This document shows, one piece after another, positions 1 through 42,135 of a stretch of DNA of 42,135 nt. The position numbers and the translations under genes are program-made. The DNA comes from an uncultured Oscillospiraceae bacterium (lineage in GTDB: Bacteria; Bacillota; Clostridia; Oscillospirales; Ruminococcaceae): positions 1 through 42,135 of the forward strand of contig CASGAN010000020.1 of assembly GCA_949299455.1 (NCBI GenBank), in the 5' to 3' direction. Below the pieces are notes generated by a model, which was not told the DNA's origin, made no database searches, and worked only from the letters and a program-made list of their open reading frames with translations. Position 1 is the first letter of the stretch, and the number at the start of each line of letters is the position of its first letter.

Positions 1-1807
1 CATATCCGGCGACACAGTGATGCAGGTTTTTTCCTTCATCGATGATCTCCTGATGATTATGCGGCGCGCGGATGAGCAGTGTTTTGCCGCGGATACCGTA
101 CAGCCGATTGTATCCGGCTTCCTGCGCTTCGATCTGCGGAAAACGGTACCCGTCGTTTTTCTCGATTGACCGCACCACCTCTTCTGCGGCGTCGTGTGCA
201 TAGTCTAAGTGTATCGGCATCAGCACCGACCGATCCGTCATGTCATACTGCAAGAGTCTCGCATTCTCAAGATAATCAAGCCAGTCGGAAGCTACCAGAT
301 CAAGCGTGACACGTCCATCCCAGGTGCGGTGTTTTGTGTATTTCATCTGCTCTTCCAGATACTTCACCTGTATATATAGCGTCATCGGAAGCCTGAGCAT
401 TTCTTTTTGTGTTCTGCCGGACAATTCCTCGCAGAACCGGCGAAATGTGCGCGGCTCGAGCGGCCGCTTTTGTGCACGTAATGTGCGGTAAAGGAGCAGA
501 TCATCCGCCTCGACATCGGCTTCACGCAAAAATGCAAGATCGTCTTTCCCGATTCCGAGCGCTTTGCGCAGACTGCCGAACCGGTTGTCGATGATTTCAT
601 TCTTTTTTCGGTCGTTCCGGTGCGTCATGTCAATCAGGTCATGCGCCAGCCGGTAAAGACCCGCATCCACGCAGTTTTTTAATACCTTGACGTTCTCGAT
701 CGCATGATAGAACAGCATCGGCATCAGCCGGCCGCACGTTTCAGCGATTTCACCCGCTCGGATGTGATAGGCGTGAAATCCTTTATTTTTCCGAAACATC
801 GCATCGAGATTTCCGGGATAGATCCGGTCGCGGATTTTGCTGACATGATAAGCTGACCGCTGGCACCAGTCCATATGATTCCCCCGGAAAAAGTCCCACA
901 CATACGCGGTATCTTTCGTGACATAATCGTCGATTGTTTCGTGATATGTGTAAAACACACGCTGATTTTCACTGATTACTTCATGGAACGTCGTTTCCCC
1001 GGAATGGAAGTCCCAATACACGACGAAATGCCGCGCACAAAATCCGTCTTTCGTGCTTTGCAGGTAGAAAAAACCTCTCTTCTGCGAAAATCCCGCGTTC
1101 CGTTCGTGTCGCTTTTTTGAGAGTACCAGGCACCGGCTCCTGCAGTTCGGGCAAACAGCCACTGACCGCTCTTTCACATGCGGAATCCGCACGGTTTTTT
1201 GACAGTGTGAGCACACCGCCGTCATTGTTTTTCCGCGTCCAAAGTCCGCAAACAAATAGCGGCTTTTTTTCATGAGGCTGTTTCTCACCCACACGCGGAC
1301 AGCTTTCGGCAGCGGGCGGATTTCCTGTATTCCGGCATATGTTTTGTCTAAGATTTTTTGATATTTGTCCTCTAACCGTTTTTTCTTTGCGTCCTTGTGC
1401 ATCTGCGCAATGGCGTAAAGTCCCGGACGGCGGCTGTTGTCCCCGGTGAATGTGCGGATCACATCCTCTGCGCCGGGGGCGGCATGCACGTCCACTTCAT
1501 GGAGGATGTGATACCATTCCATCAGATAGTCCATGCCGGCCTCTGACAGTGATCCGTCCGGCATCAGCCGAAACCACTGTGTTTTTGTCGTGAACATTCG
1601 GAAAAGGTGTTCTCCTTTCGGCCGGTACAAGTCCAAAATGAGCACCTGCTCGCCTGTATGTGTGTCAATCGCTGCCGTGTATAGAATACGCGGCGTTTCT
1701 TTGGTGATCTCCTGTCCCCATCGGTTCCATGTCATTTGCACGGTATCTTCAAAATCGTTCTCCGGTACCGGCGGAACAGTGAGCTGCAACAGTTTTTTTC
1801 TTTGCAT
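1..1807 (-). CDS. PcfJ-like protein (C-terminus beyond left edge)
   Basis: An uninterrupted frame of about 602 codons reads from an ATG at 1807 off the left edge, so the stop is not in the window. A Cys-x2-Cys pair near residue 200 (CSHC) and a second about 20 residues later (CPNC) suggest a zinc knuckle. At the visible end, around residues 594-601, is the LHHCVAGY motif typical of the PcfJ family, known from the pcf region of conjugative plasmid pCF10 and common on Firmicutes mobile elements. Its biochemical function is not established. It starts 10 bp after the PcfK-like gene, and the pcfK-pcfJ order is the usual one. It is the last visible gene of the leftward operon of this element. Family call is firm; role is not. 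Confidence 0.8.
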   Translation of the reverse strand, partial: MQRKKLLQLTVPPVPENDFEDTVQMTWNRWGQEITKETPRILYTAAIDTHTGEQVLILDLYRPKGEHLFRMFTTKTQWFRLMPDGSLSEAGMDYLMEWYHILHEVDVHAAPGAEDVIRTFTGDNSRRPGLYAIAQMHKDAKKKRLEDKYQKILDKTYAGIQEIRPLPKAVRVWVRNSLMKKSRYLFADFGRGKTMTAVCSHCQKTVRIPHVKERSVAVCPNCRSRCLVLSKKRHERNAGFSQKRGFFYLQSTKDGFCARHFVVYWDFHSGETTFHEVISENQRVFYTYHETIDDYVTKDTAYVWDFFRGNHMDWCQRSAYHVSKIRDRIYPGNLDAMFRKNKGFHAYHIRAGEIAETCGRLMPMLFYHAIENVKVLKNCVDAGLYRLAHDLIDMTHRNDRKKNEIIDNRFGSLRKALGIGKDDLAFLREADVEADDLLLYRTLRAQKRPLEPRTFRRFCEELSGRTQKEMLRLPMTLYIQVKYLEEQMKYTKHRTWDGRVTLDLVASDWLDYLENARLLQYDMTDRSVLMPIHLDYAHDAAEEVVRSIEKNDGYRFPQIEAQEAGYNRLYGIRGKTLLIRAPHNHQEIIDEGKNLHHCVAGY

Positions 1808-1817
1808 GACGCACACC

Positions 1818-2153
1818 TCACAAAAGATCGAACAGGTTCATGTCATCCTGCTGTTTCGGTGTGTTGGTGGCCGTTCCCCTCCATACCTCCGGCGGCAGCT
1901 CGTCCGGACAGGTCAGTCCGTAAAAATCACAGATTTTCTTCATGACCTCGATCGGACCAGGACGTCCGCGAAGCACCGTTCTCACCAGTTTGTCGATCGA
2001 AAGATCCTCGTTTTCAAGATCCTCGCTCACGATCCGTTTCGCTTCTCTGTCCGCTTCCACAAGATCGAGCAGCTGATTCACTACATTCCATTCATTGGTG
2101 TGCGGGGTTTTCCCCTCTAACGCCTTTTTGATTGCTTCGTTTACATTTTTCAT
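1818..2153 (-). CDS. PcfK-like small protein
   Basis: A 111-residue acidic protein, probably mostly helical, ending in NLFDLL, a tail often seen in PcfK-like proteins. It lies directly upstream of the PcfJ-like gene, as pcfK does in other elements. The ribosome binding site AAGGAG sits 8 bases before the ATG. The PcfK family is related to the anti-Cas9 protein AcrIIA9, but nothing in this sequence shows that activity. The assignment rests mostly on position and the C-terminal tail, so it could be an unrelated protein in the same slot. Confidence 0.55.
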   Translation of the reverse strand: MKNVNEAIKKALEGKTPHTNEWNVVNQLLDLVEADREAKRIVSEDLENEDLSIDKLVRTVLRGRPGPIEVMKKICDFYGLTCPDELPPEVWRGTATNTPKQQDDMNLFDLL

Positions 2154-2259
2154 TCTGTATTCTCCTTTCTTTGTGCATTTGACTGCAAAACCGCGTGCAG
2201 GGCATCATCCTGCTCCGGTCCGGACACTCATAAAACTTTACGCATTGTCTGCATGTCAT
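2092..2259 (-). CDS. Small Cys-rich protein (55 aa)
   Basis: The product starts MTCRQCVKFYECP and holds seven cysteines, six in the first half and arranged as possible metal ligands, followed by a basic tail rich in Lys and Arg. It is not a family I can name. The start is chosen because its ATG overlaps the stop of the preceding gene as ATGA, a common sign of translational coupling. Its 3' end overlaps the PcfK-like gene by 62 bases in another frame, which is long for a bacterial overlap, so the C-terminal part is less certain. A zinc-binding accessory protein of the element is a guess. Confidence 0.5.
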   Translation of the reverse strand: MTCRQCVKFYECPDRSRMMPCTRFCSQMHKERRIQNEKCKRSNQKGVRGENPAHQ

Positions 2260-2477
2260 CGGCTGCACCGCCGAATCGTTTCGGGGATAGCCGGCAGACG
2301 TACATGCAGCATTCGGTATGCCTCCCCGGTTTTTAGCGCTTTTCCATCGATCACGCACTCGGCATAAATATTGTCACGCTGCTGATACAGGATATATCGG
2401 CGTCGCAGTGCCTCAAGCGTTTCGAAATTCTCTTGTTTGATGACTTTCCCATAATGGTACAGCCTGATTTGATACAT
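2256..2477 (-). CDS. Hypothetical protein (73 aa)
   Basis: An unrecognised soluble protein of 73 residues with an aromatic N-terminal part (MYQIRLYHYG) and a charged middle. The ATG has GGGAGA about 9 bases upstream. It begins directly after the stop of the Rep gene and its own stop overlaps the next start as ATGA, so it belongs to the leftward operon. No catalytic motif, signal peptide or membrane segment is visible. Confidence 0.6.
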   Translation of the reverse strand: MYQIRLYHYGKVIKQENFETLEALRRRYILYQQRDNIYAECVIDGKALKTGEAYRMLHVRLPAIPETIRRCSR

Positions 2478-3209
2478 CTATGTCTCTCCCTTTCTGTCCG
2501 GCGGCCGGATCATCCGATACCACTGGTACGGGAATCCCGTGACCGGACTGACATCCATATACACGCTGTCCCGCACGATCTGATATCCTTTGACCGGTTT
2601 CGGATCATCTGCCCAGTGTTCCGCGTGAATCACCTGCTTTTTCACCTTTGGTTTACGGAGATTCCGCGAGGCGCTCCACCGTTTTTTATTCGGGCTGTCA
2701 GGCTCGCCGAATGTTTTTGATGTTTCCTTGATGAGATATGCAGCAAGCGCCGCATAGTCTCCGGTATTGTCAAGCTGTACGATCTTCGGACGTCCGTATG
2801 GCCATGCATCCGCAATCAATCCGATATCATGCCGGTTTAGAATGACATGGTGATGGATGGCTGTTCGTTTATATTCTGTGGCGCTGATCCAGCGGAGCTC
2901 CTTTCCTGCTTTTCGATATGCCCGGCGAAGCTTTCCGAAAAACCTGCTCAGTTGTTTTTTTGCTGTTTCCGGCTCCGGTCGTTCTTCCTTTCGGTATGTA
3001 AGCGTAACGTGATAGTCTTTATATCCGAAATTCTCATTGATCAGCAGCCGAAGTTCCCGTTCCGCGATCTGTGCGTTGTACCGCCTAACTGCTTCGGGCG
3101 TTTTGTTCTGGTTCGGCCCGCGTGCGATCTTTTTCCCGTACCTGGCCGAATACGTCTTTGCAACCTCGATCGTGTTTCCGGCAATCCATATCGTTTTGAT
3201 ATAAGGCAC
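2478..3209 (-). CDS. HUH rolling-circle replication initiator
   Basis: A 243-residue protein with the three motifs of HUH endonucleases in order: HVTLTY at residues 67-72, the metal-binding IHHHVIL around H119-H121, and a Tyr motif YAALAAYLIK at 152-161 where Y152 or Y158 would attack the DNA. Such proteins nick one strand at an origin and stay bound to the 5' end while replication or transfer proceeds. The start is GTG, preceded by AAAGGACGGTGAT. It follows a bidirectional terminator, so it probably has its own promoter. No larger relaxase is visible in this part of the element, so the protein may serve replication, mobilisation or both. Confidence 0.75.
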   Translation of the reverse strand: MPYIKTIWIAGNTIEVAKTYSARYGKKIARGPNQNKTPEAVRRYNAQIAERELRLLINENFGYKDYHVTLTYRKEERPEPETAKKQLSRFFGKLRRAYRKAGKELRWISATEYKRTAIHHHVILNRHDIGLIADAWPYGRPKIVQLDNTGDYAALAAYLIKETSKTFGEPDSPNKKRWSASRNLRKPKVKKQVIHAEHWADDPKPVKGYQIVRDSVYMDVSPVTGFPYQWYRMIRPPDRKGET

Positions 3210-3227
3210 ATCATCACCGTCCTTTGT

Positions 3228-3255
3228 TCTAAACTTAATACCTTTATCGAGTCAA
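3228..3255 (-). promoter_or_regulatory. Possible rep promoter
   Basis: On the minus strand TTGACT (3255-3250) is followed after 16 bases by TTTAGA (3233-3228). It would start transcription just upstream of the GTG of the HUH Rep gene. The -10 is a weak match and the -35 overlaps the terminator hairpin, so this is a suggestion only. Confidence 0.35.
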
Positions 3256-3281
3256 AAACGGGCGTTCAATGCCCGTTTTTG
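3253..3281. terminator. Bidirectional terminator upstream of rep
   Basis: An 11-bp perfect stem (CAAAAACGGGC with its complement) around a 7-base loop, with a T run on each strand. It separates the regulatory part of the leftward operon from rep. Confidence 0.75.
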
Positions 3282-3317
3282 CTTGATTTTTGCGATGATA
3301 TGTGTTACACTCTAATT

Positions 3318-3377
3318 GCAACAGTTGAGTGGTTTTTATATCACCGATTCCGGCAGATCCGTCTGCCGGTTTTTTTA
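3318..3377 (+). ncRNA. Candidate 60-nt small RNA
   Basis: A promoter-like TTGATT (3283-3288), 17-base spacer and TACACT (3306-3311) is followed only about 40 bases later by a strong terminator: an 8-bp stem CCGGCAGA/TCTGCCGG (3350-3369) and seven T residues. No open reading frame of useful length lies between. The predicted transcript runs opposite to the operon. It contains a 16-base stretch identical to the leader of the triple-XRE gene (5864-5879), so it may instead be the stump of a lost gene. Confidence 0.4.
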
Positions 3378-3707
3378 TTGTCCGCCTTCTTCCGGCTGTT
3401 CCTTTGATCCATCCTCCGGCGGGAAGATTTGCGCATAGGCGTCACTCAGCTCTGCAGGCCTCCGGTCAGGCGGAAGATGCTCAAAGAAGTACCGCACAAA
3501 GCTCTTTTCAAATTCCAGCCGGCAGTCATCCGACACCGGAAAGTGTGTCGATTCGCCGAACGTTTCCCGCCAGCGCATCCAGTGCGGCTCGATGTCCGGA
3601 TGCGTGACATTGATCCGGTAGCCATATCTGTTTTTGTGCAGGAAGATCGGCACCGGCTCTCCGTTTCGGTCGAGCATCTCTCGGATGCGAATCATCTTCC
3701 TTCCCAT
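3375..3707 (-). CDS. Hypothetical protein (110 aa)
   Basis: A soluble protein of 110 residues with a charged C-terminal tail. It has aromatic-rich sequence (HKNRYGYRINV, PHWMRW) but no motif that I recognise. It is preferred over the overlapping frame 3526-3816 because its composition is that of a normal protein whereas the alternative turns Arg- and Ala-rich. The ATG at 3707 has GAGGGAG about 12 bases upstream, somewhat far. A long imperfect hairpin lies just before the gene. Function unknown. Confidence 0.55.
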   Translation of the reverse strand: MGRKMIRIREMLDRNGEPVPIFLHKNRYGYRINVTHPDIEPHWMRWRETFGESTHFPVSDDCRLEFEKSFVRYFFEHLPPDRRPAELSDAYAQIFPPEDGSKEQPEEGGQ

Positions 3708-3731
3708 ATCGTAAAAGACACTCCCTCAAAC

Positions 3732-3784
3732 AGTTCGCTTCTGAAATGAATCGGTACCAGCCGATACACTTCGTTAAGCGAACT
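3732..3784. repeat. Long imperfect hairpin, candidate nick site or operator
   Basis: Outer arms AGTTCGCTT (3732-3740) and AAGCGAACT (3776-3784) are perfectly complementary. Inside, 10 of 12 positions pair around a 6-base loop (ATCGG at 3750-3754 with CCGAT at 3761-3765). Such nested stems are typical of rolling-circle origins, oriT sites or large operators. An HUH Rep gene lies about 520 bp away. There is no T run, so it is not a terminator. Confidence 0.5.
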
Positions 3785-3796
3785 ATTTCGTATCGC

Positions 3797-3967
3797 TCAA
3801 TTTTCCATATTGGCATAACGAACGATGTTCTCTCTAACCTCCCTTTTAAACTCCTTGGTCCATCTTATCCCGCCATTTTCGCGTTCTCTTTTCTCGCGTT
3901 GACCTTGCTTTTCAAACGTCTCCCATGGAAACAGCACATGCGAAATGTATATCTGTTCTTTTTTCAT
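3797..3967 (-). CDS. Small basic hypothetical protein (56 aa)
   Basis: A 56-residue, highly charged protein (starts MKKEQIYISHVLFPWE, then a Lys/Arg/Glu-rich helix). It is real by context: the ATG overlaps the stop of the upstream membrane-protein gene as ATGA and GGAGGGAG lies just ahead. No known domain is visible. The charged helix could bind nucleic acid or a partner, which is a guess. Confidence 0.6.
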   Translation of the reverse strand: MKKEQIYISHVLFPWETFEKQGQREKRERENGGIRWTKEFKREVRENIVRYANMEN

Positions 3968-4179
3968 CTTTTCTCCCTCCGAACAATCGTCAGTCTATCA
4001 AGCAGCATAAACAAAGACATTGCAGTCAGACTCATGCCCACGCCGAGCACAAACAGTGCAGACAGCGGATCAAATGTGCCGACCATCCAGTCGAACAGCA
4101 AAAATCCTGCCGCAAATGCCGCTGCCACCGACAGCAGAAGCCGCACAGCTTGTCCGACAAAGTATGTAATGTGTTTCAT
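3964..4179 (-). CDS. Small membrane protein (71 aa)
   Basis: Starts MKHITYFVGQ and contains two hydrophobic segments (about residues 8-30 and 36-56) joined by a short acidic turn, then a basic cytoplasmic tail. This fits a two-pass inner membrane protein. The start at 4179 is chosen over a longer frame because AGGAGGGG lies 8 bases upstream and its ATG overlaps the previous stop as ATGA. Function unknown; holin-like or transfer-channel roles cannot be told apart. Confidence 0.6.
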   Translation of the reverse strand: MKHITYFVGQAVRLLLSVAAAFAAGFLLFDWMVGTFDPLSALFVLGVGMSLTAMSLFMLLDRLTIVRREKR

Positions 4180-4397
4180 ATCCTGTCCCCTCCTGTTAAC
4201 ATTGCTTTCAGTGCATCCCGATCGATTCGATATAATGCACCGATCCGGACTGCAGGAAGTTTTCCCTCTCTGCATTTCCGACGGACGCTATCTTCTGGAA
4301 TGTCCAACAATGCGGATGTTTCTCCGGTTGTCATCAGCAAAGGAAGCTTGTCCCAGCTGCTGATGATCGGCCGCGGTCGGTTCATGTATCGTTTCAT
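4176..4397 (-). CDS. Excisionase-like helix-turn-helix protein
   Basis: A 73-residue MerR/excisionase-type DNA-binding protein. Residues 22-65 carry the pattern of the family: TTGETSALLDIPEDSVRRK as the helix-turn-helix, then GKLPAVRIG and YRIDRDAL for the wing and the last helix. Such proteins bind att DNA and direct the integrase toward excision, or act as regulators. It has AAGGAGG before the start and is coupled to the membrane-protein gene behind it. As the element has a tyrosine integrase at 7839-8975, this is the best candidate for its directionality factor. Confidence 0.65.
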   Translation of the reverse strand: MKRYMNRPRPIISSWDKLPLLMTTGETSALLDIPEDSVRRKCREGKLPAVRIGALYRIDRDALKAMLTGGDRI

Positions 4398-4418
4398 CCT
4401 CTATTCCTCCTTTTTGTA

Positions 4419-4649
4419 TCAATAAAATTTTAAGATAAACCAGTCATCGGCAATTAAGTCATCAAGTGTTGGTGTCCATTCGCTGATGCTATTTTTCTCT
4501 AAAACCCACACAACACATTTACAGGGTGAATTTGTAGGTTCTATTACGGCCGGAGATAAGCACGGTTCTCTTGTCGTTCTTGCCCATGATTTTCTTGCAA
4601 TGCGCCGGTATTCTGCGTTACATTGTTTTGCTGCTTCAGATAATGTCAT
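4419..4649 (-). CDS. Tad2-like (DUF2829) anti-Thoeris family protein
   Basis: A 76-residue protein with the layout of the DUF2829/Tad2 family: an N-terminal helix leading to RRIARKSWA (the family's VAR-x-GW position) and the C-terminal signature EWTPTLDDLIADDW. Characterised Tad2 proteins of phages bind the cyclic ADP-ribose signals made by Thoeris defence and so block it. Here it lies between excisionase-like and membrane-protein genes in the leftward operon, where anti-defence genes of mobile elements are often found. AAGGGAT precedes the ATG. The family match is by eye. Whether it binds such signals is unknown. Confidence 0.6.
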   Translation of the reverse strand: MTLSEAAKQCNAEYRRIARKSWARTTREPCLSPAVIEPTNSPCKCVVWVLEKNSISEWTPTLDDLIADDWFILKFY

Positions 4650-4669
4650 CTTTTATCCCTTCTTTCATT

Positions 4670-4873
4670 TCACTTCACAAATGAGAAAATCATTGTTTCC
4701 ACCGCAACAAACAGTGAAAAGAAGCTTATGAAAAACCGAATGTCATCGTTTGAATGGAGCGTCAACCGGTGTGGTTTCTTGTCAATCACCCACATGCACA
4801 CAAACGCAGCTATCCATGCCAACAAAAAGTTTCCTGCGGCAATAAGCACGATGAGAGATACCGTTTTCATCAT
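4670..4873 (-). CDS. Small membrane protein (67 aa)
   Basis: Two hydrophobic stretches (about residues 5-28 and 47-65) around a polar loop with KKPHRLTLHSNDD, so probably a two-pass membrane protein. The ATG-ATG start has GGGGGGAG upstream and overlaps the stop of the XRE remnant as ATGA. No family recognised. Confidence 0.55.
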   Translation of the reverse strand: MMKTVSLIVLIAAGNFLLAWIAAFVCMWVIDKKPHRLTLHSNDDIRFFISFFSLFVAVETMIFSFVK

Positions 4874-5001
4874 GGATTCTCCCCCCCTTTTTCAAATAAT
4901 TCGTCGATGGTACACCCGAGCAGCCGTGCAAGCTGCGGAAGCTTGTCCGCACGGGGAAAGCTTGTGCCATTTTCCCACTTTCTCTTTATCCCTTTACGAT
5001 C
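4870..5001 (-). pseudogene. XRE repressor remnant without start, -1 frame to next XRE gene
   Basis: The frame encodes the second half of an XRE domain, including KWENGTSFPRADKLPQLARL and then GCTIDELFEKG, but has no start codon and no first helices. It overlaps the end of the XRE gene at 4986-5183 in the -1 frame. The joint carries AAAGGGA (minus strand, 4995-4989), a perfect X-XXY-YYZ slippery heptamer in the correct phase and directly before the TAA. It is either the scar of recombination between two XRE genes or a frameshift extension. Its stop overlaps the next start as ATGA, showing it was once an ordinary operon member. Confidence 0.6.
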
Positions 5002-5183
5002 TCATCAACCGTGCATCCAAAAAGGTCAGACAGCTCCACTGCCCACGATAATGGCATTGGACGCTTTCCGTGCATCACTCGACTCAGCGCGGCTGCGGAC
5101 ACGCCCAAAACTTCTGCAACGTCTTTCTGCAACATTTTTCTATCCTCATATAATTCGCGGATTCTTTTCCCTAATTCCGTCAT
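4986..5183 (-). CDS. XRE-family regulator (Cro-like)
   Basis: A 65-residue single-domain helix-turn-helix protein: MTELGKRIRELYEDRKMLQ, then DVAEVLGVSAAALSRVMHGK as the DNA-binding helices, and GCTVDEIVKG at the end. It is the first gene of the leftward operon. AAGGAG lies 9 bases before the ATG. It faces the repressor gene at 5341 across a 157-bp control region with a perfect promoter and several inverted repeats, which is the arrangement of a cI/Cro-type switch. The protein may be read on into the adjacent XRE remnant by a -1 frameshift. Confidence 0.75.
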   Translation of the reverse strand: MTELGKRIRELYEDRKMLQKDVAEVLGVSAAALSRVMHGKRPMPLSWAVELSDLFGCTVDEIVKG

Positions 5184-5242
5184 TTTCTCATCTCCTTTTT
5201 TGTCCTTCCCATTGTTTTACACTTCGTTTTATGTTATACTTT

Positions 5243-5258
5243 GGTTAATTAAATAACC
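5243..5258. promoter_or_regulatory. Inverted repeat operator near leftward start point
   Basis: GGTTA-ATTAAA-TAACC lies just downstream of the leftward -10 box, at about the transcription start. Its sequence differs from the ATCTCA operator, so it may be the site of a second regulator such as the Cro-like protein. Confidence 0.45.
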
Positions 5259-5265
5259 TGTATAT

Positions 5266-5294
5266 ATTATATCTCACGAATATGAGATTGTCAA
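5266..5294 (-). promoter_or_regulatory. Leftward operon promoter with operator in its spacer
   Basis: On the minus strand TTGACA (5294-5289), a 17-base spacer and TATAAT (5271-5266) form a perfect consensus promoter. The palindrome ATCTCACGAATATGAGAT (5271-5288) fills the spacer, so a bound repressor would block RNA polymerase. A further half-site, TGTGAGAT, lies around 5314-5321 before the gene at 5341. The likely repressor is the XRE protein of that gene. Confidence 0.8.
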
Positions 5295-5340
5295 CTGTTA
5301 AATTTTATTTTTGTGAGATTTTTATTGAGGAGGATTCGTT

Positions 5341-5715
5341 TTGTTTTGGGATCGTTTTTTTCAATTGTGTGTTTTACATAATTCAAAACCTAACCCCGTC
5401 GCCAAGGAATTAGGTTTTTCATCTGGTGTCGTGACCAAATGGAAAAATGGAAGCATTCCCAACGGCGAAATGCTTTTAAAAATCGCCGATTACTTTGATG
5501 TTTCTGTCGATTACCTGCTCGGCCGTTCCGATTCTCCGGAGATGGATATCAAAAAAGAGGCTGCCCAAATGGACAGCCTCTCAAGAGACGAAAAAGAAAG
5601 CGAAGTTATTCATTTGTACAATCAGCTTTCACCTGCTCGTCAGGAGCGTGCGCTTCTTGCTCTTTATAGAGAAATCGAACAGCAGCGCACAAAAGATCAA
5701 GCTGATCATCACTAA
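5341..5715 (+). CDS. XRE-family repressor (cI-like)
   Basis: A 124-residue protein. Residues 1-62 form an XRE helix-turn-helix (KELGFSSGVVTKWKNGSIP, then VSVDYLLG). The rest is an acidic linker and a helix, VIHLYNQLSPARQERALLAL, typical of small phage and ICE repressors. The start is TTG with AGGAGG 8 bases upstream. It lies opposite the leftward operon and probably represses it at the ATCTCA-N6-TGAGAT operator. There is no visible LexA-type peptidase domain, so repressor cleavage in the SOS response is not expected. Instead, the last 110 bases are overlapped on the other strand by a small gene with a LexA box. Confidence 0.75.
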   Translation: MFWDRFFQLCVLHNSKPNPVAKELGFSSGVVTKWKNGSIPNGEMLLKIADYFDVSVDYLLGRSDSPEMDIKKEAAQMDSLSRDEKESEVIHLYNQLSPARQERALLALYREIEQQRTKDQADHH

Positions 5716-5758
5716 TCTCTCGAACAATTTCTTCAATCTTCTTGTTGCAGGAAATCAT
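5606..5758 (-). CDS. SOS-controlled small protein antisense to the repressor gene (50 aa)
   Basis: A 50-residue open frame (starts MISCNKKIEEIVREISDDQL) with GGGAG 7 bases before its ATG. It overlaps the last 110 bases of the repressor gene on the opposite strand. A near-perfect promoter with a LexA box at its start point drives it. The helical core (IEEIVREISDDQLDLLCAAV) closely resembles the C-terminal helix of the protein at 41672-41878 in the second element (IEKLVHTLNNKQLDTLYQVA). That is good evidence that it is a real protein. A role as an SOS-induced antirepressor, or interference with repressor mRNA by convergent transcription, is inferred. Confidence 0.65.
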   Translation of the reverse strand: MISCNKKIEEIVREISDDQLDLLCAAVRFLYKEQEAHAPDEQVKADCTNE

Positions 5759-5788
5759 ATTCGCACTCCCTTTTTCATCTTTATTTTA

Positions 5789-5837
5789 GAACATCTGTTC
5801 TTTTCTTTATTGTATTACTTTTGCCTTGTTTTGTCAA
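5789..5837 (-). promoter_or_regulatory. Promoter with LexA box
   Basis: Minus strand: TTGACA (5837-5832), 17 bases, TACAAT (5814-5809). The perfect LexA/DinR box GAACATCTGTTC (5789-5800) covers the expected start point. GAAC-N4-GTTC is the consensus known from Bacillus and close to that of Clostridia. The same stretch must also hold the rightward promoter of the triple-XRE gene, for which I see only weak boxes (TTGCCT at 5821). Confidence 0.75.
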
Positions 5838-5865
5838 TATTCATAATTAAAAATTTTATTTTGGA

Positions 5866-6729
5866 GTGGTTTTTATATCGTCGAAGATTAAACAACTTAG
5901 AATAAATGCTGGCTTAACACAAAAACAGCTTGCTGAATATCTTGGCACATCACGTTCGACTGTATCTATGTGGGAAATAGATGCCAGTCAGCCAGATAAC
6001 GATATGCTTATATCCATTTCGAAATTTTTTAACGTTTCAGTTGATTATTTGCTTGGTTGTTCTGATTTATCAAATACAAATATAAAAACTGAATCTCATC
6101 AAATGAACGGCCATAAAGATGATTTTATAAATAGAATCTCTGAACTACGGAAGCAGCACGGTTACAGTCAAGTTTCACTTGGAAAAGCAATAAACCGTGC
6201 ACAAAATACAATTTGCAACTGGGAAAACGGCAATCGAGAACCTGATATCGAAAGTCTTATTCTCCTTTCTTCTCTTTTTGGCGTTTCTATCGACTATTTG
6301 CTTGGTAAAACCAATACTACGCCATCAATCAATACCGAAATCTCTAATTCAAAAATTTTTTCTGAGAATCTAAAAAAGCTTCGACAGTCAAAAGGAGTAT
6401 ATCAAAAAGATATTGCAAATTGGCTTAAGATTGATCGTACTACATATGTAAAATATGAACGCGGACAATCAACTCCTGATTACAATATCCTTCTTAAACT
6501 TGCCGACTATTTTAGTGTTTCTGTTGACTATTTACTCGGTCATTCTGACTCTCAGGTGTTAAATACAAGAAACGAAACGGACAAACGACTTGAAAGCATC
6601 ATAGAAAATTATCAAAAATTAAATGATGCCGGAAAGGACGATCTTGCTAAACATGCTGAGCACCTTACTTACATTCCCGAATATAAAAAAGGTGATTCTA
6701 CTACCAGTGAAAAATCAAAAATAGGCTAA
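5866..6729 (+). CDS. Protein with three tandem XRE domains
   Basis: About 287 residues with three complete XRE helix-turn-helix domains at roughly 6-64, 86-147 and 164-225. Each closes with S[VI]DYLLG, and a helical tail of about 60 residues follows. Most XRE regulators have one such domain and dimerise; three in one chain suggests binding of several half-sites or an asymmetric operator. The gene is clearly more A+T-rich than its neighbours, a sign of separate origin. Start choice is uncertain: GTG at 5866 lies inside the GGAGTGG that looks like the ribosome binding site. By comparison with the gene at 6821 the start would be the in-frame ATA at 5875. Confidence 0.75.
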   Translation: MVFISSKIKQLRINAGLTQKQLAEYLGTSRSTVSMWEIDASQPDNDMLISISKFFNVSVDYLLGCSDLSNTNIKTESHQMNGHKDDFINRISELRKQHGYSQVSLGKAINRAQNTICNWENGNREPDIESLILLSSLFGVSIDYLLGKTNTTPSINTEISNSKIFSENLKKLRQSKGVYQKDIANWLKIDRTTYVKYERGQSTPDYNILLKLADYFSVSVDYLLGHSDSQVLNTRNETDKRLESIIENYQKLNDAGKDDLAKHAEHLTYIPEYKKGDSTTSEKSKIG

Positions 6730-6798
6730 TACAGAAAAATCGACGAGCTGCCGGTCGTGATTCTCGGCAAGGTCGTCGAACTGCGTGCGAAGTTTTAA
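6730..6798 (+). pseudogene. C-terminal gene fragment
   Basis: Directly after the TAA of the triple-XRE gene and in the same frame, 22 codons encode a GC-richer peptide (YRKIDELPVVILGKVVELRA and two more residues) ending at its own TAA. It has no start or ribosome binding site. This looks like the end of a gene whose upstream part was replaced, marking a recombination joint at about 6725. I cannot name the parent family. Confidence 0.5.
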
Positions 6799-6820
6799 AA
6801 TTTATTTTGGAGGGGTTTTT

Positions 6821-7348
6821 ATGAAAAAAGCGCTTGCACTGTTTCTTTCATTCGTCGTTGTGTTTGCTTTTGCGGGGTGCTCGTCTGAGCTGTCGTCTGT
6901 GTCATCCGAATTACCTGAATCTTCGGAATCGTCAGTATCCTCTGAACCTGCTAAATACGATGTATTCAAGGATATCAACGAAAAATCAAAACAGTTTACA
7001 TATTTGGATATTGATTTTGATTCCATTAAAGCGAATGATGAGGGTGGTTCTCTCTCTTTATATACACAAACATCAAACGGTTGGTCCATTTTTGTGTTTT
7101 ATGATGATTCGGAAAATTATAAAATCAATCATATCTCCATTGTATCCACCGGAACAGAAAAAAACGAGACTGAATTCATGGATGTGTGCAAATCAGTTTT
7201 GATGATTGATGAATGGGGACTTACACCTGAAGATATTAAAAACCTTCCTTTGAAAGGCACTATAGAAATCCACTCGCCTCTTGTTGGCGATCTGCGTGTC
7301 ATGATGAATTCCAATTTAAGCTGTCATGTTATGCTTGACCGTTACTGA
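6821..7348 (+). CDS. Secreted lipoprotein of unknown function
   Basis: A 175-residue protein with a lipoprotein signal peptide: MKK, a hydrophobic core, and the lipobox FAGC with the acylated Cys at 20. A Ser/Glu-rich linker (to about 45) and a soluble domain of about 125 residues follow. The start is set by GGAGGGG 9 bases before the ATG. The leader resembles that of the triple-XRE gene. Lipoproteins carried on elements can modify the surface or block entry of related elements; nothing here proves such a role. Confidence 0.65.
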   Translation: MKKALALFLSFVVVFAFAGCSSELSSVSSELPESSESSVSSEPAKYDVFKDINEKSKQFTYLDIDFDSIKANDEGGSLSLYTQTSNGWSIFVFYDDSENYKINHISIVSTGTEKNETEFMDVCKSVLMIDEWGLTPEDIKNLPLKGTIEIHSPLVGDLRVMMNSNLSCHVMLDRY

Positions 7349-7375
7349 TCTATGTAATTTTAAGGAGGAATTTTT

Positions 7376-7780
7376 ATGCTTACCTGTCCAAAATGCAAAG
7401 AACTCAACGGAAACGACCGTGCTACCTGCTACAAATGCGGGACCAAACTTGCTGAAACTACCAGAAACTCTTCAAGCAAGCGCGCTTTTTGCCCCAACTG
7501 CGGAATGAGCAATCCTGCACAAGCAGTCAACTGTTCTTCCTGCGGTTCTCGGCTGAATGCGCCTCGTACATCATTTCAACAATCTAATTCATACGATACT
7601 GAATCACATACATGGATGTATGTACTTGCAGTACTTATTCCCCTGCTCGGTATTATTTTAGGATGTATCAGCTATGCAAAAGATGACCGTGACCTTGGGA
7701 AAAAACTGATTATTACTTCTGTTGTTGTGTGGCTTGCTCTCATCGTCTTTTGGATGCTCTTTGTGTCAAGTCTTTTTTAA
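7376..7780 (+). CDS. Double zinc-ribbon membrane protein
   Basis: 134 residues. Two zinc ribbons come first: Cys 4, 7, 18, 21 and Cys 39, 42, 53, 56. A linker and two membrane segments (about 80-100 and 111-133) follow. AAGGAGG precedes the ATG. The pattern is common in Firmicutes proteins annotated only as zinc-ribbon domain proteins. It follows the lipoprotein gene by 27 bp and is closed by a terminator, so the two are probably cotranscribed cargo. Confidence 0.7.
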   Translation: MLTCPKCKELNGNDRATCYKCGTKLAETTRNSSSKRAFCPNCGMSNPAQAVNCSSCGSRLNAPRTSFQQSNSYDTESHTWMYVLAVLIPLLGIILGCISYAKDDRDLGKKLIITSVVVWLALIVFWMLFVSSLF

Positions 7781-7812
7781 AAAAACGCCCCGTCAAATGG
7801 CGGGGCTTTGTT
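7781..7812 (+). terminator. Terminator after zinc-ribbon gene
   Basis: GCCCCG (7787-7792) pairs with CGGGGC (7801-7806) around an 8-base loop, followed by TTTGTTG. It separates the cargo genes from the integrase. Confidence 0.6.
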
Positions 7813-7838
7813 GTAATAAAATATGATGAGGTGATAAA

Positions 7839-8975
7839 ATGGCCAGAAAGAGGAATACCGTCCGTGCGGACGGCCGGATCGCAGTGCAGATTTATCTCGG
7901 ACGGGATGAAAGCGGCAAACGAAAGTATAAAACCGTATACGGTGCCACTCAAAAAGAAGCCGATGCAAAAGCAGAAGCAGTAAAAGCGAAAATCGGCAAA
8001 GGCCTTGATATCTTATCTCAGCAGGACACGTTCGGCGCGTGGCGAAAGCTTTGGTGGACCGTAAAGCAGCCGCAGATCGGCAGCGGGACACAAACGATGT
8101 ATCGCGCAGCGCAAAAACGTATGGGACCATTGGACGGCATGGGGATTTCCAAAATCAAAACGGCTGACATTGATGTGTTGTTGATTGCTGCCGCACAAGA
8201 TGGTCTTTCTCATCGAAGTTTGTCTATCCTGCGGATGACGATCGGGCAGATTTTCGACTATGCGATCGATAACCGTGTTGTCGACTATAATCCTGCAGAT
8301 CGGGCGAAAGTGCCCGCCGGAAGCGGAAAGCAGGTGCGTCGAGCGCTTACGGACGAAGAACAAACAATGATTCGCAGTTTGCCCCATCGTGCGCAGACGG
8401 CTGCAATGATCATGATGTATGCCGGATTGCGTCGTGGTGAGTTGCTGGCTCTCACCTGGGATGACATTGATCTGGATGCTTCCACGATCACAGTGAACAA
8501 AACACTCGAATTTGTATCGGGCAAACCTCAAATCAAAAACAGCCCAAAAACGGAATCCGGAAACCGTGTTGTTACCATTCCGGAAATTCTCGCCGAGTAT
8601 TTGCGGAATGTTCCGCATAAGGCGCCGATCGTGTGTCCGAATACCTCTGGAAAATACATGTCGACGACCGCCTGGTCTCGGTTGTGGCAATCCTACATCG
8701 TCGATCTCAATGTAACCTATGGAGCCGCCGCTGGAATGTCAAAACACAATCCACATGGCATCCCGATCAGCATAGATTTCACCGCACACTGTCTCCGGCA
8801 TACCTATGCGACACTTTTGTATAAAGCCGGTGTCGACGTTTTAACAGCGCAGTATCTGCTCGGCCACGCAGACGTACAGACTACTTTAGGCATTTACACG
8901 CACTTAGATGCGGAGTTAAAACAGCGCGGACTGGACAAGCTCAACGATTATTTATCTGATCGAATAAAAGATTGA
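7839..8975 (+). CDS. Tyrosine recombinase (integrase) of element 1
   Basis: A 378-residue phage-type integrase. An N-terminal arm-binding part (YLGRDESGKRKYKTVYGAT) and a SAM-like core-binding domain precede the catalytic domain, whose residues are all present: R198 (YAGLRRGE), H317 and R320 (HCLRHTY), H343 (LGHADVQTT) and the nucleophile Y353 (GIYTHL). It integrates and excises the element at the 3' end of tRNA-Pro. It lies between the cargo and the tRNA, as usual for such elements, and reads toward it. GAGGTGA precedes the ATG. A strong hairpin terminator follows. Two copies of GTGACTTGC (8980-8988, 8992-9000) behind the gene repeat part of the att sequence. Confidence 0.95.
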   Translation: MARKRNTVRADGRIAVQIYLGRDESGKRKYKTVYGATQKEADAKAEAVKAKIGKGLDILSQQDTFGAWRKLWWTVKQPQIGSGTQTMYRAAQKRMGPLDGMGISKIKTADIDVLLIAAAQDGLSHRSLSILRMTIGQIFDYAIDNRVVDYNPADRAKVPAGSGKQVRRALTDEEQTMIRSLPHRAQTAAMIMMYAGLRRGELLALTWDDIDLDASTITVNKTLEFVSGKPQIKNSPKTESGNRVVTIPEILAEYLRNVPHKAPIVCPNTSGKYMSTTAWSRLWQSYIVDLNVTYGAAAGMSKHNPHGIPISIDFTAHCLRHTYATLLYKAGVDVLTAQYLLGHADVQTTLGIYTHLDAELKQRGLDKLNDYLSDRIKD

Positions 8976-9067
8976 ATCCGTGACTTGCTCTGTGACTTGC
9001 ATATTTTTTATTATTTGCGTTTTTCCATGTTGTTTTACACGCATTTTTAGGTTTTAAAAGCAAAAGA

Positions 9068-9112
9068 AAAAAGCCCGCAAACGCCGGAATCACCGATGTT
9101 TGCGGGCTTTTT
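9068..9112 (+). terminator. Integrase terminator
   Basis: A 15-bp perfect stem (AAAAAGCCCGCAAAC and complement) with a 15-base loop, ending in five T residues. Confidence 0.85.
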
Positions 9113-9115
9113 GAT

Positions 9116-9185
9116 TTGGTCGGAGTAACGTGACTTGAACACGCGGCCTCTTGGTCGGAGTAACGTGACTTGAACACGCGGCCTC
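9116..9185. repeat. Tandem 35-bp att repeat (tRNA-Pro 3' end)
   Basis: A 35-bp unit is present twice without a gap (9116-9150 and 9151-9185), with three further matching bases. The right copy is the 3' part of tRNA-Pro including CCA; the left is a second copy on the element side. It marks the attachment site of element 1. The other end of the element lies left of the window. Confidence 0.85.
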
Positions 9186-9227
9186 TTGACCCCCAGTCAA
9201 GCGCGCTACCAGCTGCGCCATACCCCG
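9152..9227 (-). tRNA. tRNA-Pro(GGG)
   Basis: A 76-base cloverleaf with acceptor CGGGGTA/TACTCCG, discriminator A and encoded CCA. The anticodon loop CTGGGGG gives GGG (Pro) on the stem CTTGA/TCAAG. Its 3' half is duplicated next to it by the integrated element. Confidence 0.92.
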
Positions 9228-9236
9228 AACGATGCT

Positions 9237-9265
9237 ATTATACTAAAACAGAATGAATTTGTCAA
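9237..9265 (-). promoter_or_regulatory. tRNA-Pro promoter
   Basis: A perfect consensus: TTGACA (9265-9260), 17 bases, TATAAT (9242-9237), ten bases ahead of the tRNA. Confidence 0.85.
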
Positions 9266-9293
9266 GCATTTTGCAATCGTTTCCAAAATGCTT
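9264..9293. repeat. Inverted repeat between divergent promoters
   Basis: AAGCATTTTG (9264-9273) and CAAAATGCTT (9284-9293) are perfect 10-bp arms around a 10-base spacer. They lie exactly between the -35 boxes of the tRNA-Pro and phosphoesterase promoters, so a bound protein could touch both. Confidence 0.6.
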
Positions 9294-9320
9294 GCGAAAG
9301 ATCGAAAAATATGCTATAGT
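9292..9320 (+). promoter_or_regulatory. Promoter of the phosphoesterase gene
   Basis: TTGCGA (9292-9297), 17 bases, TATAGT (9315-9320), followed 22 bases later by AAAGGAG. Confidence 0.65.
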
Positions 9321-9352
9321 ATCAATATTCTATTGCGCAAAGGAGTTTCCTT

Positions 9353-9898
9353 ATGAAATTGATGATCGCATCAGATATTCACGGTTCCGCACATTACTGC
9401 CGTTTGATGTTAGATGCTTTTTCAAAAGAACAGGCAGATCGCCTTGTGCTGCTTGGTGATATTTTGTATCATGGTCCACGCAATGATTTGCCGCTCGAAT
9501 ATGCACCAAAACAAGTCATCACAATGCTTAATGAACACAAAGATCAGTTGCTGTGTGTTCGCGGAAACTGTGATACTGAAGTAGATCAGATGGTGCTGCA
9601 GTTCCCTGTTTTGTCCGACAGTATGCTTTTGTGGACACAGACACACACGATTTTTGCAACACACGGACACGTATTCAATCTTTCGAATCTTCCGCCGCTT
9701 TGCGAGGGAGATGTTTTGCTCCATGGTCATACGCATGTGCCAGCGTTTGAACAGGCAGACGGAATCACATATATCAATCCCGGTTCCGTATCTATTCCAA
9801 AAGAATCAAGTCTCCACAGTTACATCATCCTCGAAGATGATACGGTTACATTTAAAGATTTGGAAAGCGGAACACCTTATCGTGTTTGTCAGCTGTAA
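9353..9898 (+). CDS. yfcE: YfcE-like metallophosphodiesterase
   Basis: 181 residues with all metal-ligand motifs of the calcineurin-like phosphoesterase fold: DIHG (8-11), GDILYHGPRN, GNCD, HGHVFN and GHTH. The YfcE/MJ0936 group hydrolyses phosphodiester bonds with Mn or other divalent ions in the cytoplasm. The natural substrate is not settled. AAAGGAG lies 8 bases before the ATG. The gene stands alone between its promoter and a terminator. Confidence 0.85.
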   Translation: MKLMIASDIHGSAHYCRLMLDAFSKEQADRLVLLGDILYHGPRNDLPLEYAPKQVITMLNEHKDQLLCVRGNCDTEVDQMVLQFPVLSDSMLLWTQTHTIFATHGHVFNLSNLPPLCEGDVLLHGHTHVPAFEQADGITYINPGSVSIPKESSLHSYIILEDDTVTFKDLESGTPYRVCQL

Positions 9899-9910
9899 TA
9901 ATAATATCCT

Positions 9911-9946
9911 GCACAGAAAAACAAATTGTTTTTCTGTGCTTTTTTA
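9911..9946. terminator. Shared terminator of two convergent genes
   Basis: A 13-bp perfect stem (GCACAGAAAAACA) with a 3-base loop and a T run on the plus strand. It closes the phosphoesterase gene and, from the other side, follows the small SOS gene. Confidence 0.8.
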
Positions 9947-10135
9947 TGCCGCAGAATCGGGTGTATGCGGCACCGGACAACGAGAATACATAACAAACTG
10001 CGGTTTCTTTTCGCATATCGGTGCTTGATGCCGTTTTCCCTTTTGGCACTGCTCCATTTGATCACGCGCATCCACTTTTTTGCAAAGCTCAAGAATAATA
10101 TAAATCGCCAGAACGCCAGCCAATAAAATCTCCAT
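9944..10135 (-). CDS. SOS-regulated small membrane protein (63 aa), candidate division inhibitor
   Basis: 63 residues starting MEILLAGVLAIYIILELCKK: one short N-terminal membrane segment, then a basic, Cys- and His-containing tail. Start chosen by GGGG 8 bases before the ATG at 10135. Its promoter is a perfect TTGACA-17-TATAAT flanked by two LexA-type boxes, so strong induction after DNA damage is expected. Small one-pass proteins under LexA include cell division inhibitors such as YneA of Bacillus and SidA of Caulobacter. There is no LysM domain here, so the similarity is in size, topology and regulation only. It could also be an SOS toxin. Confidence 0.6.
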   Translation of the reverse strand: MEILLAGVLAIYIILELCKKVDARDQMEQCQKGKRHQAPICEKKPQFVMYSRCPVPHTPDSAA

Positions 10136-10153
10136 ACATAACGCCCCTTTATA

Positions 10154-10230
10154 AAACAAACGTTCGTTTCTTTTGAGATTATTATACGCCGCCTATGACA
10201 GTTTGTCAAGCAGAAATAAAACATTTGTTC
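10154..10230 (-). promoter_or_regulatory. Consensus promoter flanked by two LexA boxes
   Basis: Minus strand: TTGACA (10209-10204), 17 bases, TATAAT (10186-10181). The upstream box is GAACAAATGTTT (10230-10219) and the downstream box is GAACGTTTGTTT (10165-10154). Both fit GAAC-N4-GTTY. Two boxes around a perfect promoter indicate tight LexA control. Confidence 0.75.
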
Positions 10231-10241
10231 TTATTGGAAGC

Positions 10242-10275
10242 AAAAAAATTCTCTGTGCAGGAAATGCACAGAGAA
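10242..10275 (-). terminator. Terminator of GH20-like gene
   Basis: A 10-bp perfect stem (TTCTCTGTGC and complement) with a 7-base loop, followed on the minus strand by seven T residues. Confidence 0.85.
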
Positions 10276-10285
10276 ACGAAAATGT

Positions 10286-11353
10286 TTATTTTCTTAAATA
10301 TTTTGCACGCGGTTCAATTTCAATGATTGTTTCACCGACTTTTGCCGGATCAAACGGTCCTGTGTGTTCGCCTGCTGTACCACGAATTCCTGCCTGAATC
10401 CGTTCAATAATCTCGCAGGTGAGCGGTGTCCACTGTGTAAACAAAATGCCGCCGACACGTCCCGGCCAGTGATTTTTCTTGCCGAGATAAATATATTCGA
10501 GGCAGTATTTCCAAAAATCTTTGCACTGCGCAACATCCCAGCCAAGCGACGGCAAAACGGTGAATCCGCCTTTCATAAACTGCTCAATCGACGGAAAATC
10601 AAAAGCAGTACGTTCATAATGCCAGTCAGTAATGATGATATCACGTGTGACTTCGTCAGTACGGTCAAACGCAGGATAGGTGCCAAAGCGGTCCGCTTCC
10701 CACATGTTGTAGCCAAGCTTTTTCGCATCCAACAGCCGGTCGCCCCACATCATCATTTCGATTCCCTTTTCAGCCAAGTGATCGTGCAGAATTTTAACCG
10801 TGCGTGCGAACAATGCAGCTTTATCTTTCCCTGCACAGCGTTCACAGGTTTCTTCCCCAATGTCAAACACTTCATCCATGCCGACGTGAACCACATCCGC
10901 ATCAAATGCTTCGATAATCTCATCCATCATCGGGAATACATAGTCATAGATTTTGTCGTTTGATGCACACCAGCTGTACACATAAATATCCGGCCATTCC
11001 GCATCATCAGGCAGGCGTTTTGTCTCCGAAAATTCCGGATGATCCCGCAGAAGCGGCCACGGTCCGCCGCCGAAATCTGATTGGTGGCTCAAGCACTGTA
11101 CAAGCGGAATCGGTTTTATTCCATGTTCACGGCAGACAGCAGCAATGCGCTGTAAATCTTCATAGGTGACAGTGCCTGTCGAATATTCCGGAAAACAGCG
11201 ATATGTATATCCCGGGTTTAGTTCCACAATCACAGCGTTGAACTCAAGTGGTGCCAGATCATTCTCAATCAGATCGATAAATTTTCCAACCGCCTGATGA
11301 TCGGCAAGTCGTGTGTGAAAACCGACAAACGGTTTTTCTTTGGAAATTGCCAT
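10286..11353 (-). CDS. GH20-type beta-N-acetylhexosaminidase
   Basis: 355 residues forming a single TIM-barrel like the catalytic domain of glycoside hydrolase family 20. The catalytic Asp-Glu pair is at D160-E161 (HVGMDEV), where classical members have HxGxDE. No signal peptide is present, so it would act in the cytoplasm on imported N-acetylglucosamine- or N-acetylgalactosamine-containing oligosaccharides. It lacks the N-terminal domain of long members. The start at 11353 is chosen for AAGGGG nearby. It is the last gene of an operon with a membrane protein and a coiled-coil protein. Substrate is inferred from family only. Confidence 0.75.
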   Translation of the reverse strand: MAISKEKPFVGFHTRLADHQAVGKFIDLIENDLAPLEFNAVIVELNPGYTYRCFPEYSTGTVTYEDLQRIAAVCREHGIKPIPLVQCLSHQSDFGGGPWPLLRDHPEFSETKRLPDDAEWPDIYVYSWCASNDKIYDYVFPMMDEIIEAFDADVVHVGMDEVFDIGEETCERCAGKDKAALFARTVKILHDHLAEKGIEMMMWGDRLLDAKKLGYNMWEADRFGTYPAFDRTDEVTRDIIITDWHYERTAFDFPSIEQFMKGGFTVLPSLGWDVAQCKDFWKYCLEYIYLGKKNHWPGRVGGILFTQWTPLTCEIIERIQAGIRGTAGEHTGPFDPAKVGETIIEIEPRAKYLRK

Positions 11354-11401
11354 GTCAATAATCCCCTTTTTTATCTTCTTCTCAATCATATAAAAATGCA
11401 T

Positions 11402-11938
11402 TTACGCATTTTTCTCATGTTCTGTAAAAAGCCAGATCGAACCGCAATAAATTCCTTCCAGAATCAAAAACACTGCGATAAAGAAATTAAGCAGATACCC
11501 TGCAAAGACCGGAAGGAAAAAGTAAATACCTCCGGCAAGTGCACTCAGTACACCAAACAGCAGCGAAGCCCAATTTCTCTGGCTTGATTGCTTTTTCAGC
11601 TGCAAAAAAGCTGAAATCCGGTTAATACCCAAAAAGACGGAAAACGCAGCGATCAGATCAGCTGCACGCATCAATGGTGAAGAGATGCATCCAAACAGCA
11701 AAACGCCTGTAACTGCATACAATGCAATCGACCAAACTGTCCATCCGCCGCGCAGAATCTCTCCTTTTGCAAAGAAATACTGCACAAGAAAACACGCGCT
11801 TGCAAATAAAGATACAAGTGCGCTGACTGCGACGACAACGCTTTGTGCGCCGAATCCATTCAGCAATACAATCACTGCACCAAAGCAGAACAAAATACCG
11901 GCGACAAATGAAAGAACCGAAAGAAAGCGTACTCTCAT
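11402..11938 (-). CDS. DUF308-like six-helix membrane protein
   Basis: 178 residues with about six hydrophobic segments in three hairpin-like pairs, the layout of HdeD/DUF308 proteins. The C-terminus is short and polar. The start overlaps the stop of the coiled-coil gene as ATGA, so the two are coupled. Function of the family in Gram-positive bacteria is unclear. Confidence 0.6.
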   Translation of the reverse strand: MRVRFLSVLSFVAGILFCFGAVIVLLNGFGAQSVVVAVSALVSLFASACFLVQYFFAKGEILRGGWTVWSIALYAVTGVLLFGCISSPLMRAADLIAAFSVFLGINRISAFLQLKKQSSQRNWASLLFGVLSALAGGIYFFLPVFAGYLLNFFIAVFLILEGIYCGSIWLFTEHEKNA

Positions 11939-12342
11939 TCAAGGTTCTCTTCTTTCTCGTTTTCTTCCTGCTCGTCCGCGTCCTCTTCTTCTTCGAAAAA
12001 ATCAATCGGGAATACTTCCTCCATCGGTGTGACGTCGTTTCCCTCAATTCGCTGACGCAGTTCATTGATCATGGAGATTTTTGCATCGATTTCAGAAAAT
12101 ACTTCCATTACACAATCTGCATACTCAGATGCAACTTCTGTATCCTCTTCTGCGCACTGCAGGTAGATATAGCGGCCGGCTTCTTCAAAATCTTTTTTCA
12201 GTGAAAGCTGAAGCTTGATCACTTTCGCTTTCATTGCGGACAGTTCATATTGACGTTTTGCAGAATGTTTGACTTCATCTGCCTGACGTGAAATCTTTTC
12301 AACCAAGAAATTTAAGCGTTCCTGCATTTGTGTTTTATCCAT
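11935..12342 (-). CDS. Coiled-coil hypothetical protein with acidic tail
   Basis: 135 residues, almost entirely helical, with a coiled-coil-like N-terminal half (residues 1-105) and a strongly acidic tail made mostly of Glu, Asp and Asn (about 113-135). AGAGGTG precedes the ATG. It is the first gene of a three-gene unit with the membrane protein and the GH20-type enzyme. A scaffold or regulator of the membrane protein is possible, but no family is recognised. Confidence 0.6.
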   Translation of the reverse strand: MDKTQMQERLNFLVEKISRQADEVKHSAKRQYELSAMKAKVIKLQLSLKKDFEEAGRYIYLQCAEEDTEVASEYADCVMEVFSEIDAKISMINELRQRIEGNDVTPMEEVFPIDFFEEEEDADEQEENEKEENLE

Positions 12343-12404
12343 TGCATTTGCACCTCTTTTAATAAAATATGATTTCTTCTTTTATTATAGCAATTTTGAC
12401 GCAA

Positions 12405-12448
12405 AAATAAATAGGAAGAACAAAATTTTTTGTTCTTCCTATTTATTT
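12405..12448. terminator. Terminator after tyrS
   Basis: A 21-bp perfect stem with a 2-base loop between tyrS and the next operon, followed by T-rich sequence on both strands. It can work in either direction. Confidence 0.75.
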
Positions 12449-12471
12449 TTTTCATATGAAATTCGCTCAAA

Positions 12472-13695
12472 TCAGCCGAGTGTTACTTTATGGTACACTT
12501 TCTTGCCTTTTTTGATGATAATACCGTTTTTAAGTGTCTGTGCGTCGACGGTTTGTTTCGGATCGGAAACTTTCTGATCGTCAATTGAAATACCACCGCC
12601 CTGCACCAAGCGTCTTGCTTCACCGTTTGACGGTGCAAGTCCTGCTTTTACAAGCAGCGTCAGCACACCGATGCCCTCTGCCGGCACATCTGTTTCACAT
12701 AATGTGGTAGACGGCATATCTGCACTGTCTGCTTTGTTTGTAAACAGCGATCTTGCTGCATCCAGTGCTTTCTGTGCCTCTTCCTCACCGTGTACCATTT
12801 TGGTAACTTCGAACGCCAGACGTTCTTTCACCGGGTTCAGCTCGTGGCCGCTCAAGTGCTCCATTGCCTCGATTTCTTCAATCGGAATGAATGTAATGAG
12901 CTTCATGCAGCGGATGACGTCATCATCGGCAACGTTTCTCCAGTACTGGAAGAACTCGTACGGCGAGGTTTTCTCCGGATCAAGCCACAGTGCACCTTTT
13001 TCGGTTTTACCCATCTTTTTGCCTTCTTTTGTCGTCAGCAATGTGAAGGTCATACCGAATACCTGCTCATCATTGACACGGCGCACCAAATCCACGCCGC
13101 CCAAAATATTGCTCCACTGATCGTCGCCGCCAAGCTCAAGCTTACAGCCAAACTCACGATTCAAATGTAAAAAGTCATAGCTCTGCATCAGCATGTAGTT
13201 GAATTCAAGGAAGCTCAGTCCACGCTCTAAACGGCTTTTAAAGCACTCTGCGGTGAGCATTTTGTTGACCGAAAAATGTACGCCGACATCGCGCAGGAAT
13301 TCAATGTAGTTCATGTGCTTGAGCCAGTCACCGTTTCGTGCGATGATTGCTTTTCCGTCAGAAAAGTCAATGAATCGGCTCATCTGTTTTCTGAAGCATT
13401 CTGCGTTGTGGTCGATTTCTTCTTCTGTGAGCATTTTACGCATATCGGTTTTACCAGTCGGATCGCCAATCATTGTGGTACCTGTGCCAAGCAGTGCGAT
13501 CGGACGGTGTCCAGCATTCTGCATGTGTTTCATGACGACCAGCTGCAAAAAGTGACCGACGTGCAGACTGTCTGCTGTTGCGTCAAATCCAATGTAAAAT
13601 GTGACCGGTTCACGATTCAAAAGTTCTTCAATCAAGTCTTCGTGGGTTGCCTGCGCAATCAAGCCGCGGCGTTTGAGTTCTTCAAATACTGTCAT
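12472..13695 (-). CDS. tyrS: Tyrosyl-tRNA synthetase
   Basis: 407 residues, the normal length for bacterial TyrRS. The class I signatures are present: HVGH near residue 46 and KKMGKTEKG as the KMSKS loop. GGDDQWSN marks the tyrosine site, and an S4 RNA-binding domain lies at the C-terminus (from about 345). It charges tRNA-Tyr in the cytoplasm. Expression is under a T-box leader with a UAC specifier. The gene is a single transcription unit with its own promoter inside the end of recN. Confidence 0.97.
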
Positions 13696-13750
13696 TTGCG
13701 TTTGTTCCTTTCTTTCATTTGTTTTTTAGTATGATATCCGGACAAAGAGC

Positions 13751-14029
13751 AATAAAAAAGCCCTCCGTCCATCAAAGGACAGAGGACGAATATTTCGCGT
13801 TACCACCTCAGTTTACCGTGTTTTCACAAACACGGCCTCAGCGTCTGCCGCAAAAAGCGAAAGACTGACGCGATAACGGGCGCACCCGGCGAGGCTTACT
13901 CCAACCATTGTGTTTTTTCCCCGCAGCTCAAAGAGGTATTCACACATCTGCCCGTCAAAATCCTTGCACCACCCGGATCCTCTCTGTATGAAAAAGCAAA
14001 TGGCTACTTGTTCTTATCAATGCTGTTCT
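13751..14029 (-). ncRNA. T-box leader sensing tRNA-Tyr
   Basis: A leader of about 280 nt before tyrS. The specifier codon UAC (13938-13936) lies in GAATACC. The T-box sequence GAGGTGGTAACGCG (13809-13796) would bind the uncharged tRNA end. The terminator GTCCTCTGTCC/GGACGGAGGGC followed by six T residues is at 13787-13751. Uncharged tRNA-Tyr would favour the antiterminator and let tyrS be transcribed. Confidence 0.93.
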
Positions 14030-14035
14030 TATCAT

Positions 14036-14064
14036 AGTATACGGTGTAATATGCTGTTTGTCAA
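14036..14064 (-). promoter_or_regulatory. tyrS promoter
   Basis: TTGACA (14064-14059), 17 bases, TATACT (14041-14036). The -35 box overlaps the stop region of recN. There is no separate terminator for the recN operon here. Confidence 0.8.
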
Positions 14065-15728
14065 GGTGTTTTTTTGCCTTGTTCAATCATTTGTGCTGCA
14101 GTGGAACGCATCAGATCTGTGATTTGATCGGTCGACATGATGCGCGCAACCTCTTCAATCCGTGCATCATCAGAAAGCTCATGCACGTTTGTAAAGGTGC
14201 GTGTGCCGTCTGTTTCTTTGCGGATTAAATACTGGTGATCTGCAAGTGCGGCAATCTGCGCAGAATGTGTCACAGACAGTACCTGTCTGTTTTTCGATGC
14301 CTGCTTTAATTTCAGTCCGATTTTCTGCGCGGCACGTCCGCTGACGCCGGTATCGATTTCATCAAAAATCAATGTCGGGATCTTATCGCGGTCTGCCAAC
14401 GTATTTTTGATCGCCAGCATGATGCGCGACAGCTCGCCGCCGGATGCAATCCGCGCAATAGGTTTGGGCGGTTCTCCGATGTTGGTGGAAATCAAAAATT
14501 CCACGCTGTCACGCCCATGTGCACCCGGTTTTCCTGTTTTTAATTCCACAGCAAGCCGCACATTCGGCATATCCAAAAATATAAGCTCTTCCAACACTGT
14601 AGCAACGAACCGATCAGCGGCCTCGCTGCGCGCTGCACTTAACTCTTCAGCAAGTTTTAATAATTTCGGATATTCCTGCGAAGCCCTTTGACTGATCTCA
14701 AGCAGCATTTCATCGGACGATTCCATTTCCGATAAGCGTTTTGCGGCGTTTTCCTTTTTTTGCAGAAGCGCTTCCACAGATTGGGCATCATATTTCCGTT
14801 TAAGCCGCCGAATCAAATCGATCCGATCCTCTACTTCCTCAAGCTGTCCCGGATAAAACGACATCGATTCGAGCAGTTCGCCGATTGACTCGCCCAGTGC
14901 GGAAAGTGTTTCTGCCGCAGGTTCTACTTGGTCGTACAGCTCTGCTGTACGAGGCGAAAGCTCTGCTGCCGATTCCATCGCATGAGAAGCACGTGATGCA
15001 AGTTCTGCCGCACCGCCTTCCCCGCTGATGAGTGTATATGCCTGATTCAGTGCATTCGCGATTTTTTCACTCGCACGCATTTCGGTCCGCAGTTGTTCAA
15101 GCTGTTCGTCCTCATTCGGTGACAATGCAGCTTCTTCAATCTCCTGCACAGTTTCTGTCAAAAGCGAAATTTGATGCTGTTTTTCCTGCGCGTTCATCGT
15201 CAGCCGTTTCATTTCGCGTTTAAGTGAAAGTACTAAACGATACTGCTCTGTGTATTCAAAGAGCAGTGCGCCGTAATCGCCGAAATCATCGAGAATGCGC
15301 AGATGATTTTCCGGTGCCAAAAGCACATGGCTGTCGTGCTGGCCGTGAATGTGGATCAGAAGGTCTCCCACTTCCCGCAAAAGCGAGATTGTTACCGGAC
15401 GGCCCATCATACGCGCCGTACTTTTGCCATCCGCAGCAATTTCCCGCGAGATTATCAGGTCTTCGTCTTCTGTCAAAATGCCTGCGTCCGAAAGTTTTTG
15501 CTTGATTGCATCCGACGGCTGTGAAAAACGAGCAGTAATCTGTGCGCGCGGTGCACCGTGCCGGACAAGCTCTCTTGTGGTTCGTTTGCCCAAAACAGCA
15601 CCAAGCGCATCAATCACAATCGATTTTCCCGCACCGGTTTCACCTGTGAATACATTTAATCCATCGCTTAACTGAATGGATGTTTGCTCAATAACGGCAA
15701 GATTTTCAATAAACAGTTCACAAAGCAT
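14061..15728 (-). CDS. recN: DNA repair protein RecN
   Basis: 555 residues, usual RecN length. SMC-like layout: Walker A GETGAGKS at 29-36, a long coiled coil in the middle, and the ABC signature with Walker B (LIFDEIDTGVSG) near residue 460. RecN binds DNA ends and tethers broken DNA for recombination repair. It is the last gene of the operon that begins with asp23/nusB, 6 bp after argR. recN is SOS-regulated in many bacteria, but I see no LexA box directly before this copy. Confidence 0.96.
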   Translation of the reverse strand: MLCELFIENLAVIEQTSIQLSDGLNVFTGETGAGKSIVIDALGAVLGKRTTRELVRHGAPRAQITARFSQPSDAIKQKLSDAGILTEDEDLIISREIAADGKSTARMMGRPVTISLLREVGDLLIHIHGQHDSHVLLAPENHLRILDDFGDYGALLFEYTEQYRLVLSLKREMKRLTMNAQEKQHQISLLTETVQEIEEAALSPNEDEQLEQLRTEMRASEKIANALNQAYTLISGEGGAAELASRASHAMESAAELSPRTAELYDQVEPAAETLSALGESIGELLESMSFYPGQLEEVEDRIDLIRRLKRKYDAQSVEALLQKKENAAKRLSEMESSDEMLLEISQRASQEYPKLLKLAEELSAARSEAADRFVATVLEELIFLDMPNVRLAVELKTGKPGAHGRDSVEFLISTNIGEPPKPIARIASGGELSRIMLAIKNTLADRDKIPTLIFDEIDTGVSGRAAQKIGLKLKQASKNRQVLSVTHSAQIAALADHQYLIRKETDGTRTFTNVHELSDDARIEEVARIMSTDQITDLMRSTAAQMIEQGKKTP

Positions 15729-15734
15729 GTGCCG

Positions 15735-16187
15735 TTACCTGCCTAACATTTCATTGATCTGTTCCGTCAGACGAACTGCCTGCTCGGTGTCTTTCATTAA
15801 AATGAAAACAGTATCATCGCCCGCAAGTGTTCCGACAATGCCCGGAAATTCCATCATGTCAAGTGCCGCGCATGCCGCATTTCCCATACCGGTGTGGCAT
15901 TTGATCGATGTAATGTTTTGTCCGTAATCGACACTGACGACAGCCTCCACAAAAATCGCACGATATTTTGCTGCAAATCGACCGGATTCCGGCTGTTTTT
16001 GCGCATAGCAATAGCCGCCGTCCGGCGACATCACCTTAACCAGATCCAAGTTTTTGATATCGCGCGAAACAGTGGCCTGCGTCACCTCAAACCCACACTC
16101 CCGCAGTTTGTCCTGCAAACCTTCCTGCGTGGAGATGCGCTGCTCGCTAATCAGCTTTAAAATCATCTCTTGTCGTTTTAGCTTCAA
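15735..16187 (-). CDS. argR: Arginine repressor
   Basis: 150 residues. A winged helix lies at about 1-70 (VTQATVSRDIKNLDLVKV is the recognition region). A C-terminal oligomerisation and arginine-binding domain follows, with GTLAGDDTVFIL holding the Asp pair that contacts arginine. ArgR/AhrC hexamers control arginine biosynthesis and catabolism. The start is TTG with GGAGGG 6 bases upstream. The place between nadK and recN is the standard one in Clostridia and Bacilli. Confidence 0.95.
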   Translation of the reverse strand: MKLKRQEMILKLISEQRISTQEGLQDKLRECGFEVTQATVSRDIKNLDLVKVMSPDGGYCYAQKQPESGRFAAKYRAIFVEAVVSVDYGQNITSIKCHTGMGNAACAALDMMEFPGIVGTLAGDDTVFILMKDTEQAVRLTEQINEMLGR

Positions 16188-16200
16188 CGCAATCCCTCCG

Positions 16201-17049
16201 TCATTCTATTCCAAATTTTTTTCGAAGCGTTTCATAAAATCCTGTATCTTTGAGTGAAATGAGTTTCACAACCCGTTCGCTCCGTTTTACTTCAATATAA
16301 TCTCCTACCAAGAGCTCTTCCCCTTCGTTTCCGTCTACAGTCAGATAAACACTGTTTCGATTGATCGGAGACGGACGGACGATCAATACCGTATCCGGTG
16401 AAAATACGGCAGGTCGTGTCATTAAAGAATGCGGACAAATTGCAGTCAGTCCGATACTGTCCACCGACGGATCAATCAGCGGTCCGCCTGCGCTTAAGGC
16501 ATAGGCGGTTGAACCGGTCGGCGTAGACAAAATGACACCGTCCGCACGGTATGAGATCGGACCGGCATTCGCACAGCTTACGCTGATATCAACCATGCGG
16601 GAAAGTCCGCCGTTTGACACGACGATATCGTTGAGTGCAAGGTAGGAGGTTTCTCCCTTTTTGGTGTGATGTACACAGTCGAGCATCATACGTTTTTGCG
16701 TGCGATATTCGCCTGTCACAAGCTTTGATAACAGAGAAAGTTCGTCAGCTTCAAGTCCCGCCATAAAGCCGAGCCGTCCTGCGTTGATGCCGAGAATCGG
16801 TTTGTCGAACAGCACAGCCTGCTTGGCACTTTGAATCATGGTACCGTCGCCGCCGACTGACAAAAACAGGTCACATTCGCTTGCACACGTGTCAAATGAA
16901 GAAAACACGGTCTGAAGATTTAAAAAAACGCCGTGATATCGTTCCTCCATCATCGTTCCGATGCCGTATGCATCCAAAATCGCGGCGGCCTTGATCGTAC
17001 ATGCAACGGCATTGGCTTTTTCCAGATTCGGAATCAAAAAAACCTTCAC
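16201..17049 (-). CDS. nadK: NAD kinase
   Basis: 282 residues. The family motifs are GGDGT at 66-70, LNDIVV (the family usually has NE at this place; here ND), and the glycine/serine-rich STPTGSTAYALSAGGP loop. It phosphorylates NAD to NADP using ATP in the cytoplasm. The start is GTG, 6 bases past the end of tlyA, with GGTGA ahead. The Asp for Glu exchange is conservative and probably harmless. Confidence 0.95.
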   Translation of the reverse strand: MKVFLIPNLEKANAVACTIKAAAILDAYGIGTMMEERYHGVFLNLQTVFSSFDTCASECDLFLSVGGDGTMIQSAKQAVLFDKPILGINAGRLGFMAGLEADELSLLSKLVTGEYRTQKRMMLDCVHHTKKGETSYLALNDIVVSNGGLSRMVDISVSCANAGPISYRADGVILSTPTGSTAYALSAGGPLIDPSVDSIGLTAICPHSLMTRPAVFSPDTVLIVRPSPINRNSVYLTVDGNEGEELLVGDYIEVKRSERVVKLISLKDTGFYETLRKKFGIE

Positions 17050-17055
17050 AAAAGG

Positions 17056-17874
17056 TCACCGTCCTTCGTTCAAGATTTCATGGGAGCTGCTGACCATTTC
17101 ATCAAGCGCTTGTGCATCGAGGCAATCCTCTCCTGCCGCTTTTTTAATGTAAAACAGATATTCAATGTTGCCTTGCGGACCTTTGATCGGCGAAAAGGTC
17201 GCGCCGATTAAAGACATCGGCAATGTATGCAGAAAATCATAAATTTTCTGGCAGACTTCACGATGCACGGCAATATCACGTACAACACCTTTTTTTCCGA
17301 CTTTTCCTTTTCCTGCTTCAAACTGCGGTTTTACGAGCAGCAGCGCCGTGCCGTTTTCACGCAGAAGCGAATACAGCACCGGCAGTACCAATGTCAGCGA
17401 AATAAACGAAACATCGACCGATGCAAAATCAAGCGAACATCCGATTTGCTCAGCCGTTACATGACGAATATTGGTGCGTTCCATGTTGACCACGCGCTCA
17501 TCTGTGCGCAGGCTCCACGCAAGCTGCCCGTATCCGACATCGACCGCAAACACCTTCTGCGCACCGTTTTGCAGCATACAGTCTGTAAATCCGCCGGTTG
17601 ATGCACCGATATCCATACAAATTTTTCCGGTCAAATCAAGCGCATATAAATCCATGGCTTTCTCAAGCTTCAATCCGCCGCGGCTCACATATTTCATCTG
17701 TGCGCTTTCTTTCAAGCGAATCTCTGCATCTTCGCAAATATTCATACCGGCCTTGTCACAGCGTTCGCCGTCGACCACCACGTCACCTGCCATAATCAAT
17801 GCGCGCGCTTTTTCACGGCTTGGCACAAATCCGCGCTCAACAAGCAGCACATCCAACCGCTTTTTCTCACTCAT
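17056..17874 (-). CDS. tlyA: TlyA-family rRNA 2'-O-methyltransferase
   Basis: 272 residues. An S4 RNA-binding domain (about 1-65) is followed by an FtsJ-type methyltransferase with the SAM-binding motif DIGASTGGFTD at 88-98. The TlyA family methylates ribose in 16S and 23S rRNA. In Bacilli the equivalent gene (yqxC) lies in the same place between dxs and argR/nadK. It overlaps the end of dxs by 8 bases. Confidence 0.92.
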   Translation of the reverse strand: MSEKKRLDVLLVERGFVPSREKARALIMAGDVVVDGERCDKAGMNICEDAEIRLKESAQMKYVSRGGLKLEKAMDLYALDLTGKICMDIGASTGGFTDCMLQNGAQKVFAVDVGYGQLAWSLRTDERVVNMERTNIRHVTAEQIGCSLDFASVDVSFISLTLVLPVLYSLLRENGTALLLVKPQFEAGKGKVGKKGVVRDIAVHREVCQKIYDFLHTLPMSLIGATFSPIKGPQGNIEYLFYIKKAAGEDCLDAQALDEMVSSSHEILNEGR

Positions 17875-19696
17875 TCGGTGTTTCCTCCTGTTTTAATGCT
17901 TTGACAATCCCATCTGCATCGAGATTCAATGAAGCGAGCAGATCTTTCACCGCGCCGTGCGCAACAAATTCCCCGCGAATCGCCAAAATTTCCATCTTTC
18001 CGCGATATCCTTGTTCGAGCAGTATGCTCGAAAACTGCTGTGCAATTGAGCCGGTGTAAATCCCCTCTTCGACAAAGAGAATACGACGAAATGCCATCGC
18101 TGTTTTGATTGCCTGGTGATCAATCGGCGCAATTCTTGTCAGTTTTAAAAGCGAAGCATCCGACTGCGCCTGTGCTTTTGCTTTGACACATTCCGAAAAG
18201 CTCCGTCCATAGGAGACAAGAAGTGTATCCATTCCGTCTTTTACAAATTGGAAATTGCAGTCAGGTGACAGCGTGTGCGCGCGGTTTTCTCCGCCGCGCG
18301 GATAGCGCACTGCAACAAGTCCAGTTTCCGTTTCCACTGCCTGCTTTAAACAAAGACGCAGTTCCTCGTATCCCTCGGGAGAATACAGCGTCATATTCGG
18401 AATCTGCGACAAATATGCGGCGTCAAAAACGCCCTGGTGTGTTTCACCGTCTTCGCCGACCAATCCGGCACGATCCACACACAGCACAACGTGACGGTTA
18501 TCGATTGCCAAATCGTGAATCACCTGATCGTAACCACGCTGCAAAAAACTTGAGTACACGCAAAAAACAGGAATCATTCCATTTGCGGCAAGTCCGCCTG
18601 CAAACGTGACAGCGTGTTCTTCCGCAATGCCGACGTCAAAAAAACGTTCTCTGTGCGCAGCGGCAAAGTGCTGGAGTCCTGTGCCGTATTTCATCGCTGC
18701 GGTAATCGCGCAGATCTTGTCATTTTGATTGGCAAGTTCGCAAAGAAACCGTCCTGCAACTTCCGAGTAGTTTTCTCCTGTGGAAGCAGACGGTGAAACA
18801 GCGTGATATTCGCCTGGATTCTCTTCTGCGGACAAATATCCCTTGCCTTTGATTGTTTCAACTTGTACCACAACCGGCGCTGCAAGCTCCTTTGCGCGGG
18901 AAAGCGCCGATGACAAATCCGAAAGGCTGTGTCCGTCAATTGGGCCTAAATAGTGAAATCCCATATCTTCAAAAAAAGTAGACGGATACACAACGCGCCG
19001 AACAATCGATTTCGAACGGCGAAGCCATCGATGAATCGGTTTTCCGATGAGTGGTGTATGCAGCAAAACGGACTCCACATGACGTTTCATCCGCAGATAC
19101 CGTCGGCTTGAACGCAGTGACGAAAGATATTTCGCAAACGCACCGACGTTTTTCGAAATGGACATGTCGTTATGATTGAGAATGACGATCAGCCGCGTAT
19201 TGCTTCGGCCGGCATTATTGAGCGCTTCATACGCTTCACCGCCGGTGAGCGCACCGTCACCGATGACCGCAATCGTATAGGAATCGTCTCCTTTGAGCCG
19301 TGCAGCCTGTGCAATGCCCAGCGCTGCCGACACAGAATTTGAAGCATGTCCCGCGATGAATGCATCATGCACACTTTCCGCCGGGCGCGGGAATCCGGAC
19401 AATCCGTCGGTTTTCCGAAGCTTGCTGAACGCATCTTTTCTTCCGGTCAGCAATTTGTGCGTGTAGCTTTGATGTCCGACATCAAATACAATATGATCGT
19501 GCGGAGAGTCAAACAAACGATGAAGCATCACCGTCAGCTCAACAACACCGAGATTGGAGGCGAGATGTCCGCCTGTACGACTGACCGATGACACAAGAAA
19601 CTTCCGGACTTCCTGACAAAGTGCAAAAAGCTGCTGATCGGTAAGTTTTTTTAAATCCTTTGGGGAATTGATTTGATCAAGAATCGGTTCTGTCAT
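17867..19696 (-). CDS. dxs: 1-deoxy-D-xylulose-5-phosphate synthase
   Basis: 609 residues, near the family length of about 620. Thiamine diphosphate site GDGALTGGEAYEALNNAG around 146-163, GGHLASNLG with the catalytic His at 44, and the second-domain Glu in GIAEEHAV. It condenses pyruvate and glyceraldehyde-3-phosphate, the first step of the MEP isoprenoid pathway. AGGAGG precedes the ATG. It is in one operon with ispA, so precursor and prenyl chain synthesis are linked. Confidence 0.97.
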   Translation of the reverse strand: MTEPILDQINSPKDLKKLTDQQLFALCQEVRKFLVSSVSRTGGHLASNLGVVELTVMLHRLFDSPHDHIVFDVGHQSYTHKLLTGRKDAFSKLRKTDGLSGFPRPAESVHDAFIAGHASNSVSAALGIAQAARLKGDDSYTIAVIGDGALTGGEAYEALNNAGRSNTRLIVILNHNDMSISKNVGAFAKYLSSLRSSRRYLRMKRHVESVLLHTPLIGKPIHRWLRRSKSIVRRVVYPSTFFEDMGFHYLGPIDGHSLSDLSSALSRAKELAAPVVVQVETIKGKGYLSAEENPGEYHAVSPSASTGENYSEVAGRFLCELANQNDKICAITAAMKYGTGLQHFAAAHRERFFDVGIAEEHAVTFAGGLAANGMIPVFCVYSSFLQRGYDQVIHDLAIDNRHVVLCVDRAGLVGEDGETHQGVFDAAYLSQIPNMTLYSPEGYEELRLCLKQAVETETGLVAVRYPRGGENRAHTLSPDCNFQFVKDGMDTLLVSYGRSFSECVKAKAQAQSDASLLKLTRIAPIDHQAIKTAMAFRRILFVEEGIYTGSIAQQFSSILLEQGYRGKMEILAIRGEFVAHGAVKDLLASLNLDADGIVKALKQEETPNE

Positions 19697-19723
19697 ACTT
19701 CCTCCTGTGTGGTTTGCATCATT

Positions 19724-20182
19724 TTATACCATCGGAACAACGAGTGCCACCAAAATGCCGAGCAGTGCACCGCCCAGCACCTCAAACGGGGTATGTCCCA
19801 AATATTCTTTGAGCTCGCCGTTTTTCTTTGGCTTGTACGTAATTCCGGTGGAATCGCGGCGAACGATCATATTGATGACCTTTGCGTGTTCGCCTGCGGC
19901 ACGCCGCACGCCCATTGCATCATACATAACGATTGCGGCAAGCAAAAAAGAAATTGCAAACAACGGAGACGCAAATCCCTGGCTTTTTGCAACTGCCATC
20001 GTCAGCGAACACACAGACGCCGAGTGCGCACTCGGCATTCCGCCGGCACCAACCATGCGCTCCATGTTCAACTTTTTCGTTTTAAAAAAATTGAGGATTG
20101 TCTTAGAGGTTTGTGCCAAAAACCATGCAAGCAGTGCAACATTCAGCACATAGTTTGAAAATAATTCTTTGATACTCTCCAT
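19724..20182 (-). CDS. Divergent PAP2-family membrane protein (YuiD-like)
   Basis: 152 residues with about four hydrophobic segments. The motif GAGGMPSAHSASV is the family's version of the acid phosphatase (PAP2) SGH motif, and a later LGHTPFEVLGGALLG holds the second conserved His. The substrate is unknown. Its place between ispA and dxs suggests a lipid diphosphate, perhaps a prenyl diphosphate, which is inference. AGGAGG lies 6 bases upstream. Confidence 0.85.
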   Translation of the reverse strand: MESIKELFSNYVLNVALLAWFLAQTSKTILNFFKTKKLNMERMVGAGGMPSAHSASVCSLTMAVAKSQGFASPLFAISFLLAAIVMYDAMGVRRAAGEHAKVINMIVRRDSTGITYKPKKNGELKEYLGHTPFEVLGGALLGILVALVVPMV

Positions 20183-20199
20183 GTCATCCTCCTGCTATC

Positions 20200-21099
20200 T
20201 TATGCGCGTCGGTTTAAAAGATCCTGTGTCAGTTCCACCAAAAACGATGGATCGGGCAATTTTTTAAGAAGTTCTGCCGCTTTTTGTGTATGTGTTTGTG
20301 CCAGTGCTTTTGCACCGTCTAACGACAAAAGTGTGACAAACGTTGTTTTTTGATTTTCGACATCGCTGCCAATCGGCTTTCCGAGTTCCTCTTCTGTCGA
20401 AGTGACATCCAAGATATCGTCAATAATCTGAAAGGCAAGTCCCAAGTGATAGCCGTATTCGCCTAAACAATCAATCATTTCCTCGGATGCGCCTGCAACA
20501 GCTGCGCCCATCTGACATGCAGCCGACAAAAGCGCAGATGTTTTGAGTGCATTCGTTTGTGTGAGAATTTCCGGGGAAACAGCGGCATTTTCTTCGTTAT
20601 CCAGATCCATCACCTGTCCGCCGATCATTCCATCCATTCCAGAACAAACCGCCAAGAATTCCGCTGCGCGAAGACAGTTTGCTGGATCAGCAGAAACGGT
20701 TTTCGGCATCCTTGCAATCACGGCAAATGCCAGTGTCAGCAATGCATCACCTGCAAGCAAAGCGGTCGCTTCGCCGAACGCTTTGTGACACGACGGTTTT
20801 CCGCGGCGCAGATCATCGTCGTCCATGCACGGCAAATCATCGTGAATCAAGCTATACGTGTGCACCATTTCGACAGCACATCCGATTTCGGTGCAGATTT
20901 CGTCAGATGCGCCGAATAAACGTGCGCATTCTGCGGCAAGCACTGCACGAATCCGTTTTCCCCCTGCATTCACAGAGTACGCCATCGCACGTTTGAGTTC
21001 ATCATATGGCGCGCCGTTTTGCGAAAGCAGTACATCTATTCGGTTTGTCACATTGTCAGCAATTGCTTGCAGCCTGTTTTTATACTCCTGCTTCATCAT
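20200..21099 (-). CDS. ispA: Polyprenyl (farnesyl/geranyl) diphosphate synthase
   Basis: 299 residues. The first Asp-rich motif is DDLPCMDDDD (D87-D96) and the second is DDILD (227-231). Both chelate Mg to bind the diphosphates. Family members of this length condense IPP with DMAPP and GPP to give farnesyl diphosphate. The start overlaps the end of xseB by 20 bases. The neighbours xseB-xseA and dxs are the usual ones. Confidence 0.95.
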   Translation of the reverse strand: MMKQEYKNRLQAIADNVTNRIDVLLSQNGAPYDELKRAMAYSVNAGGKRIRAVLAAECARLFGASDEICTEIGCAVEMVHTYSLIHDDLPCMDDDDLRRGKPSCHKAFGEATALLAGDALLTLAFAVIARMPKTVSADPANCLRAAEFLAVCSGMDGMIGGQVMDLDNEENAAVSPEILTQTNALKTSALLSAACQMGAAVAGASEEMIDCLGEYGYHLGLAFQIIDDILDVTSTEEELGKPIGSDVENQKTTFVTLLSLDGAKALAQTHTQKAAELLKKLPDPSFLVELTQDLLNRRA

Positions 21100-21295
21100 G
21101 CGGCTGTTTCAGCTCCTCTATTTTAAGCTTTGCTTCATTTAATTTTTGGGAACAATACGCCGCAAGCTTTACGCCCTGTTCGTATTGACGCATTGCATCC
21201 TCAAGCGGCAGTTCCCCGCTTTCCAGCGTTTTCACCAATGCTTCAAGCGATGAAATTGCCTGTTCAAATGTCATTTCGTTCTTTTTCTCACTCAT
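21080..21295 (-). CDS. xseB: Exonuclease VII small subunit
   Basis: 71 residues, mostly one helical hairpin (TFEQAISSLEALVKTLESGE, then LPLEDAMRQYEQGVKL), the signature of XseB. It binds the long coiled coil of XseA to form exonuclease VII, which degrades single-stranded DNA. It overlaps xseA by 4 bases (ATGA). Confidence 0.93.
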   Translation of the reverse strand: MSEKKNEMTFEQAISSLEALVKTLESGELPLEDAMRQYEQGVKLAAYCSQKLNEAKLKIEELKQPHDEAGV

Positions 21296-22512
21296 GTGTT
21301 CACCGCTTTCTGTTTGGTTTCCTGTACGATCGAAAAAAGTTCTCCGTCCGAAAGAATCGTGCGGATTCTTGCACCCGGCAGTACTTCGCCGGCACTAAAC
21401 AGCACCTCGTCATGCTCCATCATCGTGATGGAATAGCCGCGTGCAAGTACCTTCAACGGACTGACGGCATCGAGTGTCCGTGCCGCCGCGGCAAGCCGTT
21501 TTGTCTGTGATTCAAACCGGTGTGATGCCGCGATATCCATCCGTGTTTTTAAGGTATCAAGCGTTTGTGCACCGGATTTGATTCTCTCCTCCGGCGACAG
21601 CGCCGCAAGCTTTGTTTTTGCAACCTGAAGCCGCTGTGCGGATTGTACCGCTTGATGTTCAAACAGCCGAACAAGCTGTCCGCTTAAAGACGCGATGCGG
21701 TCACGGAGAATTTCAATATCGGGTGAACAGAGCTCTGCCGCCGCAGATGGCGTCGGCGCGCGCAAGTCCGCCACGAAATCGAGAATTGTAAAATCCACTT
21801 CATGTCCGACAGCAGAAACCACCGGCACACGCGATTCATATGCCGCATATGCGACATCCTCGTCATTGAATGCCCAAAGATCCTCCATAGAACCGCCGCC
21901 GCGGCCGACAATCATCACATCAAGCAGTCCGCATGCGGAAGCCTCACGAATGGCTGCGGCAATTGACTTCGGTGCGCCTTCTCCCTGCACCAACACAGGA
22001 AACAGGATCACGCGCACCAACGGATAGCGCCGTTTTAAGATATTTAAAATGTCCTGAAGTGCCGCACCTGTCTTTGATGTGACAATACCAATGCACTGCG
22101 GATATGCAGGAAGCGGACGCTTATGTGCCGGGTCAAACAAACCTGCCGCCTCAAGCTTTTTCTTTCGCTGTTCAAACGCCAGATATAATGCACCGATTCC
22201 ATCTGGAACCATCGTTTCGCAGTAGATCTGATAGATGCCGTCGCGCTCATACACCTGCACCGATCCGCGTACAATCACTTTCATGCCGTCTTCCGGTGTA
22301 AACGGAACGCGCATGGCATTGCTTTTAAACATCACCGCACGAATTGAGCCGAATTCATCTTTCAGTGTAAAGTAAAAATGACCACTTTTGATATGATGTT
22401 TGAAATTTGAAAGCTCTCCCTGCACCGAAATCGAAGAAAGATGCGGATCAGAAGAAAATTTGGCTTTTAAATATCGGTTTAAACCGGATACGGTAATCGT
22501 TGTTTCATTCAT
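21292..22512 (-). CDS. xseA: Exonuclease VII large subunit
   Basis: 406 residues. An N-terminal OB fold (about 1-100; VQGELSNFKHHIKSGHFYF) is followed by the catalytic domain with GIVTSKTGAALQDI and GRGGGSMEDLWAFNDE, then VSAVGHEVDFTI. A coiled-coil region and a short C-terminal domain (LARGYSITM) complete it. It forms the nuclease with XseB. Its start overlaps the end of the Kae1-like gene by 8 bases. Confidence 0.96.
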   Translation of the reverse strand: MNETTITVSGLNRYLKAKFSSDPHLSSISVQGELSNFKHHIKSGHFYFTLKDEFGSIRAVMFKSNAMRVPFTPEDGMKVIVRGSVQVYERDGIYQIYCETMVPDGIGALYLAFEQRKKKLEAAGLFDPAHKRPLPAYPQCIGIVTSKTGAALQDILNILKRRYPLVRVILFPVLVQGEGAPKSIAAAIREASACGLLDVMIVGRGGGSMEDLWAFNDEDVAYAAYESRVPVVSAVGHEVDFTILDFVADLRAPTPSAAAELCSPDIEILRDRIASLSGQLVRLFEHQAVQSAQRLQVAKTKLAALSPEERIKSGAQTLDTLKTRMDIAASHRFESQTKRLAAAARTLDAVSPLKVLARGYSITMMEHDEVLFSAGEVLPGARIRTILSDGELFSIVQETKQKAVNT

Positions 22513-23449
22513 GAATAGAGTCCTTCAAAGCGCCGATCAGCGCAACGCCAGCCGCATTATCCGAAGAAAATGCAGGTTCGGCAAAATAGCCGCCGTATTT
22601 TTTCGTAAGCGCTGCGCGAATGATCGTATTTGACATCACGCCGCCCGCATATACAATCGGACGGTCGCCATGCTGTTTTAATACTTCTGCCGTCATGGAA
22701 TCAATCGCTTTTTCGATATACGAAATCGCATAGCGCGCCACCATCTCCTTTGGATTGCCCGCTTTGAAAAGCTGTTCGCATTGGTTCTGTGCGCCCGAAA
22801 AGTGGCAGTCCGCCCCTTTCATCGGCACACGGATTGATGGAAGCTTTCCTTCATATGACTGTGCAAGTCGATCAAGCTCCATGCCGCATGGAAATCCCAT
22901 CTCGAGCATGACGCCAACGCGGTCGACCAGTTGACCTGCATTCAAATCAAGCGTTCCTGCAATTTTTTCGACACAAAAACCGGTTTCATGCGGTGTGACA
23001 TACAAGCATTCCGTTGTGCCGCCCGAAACATGGAACGCATAAAACGGCTGTGCGCGCAGAGAAAGTGCCTGTGCGGAATAAAGCGCCGCCATAATGTGTC
23101 CTTCCTGATGCGAACATGTATAATACGGCACATTTAAAAGCGACGAAACCGATTCTCCAACACACATTCCGACCAAAAACGCCGGCATGTATGATCCCTC
23201 TACCGGTCGTGGTGCGCAGGAAGCACATACTGAACGAATTGGCAGATCAGTTTCTGCACGCAGCTGTGCGATGATGTCCGGAAGCTGTTTTACATGCAGA
23301 AAAACCGCGTCGCTTTGCCGCAGACCGCACTGTGACTGCGCTACCGGCAAAAGTTTCTTTTTTGAAATCACGCTGCCGCTTTTTGGATCGTAAAGCGCTG
23401 CGGAGGTGGTATAGTTGCTGGTGTCAATTCCTAAATATGCGCCGTTCAT
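22505..23449 (-). CDS. Kae1/TsaD-like protein (divergent paralogue)
   Basis: 314 residues of the ASKHA ATPase fold shared by Kae1/TsaD. It starts GIDTSNYTTS where true TsaD has GIETSCDET. The metal site is HQEGH (H114 and H118), and the end has the phosphate-binding AGGVMSNTIIR and FSSDNAAG. The normal TsaD (t6A tRNA modification) is usually longer and elsewhere. This divergent form is typical of this operon in Clostridia, where it is annotated as O-sialoglycoprotein endopeptidase or peptidase M22. Its function is not established. It overlaps nusB by 4 bases. Confidence 0.8.
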   Translation of the reverse strand: MNGAYLGIDTSNYTTSAALYDPKSGSVISKKKLLPVAQSQCGLRQSDAVFLHVKQLPDIIAQLRAETDLPIRSVCASCAPRPVEGSYMPAFLVGMCVGESVSSLLNVPYYTCSHQEGHIMAALYSAQALSLRAQPFYAFHVSGGTTECLYVTPHETGFCVEKIAGTLDLNAGQLVDRVGVMLEMGFPCGMELDRLAQSYEGKLPSIRVPMKGADCHFSGAQNQCEQLFKAGNPKEMVARYAISYIEKAIDSMTAEVLKQHGDRPIVYAGGVMSNTIIRAALTKKYGGYFAEPAFSSDNAAGVALIGALKDSIHE

Positions 23450-23841
23450 GAGCGTGCTTTCGCCACACTTGAAAGAACGCCGTTTACAAAGGAGACGTCT
23501 TCTTTGTTGCTGTATTCCTGCGTCAGTTTGACAGCTTCGCTGATCGAAACATTCAGCTCCATATCTTCCACAAACAAGATTTCATACATCGCAACACGCA
23601 GGGCTGCCAGCGACACCTTTGAAATGCGTGCGATTGTCCAGTTTTTCAGATACTTTTTGATTTCCTCGTCAATGATTTCCTGCTTTTGGCAGATGTCTTC
23701 AAACCATGCAATGACACGGTTGTCCACTGCAACAGTTTCACATTCTTTTGCCGTTTCGATGATGGTTTCGACCGGTTCTTCATTGAAAATCCGTTCAAAC
23801 GTCAAAAGAAAGATCGATTCGCGCATCTGGTGTCTTGTCAT
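23446..23841 (-). CDS. nusB: Transcription antitermination factor NusB
   Basis: About 131 residues from MTRHQMRESIF, all helical. It has the typical end of the family: RVAMYEILF, NVSISEAVKLTQEYS and KEDVSFVNGVLSSV. NusB with NusE binds boxA of rRNA leaders. The start at 23841 is preferred over one 7 codons earlier because GAGGAG lies between the two. Confidence 0.93.
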   Translation of the reverse strand: MTRHQMRESIFLLTFERIFNEEPVETIIETAKECETVAVDNRVIAWFEDICQKQEIIDEEIKKYLKNWTIARISKVSLAALRVAMYEILFVEDMELNVSISEAVKLTQEYSNKEDVSFVNGVLSSVAKARS

Positions 23842-23883
23842 ACTCGTTATTCTCCTCAACATTATTGTCTGATACCTTTTTTA

Positions 23884-23923
23884 AAAAACAAAAGAGCAAG
23901 CCCTCTGTGTTTTGTCAGAGGGC
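23884..23923 (-). terminator. Terminator-like hairpin between asp23 and nusB
   Basis: An 8-bp stem (GCCCTCTG/CAGAGGGC) with an 8-base loop, followed on the minus strand by a T-rich run. It may reduce read-through from asp23 into nusB, which would then need its own start. Confidence 0.6.
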
Positions 23924-23929
23924 CGCAAT

Positions 23930-24262
23930 TCACTGTTTTGCTTCAGTGCAAACGCCTGTTACAAAGACATTTACCTTTGATACTGTTACGCCCGCCATCG
24001 CCTGTACGGAATCTTTCACCGTCCGTTGGATCTGCTCACAAATATCTTTGAGCTTTCCTCCGGTAAAAAGTACAATACCGATATCAACTTGAATTGCGTC
24101 TGTCGCAAGCGAGACAGCAATGCTTTTTGATTTCGGCGCATTCGGCAGATTTGCAAGCCCAAAAACGCCATCCACTTCTTTGATCGCTTCTTTCACGATG
24201 GAACGAACCACAGCTTCACTGATATGAAGGCTGTTTTGTGTTGGTGTGGTAGTTTTTGTCAT
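23930..24262 (-). CDS. Asp23/Gls24 envelope stress family protein
   Basis: 110 residues with the family core: NSLHISEAVVRSIVKEAI, VDGVFGL, VDIGIVLFTGGKL and VTVSKVNVFVTGV. Asp23 proteins are membrane-associated through partners and linked to cell-envelope homeostasis. The start at 24262 is set by GGAGGTG. A gene of this family just before nusB is normal in Firmicutes. Confidence 0.88.
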   Translation of the reverse strand: MTKTTTPTQNSLHISEAVVRSIVKEAIKEVDGVFGLANLPNAPKSKSIAVSLATDAIQVDIGIVLFTGGKLKDICEQIQRTVKDSVQAMAGVTVSKVNVFVTGVCTEAKQ

Positions 24263-24321
24263 ATTGCACCTCCGGATATCCTGTTTCTCATTCACCGATG
24301 AACCGTCTTCCTTCACATAAA

Positions 24322-24353
24322 AATAAAGACAGTACATCTGTACTGTCTTTATT
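24322..24353. terminator. Terminator of the spoIIIA operon
   Basis: A 15-bp perfect stem (AATAAAGACAGTACA and complement) with a 2-base loop between spoIIIAH and asp23. The T-rich end works on both strands. Confidence 0.75.
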
Positions 24354-24381
24354 ATACCATAAATCACAAAAGACACAACCA

Positions 24382-24972
24382 CTATTTTATTTCGGTGATT
24401 GAAATATTTTCTCCTTTGACGCTGCCTTCGCTTACGACGATATTTTTAATCTGTGTTGCCTGGCTTTGTGTAAGCCCTTCGCTCTTGACAACGACATTGG
24501 CACCCGTCTCTGAAAGATAGACCATGCAGTCTGTGAATCCTTTGGCTTTAATCAGATTTTCCATCCGGCTTTCCGCTTCAATCATATCGGTCATCGCAAG
24601 CGCTTTTGCATTGGCTTCTTTTTTATCAGCTTCTGACAGCGTTTCATCGTCTAAAATGGACGAAATGGTTTCGACCGCTTCATCCCGTGCTTTGTCCCGC
24701 GCCAGCCGTGCCGATGCAAAATATTCCTCTGTGGACATCGTCTGCGCATTGACAAGCGTTGCTTCGCCTAACACCTTTTGATCGTCGCTGGAAGTTTCAC
24801 CCGCTGTTTCTTGTGCATCGGTGCTCTGCTCCCCTGTAATGGAAACGCCTGTTTCCAGATCGGCCTGCGGAACGTCGGCAAACTGCCAGTTTAAATAAAT
24901 CGCCGCACCCAAAATGAGCACCAATGACGTGATGATGATTTGCTTTTTCCCAATGATTACATTTGCCTTCAT
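24382..24972 (-). CDS. spoIIIAH: Stage III sporulation protein AH
   Basis: 196 residues from MKANVIIGKKQ. One membrane helix (about 11-28) is followed by an acidic linker and the ring-forming C-terminal domain related to YscJ/FliF. SpoIIIAH of the mother cell binds SpoIIQ of the forespore to form the channel across the two membranes. AAGGAG precedes the ATG, which overlaps the end of spoIIIAG by 4 bases. Confidence 0.92.
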   Translation of the reverse strand: MKANVIIGKKQIIITSLVLILGAAIYLNWQFADVPQADLETGVSITGEQSTDAQETAGETSSDDQKVLGEATLVNAQTMSTEEYFASARLARDKARDEAVETISSILDDETLSEADKKEANAKALAMTDMIEAESRMENLIKAKGFTDCMVYLSETGANVVVKSEGLTQSQATQIKNIVVSEGSVKGENISITEIK

Positions 24973-25553
24973 GGCTGTGTCACTCCTTTTTTGACTGTTG
25001 AATCGGTTCGTTTGACTACACAAACCTGAGAGGAATAAATGCCAAGCGCCGTTTTTACGGCCTCGGTCACATTTGCCGCAACAAAGGGATCTCCGCCGCC
25101 GTCACAGACGACAACGACACCCCGCACCTTCGGAAGCTTTGTGGTACGCAAAAGCGCTGTTTTGCCGCCGTTTTGGTCATCCACCAAAATGAGCTTTTGT
25201 TCACTTGATGCACGCTCAGAGGTCACATCGTTTGATTGATTGGTCGTATCTGTATCGGTTCGCTGTTCGACTGCATATACATATTCGATACCGCTGTCGA
25301 GTGTCACACTGACATGCGACTGCCCCACGCCGCTGATACAGTTTACAATCTCCTCAACACGCGCACAAAGTGCTTCTTCATATGCTTTGGTTTCCTCTTT
25401 CACCTCCGCTTCCTGCTTCTTGACATCGACCGATTCCTCTTTCGTTTTCGGAAAGAAAACCGACAAACCGATCAATGCCATCAATAAGATCCCTGCGCCA
25501 ACCAGCCATTTTTGCTTGGACGCATCCTGCAGCCACCGCATCTTCTCCATCAT
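24969..25553 (-). CDS. spoIIIAG: Stage III sporulation protein AG
   Basis: 194 residues with one membrane helix (about 16-34) and a soluble domain that includes CISGVGQSHVSVTLDSG and VRGVVVVCDGGGDP. SpoIIIAG forms a large ring in the mother-cell side of the feeding-tube complex. It is 3 bases behind spoIIIAF. Confidence 0.93.
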   Translation of the reverse strand: MMEKMRWLQDASKQKWLVGAGILLMALIGLSVFFPKTKEESVDVKKQEAEVKEETKAYEEALCARVEEIVNCISGVGQSHVSVTLDSGIEYVYAVEQRTDTDTTNQSNDVTSERASSEQKLILVDDQNGGKTALLRTTKLPKVRGVVVVCDGGGDPFVAANVTEAVKTALGIYSSQVCVVKRTDSTVKKGVTQP

Positions 25554-25556
25554 GAC

Positions 25557-26030
25557 TCATTCTCCCTTGTATGAAACAATTTTCGGCAAAACACCTGTAT
25601 GCGTATGAATACATTCCTTGAGCGCGGATTCATTCTGCGGATTGTTTGGCTGCGCAATGATTTGATCAATATATATGCTCCCGTCCTCTTCAATATGAGC
25701 CTCCACTTCAATCCTGTCTGCCTCACAGCCCTGCTGTTCTGCCGCGGTATACAGCGATTGCTCCACGTTTGTTTCAACCAGTTCGATTAAATAACCAAAT
25801 GCCGCCGCTGTTGTCTGCTCAGCGGGTGCTGTCTGTGATGACACCGGCAGATTAAATGAAAACGAAAGATCCTCCTGCACAAACGGCGATAAAATACCGC
25901 ATAAAAAAAACAAACCGACCGAAAATTTTAATACCCCGCGGAATTTTTCGCTGGGCAGCAGCAAAAACAAAATAGCGGTGATGACAACCGTTGCGCAAAG
26001 AGAAAGCGCAATCGCACGAATTCCTTCCAT
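25557..26030 (-). CDS. spoIIIAF: Stage III sporulation protein AF
   Basis: 157 residues. Two membrane helices (about 7-25 and 34-50) and a soluble domain (about 75-157) that ends in HTHTGVLPKIVSYKGE. A component of the SpoIIIA-SpoIIQ complex. Directly behind spoIIIAE. Confidence 0.88.
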   Translation of the reverse strand: MEGIRAIALSLCATVVITAILFLLLPSEKFRGVLKFSVGLFFLCGILSPFVQEDLSFSFNLPVSSQTAPAEQTTAAAFGYLIELVETNVEQSLYTAAEQQGCEADRIEVEAHIEEDGSIYIDQIIAQPNNPQNESALKECIHTHTGVLPKIVSYKGE

Positions 26031-26031
26031 G

Positions 26032-27144
26032 TCATCCGCCTCCTGCCGTTTGAAGCAAAATCCCGAGCGAAATAATCACAAGCACTGCAAATACGGCAAC
26101 AATCCCAGTTAACAGCGACAAAACACCGGCTGCACGTTTGAGTACACATGCAACACGTTCCGCTGATAAAACACGCGCGATCGCGGCGGAAAACGTCAGT
26201 GCCATCTGGGTGAGGAGCAGTGACAGCAGCGCCGGCAAACACGATACCCCCACGCCGATGGATGCAAACGTTCCCACTGAGGCGCGCACAAGCGACAAAC
26301 TGCCTTGCACAGAGGAAAGTGCATCCGAAACCGCACCACCCACTACAGGAAACACCGTACCCGCCGCAAATTTTGCTGTTTTCATCGCAACGGTGTCTGC
26401 GCTTTGTGCCAGTCCGCCTTTTAACGAGAGCACACCGATAAACACCGTCAGGAGTGCGCCAAGACTGACCGTAACTACTGATTTGATCCCGTCTGTCAGC
26501 GGATCAATCGAAAATTCGCGGCTGACACTGCTGACGACACACATCGCAAGGTAAATCGTCAAAAGCGGCACAAGCACGGTTGTGCTGATGACAGAAACAA
26601 TTTCAGAAATGCCAAGCAGCGTCGACTGTGCAAGCGAAGCGCCAAGCGGCTGTCCTGTCGCAGTCAGAATCCCCGCATACACCGGAATGAACGAAATTAA
26701 AAAAGCGCTGATATCTTCAAGCGACTGTGCCGCCGCCGTGAACATTTCACTAACCGGTGTCAGCAGGACGATCGCCGTCGCCAGCACCGCAACGGCATCA
26801 AATGTTCTGGCTGCGCTTTCTGACTGAGGCGGTTTTAGTTGGGCAATCAGCGCACACAGCAGTGCGACTGCAACACCGGATGCAAACAAGCTAAGCGGTT
26901 TTTTCGCCGTTTTCAGCAGTTCATCGCCGATGATTTTAAAAAAATCACCGAAAGAAAGCGAGAGCATTGCATCGCTGTCTGCACCTGAGATACCATATTC
27001 TGAAAGGATCTGTTGACCACTTTCCGGCAGTACAGAAAACAAGCGATCTGCACCCGAGGCTTCATAAAAATCGGTATCCTGCGCATGTACCGATGTTATG
27101 GTGCAGAAAATCAGAAGAATACTCAAAAGAATGATTCGCTTCAT
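26032..27144 (-). CDS. spoIIIAE: Stage III sporulation protein AE
   Basis: 370 residues. A signal peptide (MKRIILLSILLIFCTITS) is followed by a short outer region and about seven to eight membrane segments with the conserved stretch SIDPLTDGIKSVVTVSLGAL. It is the largest membrane part of the SpoIIIA apparatus. The start at 27144 is set by AGGAG; a frame 9 codons longer exists but lacks a site. Confidence 0.92.
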   Translation of the reverse strand: MKRIILLSILLIFCTITSVHAQDTDFYEASGADRLFSVLPESGQQILSEYGISGADSDAMLSLSFGDFFKIIGDELLKTAKKPLSLFASGVAVALLCALIAQLKPPQSESAARTFDAVAVLATAIVLLTPVSEMFTAAAQSLEDISAFLISFIPVYAGILTATGQPLGASLAQSTLLGISEIVSVISTTVLVPLLTIYLAMCVVSSVSREFSIDPLTDGIKSVVTVSLGALLTVFIGVLSLKGGLAQSADTVAMKTAKFAAGTVFPVVGGAVSDALSSVQGSLSLVRASVGTFASIGVGVSCLPALLSLLLTQMALTFSAAIARVLSAERVACVLKRAAGVLSLLTGIVAVFAVLVIISLGILLQTAGGG

Positions 27145-27163
27145 TTTATTTGCTCCTGTTATT

Positions 27164-27550
27164 TCAAGCAATCATTGAGACGGCAAGTTCCATGATCTCA
27201 AAAAACATCGGCATTGCTAAAACAATCACGGCCACGCGGCCCGCCAATTCAATCTTTGATGCGATTGCGGTTTGTCCTGCATCACGGCAGATATCAGCCG
27301 CCAGCTGTGCTAAATAGCAAACACCAAACGATTTGATCGTCACCTCTAAATAAACCGGTGCAACACTCGCTTGTTCAGCAAGCTTTGAGAGATCCGAAAA
27401 AACGGGTGCAAGCCGTGTGACGATCGCTGTCAGCAGAAAAATACCGCATAAAACAGCAGCGACCAACGCAAATTCCGGACGATATTGCCGCAAGATCAAA
27501 CAAAGGAGCGCACACACAACCGCAAGCGCCGCCGATTGCCAGATTTCCAT
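27164..27550 (-). CDS. spoIIIAD: Stage III sporulation protein AD
   Basis: About 128 residues from MEIWQSAALA with four membrane segments. The conserved IKSFGVCYLAQLAADICRDAGQ lies in the middle. Weak GGTGAT precedes this start. A membrane part of the sporulation channel. Confidence 0.9.
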   Translation of the reverse strand: MEIWQSAALAVVCALLCLILRQYRPEFALVAAVLCGIFLLTAIVTRLAPVFSDLSKLAEQASVAPVYLEVTIKSFGVCYLAQLAADICRDAGQTAIASKIELAGRVAVIVLAMPMFFEIMELAVSMIA

Positions 27551-27555
27551 TGTTA

Positions 27556-27753
27556 TCACCACAATCCAAACACGTTTTTGATGACGTCAAACAAATCTTT
27601 GATTTCATATACAATCATCATCAGTACAACAATGAGTCCTGCGAGCGTTGTCATCATCGCTTGTTCCTCTCTTCCCGACCGAACAAGAATCTGATGCAGA
27701 ACCGCCACAACAATGCCCACTGCCGCAATTTTAAAAATCAAATCAACATCCAT
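27556..27753 (-). CDS. spoIIIAC: Stage III sporulation protein AC
   Basis: 65 residues with two membrane helices, the normal size of SpoIIIAC. The conserved core is IAAVGIVVAVLHQILVRSGR and the end is IKDLFDVIKNVFGLW. AGGAA precedes the ATG. Confidence 0.92.
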   Translation of the reverse strand: MDVDLIFKIAAVGIVVAVLHQILVRSGREEQAMMTTLAGLIVVLMMIVYEIKDLFDVIKNVFGLW

Positions 27754-27770
27754 GTATGTTCCTCTTTTCG

Positions 27771-28280
27771 CTACACAATCAGTACGGCAGCCGCCGCGCC
27801 TGACAAAATGAAAACAGAGCGCATCAGCCTGCCTTTTGTTTGCACAAGCTGTTTTGCTTCTTCAATCTGCACTGCTGTCGATTGAACAAGCGAAGAAATA
27901 CCGGAAAGCTGTGTCATCAAATCATATGCGCCGATCGTTTCTCCTGCTTTTTCAAGAATGAGAAAATCTTCATTCGTCATTGCGCTCGTTTTCCGATAGT
28001 CCGCAACACAGTCCGCAAACGCCTGCGGAAACAGTGTCCCCTGTGCAAGAGACTCCGCAATGCGCGGAACAAACCAAAGCGTTTTTGCACACGAGTGCAT
28101 CGAAAGCTTTGCAAACAACGTGGTTGTTGCTGTTTGTTCTAACGAAAGTTCGGCATAAATTCGCGTAAAAAACGTTTCCAGCGCGCAGAGTTCACGTACC
28201 CGTTTGCTGTAGCGAAATGCTGTGTAACATCCGCAGATAATTCCCAATATGAGCAGTGATACACTTGCTGTCAAGTTCAT
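27771..28280 (-). CDS. spoIIIAB: Stage III sporulation protein AB
   Basis: 169 residues from MNLTASVSLL. An N-terminal membrane helix, a helical middle domain (ELCALETFFTRIYAELS is characteristic) and a C-terminal membrane helix, similar to type II secretion GspF/T4 pilus proteins. It works with the ATPase SpoIIIAA. Overlaps spoIIIAA by 4 bases; GGGAGGG precedes the ATG. Confidence 0.9.
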   Translation of the reverse strand: MNLTASVSLLILGIICGCYTAFRYSKRVRELCALETFFTRIYAELSLEQTATTTLFAKLSMHSCAKTLWFVPRIAESLAQGTLFPQAFADCVADYRKTSAMTNEDFLILEKAGETIGAYDLMTQLSGISSLVQSTAVQIEEAKQLVQTKGRLMRSVFILSGAAAAVLIV

Positions 28281-29245
28281 CGGCAGTTTCCCTCCCACGG
28301 TTTTATTTCATCTGTTCGTATGATTGCATCAATCACCCCGGGTGTCTGTGCGCTTTTTAGCAAAACGACAAAATCAAAGCACTGATGCGCAAAAAGTCGC
28401 TTTAGCACCGGACGTTTCGACAGCGCACTGAAAGAATCCGCATGCACGGTCGCAAGCATTGCCGCGCCGCCGCTCATTACCTGCAAAACAGCGTCAGCGT
28501 CTTTTTCACTTCCCAATTCATCCACTGCAATGATTTGCGGAGAAAGTGCCCGAAGTGCTAGCATCATTCCTTCGGCTTTGAAAAATCCATCCAGCACATC
28601 GCACGTAATACCCAAATCATGCTGGCATGTTCCGTGGTAAGAAGCCGCAATTTCCGATCGCTCGTCCACCACACTCACACGAAAAAATCGGCCGCATTCA
28701 CCGCTGGCAAGACCGCGGATGACATCGCGCAGTACCGTTGTTTTTCCGCTTGCCGGCGGTCCGGCAATTAAAACGGATGGAATCCCGTTTAAAGCATTCC
28801 AGTCAATTTCCGATAAAATTCGTTTTCCGCATCCGCAGACTGCACGTGCAATCCGTAAACTGATTGCAGAAATTTCTTTGATGTAAGAAATCTGTCCATC
28901 CTGCAGCACGGCTCGTCCTGCAATTCCTGCACGATGTCCGCCTTGCAGCGTCAAAAAGCCTTGTTTTAGCTGCGGCTGTGCACTTTGCAGTGAGTACTCC
29001 GTCAAGCATCGCAAACATTCCTGTACTTCTTCCATTTTGACAGAGCAGTTTGCAGGCGGCATGGTCGTGAGAAAGCCGTTTTTTTGAAGAAACCGAATGC
29101 CATCAGATGTATGAACGCAGACAGGTGCACCTGCACGAATCGTCACTTCGCGAATTTGTGTGTGGTTACGCTCTGCGGCGAATAAAAGCGGTTCTTTCAA
29201 AAACGGCGGCAGCAAACGAACTGCTTCACAAAAAGAACGCTCCAA
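28277..29245 (-). CDS. spoIIIAA: Stage III sporulation protein AA, ATPase
   Basis: 322 residues. A secretion-type ATPase with Walker A GPPASGKTT at 162-170 and Walker B IIAVDELG near 240, plus QGGHRAGIAGR of the family. It powers the SpoIIIA channel that supports the engulfed forespore. The start is TTG with AAGGAGGTGG upstream. First gene of the eight-gene operon. Confidence 0.94.
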   Translation of the reverse strand: MERSFCEAVRLLPPFLKEPLLFAAERNHTQIREVTIRAGAPVCVHTSDGIRFLQKNGFLTTMPPANCSVKMEEVQECLRCLTEYSLQSAQPQLKQGFLTLQGGHRAGIAGRAVLQDGQISYIKEISAISLRIARAVCGCGKRILSEIDWNALNGIPSVLIAGPPASGKTTVLRDVIRGLASGECGRFFRVSVVDERSEIAASYHGTCQHDLGITCDVLDGFFKAEGMMLALRALSPQIIAVDELGSEKDADAVLQVMSGGAAMLATVHADSFSALSKRPVLKRLFAHQCFDFVVLLKSAQTPGVIDAIIRTDEIKPWEGNCR

Positions 29246-29272
29246 AAAACCACCTCCTTGTCCTCACACCTG

Positions 29273-29280
29273 ATTGTATG
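29273..29280 (-). promoter_or_regulatory. SigE-type -10 box of the spoIIIA operon
   Basis: CATACAAT on the minus strand, identical to the -10 consensus of the mother-cell sigma E, 27 bases before the TTG start. The -35 region (around TTCTATC) is a poor match. In Bacillus this operon is transcribed by sigma E. Confidence 0.6.
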
Positions 29281-29356
29281 CGTATTTGTTTACAGATAGA
29301 ACATTCATTTTTTGGTGATTTATGCTATACTTATTTCATAAAAGGAGCTGATTGTT

Positions 29357-29929
29357 TTGAGAAAAGAAAATCGAATAAATCTGGCGGCATCCATTGTCTT
29401 TTTCCTTTTCTATGTCATATGGTTTTTGGGTGATTTATTGATGGGAAAACCACTTGCGATGGATTCTGTTTTGCTCTTGCTTGGTGCAAGTGCGCTGTAT
29501 TTCTTTGCTTTGCGCTCATTTGATTCGGTTTATTATCTTGGTATTTTAATCTTTACATTTTTAGCGCAGTTTTTGGGGTCGTATCTTCACTTTTATGCCC
29601 GATTCTCGCTGTACGATTTAATTCTTCACACCAGCAGCGGTGTGCTTTTGGCGATTTTTGCACACTATCTGTTTAACCGCTTTGTATTAAAATCCGGTGA
29701 GCAGGTTCCGCTGCGGGTGACGCTTCTCGTTTGTTTATTGTTTGCGATTGCAAGTGCAGCTGTTTGGGAGATTTGGGAGTTTTCCGGCGATATGCTGCTT
29801 GGTCGTCAGGCACAAGGAAGTCTTGTTGACACGATGACCGATATCATTGGCGGCAGCTGTGGTGGCATTGTCGGCACACTGATTGTTTGGTTAATTGCAC
29901 GGAAAAATGTAAAAAAACACACAACGTGA
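29357..29929 (+). CDS. YjdF/DUF2238-like membrane protein
   Basis: 190 residues with about five to six hydrophobic segments. Conserved stretches of the YjdF family are present: YDLILHTSSGVLLAIFAHYL, AVWEIWEFSGDMLLG and LVDTMTDIIGGSCGGIVGTL. The acidic and His residues inside membrane segments suggest a transporter or enzyme, but the function is unknown. The start is TTG with AAGGAGCTG 8 bases upstream. It stands alone between spoIIIAA and tRNA-Leu. Confidence 0.7.
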   Translation: MRKENRINLAASIVFFLFYVIWFLGDLLMGKPLAMDSVLLLLGASALYFFALRSFDSVYYLGILIFTFLAQFLGSYLHFYARFSLYDLILHTSSGVLLAIFAHYLFNRFVLKSGEQVPLRVTLLVCLLFAIASAAVWEIWEFSGDMLLGRQAQGSLVDTMTDIIGGSCGGIVGTLIVWLIARKNVKKHTT

Positions 29930-29939
29930 TGTGTCGATC

Positions 29940-29967
29940 TTGACAAAATAAAAAAGTATGATATACT
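29940..29967 (+). promoter_or_regulatory. tRNA-Leu promoter
   Basis: TTGACA (29940-29945), 16 bases, TATACT (29962-29967), 16 bases before the tRNA. Confidence 0.8.
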
Positions 29968-29983
29968 GTTATGTATTCGTCAT

Positions 29984-30067
29984 GCGGGCGTGGCGGAACT
30001 GGCAGACGCACCAGACTTAGGATCTGGCGGATTTTCCATGCAGGTTCAATTCCTGTCGCCCGCACCA
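29984..30067 (+). tRNA. tRNA-Leu(UAG)
   Basis: An 84-base class II tRNA: acceptor GCGGGCG/CGCCCGC, discriminator A and encoded CCA. The anticodon stem CCAGA/TCTGG with loop CTTAGGA gives UAG. The long variable arm (GCGGATTTTCCATGC) is typical for Leu. Confidence 0.94.
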
Positions 30068-30074
30068 GGCAAGG

Positions 30075-30106
30075 CCTGGAGCCAATTCGCGCTCCGGGTC
30101 TTTTTT
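30075..30106 (+). terminator. tRNA-Leu terminator
   Basis: An 8-bp stem (CCTGGAGC/GCTCCGGG, one G-T pair), 8-base loop, then TCTTTTTT. Confidence 0.75.
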
Positions 30107-30188
30107 GTTTATGTTCATTTGTTGCTTGCGCCCGAGGAGAATCAATGCGCCTTAGGCGCCTCATTCACGGGTTTTTCTTTTATAAGAC

Positions 30189-30228
30189 AACCCCCCGTTA
30201 GTGAAGAATTCTTCACTAACGGGGGGTT
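30189..30228. terminator. 40-bp perfect palindrome after fucosidase gene
   Basis: Twenty bases, starting AACCCCCCGTTAG, are followed at once by their exact complement, with an EcoRI-type GAATTC at the centre. On the minus strand it lies 16 bases behind the fucosidase stop and continues into GTCTTATAAAAG, so it is most likely its terminator, though the T run is poor. Confidence 0.6.
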
Positions 30229-30244
30229 ACTATAATTATTATTC

Positions 30245-31540
30245 TTAGTATTCGATTTTGACAACCGTGTCTACTTCATCCGGAAGATGCGGTGTTGCAC
30301 TCAACTCAACAAACGCAATATCCGGATAGTTTCCGACTGTCCAGTACTGTGCAATCTTCAGTTCGCTTCCATCCGAAAGCAGACACATGCGTTTCACGCG
30401 GTCTTTTTCAATGCCGTAAAGCGGGACAAATCCGATGGAGTTTTCCATCACGTGATAGTAGATTGTGTTGCCGTTTTGTGTGATTCTTCCGTTTTCCGGT
30501 TTTGGCAGATCACTTTTTGTGCATCCGACGATACTTTCACTGTTTTTCTTCATCCACGTGCCGATTTCTTTTAAGATCTGGATACTTTCATCGGGGATGT
30601 TGCCTTTTGCATCCGGGCCAACATTCAGCAGCAGGTTGCCGCCTTTGCTGACGCATTCGACCAGCTTTTTAATGAGCATCGGCGCCGGTTTGAAGTTTTT
30701 GTCTTTTGCATTGTAACCCCAGTTGTTGTTCATCGTAACGCAAGCTTCCCAAACGAGCGGACGACCGAGATCATCAATCAATCCATTCGGCGGAATGATC
30801 TGCTCCGGACTTACAAAATCGCCGCTGTACACGTTCGGATTTTCCGTTGCAAGCGAACCAAAGCCCTCGCCGCTCACTTCCAAGCGGTTATCAAGAATAA
30901 TATCCGGCTGCAAACTGCGCACCATGTTGACAAGCTCAGTTGCTTTCCATTTTTCACCGGTCATTTCGCCGTACGAAAAATCAAACCACATGACGTCGAT
31001 TTTTCCGTAGTTTTCGCAAAGCTCGCGGACCTGTCCGTGCATATAGGTGAGATAGCGGTCAAAATCACGGTTTTCATTCGAGCACTCTGGATGATTGCGC
31101 ATCGGATGATGCCAGTCGCCGTAATGCGGGAAATCCGGATGATGCCAGTCAATCAGCGAATAATACAAACCAACCTTAATGCCCTCTGCACGGAACGCAT
31201 CCAAGTATTCACGAACCAAATCGCGTCCGGCTTTCGTGTTCGTGCACTTATAGTCAGTGAGTTTTGAATCAAACAGGCAGAATCCGTCGTGATGCTTTGC
31301 AGTCAGCACCGCATATTTCATGCCGGCTTCTTTTGCAAGGCGCGCCCATTTTTTCGGATCGTAATCGACCGGATCAAACTCATTAAAAAACGGCTCGTAA
31401 TCTTCAATGGTCAACTCCTCTGTGGAACGAACCCATTCTCCTCTTGCCGGGATCGCATAAAGTCCCCAGTGAATAAACATGCCAAACCGGTCATGCTGAT
31501 ACCATTCGACACGTTTTTCATAAGCGTTTCTATCAAACAT
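30245..31540 (-). CDS. Alpha-L-fucosidase, GH29
   Basis: 431 residues. GH29 signatures: FGMFIHWG at 19-26, AKHHDGFCLFDS at 81-92, and WFDFSYG with the nucleophile D187. The barrel is followed by a beta-sandwich tail. There is no signal peptide, so it would cleave imported fucosyl-oligosaccharides (for instance from mucin or milk glycans) in the cytoplasm. Start at 31540 with AAGGAG 9 bases upstream; own promoter. Together with the GH20-type enzyme this suggests use of host glycans. Exact linkage specificity cannot be read from sequence. Confidence 0.92.
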   Translation of the reverse strand: MFDRNAYEKRVEWYQHDRFGMFIHWGLYAIPARGEWVRSTEELTIEDYEPFFNEFDPVDYDPKKWARLAKEAGMKYAVLTAKHHDGFCLFDSKLTDYKCTNTKAGRDLVREYLDAFRAEGIKVGLYYSLIDWHHPDFPHYGDWHHPMRNHPECSNENRDFDRYLTYMHGQVRELCENYGKIDVMWFDFSYGEMTGEKWKATELVNMVRSLQPDIILDNRLEVSGEGFGSLATENPNVYSGDFVSPEQIIPPNGLIDDLGRPLVWEACVTMNNNWGYNAKDKNFKPAPMLIKKLVECVSKGGNLLLNVGPDAKGNIPDESIQILKEIGTWMKKNSESIVGCTKSDLPKPENGRITQNGNTIYYHVMENSIGFVPLYGIEKDRVKRMCLLSDGSELKIAQYWTVGNYPDIAFVELSATPHLPDEVDTVVKIEY

Positions 31541-31579
31541 AGTCAAAAAACTCCTTTCGGATTTTCAAATTCTATCGAC

Positions 31580-31608
31580 ATTATACCGTTCTTTTTTCTG
31601 TACTGCAA
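31580..31608 (-). promoter_or_regulatory. Fucosidase promoter
   Basis: TTGCAG (31608-31603), 17 bases, TATAAT (31585-31580) on the minus strand. Confidence 0.65.
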
Positions 31609-31654
31609 GTCTTTTTTGTGATATACTCAAAACAAATAAAAAGGAGGATGTTCC

Positions 31655-31981
31655 ATGGCAAATGGCGCTGTTTTTCAAAAAATTTATCAAATCGTCAAAC
31701 AAATCCCCAAAGGAAAGGTTACGACTTACGGACAAATCGCACTGCTGTGCGGCAACCCAAGAATGTCGCGTGTTGTGGGATATGCGCTTCATGTCAATCC
31801 GGAGCCGGGAGTGATCCCCTGCCATCGCGTGGTCAATCGGTTCGGAGGCTTAAGCAGTGCATTTGCATTTGGCGGCATCAACGAACAGCGCTTACTCTTA
31901 GAAGCAGAAGGCGTATATGTCCGGCCGGATGATACGGTCGATTTATCCGTTTACTTTTGGGCAGGAGGCGAAACTGAGTGA
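31655..31981 (+). CDS. MGMT-like alkyltransferase domain protein
   Basis: 108 residues, only the DNA-binding and active-site domain of O6-alkylguanine-DNA alkyltransferases. The motif PCHRVV keeps the reactive Cys (C56), so it is not an ATL protein with a Trp in that place. It has KVTTYGQIA and MSRVVGYAL as the helix-turn-helix with its Arg finger. It may repair alkylated guanine without the N-terminal domain. AAGGAGG precedes the ATG. It overlaps the GNAT gene by 4 bases (GTGA). Confidence 0.85.
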   Translation: MANGAVFQKIYQIVKQIPKGKVTTYGQIALLCGNPRMSRVVGYALHVNPEPGVIPCHRVVNRFGGLSSAFAFGGINEQRLLLEAEGVYVRPDDTVDLSVYFWAGGETE

Positions 31982-32538
31982 TTGAGATTGTAAAACAAAC
32001 CATCGAAGAACACACCGGTGAAACATATCGGTTTGAATATCAGACACAGCATTATTTTCATCCTACCGTTACACAGTCAGTCAACGGATTTTCTGTTTCG
32101 TTTGAGCGGTGCGCGTTTGCATCCAAGGAATCCTGCGGATTTGAATCTGCGCTTAATCAGCCGTTTTTAGAAAATCCTTCGCTGTTTTTTGCTTATGACG
32201 AGCAAAAACGTCACATCGGGCTGATTGAATTAAGCCGCGAATCATGGAACAATCGTCTGCGTGTCAGCAACTTACTCGTTTTCCCTTCTGACAGACATCA
32301 GGGAGTGGGAACCATGCTCATGAATACCGCAAAACATATTGCACGTACAGAAGGATTCCGTGGAATTGTTTTGGAAACACAAAGCTGCAACGAAAATGCC
32401 ATTGCATTTTATTTAAAGAACGGATTTTCCTTCATCGGCTGTGATCTATGCGCTTATTCCGATGAGGATATCAAAAAGCATGAGGTTCGCATCGAATTGT
32501 TTTGGAAAACGAATTCGTGCGAACCCCTTTGCGTATAG
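31978..32538 (+). CDS. GNAT-family N-acetyltransferase
   Basis: 186 residues. The acetyl-CoA loop RHQGVGTMLMNTA (around 109-121) and the later NENAIAFYLKNGFSFIGCD are typical GNAT motifs. The overall layout resembles streptothricin acetyltransferases (Sat), but a resistance role is not shown. The start is GTG, coupled to the MGMT-like gene. It faces the glycyl radical enzyme gene end to end with only 13 bases between, and no terminator is visible there. Confidence 0.8.
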   Translation: MIEIVKQTIEEHTGETYRFEYQTQHYFHPTVTQSVNGFSVSFERCAFASKESCGFESALNQPFLENPSLFFAYDEQKRHIGLIELSRESWNNRLRVSNLLVFPSDRHQGVGTMLMNTAKHIARTEGFRGIVLETQSCNENAIAFYLKNGFSFIGCDLCAYSDEDIKKHEVRIELFWKTNSCEPLCV

Positions 32539-32551
32539 TCATTGCAGGCCG

Positions 32552-34744
32552 TTACGCAACACGTGCAATCATCTCGTCCTGCAGTTCTTTGGGCAAATCG
32601 ACAAAATGTGCCGAAACACCCCACAGCCGTACGATCAGGTCTTTATATTTCTCCGGTTCGCGCTGTGCGGCTTTCAGGTCTTCGACATTCAGCACATTCG
32701 GCTGATGCTGCATGCCGCCCTGTTCAAAATAGGTGCGCAGCAGCGTTTTGAATACTTCTTTTCCGCCTGTTCCCTCAAATACCGAGGAATAGTAGTTGAC
32801 CATAACACAGAAATTCCACTGCACGTCAAACGAACAAAGCTTGCTTGCCGATAACAGCGCCGCTGTCGGTCCATTTTGCATCGTGCCGCTTTCCGGCGTC
32901 AGTGTCACCGCCACCGGCGCACCTGCGTATCTGCCTTCCGGTGTCGCCATGAGCGCAGCACCCGTGGGAACAGGATGCGGCTGATGAATGCCGCCTAACT
33001 GCTTGCCGCCTGACGCGGTCTCATACGCTGTCGCCTGTGTTAAACAAAATCCGAGCAGGTCTTTTGCGATCGCATCGACGAAATCGTCGTCATTGCCCCA
33101 TTTGGGTGCGTTCCAAAGCACATGACGCATCACAGACTGCTCCGGTGTCTGGTAGTTATCCACACACGCCTGTACGACGTCCGAAAGCGAATACTGCTTT
33201 TCATCGTAGACGACCTTTTTGATTGCCGCAAGCGAGTTGATCGCTTCGGTCGCGGTGCCGATCATCAGTCCTTTTTCCTTGATCGGATAGCTTTCATACA
33301 CCATATCGACTGCCGCGTCGATGGTGCCGTGATACAACGCGCTCAAATACGGAAGCGGACACATCGGGCTTCTGCCGTACCAATCAATCGGCGCGCCCTG
33401 CTTGATTTCATCAAAATACGCCTGATACTGCCCATCCCGATACAAAAAGAGATGCCGCTGTGCCTTTTGAAACGATGCGTTCATCGAAGCGAGCGTATCG
33501 GAGACTTCTTCTTTAAATGCTTCCATCAGCGATGCAAACGTGTCGAACAAATGTCTGCGCTTTAAAAAATCCATGAGCAGAAAGCTTAAGGACAGCTCGC
33601 CCGATGTGTAAAAATCACTTTTGCCCGGAATGTTGATATCCTGGCAGAGATCGAATCCGTATTGCCGTGCAAGCGGCAGCGGGATCGCTTTCGACAGCTG
33701 CTCAATAAACCGATCGTCGTTATAATAGGAGATGAAATTACATCCGGACACGGTCAGTGCGGCGGCTTTATCCAAAAATTCAGGCGGGTTGACGCTGTTT
33801 ATGCGCAGGTTAAACTCCGGTTCGGGAAGCCGCACCGCGTCGATGGCTTCCAAAAACAGCATAGTCACGTCGTTGACTGCACTGTTTCCTTCACTGTCCA
33901 CGCCGCCCAGCGTTACAACAAGCTGTGCGGCGTATTTATTTAAATACGTTTCCGTGATGTCCACCTGGTCGTACATCTTTAACAGCAGACAGGAAAGCAG
34001 TTCGCGCGCTTCGTCGTGCGGCATATCGCCCAAATACGGATACAAAATCACATCGAGTCTGCCGTAGTTGATAAACTCAAAGCTTTCGATGATCGTGCCG
34101 AGATGTCCAAACCAAAGAAGCTGGACCGCTTCATAAAAATTGTTGGGCGGATTTTTGGAAATCTGCGTACATACCGATGCAATTTTTAAAAGGCGCGCCT
34201 GCTCTTCCCCTTTCGCCTGTGCAGCAAGTGTCTGCGCCTCTTTGGCATACCGGAGAATCAGCGTTTGCAGTCCCTCATAGGCGATTTTCACACTCGAAAG
34301 AAATGCGCGCTGTGCGTCTGTGAGCGTTTCGTCCGCGCTGCGTGCGTTGACACGATCCAAAATACCGCAGATGCCATTCTCCAATAAAATCGAGAAATCC
34401 GGCGTATAGTGCGTCTTATTGACAAAGCTCTGATCGGCGCCGAACTGCGCGATTTCCTCCGCGGTTACATACGGAATCCCGCTGTTTAAATGATAGGCAA
34501 ACCGGTCGTGGCCGTCTTCATTTCCGTCCTGCGGAAAAAACAAGGTCCGTGTGCCGACAATCAGCTCCTGCTCCCCAATGAACACCGGCATTTCTTCAAA
34601 CAGCTTAGAAAGCCCTAACGCCTTGCGCTCCGGAAGGCTTACCGGCACGTCTGCTGTGCAAAAGTCAGATGAAAGCGGTGTGCGTTTGCATTTATTGGCA
34701 CCTGTGAGCGTTTGCTCACGCAAAAATGAAATACGGCTTGTCAT
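32552..34744 (-). CDS. Glycyl radical enzyme of unknown substrate
   Basis: 730 residues of the pyruvate formate-lyase/diol dehydratase superfamily. The radical Gly is G709 in VRLWGVSAHFVDL, near the usual end. The active-site loop that reads GCVEP in dehydratases reads DLCQDINIPGK here (C367, D369), aligned through the preceding YYNDD (340-344) and the following PGK. So the thiyl Cys is kept but the general base is Asp instead of Glu and the Gly is missing. It is shorter than typical dehydratases (about 790-850), mainly at the N-terminus. The dedicated activase follows upstream in the operon. The substrate is unknown; I doubt plain PFL, which has Cys-Cys. Confidence 0.88.
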   Translation of the reverse strand: MTSRISFLREQTLTGANKCKRTPLSSDFCTADVPVSLPERKALGLSKLFEEMPVFIGEQELIVGTRTLFFPQDGNEDGHDRFAYHLNSGIPYVTAEEIAQFGADQSFVNKTHYTPDFSILLENGICGILDRVNARSADETLTDAQRAFLSSVKIAYEGLQTLILRYAKEAQTLAAQAKGEEQARLLKIASVCTQISKNPPNNFYEAVQLLWFGHLGTIIESFEFINYGRLDVILYPYLGDMPHDEARELLSCLLLKMYDQVDITETYLNKYAAQLVVTLGGVDSEGNSAVNDVTMLFLEAIDAVRLPEPEFNLRINSVNPPEFLDKAAALTVSGCNFISYYNDDRFIEQLSKAIPLPLARQYGFDLCQDINIPGKSDFYTSGELSLSFLLMDFLKRRHLFDTFASLMEAFKEEVSDTLASMNASFQKAQRHLFLYRDGQYQAYFDEIKQGAPIDWYGRSPMCPLPYLSALYHGTIDAAVDMVYESYPIKEKGLMIGTATEAINSLAAIKKVVYDEKQYSLSDVVQACVDNYQTPEQSVMRHVLWNAPKWGNDDDFVDAIAKDLLGFCLTQATAYETASGGKQLGGIHQPHPVPTGAALMATPEGRYAGAPVAVTLTPESGTMQNGPTAALLSASKLCSFDVQWNFCVMVNYYSSVFEGTGGKEVFKTLLRTYFEQGGMQHQPNVLNVEDLKAAQREPEKYKDLIVRLWGVSAHFVDLPKELQDEMIARVA

Positions 34745-34758
34745 AAAAATATCCTCCT

Positions 34759-35580
34759 CTATCCGATGGCTCTGCTTTCAAAACACGCCGAAAGACGGTG
34801 AATCGTCTGCGGCGGTATCATTCGTTTTGTTTCATACGGGCAGGTAAGCCCGAGTGTTTCATATTTGCTTTTTCCCAATGTGTGATACGGCATCAGCGTC
34901 ACGCGCTCGATCGTCGGAAACGGTTTAATAAACGCAGCGATTGCTCGCATCTCCTCCTCGGTATCGTTGACATCGGGAATGACGGGAATCCGAATCCATA
35001 CCCGCTTCTTTGCTGCGCACAGCGATTTGAGATTTTCTAAAATCTGCTCGTTGCCCGCACCCGTATACTCCCGGTGCCGCGCGGAATCCATCGGTTTGAT
35101 ATCGTATAAATAGAGATCACAGTATGGAATCGTCTGCTCGAACGCGCGCCACGGAACAAATCCCGCCGTATCAACCGCGGTTGTATAATGCGCCGCTTTT
35201 ACACGCTTGAGCATCCGCGCCACAAATTCCGATTGCAGCAGACACTCCCCGCCGGAAAATGTGACGCCGCCGTCTGTGCCGTAAAAGCACGCATCCGCCA
35301 TGACCGCTTCAAACAGCGCATCTTCCTCCCATACGGTGCCGCACTGTGCAAGCGCCTTGGTCGGGCACCGTTTAACATCCGACAATGTGGGCGGCGACGC
35401 GCACCGTCCGCAGTGGATACACAGCTGTTTTGTGTACTGAAGCTCGATTGCCGGACTGAGTCCCTCCGGATTATGGCACCACGCACAGCGGAGCGAACAG
35501 CCCTTTAAAAAGACAGTCGTCCGGATGCCCGGACCGTCATGCACACAAAACCGCTGAATATCAAACACCGTTCCTGTCAT
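34759..35580 (-). CDS. Glycyl radical enzyme activase (radical SAM)
   Basis: 273 residues. The radical SAM motif C-x3-C-x2-C is at C28, C32, C35 (KGCSLRCAWCHNPEG). An inserted ferredoxin-like cluster has C54, C57, C60 and C72, one cluster rather than the two found in many GRE activases. The GGE motif is in VTFSGGECLLQ. It abstracts H from the Gly of the neighbouring enzyme using SAM. First gene of the two-gene operon; AAGGAG before the ATG; 14 bp to the GRE. Confidence 0.93.
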   Translation of the reverse strand: MTGTVFDIQRFCVHDGPGIRTTVFLKGCSLRCAWCHNPEGLSPAIELQYTKQLCIHCGRCASPPTLSDVKRCPTKALAQCGTVWEEDALFEAVMADACFYGTDGGVTFSGGECLLQSEFVARMLKRVKAAHYTTAVDTAGFVPWRAFEQTIPYCDLYLYDIKPMDSARHREYTGAGNEQILENLKSLCAAKKRVWIRIPVIPDVNDTEEEMRAIAAFIKPFPTIERVTLMPYHTLGKSKYETLGLTCPYETKRMIPPQTIHRLSACFESRAIG

Positions 35581-35651
35581 AGGAAAATTCTCCTTTTTCG
35601 TTTGCTTTTCTAAAAGTCATAATTTCAGCATACAAAATCGTCACTTTATCT

Positions 35652-35692
35652 ATATTCGAGCGCATTGTATCACGAATATTAGCTTTCGTCAA
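35652..35692 (-). promoter_or_regulatory. GRE operon promoter with inverted repeat around -10
   Basis: TTGACG (35692-35687), 17 bases, TACAAT (35669-35664) on the minus strand. ATATTCG (35652-35658) and CGAATAT (35673-35679) flank the -10 box with 14 bases between, so a repressor could block it. Confidence 0.65.
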
Positions 35693-35751
35693 CAGATATC
35701 TTGCATGATTTTTATTTCTTTTGCAACAGAAAAATACCATATTATAAAACA

Positions 35752-35780
35752 AAAAGCCTCACTGTGCAGTGAGGCTTTTA
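35752..35780. terminator. Terminator, probably of the interrupted tRNA
   Basis: A 13-bp perfect stem (AAAAGCCTCACTG and complement) with a 2-base loop, followed on the minus strand by TTTTTGTTTT. It directly follows the 3' end copy of a tRNA, so it was probably the tRNA terminator before the element inserted. Confidence 0.7.
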
Positions 35781-35781
35781 T

Positions 35782-35808
35782 TGGAGCGAATAGCGGGAAT
35801 CGAACCCG
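35782..35808 (-). repeat. att site of element 2: tRNA 3' end copy
   Basis: On the minus strand these 27 bases form the T-arm and acceptor end of a tRNA: CGGGTTCGATTCCCG, then CTATTCGCT and CCA. No anticodon or D-arm lies upstream, so it is a partial copy left at the outer end of an integrated element. The intact tRNA (acceptor GCGAATA, discriminator U) should be at the other end, right of the window. Discriminator U fits Gly, Cys or Thr among others. Confidence 0.8.
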
Positions 35809-35884
35809 TTAAGAGGTCAAAAACGTCATTTTGCATTCAACTGCAAACCCCGATAAATAGGCGTTTTTTGAGTGATTCTCTCAA

Positions 35885-35949
35885 TGCTGTTTCGTCTTTT
35901 TTGGTGCTGTTTCGTAAAAACTACGGTAAAACTACGGCAAACTACGGTA
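35885..35949. repeat. Direct repeats near att (possible integrase arm sites)
   Basis: TGCTGTTTCGT occurs at 35885-35895 and 35905-35915. CTACGG, within (A)ACTACGGTAA-like units, occurs at 35921, 35932 and 35942. Spacings of 20, 11 and 10 bases put the copies on one face of the DNA. Such phased repeats beside an att core are typical arm-type sites. Confidence 0.6.
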
Positions 35950-35980
35950 AAAAAATTCGTTAAAATGAGCGGGTGAAAAA

Positions 35981-36310
35981 ATGAATGGACGGGACTATAT
36001 CATAGCAGCGTTTCGGTATTATGCAGCTGTAGAGAGCAAAAGAGCCGTTCCCAAAACAGCCGCAGAAAAGAAAGACGTGGAAGCCGTTGAACAAACCTTT
36101 TTCATTCTCAGGAAACAAAACAAAGAGCACATTGTAAATGCAGTGAAAGAAATATACTTCCCAGACGCAGGAAAGGCGGCAAAGCGCGAAACCTACGGGC
36201 TGCGTGTAAAGCGTGTGGCGTATGACACACCGACAACAGAAAGAACCGTGTACCGATGGATCAATAAAGCAGTTGAAATCTGTGCGCGCTTCCGAGGTTT
36301 GAGAGTATAA
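35981..36310 (+). CDS. ArpU/RinA-like phage late regulator (tentative)
   Basis: 109 residues, helical and basic. The C-terminus (TERTVYRWINKAVEICARF) is a helix-turn-helix like that of ArpU- and RinA-type phage regulators. These activate late genes such as packaging or capsid genes. It lies ahead of the capsid gene, which fits. A small terminase subunit is an alternative for a short HTH protein at this place. GGGTG lies about 8 bases before the ATG. Confidence 0.5.
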   Translation: MNGRDYIIAAFRYYAAVESKRAVPKTAAEKKDVEAVEQTFFILRKQNKEHIVNAVKEIYFPDAGKAAKRETYGLRVKRVAYDTPTTERTVYRWINKAVEICARFRGLRV

Positions 36311-36337
36311 AACAAAATGAAAAGGAGATCAAACAAA

Positions 36338-36613
36338 ATGCAGAATGAAAAAACAATGGAACTGCTCGACCATTTGCACGAATGGGTGAAAACACAACAG
36401 GAAGAAACATTCTGGGAATATGCAAAGCGGGTGAATCTGCGAATAATGCTGCTCGATCTGCCGCAGGAACAAAACGACGCGTTCATTCATGAAATTGTTT
36501 GCCTTGTGAAAATGGCACAAATGCAAGCGTTCCGGGACGGATTGAAACAAGGACGAGAAGAAGAAAGACAGCAGAACGACTCCGCCGAAGTCCCCCCCAT
36601 TCAGACACCGTGA
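36338..36613 (+). CDS. Hypothetical helical protein (91 aa)
   Basis: Acidic and basic helices from MQNEKTMELLDHL to a charged tail, no recognised domain. Start chosen at 36338 for AAGGAG 11 bases upstream; a frame 7 codons longer would include that site. It follows the regulator by 27 bp and is probably cotranscribed with it. Confidence 0.5.
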   Translation: MQNEKTMELLDHLHEWVKTQQEETFWEYAKRVNLRIMLLDLPQEQNDAFIHEIVCLVKMAQMQAFRDGLKQGREEERQQNDSAEVPPIQTP

Positions 36614-36683
36614 TCGGGTAGTTCCCGACCGGAAAGCAGTAGTAGTCTTTCCTCTCCACGGGCACATGACCCCCTGCCGATCA
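36611..36683 (+). ncRNA. Candidate structured RNA segment
   Basis: TGATCGG (36611-36617) can pair with CCGATCA (36677-36683), closing a region that holds the hairpin GGAAAG/CTTTCC (36631-36652). It overlaps the stop of the previous gene. Downstream to 36876 I see no gene with a start, only a second hairpin (36751-36780, GCTGACCGCCC with GGGCGTTAGC, no T run). The whole 263-bp gap may be a leader of the capsid gene or the scar of lost head genes. Confidence 0.3.
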
Positions 36684-36876
36684 GATTTTCACGGACTTGT
36701 TCGGAGATATCCGGATTTTATCGGAATTATCAAAAAAGCATTTCAAAGCAGCTGACCGCCCAGAAAAAACGGGCGTTAGCCTATAAAAGCAGCCGTTTTC
36801 CCTGTTTAACGTGCGGCGTTACGTAGGCCGGGAGGATTGAAAGCGGAAGCGAGCCAAACAAAAGGATGGTGAACAC

Positions 36877-38694
36877 ATGGACAAAAACAAAGAATTTCGC
36901 TCCTCTAACTGGGAAGCCGGAGAGAGCAACAAAATTTCGGGTTATGCTCTTGTGTTTGAGCAGAGAACCGTTTTATACAGTGACCCGCTCACCGGGTATG
37001 AATACGGCGAGATCATCGACAAAAACGCGCTTATGGATGCAGACCTTTCGGACGTTGTACTGCGATACGATCACCAAGGCCGCGTACTGGCGCGGACGCG
37101 AAACAATTCGCTTTCCCTGTCTGTCGATGAACACGGGCTTTTTATTTCCGCAGATATGAGCGGATCAGAAGAAGCGCGCAGCCTTTACGAAGATGTAAAG
37201 AGCGGGTTGGTTGATAAAATGTCGTTCGCGTTCGTCGCAGCCGGTGAGGAATGGGACGAAACAACGAGAACCCGCAGAATTACAAAGATTTCACGGTTGT
37301 ATGACGTTTCTCTGGTAAGCTTCCCGGCGTATGAACAAACGGAAGTATTCGCACGGAATCAGTTTGAAGCACGCGCAGAAGCCGACAGAAACGAGTACAG
37401 AGCCGCCGAAACACGCAGCATTCTTGCGGATATTGAATCAAGAATGCGCAAATATGACAGCGTGCAGAACGCAGAACCCGAGGATTTCATGACCCGGGAG
37501 GAAGTCAAGAAAGCCAAAGAAAGAAACGCTGCTCTGCCGCTGATTGCCCGCAAAAGAATTGACGAGCGCGACCCGATCTACAGGGAAATGCTCGAAATCC
37601 GTTCCCAGTGGGAAAGCACAGTCGGAAAACATGACGTAAAAAGAGCAAAAGACAATTTGCGCCGGTTCGCTGAGTTGGAAGTAGAGCTGCGCGGCATTAT
37701 CGAAAAAAGGCGAAAAGATGCCGAAGCGGTTGCCAACGGAAACGGCCAAACCATAGAAAAAGCGCCCAAACAAGCGCGCGGAAAGAGGGAGAAAATGGAC
37801 AATATCGAATTAAGAGCATTTCAGAAATACATTTCCACCGGTACAATGAAGAACTTGACAACAGAAGAACGCGCCGGACTGCAAACAAGCGGCGCGGGCG
37901 CTGTCATGCCGGTCGAAATCTTCAATCAGATGATTCGCAACGAAAAATACAGCGATCTTTTAAGCCGTGCAAACGTGATGAACATCACCGGTGCAGGCAC
38001 TGTGAAAGTCCCGATTGCAAGCACCAATACAGCTACATGGAAAACGGAACTTGAAGCCGTGGGCGCCGATGCGCCTACCCTGTCGAGCCTTGACCTTGCA
38101 GGAAAAGAACTGATGCGTGCAATCCAGTACAGCGCAGCAGTGGAGCACATGAGCGCCGCACAGTTTACGGCGTGGATGTCCGACACTTGCGCGGCCGAAG
38201 TGGTCGAAACGCTCGAAAGTACGTTTATCACAGGAAGTGAAGGCACTGCACCGCACAACGGCTTGCAGCACCTCACATGGACACCGAACACAAACGAAGT
38301 CGAAGTTTCCGGCTCAATCACAGCCGCAGACGTGGCAAAAGGCCTTTCCCTGTTGCCGCAGAAGTACGCAAGAAACGCAATTCTGATCATGAACGCAAAC
38401 ACGGCATACAATACTGTGGGACTGTTCAAAGGCACGAATGAATATGCCTATAGCATGGCTGACGGTGCTTCCCACTTCATGAAAAAGGAAATCAATATTT
38501 CCGAATACTGCGCAGACAATGAGATTTACATTGTAGACCCGAAACAGCTTTATGTACGGTTTGCAATGAACCCGGTGATTGAGGTTGACCGTTCGGCCGG
38601 CTTCCTGTCTGCCGCAAATACAATGCGCTGTCTGACCGTGGTAGACTTTGCGTGGAATCCGTCTGCATGCGTGCGCGTGGGCGTTTCCGCATAA
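36877..38694 (+). CDS. Prohead protease/HK97-type major capsid fusion
   Basis: 605 residues. Residues 1-160 are an HK97-type prohead protease with catalytic H66 (RYDHQGRVLART) and S116 (VDKMSFAF), then DVSLVSFPAYEQTEV. A charged helical stretch (about 160-305) resembles a scaffold or delta domain. From about 307 to the end is an HK97-fold capsid protein (GAVMPVEIFNQMIRN, TVKVPIAST). In HK97 itself protease and capsid are separate genes. Codon 307 is an ATG with AGGGAG just upstream (37795), so a 299-residue capsid protein may also be made alone. AAGGATGGTG precedes the first ATG. Confidence 0.88.
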   Translation: MDKNKEFRSSNWEAGESNKISGYALVFEQRTVLYSDPLTGYEYGEIIDKNALMDADLSDVVLRYDHQGRVLARTRNNSLSLSVDEHGLFISADMSGSEEARSLYEDVKSGLVDKMSFAFVAAGEEWDETTRTRRITKISRLYDVSLVSFPAYEQTEVFARNQFEARAEADRNEYRAAETRSILADIESRMRKYDSVQNAEPEDFMTREEVKKAKERNAALPLIARKRIDERDPIYREMLEIRSQWESTVGKHDVKRAKDNLRRFAELEVELRGIIEKRRKDAEAVANGNGQTIEKAPKQARGKREKMDNIELRAFQKYISTGTMKNLTTEERAGLQTSGAGAVMPVEIFNQMIRNEKYSDLLSRANVMNITGAGTVKVPIASTNTATWKTELEAVGADAPTLSSLDLAGKELMRAIQYSAAVEHMSAAQFTAWMSDTCAAEVVETLESTFITGSEGTAPHNGLQHLTWTPNTNEVEVSGSITAADVAKGLSLLPQKYARNAILIMNANTAYNTVGLFKGTNEYAYSMADGASHFMKKEINISEYCADNEIYIVDPKQLYVRFAMNPVIEVDRSAGFLSAANTMRCLTVVDFAWNPSACVRVGVSA

Positions 38695-38718
38695 TGCAGT
38701 CAACTGCACAAATACACA

Positions 38719-38751
38719 AAAAGAGCGGGGAAAACCCGCTCTTTTCTTTTT
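38719..38751. terminator. Bidirectional terminator between capsid and integrase
   Basis: An 11-bp stem (AAAAGAGCGGG and complement) with a 5-base loop and T-rich sequence on each side. It serves the two convergent genes. Confidence 0.8.
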
Positions 38752-38760
38752 GTCCTGCAA

Positions 38761-39921
38761 TTATGAAAGCTTGTGCCCGAGTGCCACGGCGAACAGGTCT
38801 GACACCGCTCGAGCGCGTGAAAAGGTGTGTGCGTAAATGTTCATTGTCGTGCTCACCTGTGAATGCCCGAGTTCAAGCGAAGCCGTTTTCGGATCGATGC
38901 CGCCCATAATCAAAACAGTTGCGTGAAAATGCCGGAACATATGCACCCCGTAATACGGGAGATCATGCCGCTCACAGAACCGTTTCAGCCAGCTGTTGAT
39001 AGCTGTTGCCTGAAGCGGCTCGCCCAGATCGTTGACGAACACCAGACCGGCTTCACGCGTGCCTTTTCTCTCCTGTTCCGCTTCCAGTACGGAGAGAACC
39101 GTGAAAACATCCTCACTGCACATGACGGTTCGTTTTGACTGATCTGTTTTCGGATCATCAAAGAATTTTCCTGTTTCCGGCGTGTAGGAAAGCGCCTGTT
39201 CAACCGAGATCAGATGCCGGGCATAGTCAACGTCACACCACCGAAGCCCGAGCATTTCCCCGCTGCGGAATCCGGTGTAAACCGCAACATAGAAAAACGC
39301 GCGGTATTTTGCAGAAACTTTCGGATCGGTGTCGAGCGCCGAAAGAAACCGTTCCATTTCATCCTGTGTATAGATTTTCTTTTCTGACTGTTTGATTTTC
39401 GGCTTTATCACGCTGTCACACGGGTTTGATTGTATGATTCCCTGCTGAACGGCATAGGAAAGCACCTCAGACAAAAACGAAATATAGTTCCGGATAGTTT
39501 TGTTTGTGAACGCTTCCCCGGTTCGCGGGTTCGCTCCCGGCTGTGCCATGGCTGTGACAAACTGCTGAATCTTCCGCGCCGTCAGCTTCCCGAGCGGCAC
39601 ATGGCCGAGCGCCGGAAAAATGCGTTTTGTGAAATCGCGGTAACTCTTGACCGTCCTCGTTTTCAGTTTGATGGGCGCAATTTCGCGCAAATAGGTTTCG
39701 CAGAACGCTTGAAACTTGACGTTTTTCACCGGTGTTTTGCCTTTACACTGGGATTCAAACAAAACAATTTCCCTTTGCAGATCCTTTTCGTTCTGGGCTT
39801 TGGTCTTGTTCGGGTCAGGATGCCATGTTTTGGCGTGTACAATCGGCTTGCCGTTCGCGTCCAGACCGTCAGAAACAAAAATACGCACATTCCCGTTCTT
39901 ATAAGGTTTAGTCCATGCCAT
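38761..39921 (-). CDS. Tyrosine recombinase (integrase) of element 2
   Basis: 386 residues. A SAM-like core-binding domain is at about 65-165. The catalytic residues are R219 (TGFRSGEMLG), H327 and R330 (HMFRHFHA), H353 (LGHSQVSTT) and Y363 (NIYAHTF). The start at 39921 has GGGGTG upstream. It is 24 bp behind the repressor gene and convergent with the capsid gene. The att site with phased repeats lies 2.9 kb away, beyond the capsid genes, not directly beside it as is usual. Confidence 0.94.
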   Translation of the reverse strand: MAWTKPYKNGNVRIFVSDGLDANGKPIVHAKTWHPDPNKTKAQNEKDLQREIVLFESQCKGKTPVKNVKFQAFCETYLREIAPIKLKTRTVKSYRDFTKRIFPALGHVPLGKLTARKIQQFVTAMAQPGANPRTGEAFTNKTIRNYISFLSEVLSYAVQQGIIQSNPCDSVIKPKIKQSEKKIYTQDEMERFLSALDTDPKVSAKYRAFFYVAVYTGFRSGEMLGLRWCDVDYARHLISVEQALSYTPETGKFFDDPKTDQSKRTVMCSEDVFTVLSVLEAEQERKGTREAGLVFVNDLGEPLQATAINSWLKRFCERHDLPYYGVHMFRHFHATVLIMGGIDPKTASLELGHSQVSTTMNIYAHTFSRARAVSDLFAVALGHKLS

Positions 39922-39945
39922 TACAAGCACCCCGCTTTTTTAGTT

Positions 39946-40476
39946 TTAATCACGCGAAAAATATCTTTCTATCAAGTCACCGTTAAAACAATCATCAGAA
40001 AGTTTGAAACTGTCTATATTCTCTAAAAACCAGTCGCAGCGGTTCATACATCGTTTGACCTCATGCAATATATAATCTTTTGCATATGGATGAAGCGGCG
40101 ATAAATCTTCACTAAACATATCGAAATAAATCCCTTTTTGCTCCGCTTTCATTGAGATTGCATTTAACTGCTTTGAAAAATCTCTTATCATAAATGAAAT
40201 TTCGGGAAATGATAAATATTTTTTATCGGGAGCAGGTTCAGAAGCGCGTTCCATTCGATTCGATATACCCAAAAGCCAATCAAGAGAAATATTAAAATAT
40301 GATGCAATAGAAACTAACGTGCGGATGTCCGGCTCTCTCGTTCCTGTTTCATATCCACTAACTGTGCGAGTAGAAATGTTCACACCCGTTATTTCAGATA
40401 ATTTATGCGCAAGCTGTTCTTGCGTCATAGATGAATTTTGTCGAAGTTCTCGAAGTCTTGTTCCTACAACATTCAT
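39946..40476 (-). CDS. cI-like XRE repressor of element 2
   Basis: 176 residues. An XRE domain covers 1-70 (LRELRQNSSMTQEQLAHKLS, then VSGYETGTREPDI and ISLDWLLG). A helical C-terminal domain without a peptidase motif follows. The start at 40476 is set by GGTGGTGAT. It is divergent from a Cro-like gene across a 126-bp control region that has three similar operators, one in its own promoter, so it should repress both sides. Confidence 0.8.
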   Translation of the reverse strand: MNVVGTRLRELRQNSSMTQEQLAHKLSEITGVNISTRTVSGYETGTREPDIRTLVSIASYFNISLDWLLGISNRMERASEPAPDKKYLSFPEISFMIRDFSKQLNAISMKAEQKGIYFDMFSEDLSPLHPYAKDYILHEVKRCMNRCDWFLENIDSFKLSDDCFNGDLIERYFSRD

Positions 40477-40507
40477 AACATCACCACCAAATTTATAATA
40501 GCGGAAT

Positions 40508-40585
40508 GGAACAAAATGCGCAATAGATATTGACAAATAGAGCGAAATGAGCTATAATCCAATTAAACAACAGCTCATTTTGAGC
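40508..40585. promoter_or_regulatory. cI/Cro control region with three operators
   Basis: Rightward promoter: TTGACA (40530-40535), 17 bases, TATAAT (40553-40558), perfect. Leftward: TTGCGC, 17 bases, TATTAT. Operator copies related to AGCTCATTTTGAGC lie at 40508-40521, 40540-40553 (both as complements) and 40572-40585. The first lies in the leftward promoter, the second overlaps the rightward -10 and spacer, the third is downstream. Confidence 0.75.
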
Positions 40586-40602
40586 CAAAAGGAGCGAAAA
40601 GA

Positions 40603-40800
40603 ATGAAACTTGATGTATTAAAGTTTGAGTTGTTCCTTGCAAAAAGAGGAAAAACACAAAAGGAATTAGAGAAAAACATTTCAATGTCCTCATTGCGTAA
40701 AGCAAAACGCGGAAATGACGTGACACCAAAAACAATCGGAAAGATTGCGGCCGCTCTGGGCGTTGAGCCGGAAGAAATCATAAAACACGCCGTATCATAA
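40603..40800 (+). CDS. Cro-like XRE protein
   Basis: 65 residues, one XRE domain: LAKRGKTQKELEKNISMSSL, then DVTPKTIGKIAAALGVEPEEI. AAAAGGAG precedes the ATG. First gene of the rightward operon of the element, opposite to the repressor, so a Cro role is likely. Confidence 0.75.
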   Translation: MKLDVLKFELFLAKRGKTQKELEKNISMSSLRKAKRGNDVTPKTIGKIAAALGVEPEEIIKHAVS

Positions 40801-40820
40801 CCGGAAAGCGAGGGAGCACC

Positions 40821-40955
40821 ATGGACAGCAGTATAAGCAGTATTCTTGTATGGATCGGCTTTGCCGCCGCAGTCCTGCTTGAAACCTATCTTGCAAACGA
40901 GATCAGACACGAACTCAGACGCAGGAAGAAACAGAAAGGAGCGAAAGCACGATGA
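40821..40955 (+). CDS. Small membrane protein (44 aa)
   Basis: 44 residues: MDSSISSILVWIGFAAAVLL forms one membrane helix, followed by a basic tail with RRRKKQKGAKAR. GAGGGAG lies 3-9 bases before the ATG, and its stop overlaps the next start as ATGA. Function unknown. Confidence 0.55.
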   Translation: MDSSISSILVWIGFAAAVLLETYLANEIRHELRRRKKQKGAKAR

Positions 40956-41122
40956 ACGAAGCGGAAATTTCGGTGAAGCCGCGCCGGACACACCGGCACG
41001 CGCTGACCGAGCAGGAAAAAGCGTACATAAAAAGCTTTGCAGACCCGGAAACCGGCACAATCCCGTTTTTCCTCTATCTCAAGGCGTTAACCGATATCGC
41101 AAACCAGAAAGCCGAGGTGTAA
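40952..41122 (+). CDS. Hypothetical protein (56 aa)
   Basis: 56 residues, MNEAEISVKPRRTHRHALTE at the start, then a helix. No family is recognised. It is supported by GAAAGGAG upstream, by the ATGA overlap with the gene before and by the GAGGTG at its end serving the next gene. Confidence 0.55.
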   Translation: MNEAEISVKPRRTHRHALTEQEKAYIKSFADPETGTIPFFLYLKALTDIANQKAEV

Positions 41123-41125
41123 AAC

Positions 41126-41389
41126 ATGATTATGCAGACAGCCCCCAAAATTCGCGGAATCAAAGAAGCAATTCAAGAATTGCGGATCATCGACCCGCAC
41201 ACAGCCGTAACGGAACATTCTTTGCGGATGGCTGTGAAGTCCGGCGCACTTCCCTGCCGCTATGCAGGAAGAAAGGTTCTCATTTCCATGGAAACGCTGT
41301 TCGCCTACCTAAACGGCGTGGACAACCGCGCCGATCTGGAAGAAACCGACCGGCAAACGATCATACATCACATCAGAAATGCACGATAA
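41126..41389 (+). CDS. Excisionase-like DNA-binding protein
   Basis: 87 residues. Residues 28-62 fit a MerR/excisionase helix-turn-helix: TAVTEHSLRMAVKSGALPCR, then YAGRKVLISMETLFAYL. It is a possible directionality factor for the integrase or another regulator. GAGGTG lies 8 bases upstream. The hairpin AACCCGC/GCGGGTT (41399-41418 region) follows without a T run. Confidence 0.6.
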   Translation: MIMQTAPKIRGIKEAIQELRIIDPHTAVTEHSLRMAVKSGALPCRYAGRKVLISMETLFAYLNGVDNRADLEETDRQTIIHHIRNAR

Positions 41390-41441
41390 AAAAACAAACC
41401 CGCATTCGAGCGGGTTCGTCAAAATAGAAAGGATGAAATAC

Positions 41442-41654
41442 ATGAAAAGAACGGAATGTAAATGCGTAGGAATCGAAAAGCTGTTCACACCGTTGGAGCA
41501 GCTGCGCTTCATTGCGGCGGCGCTGTCCGGCACGGCCGCGAACATTCAAGCGGGAAACATGCAGGGACGAGAAGCGGCCGACAGCGTCAGAATTTTGGTG
41601 CACATGCTTTCGCAGCAGTCGGAAATCCTTGAAGAATTACTTTTGCCATACTGA
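41442..41654 (+). CDS. Hypothetical helical protein (70 aa)
   Basis: 70 residues from MKRTECKCVGIEK, mostly helical (LEQLRFIAAALSGTAANIQA). No known motif. Start at 41442 is chosen for GAAAGGATG about 8 bases upstream over the ATG three codons earlier. Confidence 0.5.
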   Translation: MKRTECKCVGIEKLFTPLEQLRFIAAALSGTAANIQAGNMQGREAADSVRILVHMLSQQSEILEELLLPY

Positions 41655-41671
41655 GAAAAGAGGTGCTTTTC

Positions 41672-41878
41672 ATGCTATATAGAATCTGTCCAAACTGCGG
41701 CGCTGCGCTCGATCCGGGCGAAACGTGCGACTGCACAAAAGAAAAACAGCAATCAAGGCCGCAGACAAGCAACATTGAAAAGCTTGTCCACACGCTGAAC
41801 AACAAGCAGCTTGATACACTATACCAAGTTGCAAAGGCGTTGTGCGAAGAACAAAGACGCTATCAAAAATACACTTGA
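41672..41878 (+). CDS. Zinc-ribbon protein with shared helical module
   Basis: 68 residues. An N-terminal zinc-binding part has C6, C9, C18 and C20 (CPNC, CDC). The C-terminal helix includes IEKLVHTLNNKQLDTLYQVA. This helix matches the core of the 50-residue SOS-controlled protein at 5606-5758 in element 1 at many positions. Similar short helices occur in small proteins near phage repressors. AGAGGTG precedes the ATG. Last gene before a terminator. Confidence 0.6.
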   Translation: MLYRICPNCGAALDPGETCDCTKEKQQSRPQTSNIEKLVHTLNNKQLDTLYQVAKALCEEQRRYQKYT

Positions 41879-41915
41879 AATATAGCCCCTTGCTTTCCGG
41901 AGCATGGAAACGACT

Positions 41916-41937
41916 GGGCGGGTGACCGCCCTTTTTT
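41916..41937 (+). terminator. Terminator of the rightward operon
   Basis: GGGCGG/CCGCCC stem with a GTGA loop and six T residues. The 180 bases that follow hold a weak hairpin (AAGGC/GCCTT), GC-rich CGCGCGCGCG, and no clear gene. Confidence 0.85.
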
Positions 41938-42115
41938 GTACCTTTTTTCGGCGCTTCCCGCATGCAGGTCTTAAACGTGTTGAAAAATGTTAATATTCCC
42001 GCGCGCGCGTAAGGAGCGCAACCGTCATATATTTTTTGATTTTTCAAGGCTTCACGGCCTTTTGTGGTCTTGATAAATCAATTAAAACAAGAACGAAACG
42101 GAAGTGAAAAAGCTA

Positions 42116-42135
42116 TGCCGCTGTATAAAAAAACA
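42116..42135 (+). CDS. Start of a gene cut by the right edge
   Basis: ATG followed by codons for MPLYKKT, with GGAAGTG 9 bases upstream. Only seven residues are visible. Many Clostridial integrases and phage proteins start in a similar way, but this cannot be decided here. Confidence 0.3.

What the first reader, a model, noticed from the sequence alone, without database searches (positions are those of the whole stretch)
5606..5837. SOS-controlled 50-residue gene antisense to the element's repressor
A short frame opposite the end of the XRE repressor gene (5341-5715) has a ribosome binding site, a near-perfect promoter (TTGACA, 17, TACAAT) and a perfect GAAC-N4-GTTC LexA box on the start point. 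The repressor has no self-cleaving domain. DNA damage would start transcription of a small protein into the repressor gene from the opposite side. This could induce the element in two ways: an antirepressor protein, as Tum does in phage 186, or transcriptional interference/antisense RNA. An SOS trigger built as an antisense overlap on the repressor would be new as far as I know.
Basis: partly seen in the sequence, partly recalled or inferred. Interest (0 to 1): 0.75.

Follow-up and report, generated by a model that had tools for sequence, protein, structure and literature searches.

The report
DNA-damage switch aimed at element repressor
A mobile DNA element in a Clostridia genome carries a tiny gene, apparently switched on by DNA damage, that lies tail to tail with the gene of the element's repressor; similar pairs recur in related bacteria and phages, so it is probably a trigger that releases the element, but nothing has been tested at the bench.

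Summary
Observation confirmed. A minus-strand unit has promoter TTGACA-17-TACAAT, a GAAC-N4-GTTC box over the start point, a ribosome site and a 50-codon frame (5758-5606) overlapping the XRE repressor tail by 110 nt. I add a terminator (5582-5555) inside the repressor gene. Promoter plus box: 0 of 300 shuffles; the box alone is not significant.

The layout recurs: 9 of 47 box promoters in family genomes face an XRE gene (random positions 3.1%); in viral contigs 9 of 75 (0.9%) and 4 of 120 (0.7%). The partner is a 30-60-residue helical microprotein. In 9 of 20 pairs the genes overlap, in 11 not, so antisense RNA is not the shared function. Over 131 XRE loci the facing frame resembles its own repressor's tail beyond all 20,000 permutations. 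The window's own pair shows no such similarity, and its protein has no homologue found.

Best reading: an SOS-controlled antirepressor microprotein acting on the repressor's C-terminal hairpin, like SinI-SinR in logic and Gifsy antirepressors in control. No bench evidence.

The parts
5606..5758 (-). 50-codon microprotein gene, proposed SOS-controlled antirepressor; predicted helical hairpin (residues 4-14 and 17-37)
   Evidence: AlphaFold2 (mean pLDDT 79.6; 94 in residues 11-30)
5809..5837 (-). promoter TTGACA-17-TACAAT of the microprotein gene
   Evidence: 11 of 12; joint with box 0 of 300 shuffles
5789..5800 (-). LexA-type box GAACAGATGTTC over the expected start point
   Evidence: host lexA promoter has CGAACATGTGTTTG
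5767..5771 (-). ribosome binding site GGGAG, 8 nt before the ATG
   Evidence: read
5555..5582 (-). intrinsic terminator of the microprotein unit, inside the repressor coding sequence (codons 72-81, linker)
   Evidence: -21.5 kcal/mol; repressor residues 69-80 have pLDDT below 50
5341..5715 (+). XRE repressor, 124 aa, HTH plus C-terminal two-helix tail (82-94, 98-123), no S24 peptidase
   Evidence: Pfam HTH_3 7.6e-8; AlphaFold2
5266..5294 (-). leftward promoter TTGACA-17-TATAAT with palindrome TCTCACGAATATGAGA (5272-5287) in its spacer, likely repressor operator
   Evidence: operator role inferred
4986..5183 (-). Cro-like 65-aa XRE gene opening the leftward operon, divergent from the repressor
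   Evidence: HTH_31 1e-9
4419..4649 (-). Tad2-like (Thoeris anti-defence 2-like domain) protein of the leftward operon
   Evidence: 5e-8
4176..4397 (-). HTH_17 protein, excisionase-like by size and place (inferred)
   Evidence: 1.3e-11
2478..3209 (-). replication initiation protein (REP_ORF2-G2P)
   Evidence: phrog_3584 7.1e-60
5866..6729 (+). protein with three XRE HTH domains downstream of the repressor
7839..8975 (+). tyrosine integrase of the element, next to tRNA-Pro (9152-9227)

Best explanation
The frame is a real gene whose product is an antirepressor. In the undamaged cell LexA sits on the box and blocks the promoter (inferred). When LexA is cleaved after DNA damage, a roughly 250-nt transcript is made (about 5802 to 5550), ending at a terminator hidden in the repressor's linker codons. 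It is translated into a two-helix microprotein that pairs with the two-helix C-terminal tail of the XRE repressor, breaks up its dimers or tetramers, and so frees the leftward promoter of the Cro-like, Tad2-like, HTH_17 and Rep genes. The repressor has no self-cleaving domain, and this gene plugs it into the SOS response. Shown here: the DNA anatomy, the recurrence of the pair, the recurrence of the box, and family-wide similarity between microprotein and repressor tail. Inferred: LexA binding, translation of this frame, binding to the repressor, induction.
For: 1) Anatomy: promoter, box, RBS, frame, terminator in order; promoter+box 0 of 300 shuffles. 2) Box: host lexA present and self-boxed; in 297 family genomes GAACN4GTTC next to TATAAT occurs at 45 places against 13 for the reversed pattern by my count of the table, some before dinB-like and radical-SAM repair-like genes (named by eye). 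3) Recurrence: convergent XRE at 9/47 (random 3.06%, p 1.1e-5), 9/75 (0.89%, p 2.6e-8), 4/120 (0.71%, p 0.011), one of them a second element of the own genome (contig C18, L100/L127). 4) Search by protein profile: of ten further places with E at most 1e-4, three have a perfect and one a one-mismatch box upstream, and six face an XRE gene. 5) Coding: L110/L111 microprotein dN 0.10, dS 1.12, 11 silent and 8 changed codons of 41. 6) Target: frames facing 131 XRE genes match their own tail more than other tails (sum 3242; permutations 2960, sd 43.5; 0 of 20,000), 5 at score 42 or more against 0.24 expected. 7) Genome G139 has two elements with the same microprotein gene, DNA-identical, and the same last 49 residues of the repressor, but different HTH and operator halves.
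Against: No homologue of the window's protein in 100 relatives (E 0.01), viral contigs, genome contigs or phages; no Pfam, PHROG or PADLOC row, and one NCBIfam row at E 0.026, far below its cut-off. A profile of 14 microproteins does not list it among 90 rows at E up to 50 out of 3,805 small frames, and profile A2 has no match in the own genome at 0.05. The window's own microprotein-tail pair is no more alike than shuffled sequence (score 24, reached by 778 of 2000 shuffles). The nearest repressor relatives mostly lack the module. Some convergent microproteins have no GAACN4GTTC box: L350, L360, L366, L367, L080, L153; L351 and L363 sit in operons, not facing a repressor. The other two codon comparisons are too close to inform, and L366/L367 shows 0 silent and 3 changed codons. 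The antisense terminator is only moderately commoner in module genes (6 of 18 against 10 of 105, p 0.014). No expression or binding data.
Confidence: 0.6

Rival explanations
1. Transcriptional interference or antisense RNA: the SOS transcript itself lowers repressor expression by collision or by pairing with the 3' 160 nt of its mRNA.
For: 110-nt overlap of the frame and about 160 nt of overlap to the terminator in the window; overlap in 9 of 20 pairs.
Against: No overlap in 11 of 20 pairs, several with a terminator between the genes; the transcript should end inside the repressor's 3' half; codon-level selection in L110/L111 and tail similarity across loci point to a protein.
Confidence: 0.13
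2. The SOS-controlled microprotein is real but does something other than antirepression, such as stabilising the repressor, acting as its co-repressor, inhibiting cell division or acting on the host, and its place beside the repressor is only economical packing.
For: Window pair shows no sequence similarity between microprotein and tail; related hairpin proteins occur in operons away from a repressor (L351, L363) and as the end of a zinc-ribbon protein (window 41663-41878).
Against: Tail-to-tail pairing with XRE genes above random and tail similarity across loci.
Confidence: 0.17
3. The window frame is fortuitous: a chance box and promoter in an AT-rich gap, with an untranslated open frame.
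For: Box alone is expected 0.82 times per window; no homologue of the protein.
Against: Promoter+box 0 of 300 shuffles, RBS, terminator just after the stop, same layout in the same genome on another element.
Confidence: 0.08

Closest known systems
Gifsy prophage antirepressors GfoA, GfhA, GftA (Lemire et al. 2011, PMC3121763; abstract and one results section read)
   Same: Small LexA-controlled protein that disables a non-cleavable phage repressor by binding it; one antirepressor can serve repressors with different operators, as the G139 pair here suggests.
   Different: [quoted passage not shown] here the gene faces and often overlaps the repressor's 3' end, in Clostridia, and many resemble the repressor's own tail. 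Gifsy sequences were not compared here.
SinI-SinR of Bacillus subtilis (PMC3163267; passages read)
   Same: Small protein made of a two-helix hook with residues conserved in the C-terminal hook of an XRE-type repressor; the heterodimer cannot bind DNA.
   Different: SinI is under Spo0A control and acts on biofilm genes; ten microproteins scanned here match no SinI model of Pfam at E 1, and no complex is shown.
Tum of coliphage 186 and AntC of N15 (recalled; reference list entries seen in PMC10432266)
   Same: SOS-regulated antirepressor (186 Tum recalled; N15 by the title of the cited paper).
   Different: No comparison was run; gene place and size differ as recalled.
TF-smORF prophage modules (Silpe et al. 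2023, PMC10432266; passages read)
   Same: Phage smORF that inactivates the repressor, with little sequence similarity between modules.
   Different: Driven by a phage transcription factor independently of DNA damage; the smORF is divergent from that factor's gene.

Membership tests
LexA/SOS regulon | Perfect LexA-type operator placed on the promoter | tested here: met
   GAACAGATGTTC over the start point; host lexA promoter box CGAACATGTGTTTG
LexA/SOS regulon | LexA binding and induction by DNA damage | not testable with these tools
   no expression or binding data
SOS-controlled small antirepressors (Gifsy type) | Element repressor lacks the self-cleaving S24 domain | tested here: met
   no Peptidase_S24 among the Pfam rows of the 124-aa repressor
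SOS-controlled small antirepressors (Gifsy type) | Small protein binds the repressor and removes it from DNA | not testable with these tools
   no complex modelled or assayed
SOS-controlled small antirepressors (Gifsy type) | Sequence relationship to GfoA/GfhA/GftA | not tested
   not compared directly; no phage record matches the window protein at E 1 by tblastn
SinI family (Pfam SinI model, recalled) | Sequence match to a SinI profile | tested here: not met
   window protein: no Pfam row at 0.1; ten other microproteins: no SinI row at E 1; no SinI chain among 9 PDB rows
SinI family (Pfam SinI model, recalled) | Two-helix hook resembling the partner repressor's C-terminal hook | tested here: inconclusive
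   set-wide yes; predicted two helices in both window proteins; window pair not alike in sequence
Convergent SOS microprotein-XRE module described here | LexA box promoter, 30-60 codon frame, XRE gene tail to tail with its stop within 420 nt of the box | tested here: met
Convergent SOS microprotein-XRE module described here | Microprotein matches the sequence profile | tested here: not met
   window protein absent from 90 rows at E up to 50; 3 of the 14 profile members also fail leave-one-out at 0.01, so the profile does not cover the whole set

The most novel reading that the evidence does not exclude
Clostridia and their phages carry a broad, undescribed class of SOS-driven microproteins, each a free-standing imitation of the C-terminal oligomerisation hairpin of the repressor encoded opposite to it. 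The two genes share one compact cassette in which the microprotein may lie antisense to the tail codons with its terminator written into the repressor's linker codons, so that the DNA-binding half and operators can be swapped while tail and antirepressor travel together.
Probability: 0.5. Interest if true: 0.78.

Novelty: new variant of a known kind. Interest (0 to 1): 0.62.

Why it matters
Many elements of Clostridia have short XRE repressors without a self-cleaving domain, and how DNA damage reaches them is often unknown (general knowledge, not a search result). A recognisable two-gene cassette with a LexA box would explain it for a part of them, predict which elements respond to genotoxic agents, and give testable pairs: the repressor tail as target, the microprotein as ligand. 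The double coding (antirepressor frame over the tail, terminator in the linker) is also an unusual case of overlapping function in DNA.

Tried and rejected
Tried without result: homologues of the window protein in 100 relatives, viral contigs, genome contigs and phages; Pfam, PHROGs, PADLOC, NCBIfam (one row at 0.026 far below its cut-off), Rfam for 4800-6800. PDB by profile A2: 9 rows up to E 10, best two designed helical repeat proteins at 0.0024; the repressor has no PDB relative at 0.001. The plasmid collection was not searched. Genome-wide enrichment of the bare box was looked for and not found. CGAACRNNYGTTCG has no match in the own genome. PHROG rows for 17 microproteins are weak (best 0.0011, phrog_19640, function unknown).

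Rejected: a co-directional ImmA-type protease as the SOS target in the window (seen in L008; nothing of the kind follows the window box). Own-pair tail similarity was expected and rejected for the window. Controls that limit the case: 10 of 105 other XRE genes also have an antisense terminator of -15 kcal/mol or better, against 6 of 18 module genes (Fisher p 0.014; L198 and L317 fell outside that scan's filters); I read three of the ten (L080, L153, L269) as box-less modules, a judgement after the fact. Dropped before the 20-pair count: L111, L149, L299 as near copies of L110, L148, L296. L124 (same place as L085) has an open frame without a clear start codon and may be broken; it was kept and not mended. 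In the profile searches only rows at E 1e-4 or better were counted; of the ten weaker rows, L360 and L352 were read and eight were not. The four convergent hits of genome contigs (4 of 74) have proteins identical to ones in the family set, so they give names, not new evidence. The 47 family sites include the two G106 sites twice, in overlapping loci. Random-position controls of the family set are inflated because its loci are short stretches around the sites. The 131 loci were gathered partly by box or repressor searches and contain relatives, so the permutation count is not an exact probability.

Full report
What is there. On the minus strand of 5837-5555 the window has, in order, a near-consensus promoter, a GAAC-N4-GTTC box over the expected start point, a GGGAG ribosome site, a 50-codon ATG frame, and a 12-bp intrinsic terminator with a T run. 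The frame covers the last 110 nt of the XRE gene 5341-5715 on the other strand; the terminator lies within that gene, under codons 72-81, and an AlphaFold2 model of the repressor has residues 69-80 below pLDDT 50, as expected of a linker. The box alone is not improbable (0.82 expected per window) and is not enriched in the genome; box plus promoter is improbable (0 of 300 shuffles).

Setting. The repressor is divergent from a 65-aa Cro-like XRE gene (4986-5183) that opens a leftward operon with a Tad2-like, an HTH_17 and a Rep gene; the leftward promoter is a 12 of 12 match and holds a perfect TCTCA-N6-TGAGA palindrome in its spacer, a likely operator. Integrase 7839-8975 and tRNA-Pro 9152-9227 mark one end of the element. 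The window is a whole contig, so the left end may be missing.

Is the box LexA's? The genome has two genes over the curated lexA cut-off. Upstream of the better one the sequence reads TTGACAAACACATGTTCGTTCTTGTATAAT, with AAACACATGTTC inside, one mismatch from GAACN4GTTC. In 297 genomes of the family the pattern GAACN4GTTC N0-2 TATAAT occurs 45 times, against 13 for the reversed pattern by my count, and among the genes behind it are dinB-like polymerases and a radical-SAM protein (named by eye).

Is the arrangement repeated? In these loci 9 of 47 sites have an XRE gene facing them with its stop within 20-420 nt; random positions in the same loci give 3.06% (p 1.1e-5). One of them is a second mobile element of the same genome (C18; L100/L127): CGAACAAGTGTTCTATAAT, a 34-codon frame, a terminator, then the XRE gene on the other strand. 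The small genes are about 30-60 codons long and most share a pattern of two amphipathic helices; L110/L111 looks like one long helix. Named hosts with identical proteins are an Oscillospiraceae MAG RGIG8500, Ruminococcus sp. Marseille-P6503, a Clostridia MAG BRZ_CE__bin104 and a Ruminococcus MAG E13__bin35.

A test that does not start from the box. A profile of ten microproteins (A2) was run against 297 family and 391 class genomes. Setting aside the places the profile was made from and rows weaker than 1e-4, ten places remain: L347, L350, L351, L363, L364, L365, L366, L367, L368, L369; L347 encodes the same protein as member L123. Three have a perfect box upstream (L364, L365, L369), one a box with one mismatch (L347), six none. 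Six face an XRE gene (L347, L350, L364, L365, L366, L367), four do not. A weaker row, L360 (0.0145), faces an XRE gene without a box. In L365 the box appears to lie downstream of the -10, as in the window. So SOS control is common but not universal, and some relatives of the microprotein live in ordinary operons.

Protein or RNA? Among 20 pairs (19 distinct loci plus the window) the small frame overlaps the repressor gene in 9 and stops short of it in 11. A terminator-like hairpin behind the small gene was found in 17 of 20 (-7.3 to -27.5 kcal/mol; 14 at -14 or better); in 7 of the 9 overlapping pairs it lies inside the repressor gene, and a laxer scan adds L148 and L222. Antisense overlap therefore is not the shared property. 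L110 and L111 differ by 11 silent and 8 changed codons of 41 (dN 0.10, dS 1.12), 5 of the 8 changes in the last 13 codons; the two closer pairs inform little, and L366/L367 has three changed and no silent codons.

What does the protein touch? For 20 pairs the microprotein resembles its own repressor's last 50 residues more than others' (sum 544; permutations 460, sd 25; p 0.0012); mean score 27.2 for own tails, 22.8 for foreign tails, 22.0 for the rest of the own repressor, 20.1 for shuffles. Over 131 XRE loci, taking every open frame of 24 or more residues that faces the repressor, the own-tail sum is 3242 against 2960 (sd 43.5), 0 of 20,000 permutations, with five scores of 42 or more against 0.24 expected. 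The best are L153 (ELFRFLSDQQQEEIIEKIKALLS against ELFSLLSDPEKDMIIRQIKGLLS), L280, L148, L365 and L080, and L317 in the 20-pair set (56). L153 and L080 have no box, L280 a one-mismatch box (read by eye). In genome G139 two elements share a DNA-identical microprotein gene and intergenic region and the same last 49 residues of the repressor, while their HTH and operator halves differ. These facts suggest that the microprotein acts on the tail, as SinI does on SinR (PMC3163267, passages).

The window itself. Its protein has no homologue in any collection searched, is not listed by the family profile, and shows no more similarity to its repressor's tail than shuffles do. Its model is a two-helix hairpin of fair confidence, the repressor tail also has two helices, and its hairpin resembles that of a zinc-ribbon protein in the neighbouring prophage (score 47, 0 of 2000 shuffles). 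For the window, the antirepressor reading rests on layout, box, terminator and analogy.

Known and new. LexA-controlled small antirepressors for non-cleavable repressors are known from Gifsy phages (PMC3121763, abstract and one section); smORFs that inactivate repressors independently of SOS are known from polylysogens (PMC10432266, passages). In seven full-text searches of the held library I saw no listing of an SOS antirepressor encoded antisense or convergent to the repressor and shaped like its tail; only titles and abstract starts were screened in those lists, some lists were cut (12 of 16, 15 of 86, 12 of 73 shown), and most subscription journals are missing. I rate it a new variant of a known kind.

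Limits. No expression, binding or induction data; gene names by eye in some loci; most genomes of the search are unnamed; loci are related to each other and partly selected by the features tested.

Noticed in passing
L100 / L127 (own genome, contig C18:1914-4925): Second mobile element of the same genome with the same layout: CGAACAAGTGTTCTATAAT promoter, 34-codon frame, terminator, convergent XRE gene.
   Followed up: yes
window 41663-41878 (+): Zinc-ribbon protein in the early region of a second prophage (integrase 38761-39930, XRE 39946-40536) whose C-terminal hairpin resembles the window microprotein (score 47, 0 of 2000 shuffles).
   Followed up: partly
L123 and L347 (genome G139, contigs C31 and C6): Two elements in one genome share microprotein gene and repressor tail but differ in HTH and operator halves, as if the immunity half had been swapped.
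   Followed up: yes
L350, L360, L366, L367, L080, L153: Convergent microprotein-XRE pairs without a GAACN4GTTC box; what controls them is unknown (TTGTCGA-type words upstream in L350 and L360, by eye).
   Followed up: no
L008 3393-3944: A GAACATATGTTC box just behind an XRE repressor precedes, in the same direction, a gene that looks like an ImmA-type metallopeptidase (by eye): perhaps another route from SOS to repressor removal.
   Followed up: no
window 9116-9197: The 3' end of tRNA-Pro is tandemly duplicated (47-nt copies with a 35-nt period), probably an attachment-site scar.
   Followed up: partly
window 4419-4649 (-): Tad2-like (Thoeris anti-defence 2-like) small protein in the leftward operon of the element.
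   Followed up: no
window 5866-6729 (+): Protein made of three XRE HTH domains in a row, with no clear start codon behind its ribosome site.
   Followed up: no
antisense strand of XRE genes in L054, L059, L065, L080, L081, L084, L086, L153, L157, L269: Terminator-like hairpins on the antisense strand also occur inside 10 of 105 XRE genes outside the module set.
   Followed up: partly
L105, L106, L107 (own genome): The host has two LexA homologues over the curated cut-off and a third match below it.
   Followed up: no
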